DNA from: Psychrobacter sp. I-STPA6b | GTDB taxonomy: Bacteria; Pseudomonadota; Gammaproteobacteria; Pseudomonadales; Moraxellaceae | Length of the DNA: 64,000 nt | Direction of reading: 5' to 3' | NCBI RefSeq assembly: GCF_020662265.1 | Contig: NZ_VEWM01000010.1 | Span: forward strand, 372,001 to 436,000 | In this document: in pieces, positions 1 to 64,000 of the stretch | Layout: each line of letters opens with the position of its first letter | Position numbering within the stretch: position 1 is the stretch's first letter | The notes under the pieces: model-generated | Told to the model about the DNA's origin: nothing | The model's input: only the letters and a program-made list of their open reading frames with translations | Databases searched by the model: none | Position numbers and translations under genes: made by a program

Positions 1-104
1 TATCCACACACTACTTCCTTGTCATTGTGTTTCCCTTTGTTTCTTGTAGGACTCAAGAGCAAATTCGTCAAGCAAGGAAACGACCTGCTTTTATATATGA
101 ATAA
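1..104 (+). CDS. 3' end of an upstream gene, possibly pilI (partial)
   Basis: A reading frame is open from the window edge to a TAA at 102-104, 36 bases before pilJ. It encodes about 33 residues with a charged C-terminus (EQIRQARKRPAFIYE). In Pseudomonas-type Pil-Chp clusters the gene directly before pilJ is pilI, a CheW-like adaptor, so position suggests pilI. Too little protein is visible to recognise a CheW domain. A second frame is also open until a TGA that overlaps the pilJ start, but its translation looks less like protein. Confidence 0.35.
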   Translation, partial: STHYFLVIVFPFVSCRTQEQIRQARKRPAFIYE

Positions 105-140
105 ATTTGTAATTTATCGAATTTTCGAGGACGAAATGCC

Positions 141-2222
141 ATGAGTGTTGACATAAATACGGCTAAAAAGAAAGTAAGAAGAACCAAATCACCTACACTT
201 GGAAAAGAGCAAAAAAGATGGATGGGCTTACTATGGTTGTTTGCTGCCATCTCTGTTATTAGCCTAGTTGCATTGGCCATTTATTTGAGTCGGGTGAATG
301 AGTATATCAATAATGTGAATCAGTTGGAGCTGTATTCTGCACGCATTGCTAATGATGCAAATAAAGCAACATTGTCACAAGATTATGAAATCAGCTCGGC
401 AGGTTATGATAACCTGCAAAAAGATATGCAAAAATATGAGCAAGCTCTTAATCAGGTTCGACTACATGCTCTAGAAAATCAGAATGTGTATAGTCAACTA
501 TTGCAACAGTGGCAAAAAAGTAAGGTACAAGCACAAACCTTATTAGATAGTCGTAATAATGCCAATGTATTGCAAGATCTAAAAGATCAGGTTAATGAAG
601 CTTCTGGCTCGATTCAAGGTGCATACAATACAGCAGCTGAACAGGCAAGTGAAGCAGGTGTGGCGGCTGAACAAATTAATACTTTCCAAGTACAGTCAGA
701 ACGTGCAGAAAAAATGAGCCAAGCTTTTGGAAAGATGACGGTAGACCCTGATGCTACAAGTGATGCTTTCAAAAGCTTATCGCAAGAGTTTGCACAAACA
801 CTTGATCAGCAACTACTTAGTATGGGGGCACAAATTCCTGCACTACAAGAAGTGGCTCAGATATATACTCAAATGATTGCACCTATTGTGCAAGATATCT
901 CAAACCTTAACAACTCTCCATCAGCTCAAAGCTTTACTCAAGCCCGTGCTTTGAATGAGATGGCTGTCAATACTCAAAAACAACTAGATACCATTAATAG
1001 AAACCTATTGGCTCACCCTTATGTTATGTGGTCAGCATTAGGCTTCTTAGTTGGTCTGGTTGGAATGCTTTTCTCCTTATACCGCTTGTATAAAGTTCGT
1101 GGCTCAACTCAGCAGTTATTGGTTGAAAGTGAGACATTACGTCAACGACAAAACATGCAGGTAGAGTCAGAGCGTGCACGAAAAATCCAAGAAGAAAACG
1201 AACGTAACCAGATGGCGATTTTACGTTTATTAGATGAGCTTGGAGACTTGGCAGAAGGTGACTTGACAGTTAATGCGACGGTATCAGAAGACTTTACAGG
1301 GGCAATTGCTGACTCCGTAAACTTCGCGATTGACCAACTACGTCAGTTAGTATTAGCAATTAACACGACGGCTGTTCGAGTTGCACAATCTTCAGAAGAA
1401 ACACAGTTAACAGCGGTAGAGCTTGCCGAGGCATCTGAGCATCAGGCACAAGAGATTGCGGGTGTATCTGCAGCGATTAACGAAATGGCAGTATCTATTG
1501 ACCAAGTATCTGCAAACGCCGCTGAGTCAACGTCGGTTGCACAACGTTCGGTTGCGATTGCGCATAATGGAGCAGAAGTTGTACAGCGCTCTATTGAGGG
1601 TATGAACACCATTCGTGAGCAGATTCAGGAGACTTCAAAACGTATTAAACGCTTGGGTGAGTCATCGCAAGAGATTGGTGATATCGTTGGATTGATTAAT
1701 GACATTGCTGACCAAACGAACGTACTGGCATTGAACGCTGCTATTCAGGCATCGATGGCAGGGGAAGCGGGTCGAGGCTTTGCGGTTGTTGCTGATGAGG
1801 TACAGCGTCTGGCAGAACGTTCTGCAAATGCGACCAAGCAGATTGAAACACTGGTTAAGACGATTCAGGCAGATACCAATGAAGCGGTTATGTCAATGGA
1901 ATCAACGACTACTGAGGTAGTACGTGGTGCACGCTTGGCAAAAGATGCAGGTGAGGCACTTGAAGAAGTTCAAACGGTATCCAATACATTGGCGGACTTG
2001 ATTCAAAACATTTCGAATGCGGCACAACAGCAGGCATCATCTGCTGGTCATATTTCAAAAACGATGAATATTATTCAAGATATTACATCGCAGACTTCTT
2101 CAGGTACATTGGCAACAGCGCGTTCAGTTGGACAGCTAAATGAGATGGCGGCTGCACTACAAGAGTCTGTATCTGGCTTTAAACTTGATGAGACTGAAGA
2201 AGAAATTGATGGCTTTTCATAA
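141..2222 (+). CDS. pilJ: Twitching-motility methyl-accepting chemotaxis protein PilJ
   Basis: Inner-membrane chemoreceptor of the Pil-Chp system, which in Pseudomonas controls type IV pilus extension/retraction and cAMP-linked surface responses by signalling to ChpA. The 693 residues fit the family length. Membrane helix at about 30-50, a long periplasmic helical region, second membrane helix at about 295-320, a HAMP-like linker to about 400, then a full cytoplasmic signalling domain with the hairpin-tip sequence around [16 protein letters not shown] and the downstream [16 protein letters not shown]. The start follows a CGAGGA ribosome site. It heads the visible part of the operon with pilK, chpA, chpB and a chpC-like gene. 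The 327-base gap to the next gene is unusually long for this operon. Confidence 0.93.
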
Positions 2223-2549
2223 TGTTGAGTCATGATTAGTTTATTAAGAATACATAGAGATCATGCAGTTGTAGATTATCTAGATTTGTTTAGATGTTTA
2301 ATAGATATGATGATTTATTATATTGCATGATAATGATAGAAGGAGCAGTGAACAAATTGGGTCAGTAGATTTGTTAATTACATACCTAATATGTGCTGCC
2401 CTTTTTATCTTTAATTGATGGTGTATTTTATAGATTGAATAGTAATAATCTTATGTGAGTATGAAGTAAAGATAATGAAGTTGTCTTTAATAAGTTTATT
2501 ACATTAGGGTTTCAATCAGTTAAATATAAAAAGTGGTGACACAGTAAAT
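2223..2549. other. Intergenic stretch between pilJ and pilK, no gene seen
   Basis: 327 bases, strongly AT-rich. I see no convincing open frame, no hairpin with a T-run and no match to the two repeat families of this window. It may hold a promoter for pilK-chpABC, but none stands out by eye. Confidence 0.4.
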
Positions 2550-3398
2550 ATGACACATCATAAGGATAGTCAGCTAACATCGCCGTTGACCTCTTCGCTA
2601 ACGATGACTCAAATGTCAAACTGGCAAAGTTATATTGAGCAAAAAGTTGGTTTTGTGTTGCCCACCCGTCAAGAGCATTGGTTACATCGGGCAATATTGG
2701 CAGTTGCCAAAAATAATGCAATGAGTGTAGATGCATTATTTGCTGCGGTACAAACTGATGAGCAAATGTGGCAGCAAGTTATTGCAACGGTATTAATCCC
2801 AGAGAGTAGGTTTTTTCGGCATATTGAGACTCTCAATTATATTTCACAGTGTGCTGATGATAGTATGGGAAGTTGCCGAGTGTGGAGTGTCGGCTGTGCA
2901 AATGGTCAAGAAATTTGGTCATTGGCAATGGTTATGCAAGCAGACAATCATCGGTTTGAGCTTTGGGGGTCTGATGTTAATAAAGCAGCCATAGAGTATG
3001 CAACACATGGTCGATATGCCATACGATATTTACAAGAAATACCAGAACAGTATCATCACTTTGCTCTGAAATCAGAGCAAGAAAAAAGTAGTCGTTATTG
3101 GTATATGAGTGATAGGTTACGGGATTCAGTACAGTTTTTTCAGCACAATATTTTTTCAGAGCCATTGCCTAGCTTGCCCAAAATGAATGTCATTTTATGC
3201 CAAAACGTCTTAATTTATTTTCGTCAGTTTGACCAAAGAGATATTTTGTTTCGTTTGGTTCAACAGTTAGAAGTAGGTGGGTATTTAGTGTTAGCACCAG
3301 GAGAAGCTTCGTTTTGGCAACATCCGCAAATGCGACGTATTCGCCACTCAGCAGTCAACGTTTGGCAAAAAATAGACTCTAATAATAACCTTTTTTGA
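2550..3398 (+). CDS. pilK: CheR-type chemoreceptor methyltransferase (PilK)
   Basis: SAM-dependent glutamate O-methyltransferase expected to methylate PilJ and set receptor adaptation. The 282 residues match the CheR family. Visible motifs: IPESRFFRH (the CheR TxFFR segment), the SAM-binding loop WSVGCANGQEIWSLAM (canonical WSAGCSTGEEPYSLAM), GSDVN for the acidic SAM-contacting residue, and NVILCQNVLIYF (the CheR NVLIYF motif). It lies between pilJ and chpA as in Pseudomonas aeruginosa, which supports the PilK name. The ribosome site is weak (AGTGGTGAC about 10 bases before ATG), so a low expression level is possible. Confidence 0.88.
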   Translation: MTHHKDSQLTSPLTSSLTMTQMSNWQSYIEQKVGFVLPTRQEHWLHRAILAVAKNNAMSVDALFAAVQTDEQMWQQVIATVLIPESRFFRHIETLNYISQCADDSMGSCRVWSVGCANGQEIWSLAMVMQADNHRFELWGSDVNKAAIEYATHGRYAIRYLQEIPEQYHHFALKSEQEKSSRYWYMSDRLRDSVQFFQHNIFSEPLPSLPKMNVILCQNVLIYFRQFDQRDILFRLVQQLEVGGYLVLAPGEASFWQHPQMRRIRHSAVNVWQKIDSNNNLF

Positions 3399-3493
3399 GA
3401 ATATACGACTCTGTAATAAACGATGAAATAGTAGTAGAGAAGTTCAGCCAGTCGTTGTTTTGCATTTAATTATTAAATCATTAGGAAAAATCG

Positions 3494-6400
3494 ATGATAA
3501 ATTCCTCTAATACCTTAGTCACGACCGAATGGTTGATGCCACATATTCAAGAGCAGATGGAAAGCCTGCATCAGCGCTGGAAAGATGCGGATGCGTCAAC
3601 AGATTTTTCTAGTTTGTCTTCAGACTATTTACATTTAATGGGGACATTTAAGGTTGCTAACCTATCTGTATTTTCACAGTTTACAGCTTCTATTGCAGCA
3701 TTGGCAGCAGCAATGGACAATCATTCCCTTGATATTAGTTATAGCTATACGGCGCTGTCTGCTAGTGAGTTAATGTTGCATGAGATAGATAATTACGTGC
3801 GCACAGGAACGTATCGTTACCGCTTGCTACACCATCGTTATGACTATTTGCGTCAGCTACTTAATAGCCATCCTGTTGAGCTTGCTGTACCTGATGAGAG
3901 TTTAGATGGTGAGGAGCTATTACCACATAAGTTACCTGCATTTGATGAAAGCTCAGTTAAAGCTGTACCAGAAGAAGTCGAAGCTGGCTCTAAAAATATG
4001 AGCTACTATGTGGATTTACCAGAGTTTGATAATACAAAAGCTTTGACAGCATCTCAGCGCCAATCACTTTCTGTCGCATGGCGCTATGCTACTCAGCAAC
4101 TACTTATTAAAAATCAAAATGACCCAGTTATATTGGAGCAGTTGCGTCAAGTTGCTCAATTTTTCTTAGATGATGCAGTGACGCAAAATCTGGAAACTGT
4201 TTCTAAGCTTTGGTATTTAACTACCATATGGATTGATGGATTAAGCTTAAACTCAGCACCATTACCAGCAAACTATGCATATTTGCTGGCAGATATTGAT
4301 CAAGTTATTCTCATGCCGTGGGAGCAGTCTGAGCTATCTACAATGGCCTTAGTAGATGACTTGTTACTTGAGGTATATATTCAGTTAAAAGGTCTTGTTA
4401 ATACTAGCGAAAGTATTGATAAGAACTTAGATCATATTCATAAAGGGCTACAGCAAGGTGGAGTATTCTTATTACGCCTATTATCCCAACTAGAGCAACT
4501 TATTTTTAATTTGGATAATCCTAAGGCGATTGTAGCACCTTTGCAGGATTTGAAGCGCCAGCTTATCCAGCGTGGTTGGTCGTTATATAAAGGTCAGTTT
4601 GACTTGGTTATTGAAGATTTGACGGCTTGTCTTGAACAGCCAGAGCTGTTAGATGAGTTGCGCTGGCAAATTGAGCGTCAGTTACAGGATTTATATGCTG
4701 ATATCTTTAATATGTATCAGACCATTGAGGCTCAGATTGGTCATAGTCAGGCGTTTTATAGCTATCATCAGATTGAAAAAGCAGAAACAAAAGAAAAAGA
4801 TGCTGAGCAAGATGCTATCCATGTTCAGACTTACTCAGGTGTATTACGAGAAGTACGTATTACTGTTGAAAATATTAAGTTGGCATTTAATGAGTATTTG
4901 CACCAGCATAGCATTGAGTCGTTGCCAACGGAGTCTCAGTTTCAGGTCTTAAGAAGAGCCTTCAAAGATATTGGCTTGCCAGATGCAATCAGTATTATTG
5001 AGCAGTATGAACAGATTTTGTCTGTATTGAAGTCAAAAAATATCACGCACATTACGTGGAAGATGTCTGATGCTATGACTGAAGGTCTGGCAGTGATTGA
5101 GCTGTTCTTGGACTATCTAGCACAGCAATCTTTACATTCTGAGCTACTTAAAAAAGCACAGCATTATATTGATGAGGCGAATCGTCATTTAGCTGATTTG
5201 ACAGATACTTCGGTAACTTTCGCACATGATGAGTTTGTGCAGTTACATGATAAGAAGATATATGGTGGCGTATTATACGATGATTCTGGTGAGATTATTA
5301 CTGAGACAGTTGAGCCAGAGTCTCTGTTAGATGCTCAGTCATCAGAGCAACCATCGGCTACTGCTGACTCTGATAGCTTAGAGATAGACTTTGATTATAA
5401 TCCATTGATGGATGCCAGTATTGTTGACACAAATGCTGAGCAGGTAGAGTTGACTACTGCTGATAGTTACTCAGAAAGTGAGGCATTGCAGGCTGCTCGT
5501 GAAAAGTTAAAGGATGATGACTTTGATGTCGATGAAGATATAAGAGAGATCTTCATTGAAGAAGCAGAAGAAGTGTTAGAGCATATGGACACTTACTTGC
5601 CATCTTGGAAGCAAAACCCACAAGATTTAACACCATTGGCAGAAGTTCGTCGCGGTTTCCATACGTTGAAAGGTTCAGGACGTATGGTGGGTGCGCATAA
5701 TACTGGTGAGATGGCATGGGCGGTGGAAAATCTGCTCAATCGAGTTTTAGATAAAACGTTACCCGTTAGTGATGAGTTGGTTGATTTTATTATTGATACC
5801 AAGGCGCTAATTCCAACATTGGTATCAGATTTTGCTCAGCGCCAACCCCCTTCTATAGACCCTGCTGTTACTGTCTTAAAAGCGACAAATCTATTGGCTG
5901 GAAACCCCATTAATGAAGGGTTGAATGAGAGTGAAAATAGCCAGACAGTAGTACAGGATACGCTGGTATCAGACGATGTGGCAAACTCTCAAACATCAGA
6001 TGCAGATATATCTGAGCAGGCAGTAGAGCTTCCCATCGTATTAATGCCTTATCTGGAGTCAGTGGAGTTGCCTAATGACGGTGGTGATATTGACGAAGAT
6101 ATTAAAGAGATATTTATTGAAGAAGCCAGAGAGGTCTTAGAATCAATTACGCCAACATTTAATCAGTGGTGTCATGAGCCTAATGAAATAGAGTTGTTAG
6201 TTGAAGTCCGTCGCGGTTTCCATACTTTGAAAGGCTCAGGACGGATGGTTGGTGCAAATCATACAGGTGAGCTGGCATGGTCGATTGAGAATATGTTGAA
6301 TCGAGTGCTGGATCATAGTATTGAAGCTAATCTGGGTATACAGGCATTAGTTGCTGATGTTTTGGCAGCTTATCCAGATATGGTAACAACGTTTGAGGCT

Positions 6401-9400
6401 GGAAAAACAGACTATCCTAAAGAGGCACAACTATGGGCGGCATGTGCGCAAGCGTATAGTAAAAAGCATGGTGATGATTTTGATTATCGTGATGTGAGAC
6501 ATAGTGTTGCAACCAATGCTTCGATACTAAATATTGGTGATACAGATGCTAAATTAAATGATAAAAATGAAATTACTCATAATATTTTACAGTCATTAAA
6601 TTCAGCAAATGAGCGGATGGCTGGTGTTGCTGATAGTGGCGTTGTTATTGACTCAGAAGAGCAACAGTTTAATGAAATTTTCTTAGAAGAAGCTTCTGAG
6701 CTGGTGGCGCAGATAGAAAGCTTTATTGTTGAAAATCAAGGCAAGGATAGCATTGCTGTAGATGATGAGGTTGTGCGAGCTTTCCATACATTGCGTGGTG
6801 CATCAGGTAGTCATTCATTGCAAGCCATTAGTGATGTTAGTACAACAGTTGAGCATAGCTTAGATTTATTGCAGAAGTTTGATGAGCCAATGAATGCTAA
6901 GCATTTACAGGCAGTGAAACAGTCAGTAGAGTTGATTAAGAGTTATATTGCTGACTTCCAATCTGCAAGTATATCTGATGCAAGTACTGCTGAACTTATC
7001 GGTGAGCAAGAGCAGACAACATTAGATAGTCAGCAAAAAGTAGAAGCCTTACAGGTCATGTTCGATGAGTCGTCTCCTGAAGAAAGTGCTCATGAAGTTA
7101 CATTTAGTGTGGCAGATATTTTAAGTCATGATATTGATGATTTGTTGGATGCAGAGTGGGAGTTGGAAGCTCAGCTTTCTCAAGCTCAAGAAGAGCAGGT
7201 GGTGGAATATACACAGAGTATGGTGGGTCAAATTGACCTCATGCTCGAACGAGTAAGTGCGTCGAAGAAATTTGTTCAAATATTAGAAGCATTAAAAGCT
7301 GTCTATCAGTTGCTTACTACCAAGCCTATATTAATAGCTCATGCAGATAATGATACGATTATTAAGGCATTATTAGCAGGGCATGCTCAGTTAACAGGTC
7401 TTTTGGACTCTATTGCCGGTAGTATGGCATTACGGTTAGATGAGTCAGTAGTTACACAGCTACATGAGATTGCGACTGCATACTCTCAAATAGAAGGTGT
7501 GGGTGATGCACCAGTCGTTTTAGAAATTGAACCAATTAATACAGATGAAGAGTTATTAGAAATTTTCTTAGATGAAGCACAAGAGCTAGATGCTGATATT
7601 CATCGTATTTTTGGTGAGTGGCAACAAGCGCCAGAAGATACAGAGTTGTTGAAGGTGTTACAGCGTCACTTGCACACTGTAAAAGGTGGTGCTCGTATGG
7701 CAGGTATCGCCAGTATTGGTGACTTGACTCATGAGGCAGAAACTATCTATGAACAGTTTGTTACTGGGTTGTTGACTCCGACACCTGAGTGGGTTCGGGC
7801 TATGCAAGGTGTACAGGATACCTTGTCATTACAGATTGAGCATGTTATCCAGCAGAACCAGTCATTTTTCGCTCATGCTCTAGTAGCACAGTTGCATGAA
7901 TTATTAAGTGTAAAACAGATTCCTGAGGACTTCCATTTAGCATTACCTGTCTTCTCAGAAGAAGAAAATGTTAATGAGGTGGAAGTAGAAGAGGCGGAAA
8001 GTGCGGTTATTGCACCACCAGTGAGTCAGTATGAGCAGCTGGTTGTCACTTCTTGGGGTGATGAGCAACCAGATGCTGATATTCTGCAAGTATTCTTAGA
8101 AGAAGCCCAAGAGCTGATTGAAAGTAGTATGCAGTCTTTGCAAAACTTCCGTAGTAATACAGGTGATATCAATGTATTACAGGAACTACAGCGTGACTTA
8201 CATACAATGAAAGGTGGTGCGCGTATGATCTTGGCCAATGGTGTGGCAGATCTGGCGCATCAGATGGAGACGGTCTATGAAGATCTATATAGCCGTCGCC
8301 GTCCAGCAACAAAATTACTGATACAACTGTTGTTGGCTTGCCATGATTGGTTAGCAAGTGCAGTACAGCTGTTGATTCATCATATTAATCCACCAGAGCC
8401 CACTGAGCTGGTCGATGCACTAAAACAGTTTAGTAAAGATCCTGATAGTTTGTATGAAGTACCAGAGCAGTCATTGGAGGCATACTTTGAAATTATTGCT
8501 GAGCATGAGTTAGAGCAGAAGAATAAGCATACATTGCATGATATTGATAACCCACCACCAATGTTGGGTGAATTCAATAAGGCGCAAGATCAAAGTATGC
8601 TGAATAATGAGATGATTCGTATCTCAGCTGGCCTGATGGAACGAATGATTAACCTATCAGGTGAGGCAGCAATTAACCGTGCTCGTATTGATATGGGTGT
8701 GACCAGTCTTACCAATACGATTGAAGAGATGGGTGTGACGGTACAACGTCTTGCAGATCAGCTTCGTCGTATGGATATTGAGCTTGAAGCACAGATTCTA
8801 TCGCAGATTGATGAAGAAGAGCTTTTAAATAGTGAAGACTTTGACCCATTAGAGATGGACCAATACTCTTCATTAAATCAGTTGTCAAAATCACTGTCAG
8901 AATCAGCATCGGATTTGTTAGATATTAAAACAACGATGATTGATAAAACACGTGATGCGGAAAACTTATTGTTGCAATTGTCTCGGACACAGACGGAGCT
9001 ACAAGATGGGTTAATGAACTCTCGAATGGTTCCTTTCTCTAGATTGGCACCTCGTCTACAGCGTATTGTTCGTCAAACAGCAAATGAGTTGCATAAGAGT
9101 GTTGAGCTACATATTATCAATGCTGATGATGAAATGGACAGAACGATTCTTGAGCGTATCACTTCGCCGTTGGAGCATATGTTACGAAATGCTGTTGACC
9201 ATGGTATTGAGATACCTCAAAAGCGTGAGGAGTTAGGTAAAGAGCGTACAGGACAGATTACCCTTGAAATCTTGCGTGAAGGTAGTGAGATAGTTATTCA
9301 TCTTAGTGATGATGGTAGCGGTATTGATGTGAATGCTGTACGTCAAAAGGCTATTTCACAAGGACTAATTAAAGAAAATGATGACACATTGACTGATCTA

Positions 9401-10423
9401 GATGTCATGCAGTATATCTTTAATGCAGGTCTAACTACGACGAAGAAAGTAACACAAATCTCAGGTCGTGGCGTGGGTATGGATGTAGTACAAAGTGAGG
9501 TTCGCCAGTTGGGTGGTACCGTATCTGTAGAATCTTCACAAGATATTGGCTCTCGCTTCTCAATGCGTGTACCTTTGACAGTTGCTATTTCTGATGCCTT
9601 GGTAGTTCGAGTAGCAGATCGCTATTATGCCGTTCCTTTGGTACAGATTGAGCGTGTTGTTCGAGTCAACCCAGAGTCCTTATTTGAGTTTTATCAGTCA
9701 AATGAGTCTGTCTTTGAAATAGAAGGCACGGATTATCGTTTACGTTACCTCAATGAGTTGTTATCTGGTACAACGTTAAATCAGTTGGCCGTAACTAACA
9801 ATGTGAGCTCGCCAATTATTATTATTAAGAACCAAACTGGTCAACAGTTGGCGGTGCAAGTAGACGAGATTTCTGGTTCGCGTATTGAGGTTGTGGTCAA
9901 GCCTTTAGGTCGACAGCTTTCACATATCTCAGGAATATCTTCAGCAACCATCATGGGTGATGGTTCGGTTATGCTGATTTTAGACTTGATGGCATTGATG
10001 CGGAATGCTTCGATTCGGACTGTTTCTGAAACACCAACAGCGAAAGTTGAAAAGACTCGTCCAACTATATTGGTTGTGGATGACTCTGTGACAGTACGTA
10101 AAGTAACGTCTCGTCTACTTGAACGTCAAGGCTTTACTGCTCATGTTGCAAAAGATGGTATTGATGCTATTGAGATATTACAGGAGTTAACACCGGACTT
10201 GATTCTACTTGATATTGAAATGCCACGTATGGATGGATTTGAGGTTGCGACACAAGTGCGTCATGATCCAAGACTCAAATCAATACCAATTATTATGATT
10301 ACCTCAAGAACAGGAGATAAGCATAGAGAGCGGGCATTTGAGATTGGTGTGAACGAATATATGGGTAAGCCTTTCCAAGAAGCACAGCTTATCTCAACAA
10401 TTCAAGGCTGGTTAGAACAATAG
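3494..10423 (+). CDS. chpA: Pil-Chp hybrid sensor kinase ChpA (CheA-CheY fusion, multiple HPt)
   Basis: Giant CheA-type histidine kinase (2309 residues) that takes PilJ signals and phosphorylates the PilG/PilH response regulators governing type IV pilus motors. N-terminal about 550 residues form a FimV/FimS-like helical region. Histidine phosphotransfer domains follow, with HxLKG-type motifs at about H723, H910, H1098 (HTLRG variant), H1394 and H1570. Then the CheA dimerisation segment, ATPase N-box RNAVDHG (N1899), DDGSGIDV and GRGVGMDVV, a CheW-like domain, and a C-terminal receiver domain with D2196/D2197, phospho-acceptor D2240 (LLDIEMPRMDG) and K in GKPF. Domain order matches P. aeruginosa ChpA, although that protein has more phosphotransfer domains. 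Start preceded by AGGAAA; chpB follows after 12 bases. Confidence 0.95.
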   Translation: MINSSNTLVTTEWLMPHIQEQMESLHQRWKDADASTDFSSLSSDYLHLMGTFKVANLSVFSQFTASIAALAAAMDNHSLDISYSYTALSASELMLHEIDNYVRTGTYRYRLLHHRYDYLRQLLNSHPVELAVPDESLDGEELLPHKLPAFDESSVKAVPEEVEAGSKNMSYYVDLPEFDNTKALTASQRQSLSVAWRYATQQLLIKNQNDPVILEQLRQVAQFFLDDAVTQNLETVSKLWYLTTIWIDGLSLNSAPLPANYAYLLADIDQVILMPWEQSELSTMALVDDLLLEVYIQLKGLVNTSESIDKNLDHIHKGLQQGGVFLLRLLSQLEQLIFNLDNPKAIVAPLQDLKRQLIQRGWSLYKGQFDLVIEDLTACLEQPELLDELRWQIERQLQDLYADIFNMYQTIEAQIGHSQAFYSYHQIEKAETKEKDAEQDAIHVQTYSGVLREVRITVENIKLAFNEYLHQHSIESLPTESQFQVLRRAFKDIGLPDAISIIEQYEQILSVLKSKNITHITWKMSDAMTEGLAVIELFLDYLAQQSLHSELLKKAQHYIDEANRHLADLTDTSVTFAHDEFVQLHDKKIYGGVLYDDSGEIITETVEPESLLDAQSSEQPSATADSDSLEIDFDYNPLMDASIVDTNAEQVELTTADSYSESEALQAAREKLKDDDFDVDEDIREIFIEEAEEVLEHMDTYLPSWKQNPQDLTPLAEVRRGFHTLKGSGRMVGAHNTGEMAWAVENLLNRVLDKTLPVSDELVDFIIDTKALIPTLVSDFAQRQPPSIDPAVTVLKATNLLAGNPINEGLNESENSQTVVQDTLVSDDVANSQTSDADISEQAVELPIVLMPYLESVELPNDGGDIDEDIKEIFIEEAREVLESITPTFNQWCHEPNEIELLVEVRRGFHTLKGSGRMVGANHTGELAWSIENMLNRVLDHSIEANLGIQALVADVLAAYPDMVTTFEAGKTDYPKEAQLWAACAQAYSKKHGDDFDYRDVRHSVATNASILNIGDTDAKLNDKNEITHNILQSLNSANERMAGVADSGVVIDSEEQQFNEIFLEEASELVAQIESFIVENQGKDSIAVDDEVVRAFHTLRGASGSHSLQAISDVSTTVEHSLDLLQKFDEPMNAKHLQAVKQSVELIKSYIADFQSASISDASTAELIGEQEQTTLDSQQKVEALQVMFDESSPEESAHEVTFSVADILSHDIDDLLDAEWELEAQLSQAQEEQVVEYTQSMVGQIDLMLERVSASKKFVQILEALKAVYQLLTTKPILIAHADNDTIIKALLAGHAQLTGLLDSIAGSMALRLDESVVTQLHEIATAYSQIEGVGDAPVVLEIEPINTDEELLEIFLDEAQELDADIHRIFGEWQQAPEDTELLKVLQRHLHTVKGGARMAGIASIGDLTHEAETIYEQFVTGLLTPTPEWVRAMQGVQDTLSLQIEHVIQQNQSFFAHALVAQLHELLSVKQIPEDFHLALPVFSEEENVNEVEVEEAESAVIAPPVSQYEQLVVTSWGDEQPDADILQVFLEEAQELIESSMQSLQNFRSNTGDINVLQELQRDLHTMKGGARMILANGVADLAHQMETVYEDLYSRRRPATKLLIQLLLACHDWLASAVQLLIHHINPPEPTELVDALKQFSKDPDSLYEVPEQSLEAYFEIIAEHELEQKNKHTLHDIDNPPPMLGEFNKAQDQSMLNNEMIRISAGLMERMINLSGEAAINRARIDMGVTSLTNTIEEMGVTVQRLADQLRRMDIELEAQILSQIDEEELLNSEDFDPLEMDQYSSLNQLSKSLSESASDLLDIKTTMIDKTRDAENLLLQLSRTQTELQDGLMNSRMVPFSRLAPRLQRIVRQTANELHKSVELHIINADDEMDRTILERITSPLEHMLRNAVDHGIEIPQKREELGKERTGQITLEILREGSEIVIHLSDDGSGIDVNAVRQKAISQGLIKENDDTLTDLDVMQYIFNAGLTTTKKVTQISGRGVGMDVVQSEVRQLGGTVSVESSQDIGSRFSMRVPLTVAISDALVVRVADRYYAVPLVQIERVVRVNPESLFEFYQSNESVFEIEGTDYRLRYLNELLSGTTLNQLAVTNNVSSPIIIIKNQTGQQLAVQVDEISGSRIEVVVKPLGRQLSHISGISSATIMGDGSVMLILDLMALMRNASIRTVSETPTAKVEKTRPTILVVDDSVTVRKVTSRLLERQGFTAHVAKDGIDAIEILQELTPDLILLDIEMPRMDGFEVATQVRHDPRLKSIPIIMITSRTGDKHRERAFEIGVNEYMGKPFQEAQLISTIQGWLEQ

Positions 10424-10435
10424 GCATTTTAAACG

Positions 10436-11404
10436 ATGACTCATCCTGCTAAAAAAGTTGCTGAAATACGTATTATGGTTGTGGCAGAGAAGGTTCAGCA
10501 ACGTTTAGCATTAAGTGATACGATTCGAGAGTTAGGGCTATGTTTGGTAGATAGTGTCTCCTTTACAGCACTGAAGGAGACACATCTTAATGCACAAGTG
10601 GATCTCTGGCTATTAGACGGTCAGCTAGATGAGGCATTGCTAGATAAGTTGGATAGCATTGCCCAGCAAAAAAAACATATGGCGCTGATAGGATTTAGTC
10701 AGGCACCCTATTTCTATGCCACCGAGCAGTATTTGAAGTGGCAAAGAAAACTCAGGCGTAAGCTTGCATTGGTGCTTGATTTGCCTGAGTTGTGCAGCCC
10801 GCAAGAAAACCTCCATAAGCACTATAATTGGAAATATTTAGTTGTATTGGGTGCTTCGATGGGCGGTCCGGCTGCTATTAAAGATTTTTTAGATGCACTA
10901 TCCCCCAATCTTCCAATTAGTATTTTAGTCGCACATCATTTTGATAAACAGATGTTATATAAGTTGCCAAGGATTTTGAGTCGTCATAATTCATGGCAGT
11001 GTCAAATCATCTCCTTTAACCAGCTACTACAAGCTGGGCAATGTGCCATTGTACCCGTTGATAAGCAGGTGGCTTGTGATTCGACAGGGTATATTGTATT
11101 AGAAGATAAAGAGTGGCAAACCAACTATAAGCCTTGTATTGGTGAGCTATTACATCAGATCAGTAATGTTTATGGTAAGTCATTAATTACAATTATTTTT
11201 TCTGGTATGGGTAGTGATGGCTCACAACATCTTGATAAGCTTTATGCTAATCATAGTCAAATTTGGGCACAAACTCCTGAAAGTAGTATCTGTCCAGCCC
11301 AGCCACAAGCTGTTATTGATTCCGGCTTTTGTCAGTTTTCTGGTACACCACAGGAATTGGCACAACGCCTAACACAATATGTTATGAAAAATAATGCAGA
11401 TTAA
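10436..11404 (+). CDS. chpB: CheB-type receptor methylesterase ChpB
   Basis: Protein-glutamate methylesterase expected to remove methyl groups from PilJ, opposing PilK. The C-terminal catalytic domain shows the CheB triad: Ser at about 141 in LGASMGGPAAI, His at about 168 in VAHHFD, and Asp at about 261 in GMGSDGSQH. The N-terminal about 115 residues look like a receiver domain that has lost clear phosphorylation features (a DLWLLDGQ strand remains), so control by phosphorylation is doubtful. The gene follows chpA by 12 bases and is followed by a CheW-like gene 40 bases later, as in the Pseudomonas chpA-chpB-chpC order. Confidence 0.88.
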   Translation: MTHPAKKVAEIRIMVVAEKVQQRLALSDTIRELGLCLVDSVSFTALKETHLNAQVDLWLLDGQLDEALLDKLDSIAQQKKHMALIGFSQAPYFYATEQYLKWQRKLRRKLALVLDLPELCSPQENLHKHYNWKYLVVLGASMGGPAAIKDFLDALSPNLPISILVAHHFDKQMLYKLPRILSRHNSWQCQIISFNQLLQAGQCAIVPVDKQVACDSTGYIVLEDKEWQTNYKPCIGELLHQISNVYGKSLITIIFSGMGSDGSQHLDKLYANHSQIWAQTPESSICPAQPQAVIDSGFCQFSGTPQELAQRLTQYVMKNNAD

Positions 11405-11444
11405 TACAATATAGCCGGTGCTAAAGATTTATAATGAGGAATCT

Positions 11445-11987
11445 ATGAAAAAAATTGATAAACATAACTTTGAGGCAGTCAGTTTATTGACTGTAGAAAA
11501 AGGCCTGCTGGATGTGACCATAATTCCCACTCAAGATGAGTTTGACTGGGTAGTTCCAAGTAGCTTGATTATACAAGTTGTAGATTATCGTGAGCGTATT
11601 TGGACATACTTGTGGAATGATCAAGAAGTTGTCATTTTTCATTTAATTCCTAAAGATGTGACTCCTGATAAGATTATCATCTTAGAAGGTAATACAGATG
11701 TACATCGATTGGGATTACAGACTTGTGGAGAGCTACAGTATAAGCAAGTCAGTATTTCTGATGTTAAAGATGTCCTCAAGCCTACGGAAAAAGCTCAATC
11801 AGAGAAGTTAACTGGTGAGGAAGCGTCACAGACTATAGATAAAGATAGTTTTGCAGATACGATTCATAAAAGTAGCGTGATTGATGCAGAAACTTATACC
11901 TTCCAAACAGTTAGTATTCATGGCGTAACTTATATTGTTCCAGAGCTAGATGAGTTGGCACATCGGTTAGTTGATTTAGATAGTTAA
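11445..11987 (+). CDS. CheW-like adaptor, ChpC-like
   Basis: Small protein (180 residues) with a divergent CheW-type fold: the first half carries VVDYRERIWTYLWNDQEVVIFHL, then IIILEGNTDVHRLGLQTCGEL, which resembles the CheW strand pattern ending in a RLGL segment. Position directly after chpB matches chpC of Pseudomonas, whose product is a CheW-like linker of the Pil-Chp array. A linker rich in Lys, Glu and Ser (about 115-150) precedes a short conserved tail. I chose the ATG at 11445 because AATGAGGA lies just before it; an upstream GTG at 11418 lacks such a site. A terminator follows directly. The family call rests on weak similarity plus position. Confidence 0.65.
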   Translation: MKKIDKHNFEAVSLLTVEKGLLDVTIIPTQDEFDWVVPSSLIIQVVDYRERIWTYLWNDQEVVIFHLIPKDVTPDKIIILEGNTDVHRLGLQTCGELQYKQVSISDVKDVLKPTEKAQSEKLTGEEASQTIDKDSFADTIHKSSVIDAETYTFQTVSIHGVTYIVPELDELAHRLVDLDS

Positions 11988-11992
11988 GGATA

Positions 11993-12022
11993 AAAACAAG
12001 GTATATTCCACCTTGTTTTTTT
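11993..12022 (+). terminator. Rho-independent terminator of the Pil-Chp operon
   Basis: Inverted repeat AAAACAAGG / CCTTGTTTT with a 9-base loop, followed by a run of T, 6 bases after the chpC-like stop codon. Confidence 0.85.
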
Positions 12023-12305
12023 GTCACCTATCACACTGTATTTGTATGTTGTATAGAGTGGAAGCCTGCTTCCTATACTCTATGGGCTGAATTTGCTTAT
12101 TATTACTCTTAAATCATGATGATTAGGATTATTAAGTCATGGCTTGATATCCTAAGAATGGTTAAAAAACGGCTAAACAAATACAGTATAGCCCCACATT
12201 TTTAGACGGTCGTATTATTCAAACGCGGTCGTCTTATGTCTATTTGTTGTATTCCCAGCTGAGCTTAAACGAAGTATATCTAACACAAAAGAGTGAGAAT
12301 GACTT
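12023..12305. other. Intergenic stretch upstream of the cytochrome b561 gene
   Basis: About 280 bases with no gene. It contains two imperfect hairpins: a TAGAGTGGAAG/CTTCC-TACTCTA pair near 12055-12082, and AGACGGTCGT...CGGTCGTCT near 12205-12236, which carries GGTCGT as a direct repeat. Promoter elements for the b561 gene probably lie here but I could not assign them. Confidence 0.35.
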
Positions 12306-12863
12306 ATGCCAATAGAAAGTAGCCACAGTCCATCCTTAAATACTCAGTTAACGAGAAAAGATAAATGGTCACTTAGTAGTCGTATTTTTCATTGGGGTAG
12401 CGTATTGCTACTCCTAATTACATGGTTGTTGATATTTTTTCGAGATTCTGGAGAGGGTTATACTTTTATTAATCTCCACAAAGCTTTTGGAGTTAGTCTT
12501 TTGTTATGGATGGTTGCTCGGTTTATCAATCGTTTCGTGACAAGAGACCCTGTTCCTATTGCTATGTCGAAGTGGCAAAAAGGTGTGTCACACTTTGTGC
12601 ATTTTGCATTATATTTATTATTATTTGCCATGCCTATTGCTGGTATTTTGATGTCTATGTATGGTGGGCATGGTGTAAGTATGTTTGGTTTATTTGAAAT
12701 TCCACCATTGGTAGAGACCAATCGCAGTACAGCACGATTTTTTAATGATGTTCATGTCGATATTCTCTGGCCGATGATTGTGTTATTTACTGCTATCCAT
12801 GTTGGTGGTGCTTTATTTCATCAGTTTGTCCAAAAAGACAATTTGTTAGCACGTATGAAATAG
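12306..12863 (+). CDS. Cytochrome b561 family protein
   Basis: Four-helix inner-membrane di-heme cytochrome b of the YodB/CybB type (185 residues), probably passing electrons between the quinol pool and periplasmic acceptors. Hydrophobic segments at about 25-45, 55-75, 95-120 and 150-175. Histidines that could ligate heme: SRIFHWGS, NLHKAFG, HFVHFALY and AIHVGGALFHQF. The ATG follows GAGTGAGAATGACTT. It is a single gene, bounded by terminators on both sides. Confidence 0.87.
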   Translation: MPIESSHSPSLNTQLTRKDKWSLSSRIFHWGSVLLLLITWLLIFFRDSGEGYTFINLHKAFGVSLLLWMVARFINRFVTRDPVPIAMSKWQKGVSHFVHFALYLLLFAMPIAGILMSMYGGHGVSMFGLFEIPPLVETNRSTARFFNDVHVDILWPMIVLFTAIHVGGALFHQFVQKDNLLARMK

Positions 12864-12890
12864 TTTGATATTTCAGTATATTAAAAACGT

Positions 12891-12930
12891 AACGGCAAGC
12901 ATTTATTTAAAATGCTTGCCGTTTTATTTA
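12891..12930 (+). terminator. Terminator after cytochrome b561 gene
   Basis: Inverted repeat AACGGCAAGCATT / AATGCTTGCCGTT with a 7-base loop and a following T-rich tract. It lies between the convergent b561 and minE genes and may serve both. Confidence 0.87.
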
Positions 12931-13038
12931 TTATTTAGATTGTTATTGATGAGCGATAAATATTGTCATATCGTATTAGGTTAATCATCATTCAATAATA
13001 ATGGTTGTTTAGCAGACAATTGATTATTAGAATATGGA

Positions 13039-13326
13039 TTATCGACGACGATCTGGAAGATTAATATTCATCTCAAGTACATCTAGACTATCTTCATGAC
13101 GATGATTGATATTGACATCATCAATTTGTACGCCATTGACATAGTTATTAACGACTTCTAATATTTCTCGCTTCATTTTTTCGATGCGTTCGGAAGTCAG
13201 CCTTGTATTCAAACGATTTTCACTAGCAACAATGACCTTTAGGCGCTCTGTTGCTGTGCTGGCACTACCAGCACTACGGTCATCACTGGAAAACAGACTG
13301 CTCCAAAATCCTTTTTTTCTAGCCAT
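13039..13326 (-). CDS. minE: Cell division topological specificity factor MinE
   Basis: MinE binds membrane-bound MinD, stimulates its ATPase and drives pole-to-pole oscillation so the FtsZ ring forms at midcell. The 95 residues fit the family. N-terminal amphipathic segment (FWSSLFSS), MinD-binding helix region with [17 protein letters not shown], and C-terminal dimerisation domain with [13 protein letters not shown] and the acidic-basic strand before NINLPDRRR. It begins 3 bases after the minD stop codon, so the two are co-transcribed and probably translationally coupled. Confidence 0.96.
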
Positions 13327-13329
13327 CAG

Positions 13330-14142
13330 TTAACCTCCAAACCAGCGCTGTAAAAAGCCTTTTTTCCGCACATCAATATGGCGTAATTCGCGCTCTTCAC
13401 CTAAGAAGCGGGCAACAATATCATCAAAGCATTGTCCGGCAGCTGAGTCTTTAAAATGAATAACAGGTTCACCTTGGTTTGATGCTTCCAGTACACTACG
13501 ACTCTCTGGAATAACACCTAGTAAGGGAACTTTTAAAATATCATTAGAGATGGTATCGATATCCATCATCTCTTTTGCAGCAGCTCGTTCAGGATTGTAG
13601 CGGTTGATAATTAGATGCTCACGTACTGAGCCAGTGCCTTCTTCTACTTTTTTGGTACGGCTTTGTAAGATACCAATAATACGGTCAGAGTCACGAACAG
13701 AAGAAATCTCAGGGTTTGTCACGATAATTGCTTCATCAGCATGATACATGGCTAGCTGTGCGCCACGCTCGATACCTGCTGGTGAGTCACAGATGATATA
13801 GTCAAACTGCTTTGATAATTCATCAATAATTTCAGCAACACCTTCGTCAGTGAGGGCATCTTTGTCACGAGTTTGACTGGCAGGTAAGATAAACAGATTA
13901 TCTAACTGTTTATCTTTAACGAGGGCTTGAGCGAGGCGGGCATTACCAGTTAGGACATCAACGAAGTCATATACAATGCGGTTTTCACAGCCCATAATTA
14001 GGTCTAAGTTGCGTAGTCCAACATCAAAGTCGATGACGACAGTTTTATACCCTCTTAATGCTAAACCTGCAGCAAATGACGCACTGGTTGTGGTTTTACC
14101 AACGCCGCCTTTACCAGAGGTAACTACAACGATTTTTGCCAC
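13330..14142 (-). CDS. minD: Septum site-determining ATPase MinD
   Basis: Membrane-associated ParA/MinD-type ATPase that recruits MinC and oscillates with MinE. Deviant Walker A KGGVGKTT near the N-terminus, switch region IDFDVGLRNLDL, DSPAGIE as the Walker B region, and a C-terminal amphipathic membrane-targeting helix (KKGFLQRWFGG). The start codon is GTG: an AGGAG sits 9 bases upstream and MAKIVVV is the usual family start. The 270 residues match the family. Second gene of minCDE, 244 bases downstream of minC, a longer gap than usual. Confidence 0.97.
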   Translation of the reverse strand: MAKIVVVTSGKGGVGKTTTSASFAAGLALRGYKTVVIDFDVGLRNLDLIMGCENRIVYDFVDVLTGNARLAQALVKDKQLDNLFILPASQTRDKDALTDEGVAEIIDELSKQFDYIICDSPAGIERGAQLAMYHADEAIIVTNPEISSVRDSDRIIGILQSRTKKVEEGTGSVREHLIINRYNPERAAAKEMMDIDTISNDILKVPLLGVIPESRSVLEASNQGEPVIHFKDSAAGQCFDDIVARFLGEERELRHIDVRKKGFLQRWFGG

Positions 14143-14386
14143 AATGGACTACTCCTATATTTATCTATTATTAAATGAATAACTTGGAAGACGATAAAAA
14201 ATAAAATGTTTTTTTTATCTGTCAGTTTTTATAGCCATAAATTGCAAGAAAAATATGTCTGCTTTATTTATGGTAGGTAAATCTGTATTGATAATCGTAT
14301 TAGGTTAGCATACTAAAGATTAAAGTGACAGCTTGATAAAACTAAAGCGGTATTATTTTTATAAAAAATTAAAAAAATACCAATAT

Positions 14387-15208
14387 TTACGCATTATTCA
14401 TAATAGTAAATATTAATCCTTCACCTTCTTTAAAGCTTACCTGAACAGGTTTGTCGATGACTTCTTCGGGAATATCGTCATGCAAACAATAGGTACCTGC
14501 AACTGAAACTAAAGACGGATTAAAGCATTGGCAAAATATACGTGCATCTTTATCACCAGTTGCTCCAGCAACAAGTCGCCCATGTGCGCGTCCATAGATA
14601 TGTAAGCTATTATCGGTGATGACTTCTGCACCATTATTCACACTATTGGTTAATATTAAGTCACCACCAACATGGTGGACACTTTGTCCTGAGCGAAGCA
14701 TTTGGTCATAAATTAGGCTATTAATCTGGTCGGATACTATTTGTAGTGTTTCTGGAGCAGCACTTGTTATTGCAGCTGTCGAGTTTGTATCAGAGGTATC
14801 AGCACTAGAAGAGACTGTTACAGGTGTTCTATCTTGTTCTGGTATGGGCTTTTCAGAGCGACTTTTTGTTGGTGTGGAGGTACGAATACGTTCAATCCGT
14901 TTACCATCTGCAGGAAAGATAGCAAGACGAAGTTGCTGAGCAGCTTCATCCAAACAGCCTTTTATAACACCAATAGGCTGTAGCCCCCATGACCATAGTA
15001 GCTCTACAAGCTGTGGTAAGTCTTGGCTAAGCTCACTATCAATCACGATAGGAATCTGGCTGGTTTTATTGCCTTGTAATAGCTCAGATAAGTTTTCATC
15101 AATTATTGCTAGGTCATTTGTTTCTAGTTTTAGCCGAGAAAAAGTCAGCATTTTTCCATATAACGTTAATGCAGGCGCTGTATTTGTATCAGAGCAGACG
15201 GCAGTCAT
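14387..15208 (-). CDS. minC: Septum site-determining protein MinC
   Basis: Inhibitor of FtsZ assembly, positioned by MinD. Residues 1 to about 110 form the FtsZ-interacting N-domain. A Thr/Ser/Pro-rich linker (about 110-165) joins the C-terminal beta-helix domain, with NNGAEVITDNSLHIYGRAHG and ARIFCQCFNPSLVSVAGTY, which mediates dimerisation and MinD binding. 273 residues. The ATG follows AGAGGA. First gene of the minCDE operon, so the promoter should lie in the 490-base gap upstream. Confidence 0.95.
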   Translation of the reverse strand: MTAVCSDTNTAPALTLYGKMLTFSRLKLETNDLAIIDENLSELLQGNKTSQIPIVIDSELSQDLPQLVELLWSWGLQPIGVIKGCLDEAAQQLRLAIFPADGKRIERIRTSTPTKSRSEKPIPEQDRTPVTVSSSADTSDTNSTAAITSAAPETLQIVSDQINSLIYDQMLRSGQSVHHVGGDLILTNSVNNGAEVITDNSLHIYGRAHGRLVAGATGDKDARIFCQCFNPSLVSVAGTYCLHDDIPEEVIDKPVQVSFKEGEGLIFTIMNNA

Positions 15209-15699
15209 GAAGTAAATCCTCTATGTGATTTAAAATAATAATGTTTTTTAAAGATACTATTGTTGCAATCTTATGAAATATAAATGGGACAATAAAGTAT
15301 ATCCATTAAAAAGTATTGGAAGCCATTGAATGTACAGTTTTATAAGCGATTTAGCCACTTTTAGATAGAAGTGCACTATTATTATCAGTTCTCTAGGTAC
15401 AGGCTCAATATGTAGCGTGTGTAAAAGAGAAACGGATTAAATATATCTGGCTAATGTATTCTATGCTGACCATATTTATGGATAGAGATTAATAATAGTA
15501 TTCCTATATATTTAAGCTTGAAGAGGTTTTAATAAACTAAATCATGCTAAATATACTACAAGTATCATTAAACAATGACTAAATAGTTGGGTGTTACCCT
15601 TTCTTACTATCTACACTCAGTCACTTTAACATCTGCTTTAGTCTTCTTTGACTATAGTATGTTTTTTGTACAAAAATATCTTATCTGCTATGAGTATTG
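15209..15699. other. Intergenic region upstream of minC
   Basis: 491 bases without a convincing gene, between minC and the membrane-protein gene, both on the minus strand. It should contain the minCDE promoter. Near its left-protein end (about 15600-15657) lies a copy of the small hairpin repeat listed separately. Confidence 0.5.
15600..15657. repeat. Partial copy of a dispersed hairpin repeat (copy 1)
   Basis: About 58 bases that align by eye with 38435-38492, sharing TACTATCT, ATCTG and the end TTTAGWCTTCTTTGWCTATAG. The end forms a stem TAGTC / GACTA around TTCTTT (15638-15656). The copy at 38 kb has TAGAC / GTCTA at the same place, so both sides changed together. Confidence 0.6.
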
Positions 15700-16725
15700 T
15701 TAAAGATGCAGATGAAGTTGGTCATGATGTTTCCATTGCTGTACTTTAACTTGTTGTTCAAATGCGGTCAAACTTTCATCAATGATATTTAAAATTAATG
15801 CTTCTAGCTCAGGGGTGTTGACTTTCACATTAGCAAGCGCGGATGCTAGAGACTGTGAGAGTGTATGAACGGTATCTGGGCGAGTTAGTTGCTCAGTGAT
15901 GGCTGTGACTGTATTTTCGCCCACACGTTGACCAATGGTTTGTATTTGTGCTTCGATTTTGTGTCCAACGATAGGAATCAAACCAACATAACGACTAAGC
16001 TCAGGGGTATCACGAATAGACTGCTGGATAATTGCACCTACTTGGTTGGATAAGGTTTTGCTAAGCTCATCTGTAAAGGTGGCATTATGTGCTAGGTTTT
16101 GCTGTAGTAAGTCGGCGATGGCATGGATAATGGCATCACGATTTTTTTCAACCACTGTATTAATTACATTATTGGCTTGATTGTTAGAGAGAAACTGTTG
16201 GCGGATATGTGCCGTTGCTGTCAAGATGACCCGATCTGCGATTTCTTCAAAGATAACATCATAATAAAACTTACCCGTGTCAATCCAGCGTTGAGGAATG
16301 ACTTGGTGACCAAGCTGGTGTAAGCGATGCACAATTACGCCCGCGCGTAATAGTCGTAATGCTCGAAGTTGTGGAAAGCATCCTAAGACTTCATACCAAT
16401 GCACAAAAGGAAAAAAGAACCAGCGTAAATACTCTTTTTTCTGAATAGATATTATCCAGCGTACTAAAAGTTCACTAAATAGAAATAATGTAAAGAAGCC
16501 TCCAGCGAGGCGCAGGTTAGGGTGTATGACATCAGTATAGTAGTGATATGTAGAGCCAATATCTAGCCACTGGGCGATATGTTGGCAAAAGTTGCTCATC
16601 AAGATGAGGTCAGCCATCATGAGCAGTAAGTCTAACACGATGGCAAATAGCATAAATATATCATATGCTAGCTTAGCTTTACTGGGTCTAGGTTTTGTTT
16701 GTGATGCTAAAACAGAAGATGGCAT
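15700..16725 (-). CDS. Voltage-sensor-like membrane protein with a C-terminal helical domain
   Basis: I do not recognise a named family. Residues about 21-45, 71-93 and 100-117 are hydrophobic. They are followed by an S4-like segment RALRLLRAGVIVHR with Arg at 121, 124, 127 and 134. The second segment has FLFSELLVRW (acid at 85, Arg at 89), and an acidic residue (E112) lies in the third. This is the charge pattern of the S1-S4 voltage-sensor domain of cation channels. No pore helix or selectivity filter follows; instead about 200 residues of polar helical sequence make up the C-terminus. It could be a degenerate ion-transport-family protein or a sensor/scaffold. Its neighbours (acyltransferase, min genes) do not reveal a role. 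Confidence 0.6.
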   Translation of the reverse strand: MPSSVLASQTKPRPSKAKLAYDIFMLFAIVLDLLLMMADLILMSNFCQHIAQWLDIGSTYHYYTDVIHPNLRLAGGFFTLFLFSELLVRWIISIQKKEYLRWFFFPFVHWYEVLGCFPQLRALRLLRAGVIVHRLHQLGHQVIPQRWIDTGKFYYDVIFEEIADRVILTATAHIRQQFLSNNQANNVINTVVEKNRDAIIHAIADLLQQNLAHNATFTDELSKTLSNQVGAIIQQSIRDTPELSRYVGLIPIVGHKIEAQIQTIGQRVGENTVTAITEQLTRPDTVHTLSQSLASALANVKVNTPELEALILNIIDESLTAFEQQVKVQQWKHHDQLHLHL

Positions 16726-16832
16726 AAATAAACAACCAATAACAAGAAATGATTTTTAATAGAAGCTAAAAGAATAATGAGGCTTAGTGTAGCATAGCTA
16801 ATGCTGTAATTTTTTATACCATCTTGAAATTT

Positions 16833-17780
16833 TTATGACGATGACTGAAAGTCTTTGAGTATCTGTGAAATACGCTCGTCTTTTTGTTGCCATACTTGAT
16901 CAAGCCATGCAAACATAGATTGCTTTGTTGCTTCATCGTTATCATATCCACCTTGTTCAATAGCATGATATAGCGCTTCTGGCATATCTATACGACGCAT
17001 ATGAACACCAAGACGTTTAATATCACCTTTCCATAGGTCAACATAATTTGGGATACCATCAGGATAAACAATGGTCATATCCAAAATACCATCTATTTGA
17101 TGACCCAAAGTGCGAATCGCAAGTGATAAGCCACCAGCACGAGGTGTTAATAAATGCTGATAAGGAGAGTGTTGTAGCTGATGCTTTTTCTTATTAAAAC
17201 GAGTACCTTCCAGATAGTTTAACAGAGTAAAAGGCTTGTCTTTTAGCAGTTCACATGCACGTTTGGCCTCAATGAGGTTCTGCTCTTTTAGCTCAGGGTT
17301 AGAAGCGATACGTTTTTTTGAATGTCGACGCATCATTGGAAAATCTAAAAAATAAAAGGCTTGACCAACGATTGGTAAGTAAAGCAAGCTATGCTTGGTA
17401 AAAAAGCGTGTTAATGGTAAGCGGTCTTGGCTAATATACTGCACAATACTGGTATCTACCCATGACTGATGGTTACAAATTAATAAGTATTGTTTATTTT
17501 CATCCAAATCTGTTGGCATCTCAATGCGCCAGTCACGCTCTGGTAAAGCAATGTCAATGACAGCATTATTACTATTAATCCAATGTTTGGCAATTTTGAT
17601 AACGGTATCATCAGCAACTTGTGAGCCAGTAAAAACCTTCGTTGTTCCCATTAGCCATAATGGAAGCGCTCCGCCGATGCTATTGGTCGCAATTACCCCT
17701 GTTGCAGTGGCAAAAGAAACAGCTTTGCCTAGAGTGGGAGAGGTATGGTGGAGTTTTTGATAAAAGTTTTTTAATGTCAT
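16833..17780 (-). CDS. Lysophospholipid acyltransferase, YihG-like
   Basis: Membrane-bound acyltransferase of the PlsC/LPLAT superfamily, most like E. coli YihG, which can make phosphatidic acid from lysophosphatidic acid. Motif I is NHQSWVD (HX4D, about residue 102), then FPMMRR, then LEGTRF (about 190), then an SPYQHLL-PRAGG segment typical of the YihG group. An N-terminal hydrophobic stretch at about 20-45 is a likely membrane anchor. I chose the ATG at 17780 (MTLKNFYQKL); an upstream in-frame start would add 20 residues with no ribosome-site advantage. About 100 bases separate it from the voltage-sensor-like gene downstream, so co-transcription is possible. Confidence 0.85.
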   Translation of the reverse strand: MTLKNFYQKLHHTSPTLGKAVSFATATGVIATNSIGGALPLWLMGTTKVFTGSQVADDTVIKIAKHWINSNNAVIDIALPERDWRIEMPTDLDENKQYLLICNHQSWVDTSIVQYISQDRLPLTRFFTKHSLLYLPIVGQAFYFLDFPMMRRHSKKRIASNPELKEQNLIEAKRACELLKDKPFTLLNYLEGTRFNKKKHQLQHSPYQHLLTPRAGGLSLAIRTLGHQIDGILDMTIVYPDGIPNYVDLWKGDIKRLGVHMRRIDMPEALYHAIEQGGYDNDEATKQSMFAWLDQVWQQKDERISQILKDFQSSS

Positions 17781-17994
17781 AAGCCTGTAATCCCAGTAAA
17801 AGCAGAGCAAATAACGTTGCTGTATAACCAACGTTATCACGTTATGCTGTAGTCAACGTTCGTTAACCGAAATCATTATAAAGAAAAAAACAGAAAGTGT
17901 GCAATGTCGCTGTGACGGAGTAATACACGTTTGCTGTTAGAAGATAACTACAATGGGAAAGGATAATGCCCTGTTAAGATAGCAGTAGCTTAGG

Positions 17995-18206
17995 GTCTGT
18001 TGAACATTCACCCCGTTAATCTAGTATTTTCAAGGGATACAGTTGTTTTTTACTTTTGTGTAAAAATTGGCTAAATTTGCCTTATTCTGCGTTAATGAAC
18101 TGGTTAATATCTCTGCTTTTATTAACAAGAGCTACCTGCGTTCATTGCCTTGACTAAGGCAAATTTCCCTCAATTTTTTCTACAAAGATGAATGTTCAAC
18201 AGCCCC
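17995..18206. repeat. MITE-like element, copy A (full length)
   Basis: 212-base element with terminal inverted repeats: left end GGGTCTGTTGAACATTCA, right end TGAATGTTCAACAGCCCC (one tip mismatch), flanked by TA on both sides. It holds an inner inverted repeat AAATTTGCCTTA (18073-18084) / TAAGGCAAATTT (18155-18166). The reverse complement aligns along its length with the element at 51188-51388. No coding capacity, so it would be moved in trans by a transposase not in this window. Confidence 0.85.
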
Positions 18207-18529
18207 TAATGTTAGGAAAAAATAGTGTACAGGTAACTGACAAAATATTACATATAGATAGAATAGAAACGTCATAATCAGAATATCGCTACTTTGTTAG
18301 TTTTTTTATCAGCTCTGTATCAGCAGTTATTATGGAGTTGTTTGAAACTAAAGTGGTAGTTTTAAACATAACAAATAAAGGTTAAATGTAACCAAGAAGC
18401 TATATGCAAGTCATCGCATAATATGGGTCTAATATATACTTATAGATTGTATTTTATATTTGCATTAGCTATCTTAAATATGCATCATGATCATAGGTCA
18501 TGTCCAGTAAACAAAATTAAGGAGATAGT
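18207..18529. other. Upstream region of the OmpA-like lipoprotein gene
   Basis: About 320 AT-rich bases between the MITE-like element and the lipoprotein start, ending in a strong AAGGAG ribosome site. A promoter is expected here; I could not pick a confident -35/-10 pair. Confidence 0.4.
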
Positions 18530-19183
18530 ATGAAAAACCAATTAATGATAGTCGCTGTTGCTTCAGGCTTGGCATTGGCTGGTTGTACAACAGACCCTGC
18601 GACAGGACAGCAACGTTTAAATAAAGCAGCCATTGGTGCTTTAGCGGGTGCTGCAGGTGGTGCTGTAATTTCTAAAGCATCAGGTGGTGACCATACAGGT
18701 CGTGATGCGGCGATTGGTGCTGCATTAGGTGGTGCTGTTGGTTTGTATATGGACCGTCAAGAAAAGCAGTTACAGCAACAAATGGCAGGTACCGGCGTTG
18801 AGGTAAAACGTGATCAACAAGGTAATATTGATTTGGTAATGCCAGGTAATATTACTTTTGCGACCAATAGTACAGCAATTAATCCAAGCTTTGACAATAC
18901 ATTGAACAAGCTAGCGGCAACCATGGTTGAGTATAATGAAACGACTGTGTATGTCATGGGTCATACTGATAGCGTCGGAGATGCACGTTATAACCAAACA
19001 TTGTCAGAGAATCGCGCTCAGTCTGTAAAAAACTATTTGGTTAGCCGTGGTGTTGATAGCTATCGTATTCGTACGATGGGTTATGGAGAGACTCGTCCAG
19101 TAGCAAGTAATGACTATGAGTCTGGTAGATCACAAAATCGTCGAGTTGAAATCAAAATTAATGCACCTCAAAGCGTATCGTAA
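18530..19183 (+). CDS. OmpA-family lipoprotein with glycine-zipper segment (YiaD-like)
   Basis: Outer-membrane lipoprotein that probably anchors the envelope to peptidoglycan. Signal peptide with lipobox LALAGC (Cys at about 18). Residues about 32-70 are a glycine-zipper region (GALAGAAGGAV, GAALGGAVGLYMD). The C-terminal OmpA domain (about 100-215) has FATNSTAINPSF, GHTDSVGDARYNQTLSENRA and the final RSQNRRVEI. The GHTDS and NRRVEI segments carry the peptidoglycan-binding Asp and Arg. 217 residues fits the YiaD/PAL-like class. Single gene with its own terminator. Confidence 0.9.
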   Translation: MKNQLMIVAVASGLALAGCTTDPATGQQRLNKAAIGALAGAAGGAVISKASGGDHTGRDAAIGAALGGAVGLYMDRQEKQLQQQMAGTGVEVKRDQQGNIDLVMPGNITFATNSTAINPSFDNTLNKLAATMVEYNETTVYVMGHTDSVGDARYNQTLSENRAQSVKNYLVSRGVDSYRIRTMGYGETRPVASNDYESGRSQNRRVEIKINAPQSVS

Positions 19184-19232
19184 GACATACTTTGTATGAT
19201 TTTTGTAATAAAGAATAGTCATAATATTCTTG

Positions 19233-19266
19233 ATAAGCCAGTGAAATACTGGCTTATTTTGTTTTT
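19233..19266 (+). terminator. Terminator after the OmpA-like lipoprotein gene
   Basis: Perfect 10-base inverted repeat ATAAGCCAGT / ACTGGCTTAT with a 5-base loop, then a T-rich tract. Confidence 0.88.
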
Positions 19267-19314
19267 ATTGTTAGTTGCTACTAGCAGATGTGGTGAAAAA
19301 ATTCAAATTATATT

Positions 19315-19329
19315 TGATAATAATTATCA
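19315..19329. promoter_or_regulatory. Fur box upstream of the imelysin cluster
   Basis: TGATAATAATTATCA is a perfect 7-1-7 inverted repeat identical to the Fur consensus core TGATAATnATTATCA. It lies in the non-coding region about 360 bases before the first imelysin gene. Imelysin-family genes are known to be iron-regulated in Pseudomonas, so Fur repression of this cluster is the likely role. The distance implies a long leader or a second promoter closer to the gene. Confidence 0.78.
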
Positions 19330-19686
19330 ATAACCCTATAATAAATTATTAACACATAAATTATATATCTGATACATTCTAGTATCGTTATATACATACG
19401 TTATTTTTCATATTATTAAATCTCCATAATCTGACAATTGTTTTAGACTCCCTATTCATATCTTTGTGCATGAAACACTCAAAACAAGTGTTAAATATGT
19501 TTGTGTGGTGATGTTAAAACAGTCACAGATTCTTTAGATTTAGTGGTATTTATTGTTAAAAGTGGGAGTGTGGTAAAGGTTTATTTTTTCTGCTCTTATT
19601 ATAGTTGGTAGTTTAGAATTGATATCACTATGATGATTAACCTTTTACTTTGTTCTCCTATCAACTTTTTATGAAAGGATTATCCA
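19330..19686. other. Long leader between Fur box and imelysin gene
   Basis: About 360 AT-rich bases with no gene. Ends in AAAGGATTATCCA before the ATG at 19687. I see no riboswitch-like structure I can name. Confidence 0.4.
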
Positions 19687-21138
19687 ATGCGTCAACAATC
19701 TCGTCCATTTTTATATTCATCACTATCTCTAGCTTTATCTGGGTTGTTATTTTTGACTGGTTGTCAAAAGCCTGCTGAGGATAAAACGACAGATGCAGAA
19801 ACAACCACAACTGAGCAAGCTGAAGGCACAACAAATGCCAGTGCTGAGCTGACTGGTAGTAATGAAGAAAAATTATTGACCAGCTATGCCAATATGGCTG
19901 AAGCAGCATATCAAGATTCACTAGATGGTGCTAAAAAATTGCAGGCTGCTATTGATACTTTTGTGGCAGACCCAACTCAAGCAAACTTAGATGCTGCTAA
20001 AGCTGCATATAAAGAAGCTCGTCAGCCATATTCACAAACTGAAGTGTTCCGTTTTGATGAAGGCTTTGTAACTGCTGATGATAAACGTGCGATTGAAAGT
20101 GTAGATGGTTGGGAAGGTCAAGTAAATGCGTGGCCTTTAGATGAAGCATTGATTGACTATGTAAATGATAACTATGAAGGTGAGTACAATAGTAAAGATA
20201 ACATCATTAATAGTAACGAAATCAGTGTTGGTAGTACAAAACAAGATACCAGTAATGTGACACCTGAGCTATTGGCTGAAATGAACGAAATCGGTGGTAG
20301 TGAAGCTAATGTTACGACAGGATATCATGCGATTGAGTTCTTATTATGGGGTCAAGACACCAATGGTGTTGGTGAAGGTGCAGGTACTCGCCCAGTCAGT
20401 GATTACATGACAGAAGATGGTAAATGTACTAGTGGTGATGTGGTTAATCCAACAGCAGCTATTTGTAAAAAACGTGGTGAGTACCTAAAAGCAGCAGCTC
20501 AACTGTTAGTAACTGACTTAACTGATATGGTTGCTCAATGGAAACCAGATACACCAAATACACTTCGTAGTGATTTAATGGCACGTGCAGATAGTAATGC
20601 GGTACGTCAGATTATGTATCAGATGGGTAGCTTGGCTCTAGGTGAGCTAGCTTCTGAGCGTATGCAGGTTGCATTTGTAACAGGCTCAACAGAAGATGAG
20701 CATGAGTGCTTTAGTGATTTGACGCACCTAAGTTATGCAAACAATGCACGTGGTATTGATAATGTATTTAACGGTGGCTACAAAACAGTTGCTGGTGCTA
20801 CAGTTGGTGGCTATGGTGTGAAGCAGTATCTGGTTGATGCAGGTCATGAAGACGAAGCTAACCAGCTGGGTGATGAGTTTAAGAAAGTTCAAGAGTCATT
20901 CGATGTTATCGTTGATAAAGGTGAAAATGATGGCATTAAAGTTGACCAGATGATTGCTACAGTTGGTCAAGCTGCTAAACATGATGTCAGTGCTGAAGAG
21001 CAGAATTTGCGCCGTGGTTGGATAGAGAGTGCAATTAATAATCTACAAGCATTAACCGCTTCTATCGAGAAGTCTGCAAACTCTATCGGAATTGATAATT
21101 TGGATGCTGATTCTGGCTCTCAGTTTTCAAATAATTAA
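19687..21138 (+). CDS. Imelysin family lipoprotein (iron-regulated, ICMP/IrpA-like)
   Basis: Imelysin (peptidase M75) family protein, now thought to act in iron uptake at the cell envelope rather than as a true protease. Lipobox LLFLTGC near residue 26. The motif GYHAIEFLLWGQD contains the family GxHxxE signature, which is complete here. Two helical-bundle halves are visible, with the second around QMGSLALGELASERMQVAF. 483 residues. First gene of a four-gene cluster (imelysin, di-heme oxidoreductase, imelysin, DUF1513) preceded by a Fur box. A hairpin terminator follows it, so downstream genes may be expressed at a lower level or from their own promoter. Confidence 0.9.
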   Translation: MRQQSRPFLYSSLSLALSGLLFLTGCQKPAEDKTTDAETTTTEQAEGTTNASAELTGSNEEKLLTSYANMAEAAYQDSLDGAKKLQAAIDTFVADPTQANLDAAKAAYKEARQPYSQTEVFRFDEGFVTADDKRAIESVDGWEGQVNAWPLDEALIDYVNDNYEGEYNSKDNIINSNEISVGSTKQDTSNVTPELLAEMNEIGGSEANVTTGYHAIEFLLWGQDTNGVGEGAGTRPVSDYMTEDGKCTSGDVVNPTAAICKKRGEYLKAAAQLLVTDLTDMVAQWKPDTPNTLRSDLMARADSNAVRQIMYQMGSLALGELASERMQVAFVTGSTEDEHECFSDLTHLSYANNARGIDNVFNGGYKTVAGATVGGYGVKQYLVDAGHEDEANQLGDEFKKVQESFDVIVDKGENDGIKVDQMIATVGQAAKHDVSAEEQNLRRGWIESAINNLQALTASIEKSANSIGIDNLDADSGSQFSNN

Positions 21139-21210
21139 TGTGAGTTTATCTTCTATGGCTGATAATTCATTATAACAATCATTTATAATGAAGGTTATCC
21201 GTAGTACAAT

Positions 21211-21246
21211 AAACACACTACTCAAAGAGTTGGGTAGTGTGTTTTT
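21211..21246 (+). terminator. Terminator or attenuator after first imelysin gene
   Basis: Stem AAACACACTAC / GTAGTGTGTTT followed by TTTT. It separates the first imelysin gene from the di-heme gene and could lower read-through into the rest of the cluster. Confidence 0.78.
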
Positions 21247-21340
21247 ATCTTTAATGATTAAGATAAATTTTTTGTTCGTTTTTAATAATTGTCGGCTAAT
21301 GAAATAATAAATGAGACCGGCAATTAAGGTAAAGAAAGCC

Positions 21341-23014
21341 ATGTCTGTATATCAGCCTATCTCCGCCATTTTACAGCCTCTCTCATTGCGAGTTTTTCAT
21401 TCACTTAAAATAGGAGCTGGTGGTATATTGCTGGTAACGATGGTGAGTGCCTGTCAACCTGTGAATGATAAGCAGGATACCCAAATATCTGAGTCAGACA
21501 ATATTGCCACAAATGCTGATTCTACAAAAGATAGTGAATCTAGTGCAGATAAAGATGCTAGAACGCAAGTGATAGAAGAGCTGGCAGGTGTTCCGATACA
21601 TAAGCTGGTAACTTTTGACCCACAAGAAGTTAAACAGGGGGGTGATACAGGTATCAATATTACCTCATCTGAAAGTTATTCTAAGCCATCTTCAAATGCC
21701 AGTGCTTCTCGAAAAGGTAACTTCTTTATTGGTAATGCTTTTTTTAAACAGCCGTGGGTAACTGCCCCTGCCAGTACAGATAGTCGTGATGGTTTGGGTG
21801 CATTATTTAATGTCGCTGCCTGTCAGTCTTGTCATATTAAAGATGGACGTGGTCATGCACCAATGAATGCAGATGATGATGCCGATAGTTTGCTGATTCG
21901 TTTGGCACTGCCAGCAACCACAGAGGAAGAAAAGCAACAACTGCAAGCCTCAAAAATCGAAAAAATTCCGCATCCTGTTTATGGTGGTCAGCTACAAGAT
22001 CGTGGTATACAAGGTGTACCTGCTGAGGCAAGAATTGCCGTTTCTTGGGAAGATGTACCAGTAACCTTTGCTGATGGTCATGTGGAGACATTACGCAAAC
22101 CGACTTTTAACTTAACTCATCCTGGCTATGGTAAGTTTGATGATGATTTGATGGTATCACCACGTGTAGCGTTGCCAATGATTGGCTTAGGATTATTAGA
22201 GCAAATTCCTGCTGACGCAATTAAGGCACAAGCTGATGTGGATGATAAGGACAAAAATGGCGTTAGTGGAAAATATAACTGGGTCACTGATCCAGAAACA
22301 GGTGAGCTGATGCTGGGGCGATTTGGTTGGAAGGCAGGTCAGACTCGTTTGTTGACCCAAAATCAAAGTGCCTTTAATGAAGACATGGGCTTAACATCAC
22401 GTATTCGTCCACATGAGTCATGTACTAAGGCACAGACAGCTTGTTTAAATGCCCCTACAGGTGCTGATGACCAAGGTGATGGCTTACCTCCTGTAGAGGT
22501 GGGTGATGATGTTGCTAAGTTTGTGGAGTTTTATACTCGTAACTTAGCCGTCCCAAACCGTCGTAATGCAAATGATCCACTCGTATTGGCAGGGAAAAAG
22601 CGTTTTTATGACATGGGTTGTATTAGTTGTCATACACCAAGATATCAACTGCCGACCACAGATGACGACCGTTTAGAGCAGCATGGTCAGACTATTTATC
22701 CATATACTGATTTATTATTACATGATATGGGAGATGGGCTGGCAGATCGTACCATTGCTGGAAAGTTACCACCAAAAGATGCACAAGTTGAGTTTTTGGC
22801 AAATTCTTATGAGTGGCGTACACCCGCATTATGGGGGGTAGGATTGGCGCAAACTGTTGATTCACAAGCGACCTTCTTACATGATGGACGTGCTAGAACG
22901 CTAATGGAGGCGGTGTTATGGCATGGCGGTGAAGCTGAGCAACAAAAACAAGAAGTTTTAAAACTGGATGAGCAAGGTCGAAAAGAGTTAACAGCATTTT
23001 TGCAGTCTTTATAA
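21341..23014 (+). CDS. Di-heme oxidoreductase family (DUF1111) c-type cytochrome lipoprotein
   Basis: Periplasmic di-heme protein of the family often labelled 'thiol oxidoreductase'. Two c-type heme motifs: CQSCH (in ACQSCHIKDGRGH) and CISCH (in GCISCHTPRY). A lipobox-like VTMVSAC ends the N-terminal hydrophobic segment. I chose the ATG at 21341 (MSVYQPIS), after AAGGTAAAGAAAG; an ATG at 21311 would add 10 residues. In many proteobacteria this gene sits between two imelysin genes, as here, which suggests a redox step in the same iron-related function. The substrate is not known from the sequence. Confidence 0.88.
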   Translation: MSVYQPISAILQPLSLRVFHSLKIGAGGILLVTMVSACQPVNDKQDTQISESDNIATNADSTKDSESSADKDARTQVIEELAGVPIHKLVTFDPQEVKQGGDTGINITSSESYSKPSSNASASRKGNFFIGNAFFKQPWVTAPASTDSRDGLGALFNVAACQSCHIKDGRGHAPMNADDDADSLLIRLALPATTEEEKQQLQASKIEKIPHPVYGGQLQDRGIQGVPAEARIAVSWEDVPVTFADGHVETLRKPTFNLTHPGYGKFDDDLMVSPRVALPMIGLGLLEQIPADAIKAQADVDDKDKNGVSGKYNWVTDPETGELMLGRFGWKAGQTRLLTQNQSAFNEDMGLTSRIRPHESCTKAQTACLNAPTGADDQGDGLPPVEVGDDVAKFVEFYTRNLAVPNRRNANDPLVLAGKKRFYDMGCISCHTPRYQLPTTDDDRLEQHGQTIYPYTDLLLHDMGDGLADRTIAGKLPPKDAQVEFLANSYEWRTPALWGVGLAQTVDSQATFLHDGRARTLMEAVLWHGGEAEQQKQEVLKLDEQGRKELTAFLQSL

Positions 23015-23135
23015 AAACCTTGAGTATCTTTTAAATCGTCAATTAAGTTTATTATTTGTATTTAATAATAACTGAGCTGTCAGAGTTTGGTTATGTTACG
23101 ATAAAGTACTGCATAAACATTTACTGAGAATAATT

Positions 23136-24293
23136 ATGAAAAAACATCAACTCGCTGCCATGATTTTATCTGCCATTAGTGCTGGTATTTTGGTGAGCTG
23201 TAGCAAACCTAGTGATGAGCAAACGGCGGCATCTTCTGAAAGTAAAGCCACCTCTGCTACAGAAACAGAAAACCTCACAGAAGGGCAAGCTGCGGATAAT
23301 TCACAAGCAGAGGCAACAGAAGTGGTTGCTCTTGAGCTTTCTGATGAAGCAATGGGCAGTTATTTACAACATGTTATAGAGCAACAGATTGTGCCTGCGT
23401 ATGCGCAAGCAACTCAACAAAGTCAACTGCTTAATGAAATGGCACAAAAGTCATGTCAAACTGCACCAGTTCAAGGTGATGAGCTACAGGCATTAAGAGC
23501 GCAATGGTTGAAGTTAGCCACAGCATGGGCGAGTGCAGAAGTAGTTAATTTTGGACCTGCAACAGAGAGCATGACTAACCTATATATCAACTACTTCCCA
23601 GATGAACGGGGACTGATACATAATGGTATCAAAGAGCTAATAGAGGCGAATCCTAAGCTAACAGCCACTGAGCTAGCACATGAGAGTGCGATTGTTCAGG
23701 GTGTACCTGGTTTAGAAGAAATGCTGTATGCTAATGATAGTCTGGATACTGCTCAATGTAATTATGTGATTAGTGCCAGTGCTGCTTTGACTACTCGTCT
23801 GCAAGCCATTGAGTCTGAGTGGACACAACATGGTAATAGCTTGCTAGTGGCAGATACAGATAATAAGGCAGGATTAAATCGTTGGTTAAACTCGGTCTTG
23901 TCTTTGGTAGAAACCACCAAGTCTAATTCGCTAGATAAACCATTGGGACTGACTGGCTCGAAAAAAGGTCATTTGCCTGCAGCAACAGCAGGACAGAGTC
24001 GTGCAATTATGACTGCAAAAGTGGCAGCATTAAATGATGCGTTAACAGACCCTGTATTTACTGCATTATTAGCACAACCAAATAATAGCAATGCCATAGG
24101 TGAGCAGTTATCAACTGAGCTAGCAAATACCACAACGTTATTGGCACAGATGCCAGAAGACTTAGCTCAAGCCAGCCCAGAAGCACAACAGCAGTTGTAT
24201 GATAACTTAACAAAAATTACCCAACTGATTAAGCGTCAGTTAATTCCAACTTTGGGTGTACAGGTTGGGTTTAATAGTACAGATGGTGATTAA
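23136..24293 (+). CDS. Second imelysin-like lipoprotein
   Basis: Imelysin-like protein (385 residues) with lipobox LVSC near residue 22 and an Ala/Glu/Thr-rich spacer (about 25-65). The family signature GxHxxE is replaced by GVPGLEEM, so the histidine is missing while the glutamate is kept. Other family features remain: the helical bundle and the Cys pair (KSCQT, AQCNY). The second imelysin of such clusters is generally more divergent. It may be a structural partner rather than a metal-binding one. It lies 121 bases after the di-heme gene and overlaps no neighbour once the next start is set at 24322. Confidence 0.83.
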   Translation: MKKHQLAAMILSAISAGILVSCSKPSDEQTAASSESKATSATETENLTEGQAADNSQAEATEVVALELSDEAMGSYLQHVIEQQIVPAYAQATQQSQLLNEMAQKSCQTAPVQGDELQALRAQWLKLATAWASAEVVNFGPATESMTNLYINYFPDERGLIHNGIKELIEANPKLTATELAHESAIVQGVPGLEEMLYANDSLDTAQCNYVISASAALTTRLQAIESEWTQHGNSLLVADTDNKAGLNRWLNSVLSLVETTKSNSLDKPLGLTGSKKGHLPAATAGQSRAIMTAKVAALNDALTDPVFTALLAQPNNSNAIGEQLSTELANTTTLLAQMPEDLAQASPEAQQQLYDNLTKITQLIKRQLIPTLGVQVGFNSTDGD

Positions 24294-24321
24294 CCTAAAA
24301 TCTGGAAGGATTAAAACAACC

Positions 24322-25875
24322 ATGTCTTCACGTACTGATACCAGTCCTGCTGAGTCCACCATGACAGTTGCCTTAAAAACATTGGCAATGTCGGTTGTTG
24401 GTACAGCAGGACTGGTGGCGGTACATCATTACTATCGCAAACGTCATCAGCCTGAGGCACGGATACAGGATTATGCAACAGGCGTTTATACACAGCTAAA
24501 ACGACTGCGTTATGCTAATAGTCAGGCGGTGCAAGCATGGCAACAGGCATGGATATTACAAACACCATCTATGCAGTCTCATTATCCAGATACACCCTGT
24601 ACTGAAACACCACTTTCTGCAATCAATCCTAATGTGCAAACATTAGAAGGCACGCATCCACTAACAAAAGAAAATATTGCTTCTGTCACTCATCCTCAGT
24701 CATCGGCAGTGCCTAACTGTAGGCATGGTATCAAAAATACCGAGCTTGAAGTGGCGTGGGTTAGTGGTGTAGCTGATTTGACGCAAGGTGAGTTTGCCGT
24801 AGTGGGTATTGCCGATACACAGAAAAAAGAGATTGTCTGGCAAACATCCATGCCTGAGCGTGTGCATGACATTGTGGTACAGCCTGTACCATGCAATCAA
24901 TCTGAGTCTATCAAGATGACATCTTCTATATCTGCTCAGCAGGTCGTGGTGATGGGACGTCGACCCAGTGAGCATTTTTGGGTATTAGATGCCCATACAG
25001 GGGCTGTGGTGCATGCCATTACTGCTTCAGAACACCGTCATTTTTATGGGCATGCATGTTTTAGTTTGGATGGTCAATATTTGTATGTCACTGAAAATGA
25101 TACCGTTAGCTTATCAGGATTGATAGGGGTCTATTCCGTGGCTCATCAGTATCAGAAAGTTGCTGAGTTTGCGTCATATGGTATTGGACCACATGAGCTA
25201 TTGGCTCACCCAGATGGTGATACCTTGGTAATTGCTAATGGTGGTATTAAGACTGAAAAAGCCTCACGTGAAGAGCTGAACTTAGACAGTATGCAACCCT
25301 CTTTGGTATATCTAAGTCGTCATGATGGGACATTACTTGAGCAAGTATTTCCTGAGCATAATCAGATGAGTGTGCGCCACTTATCTATACATCCAGATGG
25401 TACAGTGGCGATTGGGATTCAGTTTCAGGGTGAACGCCATTTAAACTATCCACTAGTTTTGACTCATCGCCGAGGTGATAGCGAATTTTCCGCACTAAAT
25501 ATGCCTAATGGACAGTGGCAACGCTTCCATCATTATATTGCCAGTGTGGCGATTGATGCTAAGCATAATTTGCTTTGTGCCAGTAGTCCAATCGGTGGCT
25601 GTGCAGTGGTTTATGACCTAAATACTCGCCAGTTTATTGATGCGATTGCCTTGCCTGATTGTGCTGGTGTGGCCGTTTTATCAGCAACAGATAAAAAAGA
25701 TACAAGCATCAGTACAAATATAGGTGGATTTATTGTTACTGATGGACAAGGCAATCTAACACAGTTAACACTGCAAAAAACATCACAAAATGATGATGAG
25801 CAATGTACTTGGCATATGCAGAATGCTCAGGCTCGCCATTCTTTAGCGTTTGATAATCATTTGCAACGATTATAA
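24322..25875 (+). CDS. DUF1513 beta-propeller-like protein
   Basis: Protein of the DUF1513 family (517 residues from the chosen start), the usual last member of imelysin clusters. An N-terminal hydrophobic segment at about 15-32 (LAMSVVGTAGLVAVHHYY) should target it to the envelope. Repeating blade-like segments follow, such as DAHTGAVVHAI, YGHACFSLDGQYLYVTEND, GIGPHELLAHPDGDTLVIANGG and VRHLSIHPDGTVAIG, with His residues at regular places. Function unknown; an envelope iron-related role is inferred from its neighbours. ATG at 24322 follows GGAAGGA; earlier in-frame starts overlap the previous gene. Confidence 0.8.
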   Translation: MSSRTDTSPAESTMTVALKTLAMSVVGTAGLVAVHHYYRKRHQPEARIQDYATGVYTQLKRLRYANSQAVQAWQQAWILQTPSMQSHYPDTPCTETPLSAINPNVQTLEGTHPLTKENIASVTHPQSSAVPNCRHGIKNTELEVAWVSGVADLTQGEFAVVGIADTQKKEIVWQTSMPERVHDIVVQPVPCNQSESIKMTSSISAQQVVVMGRRPSEHFWVLDAHTGAVVHAITASEHRHFYGHACFSLDGQYLYVTENDTVSLSGLIGVYSVAHQYQKVAEFASYGIGPHELLAHPDGDTLVIANGGIKTEKASREELNLDSMQPSLVYLSRHDGTLLEQVFPEHNQMSVRHLSIHPDGTVAIGIQFQGERHLNYPLVLTHRRGDSEFSALNMPNGQWQRFHHYIASVAIDAKHNLLCASSPIGGCAVVYDLNTRQFIDAIALPDCAGVAVLSATDKKDTSISTNIGGFIVTDGQGNLTQLTLQKTSQNDDEQCTWHMQNAQARHSLAFDNHLQRL

Positions 25876-25915
25876 GTTATTGTCAATATTTTATGGCAAA
25901 TCATCCTGTGAGTAT

Positions 25916-26539
25916 ATGAGTATACATGATACCCATCCATATCAAATGCTGATGCAGGCAGGTATTCATCTAAATATCAGTAGAAAACGTGTCAAAAATA
26001 TAAACTTTCGCCTTAAGCCTCATACATTAAGTGTATCTGTACCTCTCTGGACTTCTGATAAGGTGTTGGTGGATGCTTTACAACAACGGTTAGACTGGGT
26101 GTTATCTCAGCATCAAAAACTGCTACAACAGCAAACCTTGACGGTACAACAGCAAGCCGATAATCATTTGTGGTTATGGGGTGAGGTGCAAGATAAGCAT
26201 TTAGATGAGTCAGAAAAACTTGCCTTATATCGACAAGAGCTTAGCCAAGTGATGCCCGAATTATTTGCAAAATGGCAACCCATTGTTGGTGTCACTGCCT
26301 CTGAGACACGTATTAAAACCATGCGCACACGTTGGGGGAGTTGTAATACAAAGGCAAGGCGTATCTGGTTATCGACATATCTCGTTGCGTATCCGCAGAT
26401 GTGTACTGAGTATGTTATTGTTCATGAGCTGTGTCATTTACATCATGCCAATCACAGCCCTGCCTTCTGGGCGCAGGTTAAGCAGGCAATGCCAGAATAT
26501 AAGCGTTGGCATGACCATCTGGCAGGTAAACTGTGCTGA
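25916..26539 (+). CDS. YgjP-like zinc metallopeptidase domain protein
   Basis: DUF45/YgjP family protein (207 residues from this start), related to the SprT/WSS1 metalloproteases. The zinc site is HELCHLHHANHSPAFW: HExxH plus a downstream His, with the typical TRWGSCN segment before it (MRTRWGSCNT). Probably a cytosolic metallopeptidase; the E. coli relative has no well-defined role. I moved the start to the ATG at 25916, after the DUF1513 stop codon, because an upstream start would overlap that gene and add residues unlike the family. Confidence 0.85.
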   Translation: MSIHDTHPYQMLMQAGIHLNISRKRVKNINFRLKPHTLSVSVPLWTSDKVLVDALQQRLDWVLSQHQKLLQQQTLTVQQQADNHLWLWGEVQDKHLDESEKLALYRQELSQVMPELFAKWQPIVGVTASETRIKTMRTRWGSCNTKARRIWLSTYLVAYPQMCTEYVIVHELCHLHHANHSPAFWAQVKQAMPEYKRWHDHLAGKLC

Positions 26540-26556
26540 TAAGGCTGGAGTGTCTA

Positions 26557-26627
26557 GGGTCTGTTGAACATTCATTTTCATAGGAAAAATTTAGCCAATT
26601 TTTACATGAAAGTAAAAAATAGCTGTA
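26557..26627. repeat. MITE-like element, copy B (internally deleted, decayed)
   Basis: Left end GGGTCTGTTGAACATTCA intact and preceded by TA. Compared with the copy at 51188-51388, about 85 bases between GGAAAAATT and TTAGCCAATTTT are missing, and the right end has decayed after TAGCTGTAAGA. Same orientation as the 51 kb copy. Confidence 0.75.
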
Positions 26628-26848
26628 AGAATCCGCGCCTTCTAATGTATTTTTCATCGCTCCCTGTATGTGGTGGTGATACAGCTTGTGCATACACTGA
26701 GTAACAATTTTCTTATCTGAATGTGTAACATATCCTAATCATGATACGTTAATATAAATAAATAGAAGAAAATAAAAATGTTATGATAAATAACCATATT
26801 TTTTTTATGGTTTTAAAAATTTAATAATACATTGCTAGGGATATGCTT
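26628..26848. other. Upstream region of the orphan parA gene
   Basis: AT-rich, no gene. Contains AACCATA / TATGGTT around a T-run (26792-26812), a weak hairpin that could end transcription coming from the left. Ribosome site AGGG at 26837-26840. Confidence 0.35.
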
Positions 26849-27670
26849 ATGAATACAGTACTCATTGCTAACCAAAAAGGTGGCTGTGGTAAGACGTCGA
26901 TTGCTGTTACCCTTGCGTCAGCATTAGCTAATCAGGGACATACAGTTGCACTGGCAGACGCAGACCCACAAAAATCAAGCTTAAGATGGCTCAAGCAAAG
27001 ACCTGATACAGCGCCACGTATTTTAGCGGTAGATTGGCGTGATGAAGATGATATTGGTGATTTACCAAAAAAAGCGTCTAAACAGTTGGGTAAAAAAGAT
27101 TGGCTAATTATTGATGCACCAGGATCACTTTCAGGGGAGCGTGCCGAGTCATTGATTAGTGAAGCGAAGGCGATTTTAATTCCTGTTTTGCCTTCAGTAT
27201 TTGATGCAGACAGTACCAAGCAATTTTTAAAGTCTATTCAAGACATTAAGCGAGTCCGTAAAGGGAAAGTGGATATTCATCTGCTGGCAAACCGAGTGCG
27301 CGCACGCAGTAGTAATACCCAAAGTTTGATTAACTTTTTTGATAATATTGGGCAACAGCCATTGGCATGGATTACTGAGCGTAGCTTATACCCACAGATG
27401 GCAGAGCAAGGACTGGCAGTATTTGACAAGCATCAAAAACGTTATCGCGATGTGCAGGTACAATGGCAACCTGTCATGGAAGCATTGATGCCAAAGGTAG
27501 CGCAGGAATATGAAGAGATACTGGCAGATGCCAATATACCACAAGGGTTGTCTGAGCTGAGTCGGCAGACACAAGCTGTGAGTAGTCAGGACAATCAACA
27601 GAAGTTCAAGACTGAGAGTAAAAGCAAAAAGACTGGCAGTAAAAAAAATAACTCGACATGGTATGAGTAA
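26849..27670 (+). CDS. Orphan ParA-family ATPase
   Basis: ParA/MinD-type ATPase (about 273 residues) without a ParB partner. Deviant Walker A in NQKGGCGKTS, switch residue region ADADPQKSSLRW, Walker B WLIIDAPGSLSGE. The tail from about 245 is Lys/Ser-rich, which could bind DNA or membrane non-specifically. Not the chromosomal parA, which pairs with parB near the origin. It is followed 54 bases later by a small membrane-anchored protein, which may be its positioning cargo or anchor. I chose ATG 26849 rather than 26843 because AGGG lies 8 bases before it. Confidence 0.85.
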   Translation: MNTVLIANQKGGCGKTSIAVTLASALANQGHTVALADADPQKSSLRWLKQRPDTAPRILAVDWRDEDDIGDLPKKASKQLGKKDWLIIDAPGSLSGERAESLISEAKAILIPVLPSVFDADSTKQFLKSIQDIKRVRKGKVDIHLLANRVRARSSNTQSLINFFDNIGQQPLAWITERSLYPQMAEQGLAVFDKHQKRYRDVQVQWQPVMEALMPKVAQEYEEILADANIPQGLSELSRQTQAVSSQDNQQKFKTESKSKKTGSKKNNSTWYE

Positions 27671-27724
27671 ATCATCTACTCTGCTCATCAAAATAAACGT
27701 TTTGTAACATTGAGTGAGGGTATG

Positions 27725-28282
27725 ATGGGGTTAGGTGGTTGGATAGCCGTTGCGATTGTGTTGTTTGTATTGGGCAGTATCATGGCGCTTAAACCAAGTG
27801 GCGTAGAACAGCGCTTGGATAAGTTGCGTATGACGGCTCGGCGGTTGCAGTTAAATCCAAAACTGATAGCATGTCCAAGCTGGATACGAGGCAAAGATAA
27901 TGAATATGGCAGTGGTATGATTGCTCAGTATGCCTTGATTTTGCCAAATATCAAATTGCCTGAAACACGTTATCAAGTGATAGATGGGCAGTTGCGTCCT
28001 GTACTGGCAGAAAAACCAATAGATAATTTGTCAGACTCTCAAAGCGATTCAATCATGCCAAATTATCATTTGGATAAAGAGCCATTGGCGTTGCCTGAGC
28101 GTATCGCCCCCTTTGTCAAAGCTGTTTATAGTAAAGCCAATAGTATGGTGATATTTTGGGATGACAGTGCTTATGTCAAACCAAATAGTAATCCACAATA
28201 CTGCCCTGAGCAGATTGAGCCAGACTTGATGTGCCTAAAAGAGCGTTTGTCTGACTGGGCAATGCGATTAAATCCAAACTAA
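27725..28282 (+). CDS. Membrane-anchored protein of unknown function, next to parA
   Basis: I do not recognise the family. 185 residues with one N-terminal hydrophobic helix (GLGGWIAVAIVLFVLGSIMAL), then a basic stretch (QRLDKLRMTARRLQ) and a soluble domain rich in Pro, Leu and Asn, with a WDDSAYVKPN segment and two late cysteines. Predicted inner-membrane protein with a cytosolic domain. Two ATGs lie next to each other (27722, 27725); GAGGG favours the second. Co-directional with parA and topA, so it may work with the ParA ATPase. Confidence 0.65.
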   Translation: MGLGGWIAVAIVLFVLGSIMALKPSGVEQRLDKLRMTARRLQLNPKLIACPSWIRGKDNEYGSGMIAQYALILPNIKLPETRYQVIDGQLRPVLAEKPIDNLSDSQSDSIMPNYHLDKEPLALPERIAPFVKAVYSKANSMVIFWDDSAYVKPNSNPQYCPEQIEPDLMCLKERLSDWAMRLNPN

Positions 28283-28614
28283 ATCCGTGATGCTATCAGT
28301 GATTTATCTTTAAAACTGTGTTACGGTATCTTTGTCAGTATTTTGTTCTTCTTAGCATAAATGTATACTGGTTTTAGCCTATACCGCCTGTTATGTATTC
28401 TCAATATTGAAAAATTGTGATACCGTAGGTTGGTATTATAAAGTACATATGTTTACTGAATTGGTTGATTTGCAAGAAAAAATTGGTATTTTATCGGTTG
28501 TTTGGATAGAAAAACCAATGGAATGGGTCGTTTTGCCCAAATAGACTGTGCTTTTTTGCATGCTTTTTTATATTTTTAACAACTTTTATTTTTATTAACA
28601 GGGTGTCATCACAT
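28283..28614. other. Upstream region of topA
   Basis: 332 bases without a gene on the plus strand. An antisense open frame reaches into it but mostly mirrors the topA start. topA promoters are expected here since topA is usually supercoiling-regulated from its own promoters; none was assigned. Confidence 0.4.
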
Positions 28615-31260
28615 ATGGCAAAAACCGCTCGTAACAAAACCACCACCACAAAGACTTCTGCCAGTGCAAAAGGTAAGTCACTGGTGATTGTGGAGTCCCC
28701 CGCCAAGGCAAAAACAATTAATAAATATCTTGGTGATGACTTTATCGTGCGTTCTAGTATTGGACATGTACGAGATTTACCAGTGGGTGGCAGTAGTAAA
28801 ACAAAAAAAACCACCAAAGCTGAAGAGAGTCTGAGCAAAGCAGAAAAGGCACAGCAGGCATTAGTGAGACGGATGGGTGTCGACCCTGAGCATGGTTGGA
28901 AGGCTGTATATGAAGTACTGCCTAATAAAACAAAAGTAATCAAAGAGTTAAAGTCGCTGGCAAAAGAAGCCGATAAAATCTATCTGGCAACGGATTTGGA
29001 TAGAGAAGGGGAAGCGATTGCATGGCATTTGCGCGAGGTTATCGGTGGTGATGACAGCAAATATCAACGTGTGGTGTTTAATGAGATTACTAAATCTGCC
29101 ATTCAAAGTGCATTTCAGCAACCCGGAAAGCTAGATATTGACCGTGTTAATGCTCAGCAAGCAAGGCGTTTTTTAGACCGAGTGGTTGGCTTTATGGTGT
29201 CGCCCTTGCTGTGGCAAAAAATCGCACGGGGATTATCAGCAGGGCGGGTACAATCAGTTGCGACTCGCTTGGTGGTTGAGCGTGAAAAAGAAATTCGGGC
29301 GTTTATCCCTGAAGAATATTGGCAAATTCATGCAGACACCACAGTAAAATCTGATGCCTCAACCCCCATTCGTTTAGAAGCAATTAAGCAGGCAGGAAAA
29401 ACCCTCAAACTGAGCAATAAAGCACAGACTGATGCAGTGTTGGCAATATTAAAACCTGCCAAGTTTGTGGTTAACTCCCGTGAAGAAAAGCCAACACAGT
29501 CTCGTCCCAGTGCGCCATTTATTACCTCAACACTACAGCAGGCCGCCAGTACACGCTTGGGCTTCTCGGTGAAGAAAACCATGATATTGGCTCAAAGGCT
29601 GTATGAAGCAGGGCATATCACTTATATGCGTACCGATTCGACGTTTTTATCTGCCGATGCCTTAGCCAGTGTGCGCAGTCATATTGAAAGTAGTTTTGGT
29701 CAAAAATACTTGCCAGAAAAGCCAAATTTCTATGGTAGCAAGCAAAATGCACAAGAGGCACACGAAGCGATACGTCCGACCAATGTGGAAACAAAGCCGA
29801 CCCAGCTTAAAGGGGTAGAGCGTGATGCCATTCGATTGTATGAGCTGATTTGGCGACAGTTTGTTGCCTGTCAGATGCTTCCTGCAAAATATCTTTCTGT
29901 GACTTTGATAGTAGAGGCAGATAATGTAGAGCTAAAAGCTCGTGGTCGTACCATGACATTTGATGGTTATACTAAAGTATTGCCACCTGCAAAAACAGAC
30001 GATACTTTGCTTCCAGATGTGAAACAAGGCGATGTATTAGACTTGGTGAAGCTTGACCCTAGCCAGCACTTTACTAAGCCACCTGCACGTTATACAGAAG
30101 CCAGTCTGGTAAAAGAGCTAGAAAAAAGAGGCATTGGACGACCTTCTACCTATGCTGCGATTATTTCTACCATCCAAGACCGTGGTTATGTCAAACTTGA
30201 GAATAAGCGCCTATTTGCAGAAAAAATGGGTGATATTGTTACTGATAGATTGACCGAGAGTTTCCCAGATTTGATGGATTATGCGTTTACCGCAGGGCTT
30301 GAAGACAAGCTGGACCATGTGGCACAAGGTGAACAAGACTGGAAAAATGTCTTAGATGCTTTTTATGGTGATTTTAAAGACAAGCTAGAGCATGCCAAAG
30401 ATAAAGAAGGCATGCGCCCGAATGACCCAACAGATGTGCCAGACATTCATTGTGATTTATGTGCACGCCCAATGCAACTACGCAATGGCTCTACAGGCGT
30501 TTTCTTAGGTTGTACAGGCTATAACCTACCACCAAAAGAGCGTTGCAAAGGGACTAAAAACCTGATGCCAGTAGAGGCGTTTGCGAATTTGGACGATGCT
30601 GAGAATGATGACATTGCTGAAGTCAAAGATTTGATGGAGAAAAAACGCTGTCCAAAATGTAAGACAGCGATGGATGGCTATATCGTCGATGGTGGTTTAA
30701 AACTGCATGTATGTGGTAACAACCCAGACTGTGATGGTTATATCCTTGAGGAAGGTAAATTTGAAGTTCCTGGCTCAGATGCACCAACCATTGACTGTAA
30801 CAAGTGTGATGGACAGATGGAGCTGAAAACAGGACGCTTTGGTCCTTATTTTGCGTGTGAAAAGTGTGATAATACCCGTAAAGTGCTCAAAAATGGTGAA
30901 CCTGCGCCACCACGTATGGACCCCATTGATATGCCAGAGTTAAAGTCTACTAAGCATGATGACCACTTTATTTTAAGAGAAGGTGCGGCGGGTATGTTTT
31001 TGGCAGCATCAAAGTTCCCTAAAATTCGTGAGACTCGTGCGCCCAAGCTATCTGAGTTACGCTCTATCCAAGATAAGTTAGAAGAGAAGTTCCAATATTT
31101 GTTTGATGCACCCGATGAAGATCCAGATGGTAATCCCACCATTTTACGCTGGTCACGCAAACAAAAAGAACAGTATGTTGGCTCAGAAAACCAAAAAACG
31201 GGCAAAGCAACCCGCTGGGGACTGTACTGGCGTAAAGGTAAATGGGTGGAGGAAGCTTAA
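28615..31260 (+). CDS. topA: DNA topoisomerase I
   Basis: Type IA topoisomerase that relaxes negative supercoils. Toprim domain at the N-terminus ([13 protein letters not shown] and [16 protein letters not shown], with the metal-binding DxDxE). Catalytic Tyr at about 337 in ITYMRTDST. Then [23 protein letters not shown]-terminal zinc-finger repeats: CDLCARP with C-later GCTGY, CPKCKT with CGNNPDC, and CNKCDGQ with CEKC. The tail is basic. ATG at 28615 (MAKTARNK) is chosen over a GTG 12 bases upstream. A strong terminator follows. Confidence 0.97.
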
Positions 31261-31304
31261 CTGTTCCACAGACCTGATTTGTCATATCTGTCAGAATTAT
31301 CATT

Positions 31305-31344
31305 AAAAAGCCCTCACTGTTTAAATTGCAGTGAGGGCTTTTTA
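31305..31344 (+). terminator. Terminator after topA
   Basis: Strong hairpin AAAGCCCTCACTG / CAGTGAGGGCTTT with an 9-base loop, flanked by A-run and T-run, so it can work in both directions between convergent topA and sodC. Confidence 0.92.
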
Positions 31345-31495
31345 GTACCTATATCTATCTTCATTCAGCTCAAGTATATAAAAGAAATACTAAACGACAG
31401 CTACATTACTTGTGTTTACTGTGTCTGTGTTCTCCCATTTATGAGTGTATTTCTATAGTCTCAATGTATTCGCTGATAGATAAAGCTCTAATAGA

Positions 31496-31519
31496 TTTAT
31501 GTCTGATATCAGACATAAA
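31496..31519. other. 24-base perfect palindrome at the sodC 3' end
   Basis: TTTATGTCTGAT followed by its exact reverse complement ATCAGACATAAA, one base from the sodC stop codon (31521). No loop and no T-run, so it is not a standard terminator. It might be an mRNA 3'-end stabiliser or a protein-binding site. Confidence 0.75.
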
Positions 31520-31520
31520 G

Positions 31521-32087
31521 TTAGTTTTTCTCAACGATACCACAAGCAATGCGGGCGCCTGAACCACCAGTAGGTTGAGTTGTATAGTCATCTGCATGCG
31601 CATGTAGAATAAAGGCGCGATTATAAACGCTATACTTTGAGTTCATGTCTACAGTCAGCCCTTTTTTGATGTAATCCATAGTGGCAGTTCCGTTAGCATC
31701 AGCCGTGATATTGGGTAAATCACCAGCGTGACTATTTGGGTCATCAGGGTGTCCATGAGGATTATTGTCAGGATTGAAATGTCCACCTGCGGTGTGACCT
31801 GCATCATCACAACTTCCTGTTTCATGGATATGTATGGCATATGTGGTATTTGGCTGTAAGTTGTTGATTTGTCCATACACTCGTACACCTTCAGCGACTT
31901 GGCTAAGATGCATTTGTCCGATGTTAGCTTGGTTTCCATCAACACTTTGAATGGTTGCTTGTAGCTCAGGTTCATTCAGTGGTTGAGCAGGTTTTATCTG
32001 ATTTTGAATATTTTGGCAACCAGATAAAAGGGTGGCAGAGACCAGTGTACTACCAAGCAACAAAGTGGAAGTTTTTAATGTTCGCAT
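31521..32087 (-). CDS. sodC: Cu/Zn superoxide dismutase, lipoprotein form
   Basis: Periplasmic copper/zinc superoxide dismutase that converts superoxide to oxygen and peroxide. Lipobox LLSGC in the signal peptide, so it is likely lipid-anchored. Metal ligands are visible in HIHETGSCDD, AGGHFNPDNNPHG, HAGDLPNI and LHAHADDY, and the disulfide Cys pair in GSCDD and IACGIV. 188 residues from the chosen start. Of two ATGs I prefer 32087 (MRTLKTS), because TAGGAA lies 7 bases before it and is too close to the first ATG. Confidence 0.95.
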   Translation of the reverse strand: MRTLKTSTLLLGSTLVSATLLSGCQNIQNQIKPAQPLNEPELQATIQSVDGNQANIGQMHLSQVAEGVRVYGQINNLQPNTTYAIHIHETGSCDDAGHTAGGHFNPDNNPHGHPDDPNSHAGDLPNITADANGTATMDYIKKGLTVDMNSKYSVYNRAFILHAHADDYTTQPTGGSGARIACGIVEKN

Positions 32088-32138
32088 AATCATTTCCTAT
32101 CTATAGCAATGGAGGTTAATAAATGCTGAGTATTCACT

Positions 32139-32158
32139 ACAGTCGTTCTTTGACTATA
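32139..32158. repeat. Small hairpin repeat (copy 2)
   Basis: CAGTC-GTTCTTT-GACTA between sodC and the ferredoxin gene. On the other strand it reads TAGTCAAAGAACGACTG, the core shared with copies at about 15.6, 38.5 and 57.5 kb. Confidence 0.55.
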
Positions 32159-32360
32159 TTTATCAAGAGGCGATATTTTGTGAACATATCAGCATTGATG
32201 GTTGTTTAAGCATAAACTACTAGATAAGTTGTTGATTATATTGAAATAATAATCATAAATCTATAGGTATGCGAGCAATAAATGGTTGCATTGATAGGTG
32301 TTTAATTACATGGCTTATAGATTATGAAGGTATGATGGAAATATGAAGGACTGGTAAGGA

Positions 32361-33483
<1,123 letters not shown>

Positions 33484-33960
33484 ATGGCAAAAAAAGCAAA
33501 GAAACCAGAGAATCAAATCTGTGCTAATAAAAAAGCCCGTCATGAATACTTTATTCAAGAGACTTTTGAAGCAGGATTGGTATTAGAAGGCTGGGAAGTA
33601 AAAGCCATTCGTGCAGGTAAAATGAGTATTACCGAAGCTTATGTGATATTTCGAGATGGAGAAGCATTCTTATTTGGTGCCCATATTCAGCCGTTATTGT
33701 CTAGCTCAACCCATGTCAACCCAGACAATATCCGTACCCGCAAGCTACTACTAAACCGCCGTGAGATTGATAAACTCTTTGGGGCGGTTAATCAAAAAGG
33801 CTTTGCCTGTGTGCCTTTATCTTGCTACTGGAAAAAGTCGCTGGTGAAATGTCAGATTGCATTGGCTGAGGGTAAAAAATTGCATGATAAACGCAAAACC
33901 TTAAAAGACCGTGACTGGGAGCGTGACAAACAGCGTGGCTTTAAACATCATTTGGATTGA
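33484..33960 (+). CDS. smpB: SsrA-binding protein SmpB
   Basis: Partner of tmRNA in ribosome rescue by trans-translation. 158 residues from the ATG at 33484 ([11 protein letters not shown]). Family segments: [47 protein letters not shown] and the basic tail [14 protein letters not shown]. The upstream start 24 bases earlier is unlikely because AGGAG at 33468-33472 serves the later ATG. The tmRNA gene itself is not seen in this window. Confidence 0.96.
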
Positions 33961-34062
33961 TGTTGTTTGTATAAGTTTAGGCTCTCTTTCTGTTGCCAGT
34001 TCACTAAAACATTCACTGTACCAAGCCCGTACGGATGATATTTTTTCAATAATTGAAGACAT

Positions 34063-34102
34063 AAAAATAGGGGGTTATATCAGCATAACCCCCTATTTTT
34101 TT
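34063..34102. terminator. Bidirectional terminator between smpB and the rarD-like gene
   Basis: Stem AAAAATAGGGGGTTAT / ATAACCCCCTATTTTT with a 6-base loop, A-run on one side and T-run on the other. It serves convergent genes on both strands. Confidence 0.92.
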
Positions 34103-34137
34103 ACGTTTTTTATGGAAACAATTAAGAGTTGATAGGC

Positions 34138-35130
34138 TTAATTTATACCAAGTGTCTGTGTATTGGTGCGATTTTTTTGATTATTGCGAAAGCTTTGTAT
34201 GCCATGCCATATCAAGCAAGCAATCCCCGCCCAAATTAGCCCATAACTAAATAGCATTTCTGTTTCAAAAGGATTACCCAGTACAGTAACCGCTAATATA
34301 AATAACAGTGCAGGCTCTAAATAACTAAGCATACCAAATACGTTAACAGGCAGTTTTTGACTGGCATCAACATTGGTCTGCATGGCTAAGATACTAATCA
34401 CCCCTAAGCCAACCAATAGCACCATTAAATAACCTGAGCCTGCAACAGTAGTTAATGCAGAGGGGGCGAAGAATAACAAATATCCTACCGCAAAAGGTAC
34501 TAATATCGTCAAGTCAACCAACAGCCCAGTTAATGCCGAGATGCCTTGTTTACGACGCATAATGTAATAAATAGGATAAGTCGTACACACCCATAAAGTC
34601 GCCCATGATACGCTGTGTGTACGAATTAGCTCACTGCTAACACCAAGCCCAGCTAAGGCAACAGCGACCCATTGTAATTTGGACAGTTTTTCACCAAAGA
34701 AAATACAGCCAAATAGCACCATCATTAAGGGAAATAAAAAATAGCCCATTGCCGTTTGGATGCCTTGTCCGTTGACAGGAGCCCACATAAATAGCCAAAA
34801 TTGACTGGCAAAAATAGGCGTTGGTATTAGTAACCATGCCCATTGTTTGGCAGTTTTTAGAGATTTTAAAGTTTGCACACTTTGGTGCATTTTACCTGAA
34901 ACACCCAAAAAGCTGATAATGGCAACCCACATGGCAATAACACGCCAGATAAAGACTTGCGTGCCAGATAAGGGTGCTAGCCAACTGCTATAAGTATATA
35001 ACACACCAAACAGCACATTAGATAACACCGCAAGTGCCACACCGAGCATCAGTGTTTGCTGAGTACGGTCGTGTTTATAAAACCATGTTGGCTGTAGTAG
35101 TTGTGTGCGATAGCGTGCCAAAGTAGACAT
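34138..35130 (-). CDS. rarD: RarD-type EamA (DMT superfamily) transporter
   Basis: Inner-membrane transporter of the drug/metabolite superfamily (330 residues, about ten hydrophobic segments). RarD-like segments include GYFLFPLMMVLFGCIFFGEKLS and QWVAVALAGLGVSSEL. The substrate of RarD proteins is not established. An Lrp/AsnC-type regulator gene is transcribed divergently 388 bases away, which suggests that an amino acid or related metabolite is exported and that Lrp controls it. The gene name follows family membership only. Confidence 0.82.
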   Translation of the reverse strand: MSTLARYRTQLLQPTWFYKHDRTQQTLMLGVALAVLSNVLFGVLYTYSSWLAPLSGTQVFIWRVIAMWVAIISFLGVSGKMHQSVQTLKSLKTAKQWAWLLIPTPIFASQFWLFMWAPVNGQGIQTAMGYFLFPLMMVLFGCIFFGEKLSKLQWVAVALAGLGVSSELIRTHSVSWATLWVCTTYPIYYIMRRKQGISALTGLLVDLTILVPFAVGYLLFFAPSALTTVAGSGYLMVLLVGLGVISILAMQTNVDASQKLPVNVFGMLSYLEPALLFILAVTVLGNPFETEMLFSYGLIWAGIACLIWHGIQSFRNNQKNRTNTQTLGIN

Positions 35131-35518
35131 GATGTGTGTTTATCCCTTTATATGTAACTTGTTATATTCAATGGATTATGTTTGATATTTTAAACACAGA
35201 GAGTGATAATATTTCTCTAATATAGGGAAAAATAGAATTTATTTATCATTTATATAAATTATTTGATAAAAATTATTGGTAATATTGTTTCTATGAGAAT
35301 TACTATTAATTTTATATTAAATATATTATGATTTTATTCGTTTTTATGTTCTAGGATATTTAGCGTTGATAAATTTTCCTATAACGATGAATGTTCAACA
35401 GACTCTATATAAGAAAAATATGGTTGCGTCTCTTATTAATTATTAATATTGGACAGATAGAACCTTCAATAGTGTGCGAGTAAACTGATTAATGTGGAAC
35501 TGATTAACTTGGGAAGTA
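35131..35518. other. Divergent regulatory region between rarD-like and lrp-like genes
   Basis: 388 AT-rich bases. The left two thirds should hold promoters and Lrp sites; several short dyads rich in A/T are present but none is decisive. The right part holds a truncated MITE-like end (about 35365-35405). Confidence 0.45.
35365..35405. repeat. MITE-like element, copy D (one end only)
   Basis: Right-hand end ...TGAATGTTCAACAGACTC followed by TA, with the subterminal AAATTTTCCTATAACGA matching the ends of the copies at 26.6 and 51.2 kb on the reverse strand. No matching left end is found nearby, so it is truncated. Confidence 0.65.
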
Positions 35519-35986
35519 ATGATGACTCACCTTGATGAAACAGATAAAGCCATTTTGAATTTGCTTCAAGATGATGTGACCTTGCCACTAAAAATTATTG
35601 CTGAAAAGGTTCATGTTTCGGTGGCAACGGCACAGCGTCGAGTGCAACATTTAATAGAAACAGGGGTGATTAGCAAGCAGGTCGCCATTGTTGACCCCAC
35701 CAAAGTGGGCTATGGGCTGACTGCTTTTGTGATGATAGAGATGGAGCGTTCTAATACCTCGATGCAACACCGCTTTGAAAGGCTGATGCACGACCAGCCA
35801 CAAGTGATGAGTTGCTATGAGGTATCGGGTGATTTTGATTTTTTATTGGTAGTCAATGCCAAAAATATGAGCGACTACCACCGTTTTACTCGTGATACAT
35901 TGACCTATGAAAACAATGTGCGTAATTTTAAAAGTCAGTTTGTGATGAACTTTACCAAAAGTGGCACAAAAATTACCTTAGATTAG
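35519..35986 (+). CDS. Lrp/AsnC family transcriptional regulator
   Basis: Small DNA-binding regulator (155 residues). N-terminal helix-turn-helix (LPLKIIAEKVHVSVATAQRRVQHLIETG) and C-terminal ligand-binding RAM domain (YGLTAFVMIEMER; CYEVSGDFDFLLVV). Lrp/AsnC proteins bind amino acids and often control a neighbouring gene; the divergent RarD-type transporter is the obvious target. Two adjacent ATGs (35519 and 35522) follow GGGAAG; either could be used. Confidence 0.92.
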   Translation: MMTHLDETDKAILNLLQDDVTLPLKIIAEKVHVSVATAQRRVQHLIETGVISKQVAIVDPTKVGYGLTAFVMIEMERSNTSMQHRFERLMHDQPQVMSCYEVSGDFDFLLVVNAKNMSDYHRFTRDTLTYENNVRNFKSQFVMNFTKSGTKITLD

Positions 35987-35998
35987 CATTATTAGCCC

Positions 35999-36562
35999 CT
36001 AATAACGTTTAATACTTTTATCTTTAGCGATTTGTTCTTGATGCAAGGGAAAGTCATTGTGGTTGTAATGATGTTGGCGGTCAGTAAAATAATGGTTTAG
36101 GGTACGTTTCACTGCTTCAAACGCAATCTCATCCCACGGAATCTCATCTTCGCTAAATAAAGCACATTCTAGGCTTTCGATACCTGTGCCAAACTTGCCA
36201 TCTTGTAAATCAGTGAGGTATAAAACATAAATCTGACCAATATCAGGAATGTCATAAATACAATAAAGGTGTGGGTTGGTAGCGATGGCATCGGCTTCTT
36301 CGACAGTTTCACGCAATGCCCCTTGTGCGATGGTTTCGCCAATTTCCATAAATCCAGCAGGCAGTGTCCAGTAGCCATAACGAGGCTCAATCGCACGACG
36401 GCATAGCAATACTTTTTGTTCATAGATCACCAACGCACCACAGATAACTTTGGGGTTTTCGTAGTGAATATAGTCACAGCTTGGACAAACCAAGCGTAAA
36501 TTATGGTCGCCTTCGGGGATTTTTTGTTCTGCTTGATGCCCGCATTGTAAACAGTACGCCAT
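35999..36562 (-). CDS. Zinc-ribbon Nudix hydrolase
   Basis: Nudix hydrolase (187 residues) with an N-terminal zinc ribbon, CLQCGH and CPSCDY. The Nudix box is GFMEIGETIAQGALRETVEEAD, with the REx2EE metal-binding core. The architecture resembles NudC-like and YfcD-neighbour hydrolases that act on nucleotide-sugar or dinucleotide substrates; the exact substrate cannot be read. It converges on the lrp-like gene with only 12 bases between stop codons. Confidence 0.85.
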   Translation of the reverse strand: MAYCLQCGHQAEQKIPEGDHNLRLVCPSCDYIHYENPKVICGALVIYEQKVLLCRRAIEPRYGYWTLPAGFMEIGETIAQGALRETVEEADAIATNPHLYCIYDIPDIGQIYVLYLTDLQDGKFGTGIESLECALFSEDEIPWDEIAFEAVKRTLNHYFTDRQHHYNHNDFPLHQEQIAKDKSIKRY

Positions 36563-36732
36563 TTTTTATCCTTATAAAATATTCAATATGCCCTATCTGA
36601 TGATAAATATTATCATTAAAATAGGTGACTTAGTATCTTCTCTATCTATCTCATACAAACTCATATAAAAATGATGCACCAAGATGCTATTTGCGTTACG
36701 CTATCAGTCATCCAATATTAAGTGATTTTTCT

Positions 36733-37506
36733 ATGTCAATTTCTTCGCCAACTCATAGCCATTCTATACGATTTGATGAGCTTGTCGTTGCGTTACCCGC
36801 ACATATTGAGCAACCGATTTTACAAACATTGGCACAACGGTTACAAACATGGCTAGTAACAGACTGCAAGCAAGCAGATGTGCCTCAAATGGATAAACAA
36901 AGACAGGCATCTAGCGATTCTGACATCGCAGACGCATCACAGATTTTGCAACAACTTTATCAAACGCCGATTGCAGATGCGTCTGTATTGGTTGCCATCA
37001 CCAATGAGCCAGCACCCAAGCTACTACTGACCAGACGAGCAGGGCATTTAAGCTCACATGCAGGGCAGGTGTCGTTTGCTGGGGGAAAACATGAAGCAGA
37101 TGATGGTAATAATGTGGTGACCGCTTTGCGTGAGGCATGTGAAGAGACGGCGTTACCACCCAACGCCGTGCAGATATTGGGACAACTACCAACGCAACGC
37201 TCAAAGTCAGGATTGGTTGTGCGTCCAATTGTTGCTTTGGTCGCACCTGATGTGATTTATGTGCCTGAGCTGGGTGAGATTGAGCGTATATTTTGGGCGG
37301 ATTTTGAGATGCTGATTACTCAGCCCACGGTGGATTATGTCTTTGCCTATACCCAAGGTGAGCAGACTTCGATGGTTGCTTCACCAAGCTGGATTATTGA
37401 TGATGAAACGGTGTGGGGGCTGACAGGACGTATCATTGCCAGCTTGCTACAGATAGGCTTTGATAGACAGATAGAATGGTATTATCGGCTACAAAATAGC
37501 CAGTAG
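36733..37506 (+). CDS. CoA pyrophosphatase-like Nudix hydrolase (NudL/YeaB-like)
   Basis: Nudix hydrolase with the NudL-type signature: LLTRRAGHLSSHAGQVSFAGGKHEADDG (LLTRR, GQVxFxGG) followed by ALREACEETALP. Family members split CoA and its derivatives to phosphopantetheine and 3',5'-ADP. About 257 residues from the chosen ATG at 36733; an upstream TTG would add 14 residues. The N-terminal about 70 residues are Gln-rich and not part of the Nudix fold. Followed 38 bases later by a TSUP transporter on the same strand. Confidence 0.83.
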   Translation: MSISSPTHSHSIRFDELVVALPAHIEQPILQTLAQRLQTWLVTDCKQADVPQMDKQRQASSDSDIADASQILQQLYQTPIADASVLVAITNEPAPKLLLTRRAGHLSSHAGQVSFAGGKHEADDGNNVVTALREACEETALPPNAVQILGQLPTQRSKSGLVVRPIVALVAPDVIYVPELGEIERIFWADFEMLITQPTVDYVFAYTQGEQTSMVASPSWIIDDETVWGLTGRIIASLLQIGFDRQIEWYYRLQNSQ

Positions 37507-37544
37507 ATGTTGTAACAAATAAAAATCGTTAACAAGGATATATT

Positions 37545-38360
37545 ATGACAATGGTGATATGGTTTATTTTGGCAGGGATGTTTGCAGGACTGTGTGCAGG
37601 GCTGTTTGGCATTGGTGGCGGTATGATTATTGTGCCTGCGTTGGTGTGGATATTTACCGCTTATCATTACTCACCTGATGTGGTGGCTCATTTGGCAGTA
37701 GGCACATCATTGGCGACCATCATTGTCACCTCAATTAGCTCACTGATGGCACATAATAAGCGTGGCGGTGTACGTTGGGACGTCTGGAAATATATGGCAG
37801 GTGGGCTGGTGATTGGGAGCTTAACAGGGGCGGCGGTTGCTGACCAGATTAATGGGCTGATGTTGCAAGCGATGATTGGTGCTGCTGCCTTATTGGTGGC
37901 ATTTAAAATGCTGTTTTTATCCAATAAAGAACAACTTGGGAAACCCTTGCCAAAGCCACCCGTACAGTTTGGGGCAGGAACAGGAATTGGGCTTGCCTCA
38001 GCAATTTTTGGTATTGGTGGTGGTAGTTTGACTGTACCCTTTTTAAACTGGTCAGGGTTATCCATGCGTCAATCAGTTGGCACATCGGCAGCCTGTGGTT
38101 TACCGATTGCTGTGGCAGGGGCTTTGGGCTTTGCATGGTTTGGGCAAGATGTGGCAAATCTACCACAAGGTACGATAGGGTTTGTGCATATTGTTGCTTT
38201 TGTATGTATCTCTGTCGCCAGCTTTATTACAGCAAAAGTGGGGGCAAAACTGGCACACCAACTACCTGCAACAACCTTAAAAAAAGCATTTGGTGTATTG
38301 CTAACCTTTGCTGGCGGACAGTTATTGTGGTCAGGACTGGCAGGAATGGGGATTGTTTAG
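37545..38360 (+). CDS. TSUP (TauE/SafE) family transporter
   Basis: Inner-membrane protein (271 residues, about eight hydrophobic helices) of the sulfite exporter TauE/SafE family. The two internal repeats each start with a Gly-rich motif: GLCAGLFGIGGGMIIVPAL and [19 protein letters not shown]. The family moves sulfite, sulfoacetate or other organosulfur anions; no neighbour here points to one. The ATG follows AAGGA. Confidence 0.9.
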   Translation: MTMVIWFILAGMFAGLCAGLFGIGGGMIIVPALVWIFTAYHYSPDVVAHLAVGTSLATIIVTSISSLMAHNKRGGVRWDVWKYMAGGLVIGSLTGAAVADQINGLMLQAMIGAAALLVAFKMLFLSNKEQLGKPLPKPPVQFGAGTGIGLASAIFGIGGGSLTVPFLNWSGLSMRQSVGTSAACGLPIAVAGALGFAWFGQDVANLPQGTIGFVHIVAFVCISVASFITAKVGAKLAHQLPATTLKKAFGVLLTFAGGQLLWSGLAGMGIV

Positions 38361-38388
38361 CAAATAGGGACAGTAAAGTATTAAATCC

Positions 38389-38493
38389 TCTATAGTCAAA
38401 GAGTTACTAAGTAGCTATTAATACGTTTGCTATACAACTGTACTATCTGTAATCGGTTGCTTTGTATCTGTTTTAGACTTCTTTGTCTATAGA
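38389..38493. repeat. Full-length copy of the dispersed hairpin repeat (copy 3)
   Basis: About 105 bases with ends in inverted orientation: TCTATAGTCAAAG on the left and CTTTGTCTATAGA on the right (one mismatch). The right end folds as TAGAC-TTCTTT-GTCTA. The right half matches 15600-15657; the left 30 bases match 33315-33345. It fills most of the gap between the TSUP gene and the next gene. Confidence 0.65.
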
Positions 38494-38573
38494 TAGCAAG
38501 CAAATGCTGGCAGGCGATTTACTAGCATGAAAGTTTTTTGTGGTAGTAGATAAAAAATAAGAGGTTGTTATTC

Positions 38574-39509
38574 GTGAAAGCAACAGATAAATATCGCCAA
38601 ATATTTGGCTCTATTGACCATTTAAAACAATACATACCATGGACGACAGGCTTATCAAATATGGTGGAGTTTATTGCATGGACACCACAAAGTATATTAG
38701 GTATTACTAAGTCACAGTATCAAAGACAGATTATTGAGTGGGCAACCATGCCTGAGATGCGTGGTAAGTCTTCGGAGCAGATTGAAGCGATTATTAAGAA
38801 AAAGCTACAGCATCAAATGGAAGCGACGGAGCAGTTACAGACCTATTCTAAAAAGACGACTGGTATTTGTAGCGTACGTGAGGCACTAAGAAGAGTAAAG
38901 TTTTTCTCTGAAGACTATTTAAACAAAGAGTTTGATATATTTTTAAGTTTATGTAGTGATAAATATTTAGATGTTTTTTACTCTCAGTTTGTAGATATTA
39001 CAAAGGGCTATGCTTGGGCGACACATGGCAATAGTGGCATCTTTGAATGTAGCACTAAATTAAAAGCTATGTTTATGGATAACTTGGCGTATAACCATGA
39101 CGCAACGATATTGGTTGCCAATGAGTTAAAGCTAAATGGTAAAAAAAATCCTGACCAAATATTAAAGTATAGTTTTATGTATCATTACTTGGTAGAAAAG
39201 CAGTTTATTCACTCAGATGCTGGTTTTTTATTGCTATTTATTGGTAGTCAGCCAATGCAAATAAATCAGGAAGAGATGGTAGAAAAAGAGCTCGCATATT
39301 GTCAGAAAAACCCAATAAAATATGCAAATTTACTGACGGAAGATATCATCAGTATTGCAAATAACTTAACAATAGCCAGCATAACATGGCAAGAGTTTAT
39401 AGCATTTAATGAAAGTTATTTAGCAGATAATGAGTTATGCCAAGTTGAAAGAAAACTGTTGGCAGGATTTAACCATAGCTTGCAATCAAAATCTTTTATG
39501 TATGGTTAA
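38574..39509 (+). CDS. Protein of unknown function
   Basis: I do not recognise this protein (311 residues from the chosen start). It looks soluble and mostly helical, with no signal peptide, no membrane segment and no known catalytic motif. Polar, Lys/Gln-rich segments (KLQHQMEATEQLQTYSKKTTG) alternate with aromatic ones (FYSQFVDITKGYAW, KYSFMYHYLVEK). The GTG at 38574 is chosen because AAGAGG lies 9 bases before it; a TTG 9 bases upstream is less likely. AT-richer than the neighbouring smc, and bordered on the left by a repeat element, so it may be an accessory insertion. Confidence 0.7.
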   Translation: MKATDKYRQIFGSIDHLKQYIPWTTGLSNMVEFIAWTPQSILGITKSQYQRQIIEWATMPEMRGKSSEQIEAIIKKKLQHQMEATEQLQTYSKKTTGICSVREALRRVKFFSEDYLNKEFDIFLSLCSDKYLDVFYSQFVDITKGYAWATHGNSGIFECSTKLKAMFMDNLAYNHDATILVANELKLNGKKNPDQILKYSFMYHYLVEKQFIHSDAGFLLLFIGSQPMQINQEEMVEKELAYCQKNPIKYANLLTEDIISIANNLTIASITWQEFIAFNESYLADNELCQVERKLLAGFNHSLQSKSFMYG

Positions 39510-39651
39510 TATGTAACTGAGCCTGATATTTGAAAGCTCTATTTATAGACTTTATATCTTGCTGTAGCTCATATAATAAATGTGAAAATACTAGCAAAAT
39601 TAAGGTAAAATACGCCTCTATTTTTCTCTTAGTTCTTCATATCTTTAACTC

Positions 39652-42600
39652 ATGCGTCTAAAATCCCTCAAACTGGCAGGCTTTAAATCCTTTGCCAATC
39701 CGACCACCTTTACCTTCAAATATGGCATTACCGCCATTGTAGGTCCTAATGGTTGTGGCAAATCTAATGTCATTGATGCCATCCGTTGGGTATTGGGTGA
39801 AACCTCTGCCAAGCAGTTGCGGGGTGGGGCGATGAGTGATGTCATCTTTGCAGGCACACAGGACAAAGCGGGCAAAAGCCTTGCCAGTGTTGAGCTGACC
39901 TTTGAGCATACCCAAGATGAACACACCGGTATACGCCATGAGCTAAACCTATATCACGAACTGTCAGTGCGTCGTCAGGTTAATAAAGAGGGCAAATCAG
40001 ACTACTTTATCAATGGCACACGCTGTCGTCGTCGTGATGTGATTGATGTATTTTTGGGAACAGGGCTTGGCTCACGTAGCTATGCAGTGATTGAGCAGGG
40101 TATGATTGGGCGGATTGTTGACTCAAGCCCCATGCAGTTGCGTGAGTTTATCGAAGAAGCGGCAGGGGTGTCACGCTATCAAGCCCGCCGAGAAGAAACG
40201 CAAAAAAAGCTGGAAAAAACCGCAGAAAACCTAGCCCGTCTTAATGATGTCAGTAGTGAGCTGGAAAAACGACAAAAAACGCTTGCCAAACAAGCCGAAA
40301 ATGCCAAGCGTTATCAAGCCATTCAAACCGAATTAGAAGAAGTACAAAAACAGCTTGCCATCACTCAACTGGTCAATGCCAAACTGCAACAACAACAGCA
40401 CAAAGCCCAATTTGATAGCCTACAACAGCAAATCAATACTGAGCAACAGCAAATCAGCAGTCAAAAAACCAAACTGGCAAAAATAAACGAACGACTTGCT
40501 GAATCAGAATGGCTTAAAGACAATGCCAAAGAGCGACAGCACCAGTACCAGCTTGCCTTGCAACAGCAACAACACCAACTACAAAGCCTACAAAATGAGC
40601 TAGAGCAGGACGAACGGCGTTTGCAAACTCTGCTTGCTAAGCAACAGCAAAACGTCAAAGAGCAAGCTGAGCTAACCGACAGCTTGCAACAACAGCAAGC
40701 CCACCTTGATAAGTTGCAACCACAATTTGACACCCTGCAACAACAGCTAAACGACCAAAATCTTGAACAAAATAGCCAATCACTTGCTATGCTCAACAAA
40801 CAATGGCAACAAGTGCAACAACAGTTAGGGGCATTGCAAGATAGCGAGCGACAACTTGAGCAACAGCATGCCCTAGCCAAGCAAGCCCAAGAGCAAATCA
40901 ACAATCAGCTGAATAGATGGCAACAAAAACAGCAACTCTGGCAACAGCAGTGGCAGGCTTATCAACAAGCCAATCAGCAAACGAGTGAAGTCAGTGATGA
41001 CAATCTCAACCTGCCTTTTGCTGAGCAGATTGAGCAACTTAACGTACAGATTGCCAGCTTAAACCGTCAGCAAGACAATATCGCTGATGAGAGAGAACTG
41101 CTACAGCCCAAGTTTCATGAGGTTAAACAGCAATTATTAAGCCAGCAAAACAGCCATAATAGCTTAGAAAAACGCCATGCCAGTTTATCAGGGCAGTATG
41201 ATGCCCTGCACCGTATTGTTTACTCCCCAAAGCCTCAAACACCACAAGCACAGCAAACCCAAGTAACACAAACCAGCCACAAACAAAATATAGCCAATCA
41301 ATCTAACCAACCTGCAAACAACTGGCTATCTGAGCTATCGCTATCTAAGCTACCAAAACTCAGTGAGCAAATTGAATTAAGCCAACAAGGTAAAGCGTTT
41401 GCCAATACTCTGGATATGTGGCTTGCAATGTGGTTAGATAGTCGGGTATTTGCTGATTTTTTTAATGATGAATTAAATGGGAAGGCTGTAACAGATAAAA
41501 TAAATTTTGCGGTATTAGCACAACTTAGCCAACAAATACACAGCCAAACAGACAAGGGTACTGATACAAAGGCGGATAAAAAATCAGGTAAAAAAACGGA
41601 TAACAAAGCTCAATCCATTAACCAACCCATTAATAGTATCTGGTTTACTCAGTGTGAAAGTAATCACAACTTGTTAACTGCTGATAAGCAACACGCCTTA
41701 TCCATCGTGCCACTATCTGAACTGATTGCCAAACCACAACTGGCATTGTGGCAACAGTGCTATTTATATGTCGGTGATGATAACAATGCTAAACCGACCA
41801 CGCATACTTTGAGTGTATTATTCAAAAATCTACCTTTGGGGGCGATTGTCTTAACCAAAACAGGGTGGCTGATTAGCCAAGTTGGGGCAGTGCATATCAG
41901 TAAATTGGCAGGTAAGAATTATCAAAATAATGCCAATCAAGCCCACTTTTTAAGCCAACGCCTAGAAAAAGAACAGCAACAAGCACAGTTAGCACAGCTT
42001 GAAGAGGAACTTGAGCAATTAGAAAGCCAAATAGACGACAGCAATCAATTTATCAAACAACTCACCACTGAGCATGACCATCTTAGCGTTAACCTAGAAG
42101 AGTTAACCGCCCAAGCCACTGCCTTAACAGGGCAACAGCACCAAACGCAAGGGCAACTGCGTGAGCTACAAAATAAATTTGAACGGCAACAAAGTGAACA
42201 AGCTCGTTTGCAACAAGAGCGTGAGCAACTCGAGCAAGAAAAACAAGAATTAACCACTGAGCAAAATAAGCTAACTGATAAACTGACAAATGTCACCCAA
42301 GACTTAGCAGAGCTACAACCCAAACTGAGCGACTATCAACAACGCAATGAGCAACTGGCAGAGCAAAGAGCGACTGCCCAACGTCAACAGCAAGAAAATG
42401 CCAATGCCCTGCAAGCCCTACAGCTTGAAATACAACAAAGTAAACTGGCGATACAACATCAACAGCAACAGCTTGAAAAGCTACAAGTGGAAGCTGAGCG
42501 TTTGCAGAGCAGTGAGCAAAAAACCCAAACCTATTATCAAAGCAAACAACAAAAATTGCCCAAACTAGAAGAGGCAGTAAAAACGGCTAATCAAGCCCAT

Positions 42601-43590
42601 CATGAACAGCAAATTGCCTTTGAGGAACATCTTGCGAGCGTTAATGGGTTTAAAAATGAGCAGGCACAGCACCAAGCACAGCTTGATGAGTGGCAAAATA
42701 AATTAACCCAGATTCAGCAGGCATTTAGTGATTGTCGCAGTCAGCTTGCCGTTGCTAATGAACGTATTACCGAGGCAAGTGAACGCTTGCAAGCCTTAGA
42801 TAGTGGGATTAGCCCGTCGACCATTTTGGCAGAAATGATTGCTCATGGCGGTGAGCAGTGGGCAAAACGCCATGCCTCTAATAGGAATAACTTAGAGCAA
42901 CTGCACCAGCAAGAAAATCAGCTAAAACAACAGCTTGATAAAATCGGTGCGGTGAATTTAACCGCCGTTGCCGAGCTTGAGGAGGTTGATGCCAGACTTG
43001 CCCCATTACAGCAACAGATTGATGATATTCGCCAAAGCATGGATACCCTAACCGATGCCATCGCCACCATTGATGGCAAAACCAAAACCCTATTTATGCA
43101 CACCTTAGAGGCGGTGAATCGTGATTTGGCAGAGTTATTTACCAAAGTGTTTGGCGGTGGTCATGCCAGTTTGACTTTGCAACAAGATGATAGCTTGAGC
43201 AAAGCTGAGCAGTGGCGGGCAGGTATTGAATTGATGGCTCAACCAAAGGGTAAGAAAAATAGTCGACTGGCGGTGTTGTCAGGAGGTGAGAAAACCTTGA
43301 CCGCATTAAGCCTGATTTTTGCCATTTTTAAACAGCACCCAGCTCCATTTTGTGTGCTTGATGAGGTCGATGCTCCCTTAGATGATGCCAATGTTGGACG
43401 TTTTACCAACCTAATCCATGAGCTGGCAGGTGAGGTACAGTTTATTTTTATTAGCCATAATAAACTGGCGATGCAAATTGCTGATGAGCTAAAAGGGATT
43501 ACCATGCCCAATGCTGGCATATCAACATTGGTCAGTGTCACTTTAGATGAGGCAGAGCAGTATCTTGAAACAAATACCAATCCTATTTAA
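39652..43590 (+). CDS. smc: Chromosome segregation ATPase SMC
   Basis: Condensin-type SMC protein that loops and segregates DNA. N-terminal Walker A GPNGCGKSN (about 32-40) and GETSAKQLRGG; C-terminal ABC signature LSGGEKTLTALSL and Walker B FCVLDEVDAPLDDANV. Two long coiled coils very rich in Gln flank a hinge at about 545-760. At 1312 residues it is longer than the usual 1150-1200; the extra length lies in the coils and in low-complexity insertions in the hinge region (TQVTQTSHKQ near 540 and a KADKKSGKKTDNK stretch near 645). The order smc-zipA-ligA is conserved in Pseudomonadales. No scpA/scpB genes adjoin it. Confidence 0.95.
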   Translation: MRLKSLKLAGFKSFANPTTFTFKYGITAIVGPNGCGKSNVIDAIRWVLGETSAKQLRGGAMSDVIFAGTQDKAGKSLASVELTFEHTQDEHTGIRHELNLYHELSVRRQVNKEGKSDYFINGTRCRRRDVIDVFLGTGLGSRSYAVIEQGMIGRIVDSSPMQLREFIEEAAGVSRYQARREETQKKLEKTAENLARLNDVSSELEKRQKTLAKQAENAKRYQAIQTELEEVQKQLAITQLVNAKLQQQQHKAQFDSLQQQINTEQQQISSQKTKLAKINERLAESEWLKDNAKERQHQYQLALQQQQHQLQSLQNELEQDERRLQTLLAKQQQNVKEQAELTDSLQQQQAHLDKLQPQFDTLQQQLNDQNLEQNSQSLAMLNKQWQQVQQQLGALQDSERQLEQQHALAKQAQEQINNQLNRWQQKQQLWQQQWQAYQQANQQTSEVSDDNLNLPFAEQIEQLNVQIASLNRQQDNIADERELLQPKFHEVKQQLLSQQNSHNSLEKRHASLSGQYDALHRIVYSPKPQTPQAQQTQVTQTSHKQNIANQSNQPANNWLSELSLSKLPKLSEQIELSQQGKAFANTLDMWLAMWLDSRVFADFFNDELNGKAVTDKINFAVLAQLSQQIHSQTDKGTDTKADKKSGKKTDNKAQSINQPINSIWFTQCESNHNLLTADKQHALSIVPLSELIAKPQLALWQQCYLYVGDDNNAKPTTHTLSVLFKNLPLGAIVLTKTGWLISQVGAVHISKLAGKNYQNNANQAHFLSQRLEKEQQQAQLAQLEEELEQLESQIDDSNQFIKQLTTEHDHLSVNLEELTAQATALTGQQHQTQGQLRELQNKFERQQSEQARLQQEREQLEQEKQELTTEQNKLTDKLTNVTQDLAELQPKLSDYQQRNEQLAEQRATAQRQQQENANALQALQLEIQQSKLAIQHQQQQLEKLQVEAERLQSSEQKTQTYYQSKQQKLPKLEEAVKTANQAHHEQQIAFEEHLASVNGFKNEQAQHQAQLDEWQNKLTQIQQAFSDCRSQLAVANERITEASERLQALDSGISPSTILAEMIAHGGEQWAKRHASNRNNLEQLHQQENQLKQQLDKIGAVNLTAVAELEEVDARLAPLQQQIDDIRQSMDTLTDAIATIDGKTKTLFMHTLEAVNRDLAELFTKVFGGGHASLTLQQDDSLSKAEQWRAGIELMAQPKGKKNSRLAVLSGGEKTLTALSLIFAIFKQHPAPFCVLDEVDAPLDDANVGRFTNLIHELAGEVQFIFISHNKLAMQIADELKGITMPNAGISTLVSVTLDEAEQYLETNTNPI

Positions 43591-43779
43591 TCTGATAGGA
43601 TGAGTGGCTAAATATAGGTATTGATTTGTGATGAAGATTTATGGCTCAGTTAATGACGGCTTATGGTAACCATGCTAGACTATGGGCATCTGAGCTGTGC
43701 TGTATTAACCCATCATTTCTATTATTCTGCTGTTATTTATTTTGCTAATTAATTATTAAAGTATAGGGGCATCGTTATC

Positions 43780-44769
43780 ATGACCACGACTGAGATTATT
43801 CTGATTGTTATTGCTGTTTTAATCATGCTTGCAGGGTTATACATGATGTATCGTGGTATGAAGCGGCGTGCTGCTAAGCAACAAGCAGCCTTAATTCGTG
43901 ATAAAAATGGTATCCCTATTTTGCCCCGTCATGAGCGCAATTTGGTCGATGAGCCAGATTTTGATGATAGCTTGGGTGGCGAAACGGTGATTACCCCTGA
44001 CCGTAGTCATTTGCAAGCAGTGATTGATGAAACTCCAGCACAGACAGATGCGATGTCAGCTTATGATGCTACAGCACAAGCATATGATAGTGATCACCTA
44101 ACTGCTGAGCAAGCACAATGGGAAGCTGAGCGTCGTCAAGCTGATGATCAGGAGGTTTCAGCTCTTTCAAAAGAGATATTAGATGATAAAGAGGCAGAGC
44201 CGGATTTATTTTCAAATCTGGCTTCAGCAACAGCGAATATCTCACCAGCGGTTGAGACTGCTGAAGCGCCAGCATTCACTGAAAACAGCCCCATATTAGA
44301 TAACCATCTAATGGCATCTGCTGATCAAGATCAAAACAGCCCACTTAACCATGCGACAGAGAATGTTAATATTACCCTTGTTCCAGAAGATGGCTTTCGA
44401 GTCATTGATGGTGTGACTTTACTGGCGATTGTCGATCAGTATGGTATGAAATATGGGGCAATGAATATGTTTCACCGTTATGAGAATAAAGACGGTACAG
44501 GCATATTATGGTTTAGTATGATGGGGGTCAATCATGATGGTATCACACCATTTGACCTAAATACATTGCCACAATCACGATATAACGGCTTGGTATTTTT
44601 CTTATCTCTTCCTCATCCTAAAGCATTACAGGGTTTCGATAGTATGATAAGCAGTGCAGTGATGATTGCCAAGGAGCTGGATTTAAAAGTGTTGGATGAG
44701 AATCATCAGCCACTGACTCGGGAACAAAAACAAAAAATGCGTCATCAAATACGTGAGTTTCAATATTAG
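43780..44769 (+). CDS. zipA: Cell division protein ZipA
   Basis: Membrane anchor of the FtsZ ring. N-terminal hydrophobic helix (about 5-24, IILIVIAVLIMLAGLYMMY) followed by a basic patch, an acidic flexible linker (about 50-205), and a C-terminal ZipA domain (about 207-325) that binds the FtsZ tail, with MNMFHRYENKDGTG and LVFFLSLPHPKALQGFDSM. 329 residues. Start preceded by ATAGGGGC. Its place between smc and ligA is the normal one. Confidence 0.94.
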   Translation: MTTTEIILIVIAVLIMLAGLYMMYRGMKRRAAKQQAALIRDKNGIPILPRHERNLVDEPDFDDSLGGETVITPDRSHLQAVIDETPAQTDAMSAYDATAQAYDSDHLTAEQAQWEAERRQADDQEVSALSKEILDDKEAEPDLFSNLASATANISPAVETAEAPAFTENSPILDNHLMASADQDQNSPLNHATENVNITLVPEDGFRVIDGVTLLAIVDQYGMKYGAMNMFHRYENKDGTGILWFSMMGVNHDGITPFDLNTLPQSRYNGLVFFLSLPHPKALQGFDSMISSAVMIAKELDLKVLDENHQPLTREQKQKMRHQIREFQY

Positions 44770-44868
44770 TATCCTAATGGCAAAGATTGCCTGATTTGAC
44801 AGAACTGCTCCCCCAAAACCTATATAAAATTGCTATCATATCGCCATCTAATTTCTTACTAACAATGA

Positions 44869-46917
<2,049 letters not shown>

Positions 46918-46920
46918 TAT

Positions 46921-47841
46921 ATGAGTACTTATAATTTAGAAAAGTTAGACAAAGAAACTCAGGAACAGATTATAAAACTACAAAAAGTTACTCGGAACAA
47001 AGACGGAAAAGAACAGTATGCTCAAGCTCAATTAGATATCGGGAGGGTTTTTTTTAATAAGAGCGATTTTCAGCAAGCCATTGATGTATGGCAAAATATT
47101 CTACCTGAAGATAGTGATGAAATTCATGCAAAGGTACAGTTTAATATTGGATTAGCTTTTAAAGAACTGGAAAGATCTCAGGATGCTGTTGAAACATGGC
47201 AAAATATTCTACCTGAAGATAGTTCAGAAGCTTATACAAGGGCACAGTTTAGTATTGCTCAATATTACTTAGGAAAAGAACAATATAAAGAGGCAATAAA
47301 GCATTACACTGAGTCTAAGTCGTTTTATCGTTATGAATCGGAGTGTTTTATTAAGATATGTAATTTACTTATTACAGATAATAGCAGAGAAGTAGGAAAG
47401 TTATATCAAAAGCTATTTAATCTAGTATTAGATATTATATATATATTAAAAGTTGACTTTAATTATCGAGGTAGTCAATCTTCTGATAGTCAGCCAGCAG
47501 AACGTAAATTAGCTCATTATACCAGCCCTGCAACTGCTGATATATTACTTAACCAAAAAGGCAAGGAGAAAGCCAGTCCATTCCGCCTAAATACTATTAA
47601 TAATGTTAATGATCCGAGTGAAGGGCAGTTGTTATTAGATTATTTAAAGCATGATAAACAAAATAGGTATATCAATCCTGATTTTGATGCTGATTTTCAT
47701 GCTTTTGTAAGCTGTTTTACCTTTAATCATGACAGCTTAAATCAGTTTCGTCTTTATGGAAAAAAAGATAACCTTGAGGCATCAGGTGTCAGCTTAGTAT
47801 TTAATAAAAATTTTTTAATAATCAAGGATTTAATGGGCTGA
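46921..47841 (+). CDS. TPR-DUF2971 protein, N-terminal part (gene split by a frameshift)
   Basis: Residues about 25-145 form three TPR-like helical repeats (VFFNKSDFQQAIDVWQNILPEDS and two similar). From about 195 begins a DUF2971-type domain (LAHYTSPATADILL, NNVNDPSEGQLLLD, FVSCFTFNHDSLNQFRLYG). The frame then stops at 47839-47841, whereas the family continues; the rest lies in the -1 frame. The junction is T TTT TTA at 47811-47817. Start directly after ligA with GGGGGAG as ribosome site. Clearly more AT- and Lys-rich than ligA, so probably acquired. DUF2971 function is unknown; such genes often sit in variable or defence-related loci. Confidence 0.75.
   Translation: MSTYNLEKLDKETQEQIIKLQKVTRNKDGKEQYAQAQLDIGRVFFNKSDFQQAIDVWQNILPEDSDEIHAKVQFNIGLAFKELERSQDAVETWQNILPEDSSEAYTRAQFSIAQYYLGKEQYKEAIKHYTESKSFYRYESECFIKICNLLITDNSREVGKLYQKLFNLVLDIIYILKVDFNYRGSQSSDSQPAERKLAHYTSPATADILLNQKGKEKASPFRLNTINNVNDPSEGQLLLDYLKHDKQNRYINPDFDADFHAFVSCFTFNHDSLNQFRLYGKKDNLEASGVSLVFNKNFLIIKDLMG
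47811..47817 (+). other. T TTT TTA heptamer at the frame junction
   Basis: In the upstream frame the codons read AAT TTT TTA. A -1 slip on TTTTTTA would continue as AAT AAT CAA GGA into the downstream frame, with the upstream-frame stop 22 bases later. A T-run of seven instead of six would give the same fused product. This is either a slippage/phase-variable tract, a programmed frameshift site or a plain inactivating deletion. Confidence 0.6.
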
Positions 47842-48551
47842 CTAATTTAGCTATTTATGACCAGACCAACTCTATTGCCGATAGGGAAATTGAGTTGCAA
47901 GAAAAGAGTGAAAAAGATTTAGATATATCTAATGTGAGTATTGGTAAGCAACCTATTATGCGTTGTGTTTATATTGACCCAGCATGCATCTATGAAGATG
48001 CTAGCAATGATTACGTCCATCTAGCCCAGCGTAATCGAATTACTTTTTATCGTGAGTCTAGCAATGATAGTAAGCAGGCTGAACAAAATTGGATAGATTA
48101 TCAGAAGTTTATAAATGATAAGACAAATGATTTTAAAAGAGAATTTAATAAGTTAAAAGCTACTTATAAAGACTTAGAAAAAGCAGAGAAAAGCTATAAA
48201 AAACTTGTACAAGACAAGAAAAAGTTAGATAAAAATTATTGTGACTTATTAAAAGAGTATGATACTTTGCTTAATGAAATTTTATTACCTTTAAAGTACT
48301 TGATTAAGCATGCCGCATTTCAAGAAGAGCAGGAATGTCGGATGGTTTATATCACCTCGTTAAAAGAGGATAAAGTTAAGTTGGATTTTGGAAGATTTCT
48401 ATATGTAGAATACAATGAGTCTGTAAAGGATAATTTAGATAAAGTCTATATTGCACCTGCTGCTACTCAATATCAACCATATCTGGCTAAGTTACTAAGT
48501 GATACCGAAGTTAAAATTGAGCTTTCAAAAAATCCTTATAGACTAAAATGA
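47817..48551 (+). pseudogene. TPR-DUF2971 gene, C-terminal part in the -1 frame
   Basis: Continuation of the preceding protein: after the junction the frame reads NNQGFNGLTNLAIYDQ and runs 244 codons to 48551 without interruption. It carries RCVYIDPACIYED, a Lys/Glu-rich coiled-coil insertion (about 47895-48260 region end, KDLEKAEKSYKKLVQDKKK), then HAAFQEEQECRMVYITS and a KVYIAPAATQYQPYLAKLL ending typical of DUF2971 proteins. It has no convincing start codon or ribosome site of its own. Labelled pseudogene because a frameshift is needed, but the intact second half suggests that the break is recent or bypassed. Confidence 0.7.
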
Positions 48552-48652
48552 GTTTTTTTAATATAGCCCTGTAAGACATATTAGCAAATACCTAATACGC
48601 CCATTTTCTATCATTTGGTGGGTTTGCTTGGTCAGCTCAAAATAATCAAAAC

Positions 48653-48985
48653 CTATTCCTCAATAATCAGCATACCTGCTGATTTTGCCCCTCTTGTGCC
48701 ACCAGTTAGCACCACAATATCACGACTGCTATCCAGCTCATTTAACAGATTTGCAAATCTCGGTGCTTTGCTACCACCGCCACATAGCACATAAATTGTG
48801 CCTTCGCTTGCGTCCAGTAAGTCTTTATTTACACCATCATTAACAGGTTGATTGACCGCTCCCTCAATATGCCCCGCCTGATAAGCCTCAGGGTCACGCA
48901 CGTCATAAATGGTTGCAGTTTGGGTGGTTAAATTATTATCTGCCAACTCTTGAGCAAGCTTAGTGACATGAATTTCTCTAATCAT
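48653..48985 (-). CDS. Rhodanese-like domain protein
   Basis: Single-domain rhodanese (110 residues). Features: IYDVRDPEAYQAGHIEGAVN (the DVR...E..GHI..A pattern) and the active-site loop starting at Cys in YVLCGGGSKA. Cytosolic, no signal peptide. It may carry sulfane sulfur like GlpE/PspE. The ATG follows AAGGAAA. It lies between the split DUF2971 gene and a 490-base gap, so no operon context. Confidence 0.88.
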   Translation of the reverse strand: MIREIHVTKLAQELADNNLTTQTATIYDVRDPEAYQAGHIEGAVNQPVNDGVNKDLLDASEGTIYVLCGGGSKAPRFANLLNELDSSRDIVVLTGGTRGAKSAGMLIIEE

Positions 48986-49315
48986 GGGGTTTCCTTAATA
49001 GCCGAATATTCAATTATCTCTGCTAAGTCATGGCGTCAGAGATAATATGGATAAGTAATAGTATAGTCTGCCTACTATAAATTCACCATAGCGTTAACCT
49101 TACTTGATGTACTACATATACTATCTTCACTTGGTTGTCTTGTAGTGAAATTATATGAGATTGACTAAATGGGCTTATCTTATTCTATTCTATGATTAAA
49201 TGATTATACTTAATTGATGATTGTTATTTTGGTTAATAAAATTAAAATTTTTCTTCATTTAAATGATATGTTTTCAATCAATTTAATAGCAAAATAGATG
49301 ACATTTTTATTACTA

Positions 49316-49332
49316 ATGTTATAATATAACAT
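49316..49332. promoter_or_regulatory. 17-base inverted repeat, candidate operator
   Basis: ATGTTATA-A-TATAACAT, a perfect 8-1-8 dyad, centred about 42 bases upstream of the -35 hexamer of the promoter at 49366. Position fits an activator site. The cognate regulator is not obvious in this window. Confidence 0.55.
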
Positions 49333-49365
49333 ATTGATTATAAAGGGATTTTCAAGTAAATAAAA

Positions 49366-49394
49366 TTGTGAATTAATAAAAAAAAGCGTATAAT
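49366..49394 (+). promoter_or_regulatory. Sigma-70-type promoter for the alcohol dehydrogenase
   Basis: TTGTGA, 17-base spacer, TATAAT. A start near 49401 would give a leader of about 76 bases before the ATG at 49477, which has AGGAG. Confidence 0.7.
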
Positions 49395-49476
49395 AAAACC
49401 ATAGCAAAGAAGCTTCTAAGCTACAAAAAACAAATTAATTTGATTTAAATATTGAACACAATAACAGGAGATAACT

Positions 49477-50565
49477 ATGAGTGATAAAATGAAAGCGATG
49501 GTTTATTATGGCGGTGATGATATTCGTTTTGAAGAGCGAGATAAGCCAACTATTTTACAGCCTACCGATGCCATCATCCGTATGACTAAAACTACTATTT
49601 GTGGTACAGATTTGGGGATTTGGAAAGGTAAAAACCCTGAGATTGAAGAAACGGCAAAAGCTGAGACTGGTGAATGGAATGGTCGTATCTTAGGGCATGA
49701 AGGTATCGGTATTGTTGAAGAAGTGGGTGATAGCGTTCGCAACTTTAAAAAAGGCGATAAAGTCATCGTATCTTGTGTTAGCCGTTGTGGCTCGTGCGAA
49801 AATTGCCAAAAACAACTTTATGCTCATTGTGAAAACAAGGGCGGTTGGATTATGGGCTACATGATTGATGGTACACAAGCAGAATATGTGCGTACCCCTT
49901 ATGCAGATAACTCTTTATATAAGCTACCTGAAGAGCTTAATGAAGATGTGGCAGTATTCTTGTCAGACATCTTGCCAACAGGTCATGAAATCGGTGTGCA
50001 GTACGGCGATGTAAAACCCGGTGATACCATCGCCATCGTTGGTGCTGGTCCTGTTGGTATGGGTGTGTTATTGACGGCACAATTTTACTCACCTGCCAAT
50101 ATCATCGTTATCGACCTAGATGACAACCGTCTAGCGATGGCAAAAGAGATGGGTGCTACTCATACTCTAAACTCTGGTGACGGTGATGTGGTTGCCAAAG
50201 TATTAGAGATGACAGATGGTAAAGGTGTAGACAGTGCCATTGAAGCGGTCGGTATTGAGCCAACTTGGGACATCTGCCAAAAAATCGTTAAAGCTGGTGG
50301 TAATATTGCCAACGTCGGGGTACATGGTAAGCCTGTTGAGTTTGAAATCCAAAAACTATGGATTAAAAACCTAACCATCACCACTGGTCTAGTCAATGCT
50401 AACACTACTGGCATGCTACTTAAATCATGTTGCTCTGGTAAACTACCATTAGAAAAATTAGCAACGCACCATTTCAAATTTGCTGAAATGGAAAAAGCCT
50501 ATGATGTGTTTAAACATGCTTCTGAAGAAAATGCGATGAAAGTAATCATTGATTTTGATGAATAA
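49477..50565 (+). CDS. Zinc-dependent medium-chain alcohol dehydrogenase
   Basis: MDR-family NAD(P)-dependent dehydrogenase (362 residues). Catalytic zinc ligands: Cys in TTICGTDLG, then GHEGIG (His-Glu). Structural zinc cysteines: CGSCENCQKQLYAHC. Rossmann nucleotide loop VGAGPVGMG followed by IVIDLDDNRL, where Asp at the strand end suggests NAD. Closest in pattern to the class that includes Pseudomonas-type alcohol and isopropanol dehydrogenases; the substrate is not certain. Single gene with its own promoter and terminator and strong codon bias, so probably well expressed. Confidence 0.9.
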   Translation: MSDKMKAMVYYGGDDIRFEERDKPTILQPTDAIIRMTKTTICGTDLGIWKGKNPEIEETAKAETGEWNGRILGHEGIGIVEEVGDSVRNFKKGDKVIVSCVSRCGSCENCQKQLYAHCENKGGWIMGYMIDGTQAEYVRTPYADNSLYKLPEELNEDVAVFLSDILPTGHEIGVQYGDVKPGDTIAIVGAGPVGMGVLLTAQFYSPANIIVIDLDDNRLAMAKEMGATHTLNSGDGDVVAKVLEMTDGKGVDSAIEAVGIEPTWDICQKIVKAGGNIANVGVHGKPVEFEIQKLWIKNLTITTGLVNANTTGMLLKSCCSGKLPLEKLATHHFKFAEMEKAYDVFKHASEENAMKVIIDFDE

Positions 50566-50586
50566 TTTGTCGTTATTCACTATTTA

Positions 50587-50623
50587 AAAAAATCCCCGAT
50601 ATTTATTATTGGGGATTTTTTTT
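50587..50623 (+). terminator. Terminator after the alcohol dehydrogenase gene
   Basis: AAAAATCCCC / GGGGATTTTT with a 13-base loop and a T-run. Confidence 0.88.
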
Positions 50624-50698
50624 GTGGTTTAATTTATAACGTTAACTCTATATGATGGATAGCCTGTATTTTTATAAGTAGCGACTAGAGATAATAAA

Positions 50699-51154
50699 AT
50701 GATTGATATTGATAAAGCCGAATTAAGTGACGTAAAAAGTATTATTCAAGTGATACACAATAGTATTTTATCTTGTCATGCTGACCATCATAATAATCAA
50801 ACCAGTATTGATGCGTGGTTAGCCAATAAAACAGAGGAAAACCTAGCTTTATGGGTAAAGCATAATTATTCACTTGTTTGTAAACAGGCGGAGAAAATCG
50901 TTGGGTTTTTGCTGATATCAGCAAAAGGTGAGATATTATTAAATTATGTAGAGCCAAACCAACAGCAACAAGGCATTGGCAAGCGTCTATTAGATACTGC
51001 AAAAGTACATTATCGCAATCAAGGTATTAATGAGCTAGGTGCAGAGTCAACCATTACCGCCAAAGCGTTTTATCAAAAAAATGGCTTTGAAGTGATAGAT
51101 GAGATAACCGAAGAGGGTAAGCTGGTGGCTTACCGTATGGTTTGTAAAATTTAA
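50699..51154 (+). CDS. GNAT family N-acetyltransferase (1)
   Basis: Acetyl-CoA-dependent acetyltransferase (151 residues). Acetyl-CoA-binding motif A is NYVEPNQQQQGIGKRLLDTAK (Q/R-x-x-G-x-G/A). The motif B region is AKAFYQKNGFEVIDE. Substrate unknown. A full-length MITE-like element lies directly downstream, separating it from a second GNAT gene. Confidence 0.9.
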   Translation: MIDIDKAELSDVKSIIQVIHNSILSCHADHHNNQTSIDAWLANKTEENLALWVKHNYSLVCKQAEKIVGFLLISAKGEILLNYVEPNQQQQGIGKRLLDTAKVHYRNQGINELGAESTITAKAFYQKNGFEVIDEITEEGKLVAYRMVCKI

Positions 51155-51187
51155 GCGTTTTAAAAGAGAGAATATTCTCTGCTTCTA

Positions 51188-51388
51188 GGGTCTGTTGAAC
51201 ATTCATCTTCATAGGAAAAATTGAGATTAAATTTGTCTTAGTCAAGGCAATGAACGCAGGTAATATCGGGATATTAACAAGTTCATTAACGCAGGATAAG
51301 GCAAATTTAGCCAATTTTTACATGAAAGTAAAAAGTAGCTATATCCCTTGTAGGTATTAGCCTGACGGGGTGAAAGTTCAACAGACCC
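51188..51388. repeat. MITE-like element, copy C (full length)
   Basis: 201 bases with terminal inverted repeats GGGTCTGTTGAAC and GTTCAACAGACCC (perfect over 13 bases), flanked by TA on both sides. Inner inverted repeat AAATTTGTCTTA (51229-51240) / TAAGGCAAATTT (51297-51308). It aligns over its length with the reverse complement of 17995-18206. The right end stops about 40 bases before the start of the next gene, so it forms part of that gene's 5' region. Confidence 0.88.
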
Positions 51389-51429
51389 TAATAAGTATGC
51401 CGAAATTCACCCCATTCAAAGGAAATTCC

Positions 51430-51882
51430 ATGCCCATTATCAAACCTTTAGCACCTAGCGACCATAAACATTGGCTTAGCCTATGGCAAGGCTATCTTGA
51501 TTTCTATCAAACCACGCTAAGTGATGCGGTGATAGACAATACTTGGCAACGTATTATTAGCAATGACAGCAATATTTATGGCTTTGGAGCGTGGATAGAT
51601 AAAAAAGGTGAATCACTCTTAGTCGGCTTTGTGCATGTGGTATTGCACCCCAATACATGGAATGCCAGTGATTGTTGCTATTTAGAAGATTTATACGTCA
51701 GTGAGTGTGTGCGAGGGCAAGGCGTGGGTCGGGCATTGATAGAGCAGGTGTATACGTTTGCTCAATCCAAACATTGCAATCGGGTGTATTGGGTAACGCA
51801 AGCGCACAATAGCACCGCCCGCAAGCTATATGATACGCTGGCGACAAAGACCGATATGGTGCAGTATCGCCATGATTTATAG
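51430..51882 (+). CDS. GNAT family N-acetyltransferase (2)
   Basis: Acetyltransferase (150 residues from this start). Acetyl-CoA motif LYVSECVRGQGVGRALIEQVYTFA (RGQGVGRAL), then NRVYWVTQAHNSTARKLYDTLA. Resembles amine/amino-acid acetyltransferases of the YncA/PhnO-like sort; substrate unknown. ATG at 51430 is chosen because AAAGGAAATTCC precedes it; ATG at 51397 and GTG at 51370 are upstream in frame, the latter inside the MITE-like element. Confidence 0.88.
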   Translation: MPIIKPLAPSDHKHWLSLWQGYLDFYQTTLSDAVIDNTWQRIISNDSNIYGFGAWIDKKGESLLVGFVHVVLHPNTWNASDCCYLEDLYVSECVRGQGVGRALIEQVYTFAQSKHCNRVYWVTQAHNSTARKLYDTLATKTDMVQYRHDL

Positions 51883-51924
51883 GACTAATTATATGGTTGT
51901 TAACTTTAGTATCTCTACTAATGT

Positions 51925-52185
51925 CTAACAAACAGAGTTAATGGTGTCGCCTGCATTGATACCTAGGATAGTACAAATTTCTATATATTCAAGTACATCC
52001 AATTTTCGCTCAAAACCTTCAATTTTTGCGATAAAAGATTGAGGTCTATCAAGTTTGTCTGCAATTTGTTGTTGTGTTAAACCCCCATCTTTACGTGCTT
52101 TGACTAATATTTGAATGAGTTGTCGATACGTTTCATTGTAAATTGTTTGCAAAAATAACCACCTTTGTCTACTTGAGATATTCAT
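51925..52185 (-). CDS. XRE family helix-turn-helix regulator
   Basis: Small DNA-binding protein (86 residues) with a lambda-repressor-type HTH at about 30-80: LVKARKDGGLTQQQIADKLDRPQSFIAKIEGFERKLD is the classic TQxxxA...PxSxIxxxExG pattern. No toxin gene lies next to it in the same direction: the GNAT gene is convergent and the glutaredoxin gene divergent. It may control itself and the divergent gene through the 187-base shared upstream region. The ATG follows GAGGG. Confidence 0.9.
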   Translation of the reverse strand: MNISSRQRWLFLQTIYNETYRQLIQILVKARKDGGLTQQQIADKLDRPQSFIAKIEGFERKLDVLEYIEICTILGINAGDTINSVC

Positions 52186-52372
52186 TATTAAACCCTCGAT
52201 TTTAGTTGGTTAATTCATTAAATATAATGAGTTTTTGTAAATAAAGCGATGTACTTGTGTGCTTATGGTTGATTTTGATACCAATATCCTTATGTCTTTG
52301 CTAGGCTTACTAAAATAATATTTATCATAAAAATATTAGCAATGTAGAAAACATAAGAAATAGGGGACAGTG

Positions 52373-53248
52373 ATGACAGATAACACTCAAGACATATCCA
52401 AACAAGCAAACCCCATTAATGATGCCAATAACCCTCAAGTAAAAAAGCTGGTCGAAACACTCTCGGGTGAGCATATCAGCAGTGGCAATAATTCTGGTAG
52501 TAAGGCAAAACAAGCCATTATCTTTCGTATGGTGATGGACAAGCACATTTGTCCGTTTGGATTAAAGTCATTAGATGCGCTAAAACACGCAGGCTATGAC
52601 ATTATTGACCGTCATATCACCAATGATGAAGAAAATAAACTGGTCAAAAATACCTTGGGTGTTAAGACCACACCGCAGACTTTTATTAATGGTAAACGTA
52701 TCGGTGGTAACGATGACCTGCAAGTGTTTTTGGGCAATGCTGAACCCAAAAGCGAAGATGATACTTCCTATACGCCGATTATTGCGGTGTTTGGTGTGAC
52801 CGCTTTAATGACTTTGGCATTGTGTTGGGCATCATCAGTGTCAGTGTTGTCCATGCAAGCGTTAATATGGTTTGTGGCGTTTTCCATGTGCGTCTTAGCC
52901 ATCAAAAAATTAGAGGATTTGCAAAGCTTTAGTACCTCCTTTTTGGGCTATGATTTATTGGCTCGTAAAGTGGTACGTTATGCCTATGTCTATCCATTTT
53001 TGGAGGCGTTTGCTGGCGTGTCGATGTTGGCAAATCAGCCGTGGTTAAGCGTTATTGCAGGTATTGTGTCATTAATCATCGGCTTGATTGGTGGCGTATC
53101 AGTCATCAAAGCGGTGTATATTGATAAGCGTGAGCTAAAATGTGCCTGTGTGGGCGGTAATAGCAATGTACCATTAGGGGCTATCTCATTGACCGAAAAT
53201 GTGATGATGGTAGTCATGGGGGCGTATATGCTCAGTCAGGCATTTTAG
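52373..53248 (+). CDS. Glutaredoxin-MauE fusion membrane protein
   Basis: Fusion of an N-terminal glutaredoxin-like domain (about 35-115: IIFRMVMDKHICPFGLKSLDALK, then TTPQTFINGKRIGGNDDL with the cis-Pro motif) and a C-terminal four-helix MauE/DoxX-like membrane domain (about 140-290) with a conserved late CACVGG pair. The glutaredoxin active site is CPFG, single-cysteine, rather than CPYC. Such fusions occur in marine and Moraxellaceae gammaproteobacteria; the role is likely thiol redox at the membrane. I chose the ATG at 52373 rather than the GTG at 52370 since GGGGA precedes by 5 bases. Confidence 0.82.
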   Translation: MTDNTQDISKQANPINDANNPQVKKLVETLSGEHISSGNNSGSKAKQAIIFRMVMDKHICPFGLKSLDALKHAGYDIIDRHITNDEENKLVKNTLGVKTTPQTFINGKRIGGNDDLQVFLGNAEPKSEDDTSYTPIIAVFGVTALMTLALCWASSVSVLSMQALIWFVAFSMCVLAIKKLEDLQSFSTSFLGYDLLARKVVRYAYVYPFLEAFAGVSMLANQPWLSVIAGIVSLIIGLIGGVSVIKAVYIDKRELKCACVGGNSNVPLGAISLTENVMMVVMGAYMLSQAF

Positions 53249-53267
53249 CTGTTATATTGAACAGTAT

Positions 53268-53297
53268 AAAAAAAGACAGCCTAGGCTGTCTTTTTTA
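53268..53297 (+). terminator. Terminator after the glutaredoxin-MauE gene
   Basis: Palindrome AGACAGCCTAGGCTGTCT with A-run before and T-run after. Symmetric, so it also serves the convergent lipase-like gene. Confidence 0.88.
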
Positions 53298-53338
53298 TTA
53301 AGTATGCTATGTTTTTTCGTTATGAGATACTTAAAGTC

Positions 53339-55033
53339 TTAACGATACTGAGCAAAAAATGCTTGTGAAGCATTGAGACAGTAGGGCATAGCAGTACTGT
53401 GATATTTACTTACAAAGGCAATGGTTGCTGCTTGCGTGGCTTTAGTCTCAGCTATTGCTTGTGTCATTGCTCCATTAGCAATAGCAGTTTCTAGTGATGC
53501 TAAAGTGTCTTGGTATGCTTTAGTTTTGATATTTGCCATTTGTTCACCAAATCCTTTTTGTAACACTTTTGCTGTTGCTTCAACAGGTGTATTGATAATG
53601 GTGGGTAGGGTAGACAGATAAGGAAGCTTAGGTGTTTGCTCTTTAGCACGCTCTTCTTGATTACTTAAATCAAGGTCAATGAGCGCAAATGGAATATTGG
53701 TTGTTTCTTTCCAGATGCCTGCCATGGCAGTACTATTGACATCAAAGAAAACGGACGGATCTTGGTGTGCGCCACAAAGCAGGGTGGGTGCTTTGGGGGC
53801 ATAAGTCCGTAAGTCATTGGCTTTAAAGGCTGCGCGTAGTGAATGTTGAGGTGCTAGTGCCGCAAAAGGTAGTTTGGTCGGCTCAGGGACAAGTCCATCT
53901 GGATTGGCGATGATATCTGCCACATATTTGGCACGATATGGCGTACTAATTAAGTAATTATCACCAAATCCCCATGCAAAGCGTTCATCTTTTGGTGAGA
54001 TTGGGTCAAGTTCGGCAACACCAGTGGGTGCTTTGGCAAAAAGCTCTACCATTGGTAATTTACCTTGAGCGAATATGGCTTCGATAGTTTCTGTCGAGGG
54101 AAGTAATGATGGTGCCGTTTGTGCATAACTACCAGCATATATACCTTTAGTCACATCATCGCCATATTCGGCTGTATAACTATCAAACAGCATTGGTAAA
54201 AAGACAGTACCTGCAACAATGGTATTACCTAAGACGATAGCATCACCAAATGCTGCCATGGCATAAGGACCTGAGCCTGGGCTAATAGCAGTAACAGGAA
54301 TACCTGCTTCATCAAGTGCTTGAGATGTAGCCAGTGCGACATAACCCCCTTGTGAGTAGCCAGAGACAAATAGTTTATCACCTGCACTGACAGAAGTGTT
54401 ACCAGCATCAGCAGACAGTTGGACTGCTGCTTTACCAGCCAGTAGGCTGTCGACCATCTGCTTTCCTTGTTTTCTAGTGATATAAGGCGTGTAGTCTAGG
54501 TTTGACTTGTCATAACCTGGGTAATTTGGTGCGATGACAATATCACCTTGCCCAGCCATCGTAGCAGCAACCAATAGAGCTGTTTTATAGGCAGGATTCT
54601 TTTGGTCATTTAGTGCTGCTAGATTATAATTTTTTTCAATGGCAGTACCATGAGCATATAACGATACAGGGCGCTCACCTTGGCATTGTGGGTCATCACC
54701 AGTTGGTATCATAACTGCCCCAGTGGCATTGGTTTCCTCACCTTTTAGTCCTGTAGTACTATGGTTGATATATTCAACCGTCACACCACAAATAGGAGAA
54801 ATAGGAACAGCAGCAGATAGTTTTGCTTGTTTGATAGCCTCTGCAAGTTGAGTTGCTGTAAAGGTCTGGGTGACTTCTGGATCATTGAGTAATTTGACAG
54901 TTGGTTTTGGTGTTTCACTTTCAATGTGAGTATTTGTGTCATTATTATCATCACCACAAGCGGTCAGTAGTAGGCTGGTAGCGAATACAGATAATAAGAG
55001 TGATTTATTGATGGTGGGTAGGGCGTTTATCAT
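53339..55033 (-). CDS. Secreted alpha/beta hydrolase (secretory lipase-like) lipoprotein
   Basis: Large alpha/beta hydrolase (564 residues from the chosen start) with lipobox LLLTAC after a hydrophobic signal. Nucleophile elbow GYSQGGY (GxSxG) near the middle. The preceding sequence PVSLYAHGTAI and IVIAPNYPGYDKS is the oxyanion region. LLCGAHQDPSVFFD is likely the acidic-residue loop. Similar to fungal-type secretory lipases and bacterial lipoprotein esterases. Start: ATG at 55033 (MINALPTINK) has AAGGATG about 8 bases upstream; earlier in-frame starts would give a long odd leader. Confidence 0.83.
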   Translation of the reverse strand: MINALPTINKSLLLSVFATSLLLTACGDDNNDTNTHIESETPKPTVKLLNDPEVTQTFTATQLAEAIKQAKLSAAVPISPICGVTVEYINHSTTGLKGEETNATGAVMIPTGDDPQCQGERPVSLYAHGTAIEKNYNLAALNDQKNPAYKTALLVAATMAGQGDIVIAPNYPGYDKSNLDYTPYITRKQGKQMVDSLLAGKAAVQLSADAGNTSVSAGDKLFVSGYSQGGYVALATSQALDEAGIPVTAISPGSGPYAMAAFGDAIVLGNTIVAGTVFLPMLFDSYTAEYGDDVTKGIYAGSYAQTAPSLLPSTETIEAIFAQGKLPMVELFAKAPTGVAELDPISPKDERFAWGFGDNYLISTPYRAKYVADIIANPDGLVPEPTKLPFAALAPQHSLRAAFKANDLRTYAPKAPTLLCGAHQDPSVFFDVNSTAMAGIWKETTNIPFALIDLDLSNQEERAKEQTPKLPYLSTLPTIINTPVEATAKVLQKGFGEQMANIKTKAYQDTLASLETAIANGAMTQAIAETKATQAATIAFVSKYHSTAMPYCLNASQAFFAQYR

Positions 55034-55237
55034 AGGATACATCCTTGTTTTAAGTGCTATCTGATTTATGACTTGGGTGCATGGATTCTTCATGCTGTCA
55101 TAATTTTGTGATAATAGCACTCATCTAAGTATTAGAAAAGTAAATAATATGTAATAAACTTCTCGCAATGTCTGGATATCATTGGTTATTGTTGTTCAGT
55201 GATGATGCCATTACTGGACTTATAAATAGTCATAACC

Positions 55238-55894
55238 CTATGGATTATCTGGACTTTCGGTTTTAGATTGGGTGGTTTCAGCTTGTGTCGTGGATTTGGG
55301 CTGAATAATTATTGGCATGGTTAAGCCTTGTGCAAAAGGCTCAGAAAAAACATAATCGTAGCGACTGGCAGTGACTTCAGGGCTAGTATGAATGATTAAG
55401 GTTACATCTTTGCCATCTGTTAGCTCATGTGAGCGGTAGTGGTCACCAAGTTGGTCTAATAACTCAGGTAATGGCTCGTTACTGGCAGTACCAATGGTGA
55501 GACTGTGACGTGCTTCGGCAGGGGTAATGTGGAAAAAATCTGCATAAGCTAGGACAGATTGGCTGTCTAGCTCAAATGGATACTTAAAGTCTTCAGGATT
55601 AACTGGAGATATTTTTGAGTCCAGTTTTGTCCAATCAATATCAGTGCGATTTGAGTTATTGGTGTTTGCCGTTGCTTCTGTTGATATTGCTTTTTGAGAA
55701 GAGTCACTGTGAGCAGAGGTTGTTGAGTCTTCTACTGGGGTGCTGTCAGATGCTGGTTGACAGCCAAATAGCAACATACTGGCACTGATGGTCATTATCA
55801 TACTCAGAGATGATTTGAATATTGGTGTATGTTGAGTTTGTTTGTATTGAGTTGATGGCATTATCTTCTGTGTGTTCATGTATTGTGTGACCAT
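55238..55894 (-). CDS. Lipoprotein of unknown function
   Basis: 218 residues with a signal segment (about 27-45) ending in lipobox MLLFGC, then a Ser/Thr/Asn-rich spacer (about 48-85) and a small domain (about 88-195) I do not recognise: QSVLAYADFFHITPAEARHSLTIG and YDYVFSEPFAQGLTMPIII. Probably envelope-located. Three Met codons lie before the signal (55894, 55879, 55861), and the true start is unclear because no good ribosome site is visible. On the same strand as its neighbours but with 200-base or 47-base gaps. Confidence 0.65.
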   Translation of the reverse strand: MVTQYMNTQKIMPSTQYKQTQHTPIFKSSLSMIMTISASMLLFGCQPASDSTPVEDSTTSAHSDSSQKAISTEATANTNNSNRTDIDWTKLDSKISPVNPEDFKYPFELDSQSVLAYADFFHITPAEARHSLTIGTASNEPLPELLDQLGDHYRSHELTDGKDVTLIIHTSPEVTASRYDYVFSEPFAQGLTMPIIIQPKSTTQAETTQSKTESPDNP

Positions 55895-55941
55895 AAGTGA
55901 TGTGTGTTACTTTGCTTATATTTTAGCAGTCTCACTAGACC

Positions 55942-56784
55942 CTAATCAAAGCGATAAATATCCATATTTAGATTATGATGTGCCATACGCTCAGAGACAA
56001 CAGACACTCGTTGACCTGCACCAAGGGCAAAAAATAGAGGCATAAGTTGTTCTGCTGAGGGACGCATATCTTGGCTGATGCTATGTTGTTGCCAGTCGAG
56101 AGCTTGTGGAATATTGGTTTTTAATTGATGTAGTAGCCATGTTTTAAAGGCTTTGGCAGAGTGCGTTTTATTATCTGCTGAGAAGTGCGTGGCTGGTAAG
56201 TTATGGCTCATATTGCCAGAACCAATAATCAGAACTTGTTCTTGTCGTAGGGGTGCAAGGCAGGCACCAAGTTGATAGCAGGCGGTGGCATCAAAGTGCT
56301 TAGGAAGGCTGAGTTGAACAATGGGAACATCTGCTTCTGGGTATATATGTAATAAAGGTGTCCATACTCCATGGTCATAGGGTCGCAAAGGGTTAAGATA
56401 GGCGGTAATGCCTTTTTTATCATAAAGCTGTTGAGCCAATGATTCAGCAAGTGGTTGATGTCCTAGTGCAGGATAGTTAAGTTGATAAAGCTGTGGCTCT
56501 AGACCTTGAAAATCATGCCATGTATCAGGTTTGGGGTTGCTATTAATCTCAAGAGCTGGTGATAGCCAGTGTGCAGACAAAATAATAATGGCGTATGGTT
56601 TGGGAAGATTTTTCCCAATACGTGCCAGTGCATGTGTGGTTGCAGAGTTTTCTAGTGCTAATGTGGGCGCACCATGAGAGATAAATAATGCTGGTAGCGT
56701 TGCCAGTTTTTGTTGAGTATCCGTAAATAAGTGGCGAACACTCAATGGCATTTTAGGAGTCATGGTGTTATAAAGAGTAGTCAT
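55942..56784 (-). CDS. LigB-type extradiol dioxygenase, YgiD-like
   Basis: DODA-type aromatic ring-opening dioxygenase (about 280 residues from this start). Metal-ligand motifs typical of YgiD and plant DOPA dioxygenase: FISHGAPTLAL, ILSAHWLSP, RPYDHGVWTPL and IIGSGNMSHNL, each with the conserved His. E. coli YgiD cleaves L-DOPA; the natural substrate here is unknown. Start uncertain: ATG at 56784 (MTTLYNTM) is the best of several, while a TTG at 56823 would be further upstream. Confidence 0.87.
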   Translation of the reverse strand: MTTLYNTMTPKMPLSVRHLFTDTQQKLATLPALFISHGAPTLALENSATTHALARIGKNLPKPYAIIILSAHWLSPALEINSNPKPDTWHDFQGLEPQLYQLNYPALGHQPLAESLAQQLYDKKGITAYLNPLRPYDHGVWTPLLHIYPEADVPIVQLSLPKHFDATACYQLGACLAPLRQEQVLIIGSGNMSHNLPATHFSADNKTHSAKAFKTWLLHQLKTNIPQALDWQQHSISQDMRPSAEQLMPLFFALGAGQRVSVVSERMAHHNLNMDIYRFD

Positions 56785-56854
56785 TAGGGTTTGTATATTG
56801 GGGTTTATATATTGCAAGGTCAATCATTGTTAGGTTCTTTATGGTTAGTATCGG

Positions 56855-57343
56855 TTAATTCCCACGATGATAAGGATGATTATGGTTAATACTCATGGCT
56901 CGGTAAAGTTGTTCCATCAGCACCACCCGTACCAGTGGGTGTGGTAGTGTTAATGCAGAAAGAGACCACTTAAAATCTGCGTTTGCTAATACTTCAGGAC
57001 TTACCCCATCAGCACCACCAATGACCAATGCAATATCATCACCTTGAAGCATGGCATCTGCCAGTTTATCTGCCAGTGCTTCTGTTGATAGCATCTTACC
57101 TTTAACATCAAGTACCCAAAGCTGTTCACGACTGGCGCTGGCATGTGCAGATAAAATGGCACTACCTTCTTGCTCACGATATTGTGCTAAGTTTGCTGAT
57201 GATGGATTTTTTGCCCGTTTGGCGGGGGTAAGCTCTACCAGCTCAGTGCTAAGCATGGGCTGGATACGTTTGAAATAGTCATTAAAGCCACTTTCTACCC
57301 AGTTAGGCATTTTATTGCCAACGGTTAATAGGCGTGCTTTCAT
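56855..57343 (-). CDS. rlmH: 23S rRNA (pseudouridine-1915 N3) methyltransferase RlmH
   Basis: SPOUT methyltransferase that modifies helix 69 of 23S rRNA. 162 residues, near the usual 155. The C-terminal SAM-binding knot is visible: LVIGGADGVSPEVL, then SLSALTLPHPLVRVVLMEQLYRA and the invariant end NHNHPYHRGN. The usual neighbour rsfS does not adjoin it; it lies between the dioxygenase gene and PBP4. Confidence 0.96.
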   Translation of the reverse strand: MKARLLTVGNKMPNWVESGFNDYFKRIQPMLSTELVELTPAKRAKNPSSANLAQYREQEGSAILSAHASASREQLWVLDVKGKMLSTEALADKLADAMLQGDDIALVIGGADGVSPEVLANADFKWSLSALTLPHPLVRVVLMEQLYRAMSINHNHPYHRGN

Positions 57344-57479
57344 AATTCTCTCACTATTGATAATAACAGAATACCGTAACAGCTTTTTTCTGTATTAGCT
57401 AGGGGTTGCTGAGTTTTCTAGTATATTTTGCTTTGGATGCTGTGCTTTATGTTTTTGGCTTTGTGTGTTTGGCTTTGAA

Positions 57480-57500
57480 TATAGTCGTTTTTTGACTATC
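57480..57500. repeat. Small hairpin repeat (copy 4)
   Basis: TATAGTC-GTTTTTT-GACTATC just beyond the 3' end of the PBP4 gene. Same core as the copies at 15.6, 32.1 and 38.5 kb. It could also help end PBP4 transcription. Confidence 0.6.
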
Positions 57501-57505
57501 GGTTT

Positions 57506-59266
57506 TTAGTGTTGAGCCGTCCAATCCAGCATGGCATCTAAAACAGGGCGGGCTTGGTTGGCATTTAATGGATGCTGAGTATTGATGATACCGACCACCA
57601 CATAATCCTGCCCAGAAAGTCCTTTCACATAGCCTGCCATAGAGGTCACATTGCTTAATGTTCCTGTTTTTATCCATGCTCGCCCAATGGCTTGTGATTC
57701 AGGTCGGCGGTAAGCATGACCAATAATTGTACCACTGATACCTGCAATACCAAGTGAGTCTAGATAGGTATTAAAGTCAGGATGGGAATAGGCAGTTTGT
57801 AGTAGCTCTGCCAGATTATTTGCCGTTAAGGTACAATCACGGCATAGCCCTGAGCCATTGGTCATGATGGGTGGTGGTGTGTGTAAGTTAGATTGCCACC
57901 ACTGGCGGATATGTTGCAGTGAGCTGGGGTAGTCACTATAAGATGTGTGTGTTGAGGTTTGGGTGCTGTGCTTACTATATACTGGTAAAGACAGGGTAAG
58001 TTGTTCTGTCATGACATTATTGGAATGGTGGTTAATGTCATATATTTGTTGAGCTAGAGTTTGAGAAGGATAGCTGGCGATGGGTAGGGGGGTGGTTGAC
58101 CATGCTGTCAGTCCAATACGTTGTGGATTGTCGGCAAGTTGTGGATAAGTAGGTGCTTGATTAATAGGTGTTTTATTGTGAGCTTTTCTGTGAGTTAGCT
58201 GAGTACGAGTAATGACTTGTCCCGTTAGCGTATTACCTAGCTCTTGCCATTTTTGTTTGACGACACGTCGGGCAAAGTCAGTGACATCTGGATAGGCAAC
58301 ATAAAATGTATGAATACCACAGCCAGTTGGTAATGCTCTATGAAACTGTAAGCCATTAGTACCCCAAGTGGGGGCTAGACTGGCTTGGATAGAAGACGAA
58401 CAATTTCCCGAGCGATAGGGCAGATGCTTTGGTAACTGGTAATCAGCAAGTTGGGGGATGTAATTGACATTAGCCCCACCTTGCTGGCTTGGTGTGGTGA
58501 CCACTTCTACACTATTAAAATTTACCAATAAACCATCTGGACTGGCGTTATAGGGTCGTAAGGGGTCATTATCAAATGATGCAGGGTCTTTGCCAACGTT
58601 TTGGAAAATAGAAGTATCTAAAATAATATTGCCGTGAATATGTTTAATTCCCGTCTTTTGTGCCTGATAGAGAAGCTGAGTCAGGCGGGCATGTGTCAGC
58701 TTTGGGTCGCCACTGCCTTTGATTATCATATCCCCATACAAAGTATCGCCAACTACCACTCCATTATGATAAATCAGGGTTTGCCAGACAAAATCTTTAC
58801 CCAACTCATCTAAAGCGACAAAGGTAGGTATTAGTTTCATGGTGCTGGCAGGTGTACGTGGCGTATTAGGTAAATGAATGATGGGGGTAGTTAACGGAGG
58901 GGCAGGTTTGATACGTATTTGAGCGTTTGTTTGTGTATGAGTACCAGTATTTGTATTAGAATTGGATACTGTGGTCAATGAACTTTCTTCTGTTGTAGGG
59001 AGTGTGATATTAGGCAAACGATTGCCTGTCTCTGTCTGAGCCAAAGGCATGATAATCAAGCTAATATCATCACTACTTAGATGTGCTTGAGCCAGCTTAG
59101 TTTCTACCATTGGAGGTAGGTTAGCATGGGCAGTGGAAATAGCAAGACTACCGATGCTACCAATGCTAAGGCTGACCATTAATTTATAAAATAAACGTGG
59201 TAATGGCGTTTTAAGCGGATGATGGATAGCAGGTGATGGTAAAGGTAATAGAGACATAGAGGACAT
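57506..59266 (-). CDS. dacB: D-alanyl-D-alanine carboxypeptidase/endopeptidase (PBP4)
   Basis: Class C low-molecular-weight penicillin-binding protein that trims or splits peptidoglycan cross-links in the periplasm. Signal peptide ending in STAHA. Catalytic motifs: SxxK as STMK (in PASTMKLIPT), SxN as HSNN (in INHHSNNVMTEQL), and KTG in WIKTGTLSNV. A Thr/Asn-rich, low-complexity stretch lies between the signal peptide and the SxxK motif (SNTNTGTHTQT). About 586 residues, longer than the 470-490 usual for this family because of that stretch and an N-terminal leader. Start at 59266 (MSSMSLLP) is tentative; 59257 and a GTG at 59335 are alternatives. Confidence 0.9.
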   Translation of the reverse strand: MSSMSLLPLPSPAIHHPLKTPLPRLFYKLMVSLSIGSIGSLAISTAHANLPPMVETKLAQAHLSSDDISLIIMPLAQTETGNRLPNITLPTTEESSLTTVSNSNTNTGTHTQTNAQIRIKPAPPLTTPIIHLPNTPRTPASTMKLIPTFVALDELGKDFVWQTLIYHNGVVVGDTLYGDMIIKGSGDPKLTHARLTQLLYQAQKTGIKHIHGNIILDTSIFQNVGKDPASFDNDPLRPYNASPDGLLVNFNSVEVVTTPSQQGGANVNYIPQLADYQLPKHLPYRSGNCSSSIQASLAPTWGTNGLQFHRALPTGCGIHTFYVAYPDVTDFARRVVKQKWQELGNTLTGQVITRTQLTHRKAHNKTPINQAPTYPQLADNPQRIGLTAWSTTPLPIASYPSQTLAQQIYDINHHSNNVMTEQLTLSLPVYSKHSTQTSTHTSYSDYPSSLQHIRQWWQSNLHTPPPIMTNGSGLCRDCTLTANNLAELLQTAYSHPDFNTYLDSLGIAGISGTIIGHAYRRPESQAIGRAWIKTGTLSNVTSMAGYVKGLSGQDYVVVGIINTQHPLNANQARPVLDAMLDWTAQH

Positions 59267-59405
59267 AGTAGACTTAGAGATTAGAGGCAAAGAGTCAGGG
59301 GCAATATGGATACATGTAAGGATAGCAAAATTCACTTGATAGTCAATTTAATACCCTATTAATTCAATAATCTATCAGGGAAAACAAGTGTTAGTCATAT
59401 TCCAC

Positions 59406-59432
59406 AGACTCTAAAGACTCTAAAGACTCTAA
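59406..59432. repeat. Tandem repeat of a 9-base unit, three copies
   Basis: AGACTCTAA repeated three times without change, in the short gap between the PBP4 and exonuclease genes. Short and probably neutral. Confidence 0.85.
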
Positions 59433-59435
59433 CCT

Positions 59436-60041
59436 TTATTTTAAATGTAGAAATGCCATGGCAGTCATAATGGCATCATTATAAGCATCATGACTACCCA
59501 TATCAGGAATATTATATTTGGTTAAAATCTGGCTTAGATGTTGTCCGTGATGTGACACACCTTCAGTACGGTTGCCTGTACGACGGTTATATAATTCCCG
59601 AATATCAATCACAGGATTGGGTAGGGGTGTGCCCATATATTGTTTTGCCAAAGGATTTAAAAATGCCATATCAATTTGTGGGCAAAATCCAACGATTGGA
59701 CGATTACTAATAAATGGCAATACCAGAGCCAACATCTCATCATAGCTGATACCATGCTCAACGTCATTAGGGCGCAGTCCATGAATCACAATGGTTTCTG
59801 CTGTGGGCATCACAGGTGGTCGACAGACTAGATGTAAGCCATTACCCATATCAATGGTATTATCATTGATATGAATGACCGCAATGGATAATAAATGGTG
59901 CTTTTTGGGGTTTAGCCCACTCATTTCGCAATCAATGGCAACCCATTGCTTTTCTGGTGGTGGGGCAAACATATCTGCTAGCTCAGGTTGCGTTAGCTGA
60001 CGTTTATACCATTGTGACTTTATTGTATGCAAAAGACTCAT
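59436..60041 (-). CDS. DnaQ-like 3'-5' exonuclease
   Basis: DEDDh exonuclease of the epsilon/RNase T class (201 residues). Motifs: exo I WVAIDCEMSG (D, E), exo II GFCPQIDMAFLN (D), and exo III SHDAYNDAIM (H, D). It overlaps the stop codon of the upstream CNB/CBS/DUF294 gene (TAATG), so the two are translationally coupled. This pair is also found in Pseudomonas. Not the replicative dnaQ, which normally pairs with rnhA. Confidence 0.9.
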   Translation of the reverse strand: MSLLHTIKSQWYKRQLTQPELADMFAPPPEKQWVAIDCEMSGLNPKKHHLLSIAVIHINDNTIDMGNGLHLVCRPPVMPTAETIVIHGLRPNDVEHGISYDEMLALVLPFISNRPIVGFCPQIDMAFLNPLAKQYMGTPLPNPVIDIRELYNRRTGNRTEGVSHHGQHLSQILTKYNIPDMGSHDAYNDAIMTAMAFLHLK

Positions 60042-62023
60042 TAAGCCACCTCAAGTTGATAGTGTTGACGTAGCTGATTTTTAAAACTTTTTACCACAGC
60101 CAGACACTCTTTGAGTAGGTCACGCTCTAGTGCAGATAGGGTTGTGGGGTCTACCTGTCGAGCGTGTCTGTCTTGCGTTGATAGGGCGACCGCTAAACGC
60201 TGTCCCATAAAAAACTCTAATGTTTCATTAAGTGTTTCAGCTCTTTTCTCAGTTAACACCCCCGCCCTTGCTAAGGCATTGAGTCGAGCTTTGGTACTGG
60301 TTACTGTCAAAATATTATTTTCTAATGCCATGGCACGGATACCATGTACCAGTGGAAAGATGCCTGCTTTTTTTAGGTCTATGTCTTGATTGATGGGTTT
60401 GCCAATGAGAGGGGCAAAACTTTTCCACCATTGATTGACATCCCCAAACTGTAAGGCAGAGCGGGCAAAACCTCGTACAAACATGGGGTCAGCATGAGTA
60501 TGGGCAATTTGTAAATGCTGACGTAAACTGGTTAGTAGACGCTCATCACCACAAACATAAGATGCGTCTAATATAGAGGCTAACCAGATACCATGATTAG
60601 GCTCTTTGCCTGTAAACCACTCACTTATTTGTGCTTTAAAACGGTTAAGGGGTTGTCGCCATAAGGGATTATTCATCATGATATGACCATCACACAGTGG
60701 ATAGCCCATATCAGCCAGTGTTTGGTTAAAGCGTTGAGCATATTCAGCTAAGTTGGGGTGACTAAAGCCATTGCGAATGATTAAGGCATTATCTTGGTCA
60801 GTACGCATGATTTGCTCACCTCGACCTTCCGAGCCCATCACAATAACACAAGTATTTTCAAACACCATTTTGGGGACAATCAAACGCCACAATTTGCTAA
60901 ATACCTGAGCGTTTAGCGTTTGTACCATACGGCTAATCACTCCAACTTTAATACCATCTCGTTGTTGGGTGCGAATATATTGCCCAATCTGTTCTACAGC
61001 TTGGCTCAGCATCTGTGTGGTCTGTGCTTGTTCAATTTGAACAGTAATCAGTTGTGAGTGATGGCTTAAATATGCCAATAAATTACTCTGTCCTAGAATA
61101 CCAACAATATCACCTTGCTCATCCAGTACAGGCAAACGATGTACCCGATAACGAATCATTGCTAACATGGCATCACTAATGTCTTGATGTGTATTGATGG
61201 TGCGCAGTTTAAACTTAGCATAGCTATGACAAGGTGTGCTGGTCGGTTCAGCCGATTGGCTAATTGCACGGCAAATATCAGCATCGGTTAAAATCCCAAA
61301 CAGACCGTCATAGGCTCGGGTTGGGTGACGCTCTGGTGTTGGTGTACGTTTGATAATAACGTGTTTAAGCCCAGCCTCAGTCATGACTTTACACGCATCA
61401 AACAAACTGGCTTGCTCATCAATAATATGCACAGGTAGTAAGGGAATGGTTGTGACAGGTTGAAGCATAAGTTGCTGAGTTTCTGCTTGCTGTAAAGGTA
61501 GTTTATCAGTTAGTGAGGCATCATAAGAGTTCTGCTGAGGCTGGCTGGTATTATGATTGTTAAGTCGCTTATGATGACGCTGACTAAGCATATTTACCCG
61601 CTCAATCAACTCACCTGAAAGTATCTGGCGAATATGATGATTTTGTGCAGACAGACGGTCTATGGCACTGGCTTCTATTTGTAATAATAAACTGTCTTCA
61701 AGGGCATGATATTGATAACTTTGTTCTGATACAGTTGATTGTGTATCCGTTGGTTGAGCATCTGTTAATTGTATATCCGTTGATTTTCGGCGTGCATCAA
61801 ACCAATCGTTACTATATGTTGTTGCTGTAAAGTCACCAATATAGTCTTCACCACAGCTTTGTTGAATGTGCCCTTTTAACACCACATAAAAGAAATCGTA
61901 CTCATCTGGCTTGAGCCGTTGCTCTTTTGCAAGGTAGCGAATCTGGGTATGTTTTTTAAGGCTTTGACGCTCTGGTAGCGTCAAAACATCAAAAGGGGGC
62001 TGAGAAAAGTCAAGTTGAGTCAT
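60041..62023 (-). CDS. CNB-CBS-DUF294 putative nucleotidyltransferase
   Basis: Three-part signalling protein (660 residues): an N-terminal cyclic-nucleotide-binding-like domain (about 10-150), a CBS pair (about 200-335, with FGILTDADICRAI and GDIVGILGQSNLLAYL), and a DUF294 nucleotidyltransferase domain with GSEGRGEQIMRTDQDNALI at about 390-410. A DUF294 C-terminal domain follows. It resembles GlnD-type nucleotidyltransferases and may modify a target or nucleotide in response to an adenine-nucleotide ligand; the target is unknown. Ribosome site GGAGG 8 bases before ATG. Confidence 0.9.
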   Translation of the reverse strand: MTQLDFSQPPFDVLTLPERQSLKKHTQIRYLAKEQRLKPDEYDFFYVVLKGHIQQSCGEDYIGDFTATTYSNDWFDARRKSTDIQLTDAQPTDTQSTVSEQSYQYHALEDSLLLQIEASAIDRLSAQNHHIRQILSGELIERVNMLSQRHHKRLNNHNTSQPQQNSYDASLTDKLPLQQAETQQLMLQPVTTIPLLPVHIIDEQASLFDACKVMTEAGLKHVIIKRTPTPERHPTRAYDGLFGILTDADICRAISQSAEPTSTPCHSYAKFKLRTINTHQDISDAMLAMIRYRVHRLPVLDEQGDIVGILGQSNLLAYLSHHSQLITVQIEQAQTTQMLSQAVEQIGQYIRTQQRDGIKVGVISRMVQTLNAQVFSKLWRLIVPKMVFENTCVIVMGSEGRGEQIMRTDQDNALIIRNGFSHPNLAEYAQRFNQTLADMGYPLCDGHIMMNNPLWRQPLNRFKAQISEWFTGKEPNHGIWLASILDASYVCGDERLLTSLRQHLQIAHTHADPMFVRGFARSALQFGDVNQWWKSFAPLIGKPINQDIDLKKAGIFPLVHGIRAMALENNILTVTSTKARLNALARAGVLTEKRAETLNETLEFFMGQRLAVALSTQDRHARQVDPTTLSALERDLLKECLAVVKSFKNQLRQHYQLEVA

Positions 62024-62135
62024 ATGCCGTCCTCCATGATGGCAATTGATAAGGGTCTATTTTTCCTATAGAGCCTAATACAGTTACAATAATTGATACT
62101 ATAACTAAGTTAAAAGCTGAGTCAAAGCTAAGAAG

Positions 62136-63347
62136 CTATGCTTCTAAAAGTGCTTTGATGCGGGTGATGGCTTCACGGCTTTCTGCCACACTGGCAACTA
62201 GTGCAATGCGAATATAGCCTTTGCCCGGATTATGACTATTAATTTCCCGCGATAGATAGCGTCCTGCTAAAGCGTGAATATTAGCTTGCTCATATAAAGC
62301 TTTGACGAATGCTTCATCATCAGGCTCACCTTTATCATCAATAAAAGTCTGAGGCACTTTTACCCAAAAGTAAAACCCAGCATCAGGATGACGTAACTGT
62401 AGTGTATCACCCAGCTCATCCATCCATAGTGAAAACTTCTCACGATATAAGGTACGATTTTCCTCAACATGGGCTTCATCTTGCCATGCACTGATAGAAG
62501 CAAGTTGATGATGTAAAGGCATGGCACAGCCCTGATAAGTGCGATATTGCAAATAAGGTGCTAATAAGTGGGCATCACCAGCAATAAAGCCTGAGCGCAA
62601 TCCGGGTAGATTAGAGCGCTTGGATAGTGAATGAAAAACCACACAGTTTTTATAGTCATCTCGCCCTATCTGAGCGCAGACTTCCAGTAGGCCTGTGGGT
62701 GGTGTATCAAAATATAACTCACTGTAGCACTCATCACTAGCAATAATAAAATCATACTGGTCAGATAAAGCAATCAGTGCTTGCCAGTCATCGGCATCCA
62801 TCACTGCACCTGTGGGGTTGTTAGGGCTACAGACAAACACAAGCTGAGTTTGCTCCCAGATTTCTGCTGGTACAGATTGATAGTCGCCTTTAAAGTCGTT
62901 TTCACTATTACAGGGCACATAGTAAGGTTTGCCCCCAGCCAGTAAGGTTGCACCCTCATAGATTTGATAAAAAGGATTGGGCATGACTACCAATGCAGGT
63001 TTTGAGGTTGTATCTAATGAAGCCTGTACAAAGCTGAATATTGCTTCACGAGTACCCATGACTGGTAATATTTGCGTATTGGCATCAATATTTGCTAAGT
63101 GAAATCGGGCTTTGAGCCAGTTTGCAATGCTGTCACGTAGCTCTGGTAGTCCATTGGTTGTTGGATAATTTTGTACTTTACCCAGATTATCCCGCAGAGT
63201 GTCTAGTACAAATGCAGGTGGCGTATGTTTGGGCTCTCCAATACCCAGTTTGATGGGCTGATATTGTGGTGCAGGGGTGCTGTTTGCCAGTAGTTTGTTC
63301 ATTTTGGCAAAGGGATAAGGATGTAGTTGTGTTAAGTGTGAATTCAT
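62136..63347 (-). CDS. dapC: Succinyldiaminopimelate aminotransferase DapC
   Basis: PLP-dependent class I/II aminotransferase of the lysine/diaminopimelate pathway (403 residues). PLP lysine in FHSLSKRSNLPGLR. Other features: NNPTGAV, ASDECYSELYFD and the C-terminal GYIRIALVASV. The start HPYPFAKMNKLLAN is typical of the Pseudomonas DapC group, in which dapC adjoins glnD as here. 79 bases from the end of glnD. In organisms of this type dapD is often near but none is seen in this window. Confidence 0.92.
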   Translation of the reverse strand: MNSHLTQLHPYPFAKMNKLLANSTPAPQYQPIKLGIGEPKHTPPAFVLDTLRDNLGKVQNYPTTNGLPELRDSIANWLKARFHLANIDANTQILPVMGTREAIFSFVQASLDTTSKPALVVMPNPFYQIYEGATLLAGGKPYYVPCNSENDFKGDYQSVPAEIWEQTQLVFVCSPNNPTGAVMDADDWQALIALSDQYDFIIASDECYSELYFDTPPTGLLEVCAQIGRDDYKNCVVFHSLSKRSNLPGLRSGFIAGDAHLLAPYLQYRTYQGCAMPLHHQLASISAWQDEAHVEENRTLYREKFSLWMDELGDTLQLRHPDAGFYFWVKVPQTFIDDKGEPDDEAFVKALYEQANIHALAGRYLSREINSHNPGKGYIRIALVASVAESREAITRIKALLEA

Positions 63348-63426
63348 GAATGTCTCTATAAACTTTGATATTTAGATGCGTAGCGTGCAGATGTTATACA
63401 AATAGCGCCTTAACCATGGTGAATAT

Positions 63427-64000
63427 TTAACTGCTCCGATGCTCTAAGACATCAATTAAGGTTGCTTTTAAATGCTCTAATCGTTGCTTTGTTAACGTGG
63501 CATCCCCTTGATCGCTGATATAAAACATATCTTCAGCACGCTCTCCAAGTGTGGTAATACGGGCGGCATGTACCTCAATGCCTTGTTGTAAAAACACTTG
63601 ACCCAAACGTGCTAATAATCCCGGTTGGTCGAGTGTTTCAATACTCATGATATGTTGATGACTTGCCTCATTATACGAAAAGTTAATATTTGTGGGAACA
63701 TGGAAGTTTTTTAGCTGGCGTGGCAAGCGTTTTTGCACCAGCTTGGGTGTATTGGGGTTAGCAAAGGCATGAATTAAACGTGCTTTTAGCTCTTCTTGAC
63801 GCTCAGAATCTGTTAGTAATGTACCATGACGGTCTAGCAATACATAAGAGTCTAATGCAAAGTCACGAGTTGCAGTGATGATACGAGCATCTAAAACGTC
63901 CAAGTCCATCTGGTCAAATACAGCCATGGTTACTGCAAATAGATTGGATTGGTCTTGGGTATAAACAAAGACCTGTACCGCATCCAAAGCCAGCTCTCGA
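63427..64000 (-). CDS. glnD: GlnD, bifunctional uridylyltransferase (3' end only)
   Basis: C-terminal about 190 residues of the PII uridylyltransferase/uridylyl-removing enzyme, which senses glutamine and modifies PII proteins. The frame is open beyond the window edge (RELALDAVQVFVYTQDQ). Two ACT domains are visible: LFAVTMAVFDQMDLDVLDARI and the one starting MSIETLDQPGLLARLGQVF, with EDMFYISD near the end. The catalytic nucleotidyltransferase and HD domains lie outside the window. Its position beside dapC matches Pseudomonadales. Confidence 0.93.
   Translation of the reverse strand, partial: RELALDAVQVFVYTQDQSNLFAVTMAVFDQMDLDVLDARIITATRDFALDSYVLLDRHGTLLTDSERQEELKARLIHAFANPNTPKLVQKRLPRQLKNFHVPTNINFSYNEASHQHIMSIETLDQPGLLARLGQVFLQQGIEVHAARITTLGERAEDMFYISDQGDATLTKQRLEHLKATLIDVLEHRSS

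Follow-up and report, generated by a model that had tools for sequence, protein, structure and literature searches.

A frame-broken TPR–DUF2971-like gene behind ligA in Psychrobacter sp. I-STPA6b, probably the result of a recent mutation

Introduction

A gene whose two halves lie in different reading frames, joined exactly at a slippery heptamer, raises the question of whether it is mutated, wrongly sequenced or decoded in an unusual way. The gene considered here lies in the window, i.e. the entire 64,000-nucleotide stretch of Psychrobacter sp. I-STPA6b that was analysed (contig NZ_VEWM01000010.1, positions 372,001 to 436,000), and encodes tetratricopeptide (TPR) repeats followed by a DUF2971-like domain. 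The first-pass annotation had offered two readings: a T lost from a seven-T run, through phase variation or a recent inactivation, or slipping ribosomes. Judged from sequence comparison, the best single reading is that this accessory gene has probably undergone a recent, real and ordinary frameshift mutation rather than being subject to a programmed slip.

Gene structure and genomic context

The frame break is present in the sequence as given and, interrupting a conserved gene, is confirmed beyond chance. The features involved are listed in Table 1.

Table 1. Features of the frame-broken gene and its surroundings (window positions).
Feature	Position	Strand	Comment
NAD-dependent DNA ligase, presumably ligA	44875..46917	+	680-aa ORF, conserved upstream neighbour
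Frame-0 ORF	46921..47841	+	306 aa; TPR repeats and N-terminal part of DUF2971-like domain
In-frame T8 run of this gene	47048..47055	+	inside the open frame-0 ORF
Both frames open	47808..47838	+	between TAA 47805-47807 (-1 frame) and TGA 47839-47841 (frame 0)
-1-frame continuation	47811..48551	+	C-terminal part of DUF2971-like domain; 246 codons and stop
Six-T run where the family frame changes	47811..47816	+	with A47817 forms T_TTT_TTA (47811-47817), in phase with frame 0

The coordinates and the AAT TTT TTA layout of the break given in the first-pass annotation hold on recheck: from the start ATG at 46921, the frame-0 codons at the break are AAT (47809-47811), TTT and TTA (47815-47817), and the frame-0 TGA indeed follows 22 bases past the heptamer. 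Since the -1 frame opens only after its TAA codon, the frame switch is confined to approximately 47808-47838. The join is exact in terms of homology, as the stretch V-S-L-V-F-x-x-x-F-F is read in a single frame across the break position in relatives, and the last eight residues of the frame-0 ORF fall outside the frame of the family. The second half is uninterrupted, as annotated earlier, with 246 sense codons (47811-48548, stop codon 48549-48551) in place of the 244 reported. It had also been described as having no credible start, which mostly agrees with our data: candidate starts GTG 47934 and ATG 47958 have no clear Shine-Dalgarno sequence, TTG 47895 does have AGGG eight bases upstream, and each of the three would leave out a part of the conserved domain.

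The frame-0 ORF begins three bases past the stop codon of the upstream gene, which we take, from its sequence, to be ligA. A ligA homolog is directly upstream in 15 out of 16 Psychrobacter loci, the sixteenth (L042) beginning inside the TPR-DUF2971-like gene, and overall the gene is found directly behind ligA in about one third of the Psychrobacter species compared. Relatives outside Psychrobacter include loci from Cardiobacterium, Neisseria, Haemophilus, Moraxella, Aggregatibacter, and Rothia; the flanks fetched for these, in part cut short by contig ends, contained no ligA match. The G+C content of the gene (46921-48551) is 31.3%, compared to 40.3% for the window.

The first half scores 35 bits with TPR_1 of Pfam (cut-off 27.8), which assigns it to the TPR proteins. 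With the DUF2971 model (PF11185) the second half of the window copy scores 15.4 bits, the gathering score being 22, and the same model matches domains of 19 out of 21 relatives at E up to 0.1 (best E 6e-06); hence, "DUF2971-like" is the safe wording suggested by these profile scores. The number of TPR matches differs among intact genus copies, as does the gene length (see below), and in the window copy roughly seven residues following RCVYIDP (approximately 47982-48002) form a local insertion that the relatives aligned alongside lack.

Searches for the domain function used, among others, A1 and A2, both built from 21 out of 28 loci, excluding L020 (a near duplicate of L022), the frame-broken L027, L031, L039, and the truncated L040, L042, L044. 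Profile search of solved structures with A1 yielded 121 sequences, and the 60 listed lie within profile positions 25-332, on the TPR side. The AlphaFold model of an intact relative has a mean pLDDT of 82.8, and its Foldseek and VIA-align matches are to TPR, so that the full-length structure search barely probed the DUF2971-like domain. Folded alone, this domain gave a poor model (61.2), and Foldseek found no match for it at E 0.001 or better. Of the four proteins submitted to PADLOC, none obtained a usable match (best E 0.042), NCBIfam gave nothing close to a cut-off, and the second half had no match in the plasmid and phage collections. In the order-wide search with A2, which covered 293 genomes, strong matches were confined to three same-genus genomes, one of them the window's own, and four further genomes matched weakly (E 4e-4 to 9e-4). 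The idea that DUF2971 might resemble ADP-ribosyltransferases received no support in any search. In the full-text literature searched, DUF2971 is barely represented, and the term was not found together with tetratricopeptide.

The break site in relatives

Alignment of relatives, proposed in the first-pass annotation as a check, demonstrates that the Psychrobacter copies constitute a one-frame gene and that the break is not shared by intact relatives. Forty out of 41 other alignment rows (some genomes are represented twice) cross the site in a single frame, and TTT TTA occurs at the site in none of the 41. The site codes for a conserved Phe-Phe pair (Tyr-Phe in L034) by mixed TTT and TTC codons, without a long T tract. 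The sole exception is Psychrobacter sp. JCM 18901 (locus L027, genome G088), whose break falls in this T run, too, and has the opposite sign.

Frame-broken copies of the family were also observed in Rothia aeria (L031, 5790-6620) and Haemophilus parainfluenzae (L039, 5720-6400), elsewhere in the gene.

Distribution and state of the gene in Psychrobacter

Any part of the gene was found in 36 out of 105 genus genomes (35 by each half, 34 in common), and neither half in the remaining 69. Among these 36 genomes, 28 have an intact, open gene of 477-826 codons, five have a disrupted one, one is a low-quality assembly (G088), and in two the gene runs out at a contig edge (G026, G097). Besides the window copy (G000) with its frame break, the disrupted genes are those of G074, with an IS-like insert; G023, where the gene is on two contigs and a transposase gene adjoins the C-terminal piece; G003, with about 103 extra bases with IS-like ends compared to G102; and G029, where a 35-aa remnant is retained past an HNH_5 gene. 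From sequence features, we take the G074 insert and the G003 ends to be IS630-like, and the G023 transposase gene, ISAs1-like. A one-base frame break accounts for none of these four clear disruptions.

Judged by flanking DNA, the nearest relative is G108 (93% identity), and it has other genes in the slot: ligA is followed by an Imm42 gene, three unassigned ORFs and then, on the far side, a gene that we presume to be rhodanese-like. Slot content between these two genes differs among relatives (46918-48650 in the window; L127, 3265-7277; L158, 3335-4399); in G029, the HNH_5 gene is immediately behind ligA, together with the TPR-DUF2971-like remnant.

Thus, the gene is dispensable, being repeatedly absent or disrupted in relatives; its low G+C content and the different slot content in G108 fit a dispensable accessory gene.

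Sequence quality

A single extra or missing base may also be produced by sequencing. Stop-to-stop ORFs, spurious ones included, were taken from about 800 kb of G002 and from 220 kb of one G108 contig and compared with 456 kb of the contig that carries the window. One out of 353 ORF hits, covering 210,513 distinct bp, met a frame change, and it was the TPR-DUF2971-like gene itself; the same aligned sample spans 65 A/T7 and nine A/T8 runs. With the direction of comparison reversed, a frame change in the relative affected a single ORF for G002 (28% and 42% identity) and another for G108 (77% and 47%). As a control, in G088, 39 out of 106 test ORF hits over 71 kb were frame-broken, or 44 out of 137 over 79 kb if window-contig ORFs are added, with matches overlapping and some breaks therefore counted more than once. 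Since one in 353 hits is broken, while the test does detect breaks in G088, an error-ridden window assembly is excluded.

G088 has been sequenced on Ion Torrent PGM, according to its genome report (PMC3974947), and since more than a third of its test hits are frame-broken, its break at the T run is probably technical. A recurrent mutational hot spot, suggested by the coincidence of the two breaks, was dropped on the strength of this error-rich control.

An isolated error at the T run, made in sequencing or assembly while the gene is intact in the strain, is a different matter, as a 210-kb sample leaves room for a rare one. The undecayed second half (see below) agrees with such an error, as does the break of an Ion Torrent genome in the same run, and there is a precedent: for Halomonas elongata Helo_3291A, also a DUF2971 gene, the resequencing paper lists a "repair of known frameshift" (PMC5552945). 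That paper assigns 37 out of 48 frameshift errors of the 454 genome to polynucleotide runs and describes T-run errors as runs read too long, the type of error at Helo_3291A not being stated in the part concerned (PMC5552945). Given the otherwise unbroken window contig, so different from the Ion Torrent control, and the frequency of genuine disruptions (four of the 35 other genus genomes with any part of the gene), we consider an isolated error unlikely.

Sequence constraint after the break

If the gene had been broken for long, its second half should have decayed. Columns invariant among 23 of the 28 intact genus copies (G017, G092, G015, G109, G124, extending beyond the fetched stretch, were left out) are all retained by the window copy: of the columns of the domain, zero out of 42 are changed in its first part and zero out of 37 in its second, excluding columns where the two fragments overlap (zero out of 39 with a few of them). 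For comparison, when each intact copy is set against the remaining 22, the mean is 0.35 changes in the first part and 0.48 in the second, and 15 out of 23 copies likewise have none in the second part. In columns conserved at 95%, the window copy departs in one out of 50 in the first half and zero out of 48 in the second (other copies average 0.78 and 1.26); at 90%, in two out of 55 and three out of 57 (1.17 and 3.22). These data exclude long decay; the invariant-column test is weak against a very young break.

An undecayed second half leaves three readings: a recent break, a second half that continues to be made, or a break absent from the strain. Its conservation, equal to that in intact copies, would suit a sequencing error or a gene that is still translated as well, and counts against a recent mutation. 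The homologs are uninterrupted, as expected for a frameshift pseudogene (28 out of 36 genomes intact, 40 out of 41 rows read through), and relaxed constraint after the break is not seen in the invariant columns. We read this as the break being too recent, and hence speak of a recently frame-broken allele rather than of an established pseudogene.

Phase variation and slippage

Of the two forms of T-run length change proposed initially, recent inactivation gains from the one-frame relatives, the repeated absence and disruption of the gene, and the undecayed rest of it, while phase variation fares poorly. Reversible expansion and contraction of the run, switching the C-terminal half on and off, would explain why the T run is exactly at the break and why G088 is broken in the same run with the opposite sign. 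However, the latter break is probably technical, six T are short and do not make a long simple-sequence tract, the T8 run of the same gene stays in frame, and relatives keep no long tract at their mixed TTT/TTC pairs. We therefore regard phase variation as very unlikely, with the note that the genome collections compared hold one genome per species; a full-text search for tetratricopeptide phase variation in Psychrobacter found none.

A short and a full-length protein would both arise if ribosomes made a programmed -1 slip on U_UUU_UUA, or if transcription slipped in the U run. The in-phase heptamer, the brief overlap of the two frames and the undecayed second half would fit this. The heptamer itself adds no evidence, as a one-base change in such a Phe-Phe T run leaves T TTT TTA automatically; moreover, it occurs in phase 43 times in 115,233 codons of the same contig (456 kb; stop-to-stop ORFs of at least 200 codons, spurious ones included) and, somewhere in the gene, in seven out of 32 intact relatives without an accompanying break. 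The search for a downstream stem, suggested in the first-pass annotation, revealed none above shuffles (z -0.51 and 0.11 in two folds, nested pairs only), no Shine-Dalgarno-like motif was seen by eye in the 20 bases upstream, and neither the frame break nor the slip site is conserved in intact relatives. U_UUU_UUA is a known site type, but it is reported to shift far less readily in E. coli than A_AAA_AAG, and runs of nine A or T are given in the same review as the setting of transcriptional slippage (Atkins et al., PMC5009743). For E. coli and Buchnera, transcriptional insertions are reported to increase with A/T run length (PMC5574713), so that some slipped transcripts may be formed at a low level. 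Taken together, slippage as the explanation of the break is highly improbable, and the earlier suggestion that ribosomes slip here found no support.

There is an equally slender chance that in this lineage the T run now works as a slip site, one mRNA giving a short TPR protein with a part of the domain and a minority of full-length protein; in that case the undecayed second half would be under selection.

Discussion

Recent, real mutation is preferred as the single best explanation because the gene is repeatedly disrupted in the genus and the contig is otherwise clean. Counted against a one-base mutation is the different type of the other four clear disruptions. The change likely arose by slipped-strand replication and is likely present in the living strain, beyond the assembly. 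A one-base length change in the short T run, at the conserved Phe-Phe codons, would put the second half out of frame, so that translation from the normal start would give a 306-aa product comprising the TPR array, the first DUF2971-like part, and eight foreign residues. The C-terminal part, including the invariant E-Q-E-C-R stretch, would be lost, and as a consequence the protein is probably non-functional, i.e., the window allele has probably lost its function.

A single frame-broken allele carries little weight beyond annotation, where a gene caller would give two short ORFs compared to one in relatives. Of broader use is the patchy, repeatedly disrupted nature of this Psychrobacter gene, in a slot behind ligA whose content varies even in the nearest relative found, as a lead on what DUF2971 proteins do.

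Three known cases may be set beside the window copy. In E. coli dnaX, -1 frameshifting uses an in-phase X_XXY_YYZ heptamer, as at the window site, and the dnaX heptamer is A_AAA_AAG as opposed to U_UUU_UUA here (PMC5009743); in contrast to dnaX, the site considered here yielded neither a stimulatory stem nor an upstream element and is not conserved. Helo_3291A, comparable with the window gene by the DUF2971 label only, was likewise recorded as frame-broken in the first genome sequence, and its break vanished, according to the resequencing report, when the 454-based genome was sequenced again (PMC5552945). The third case is the intact TPR-DUF2971-like gene of P. aquaticus CMS 56 (L018), likewise located behind ligA, with 49% identity to residues 22-299 of the first half of the window copy and 52% to residues 9-244 of the second: there, the gene is one open frame of 638 codons, whereas the window copy switches frame in the T run.
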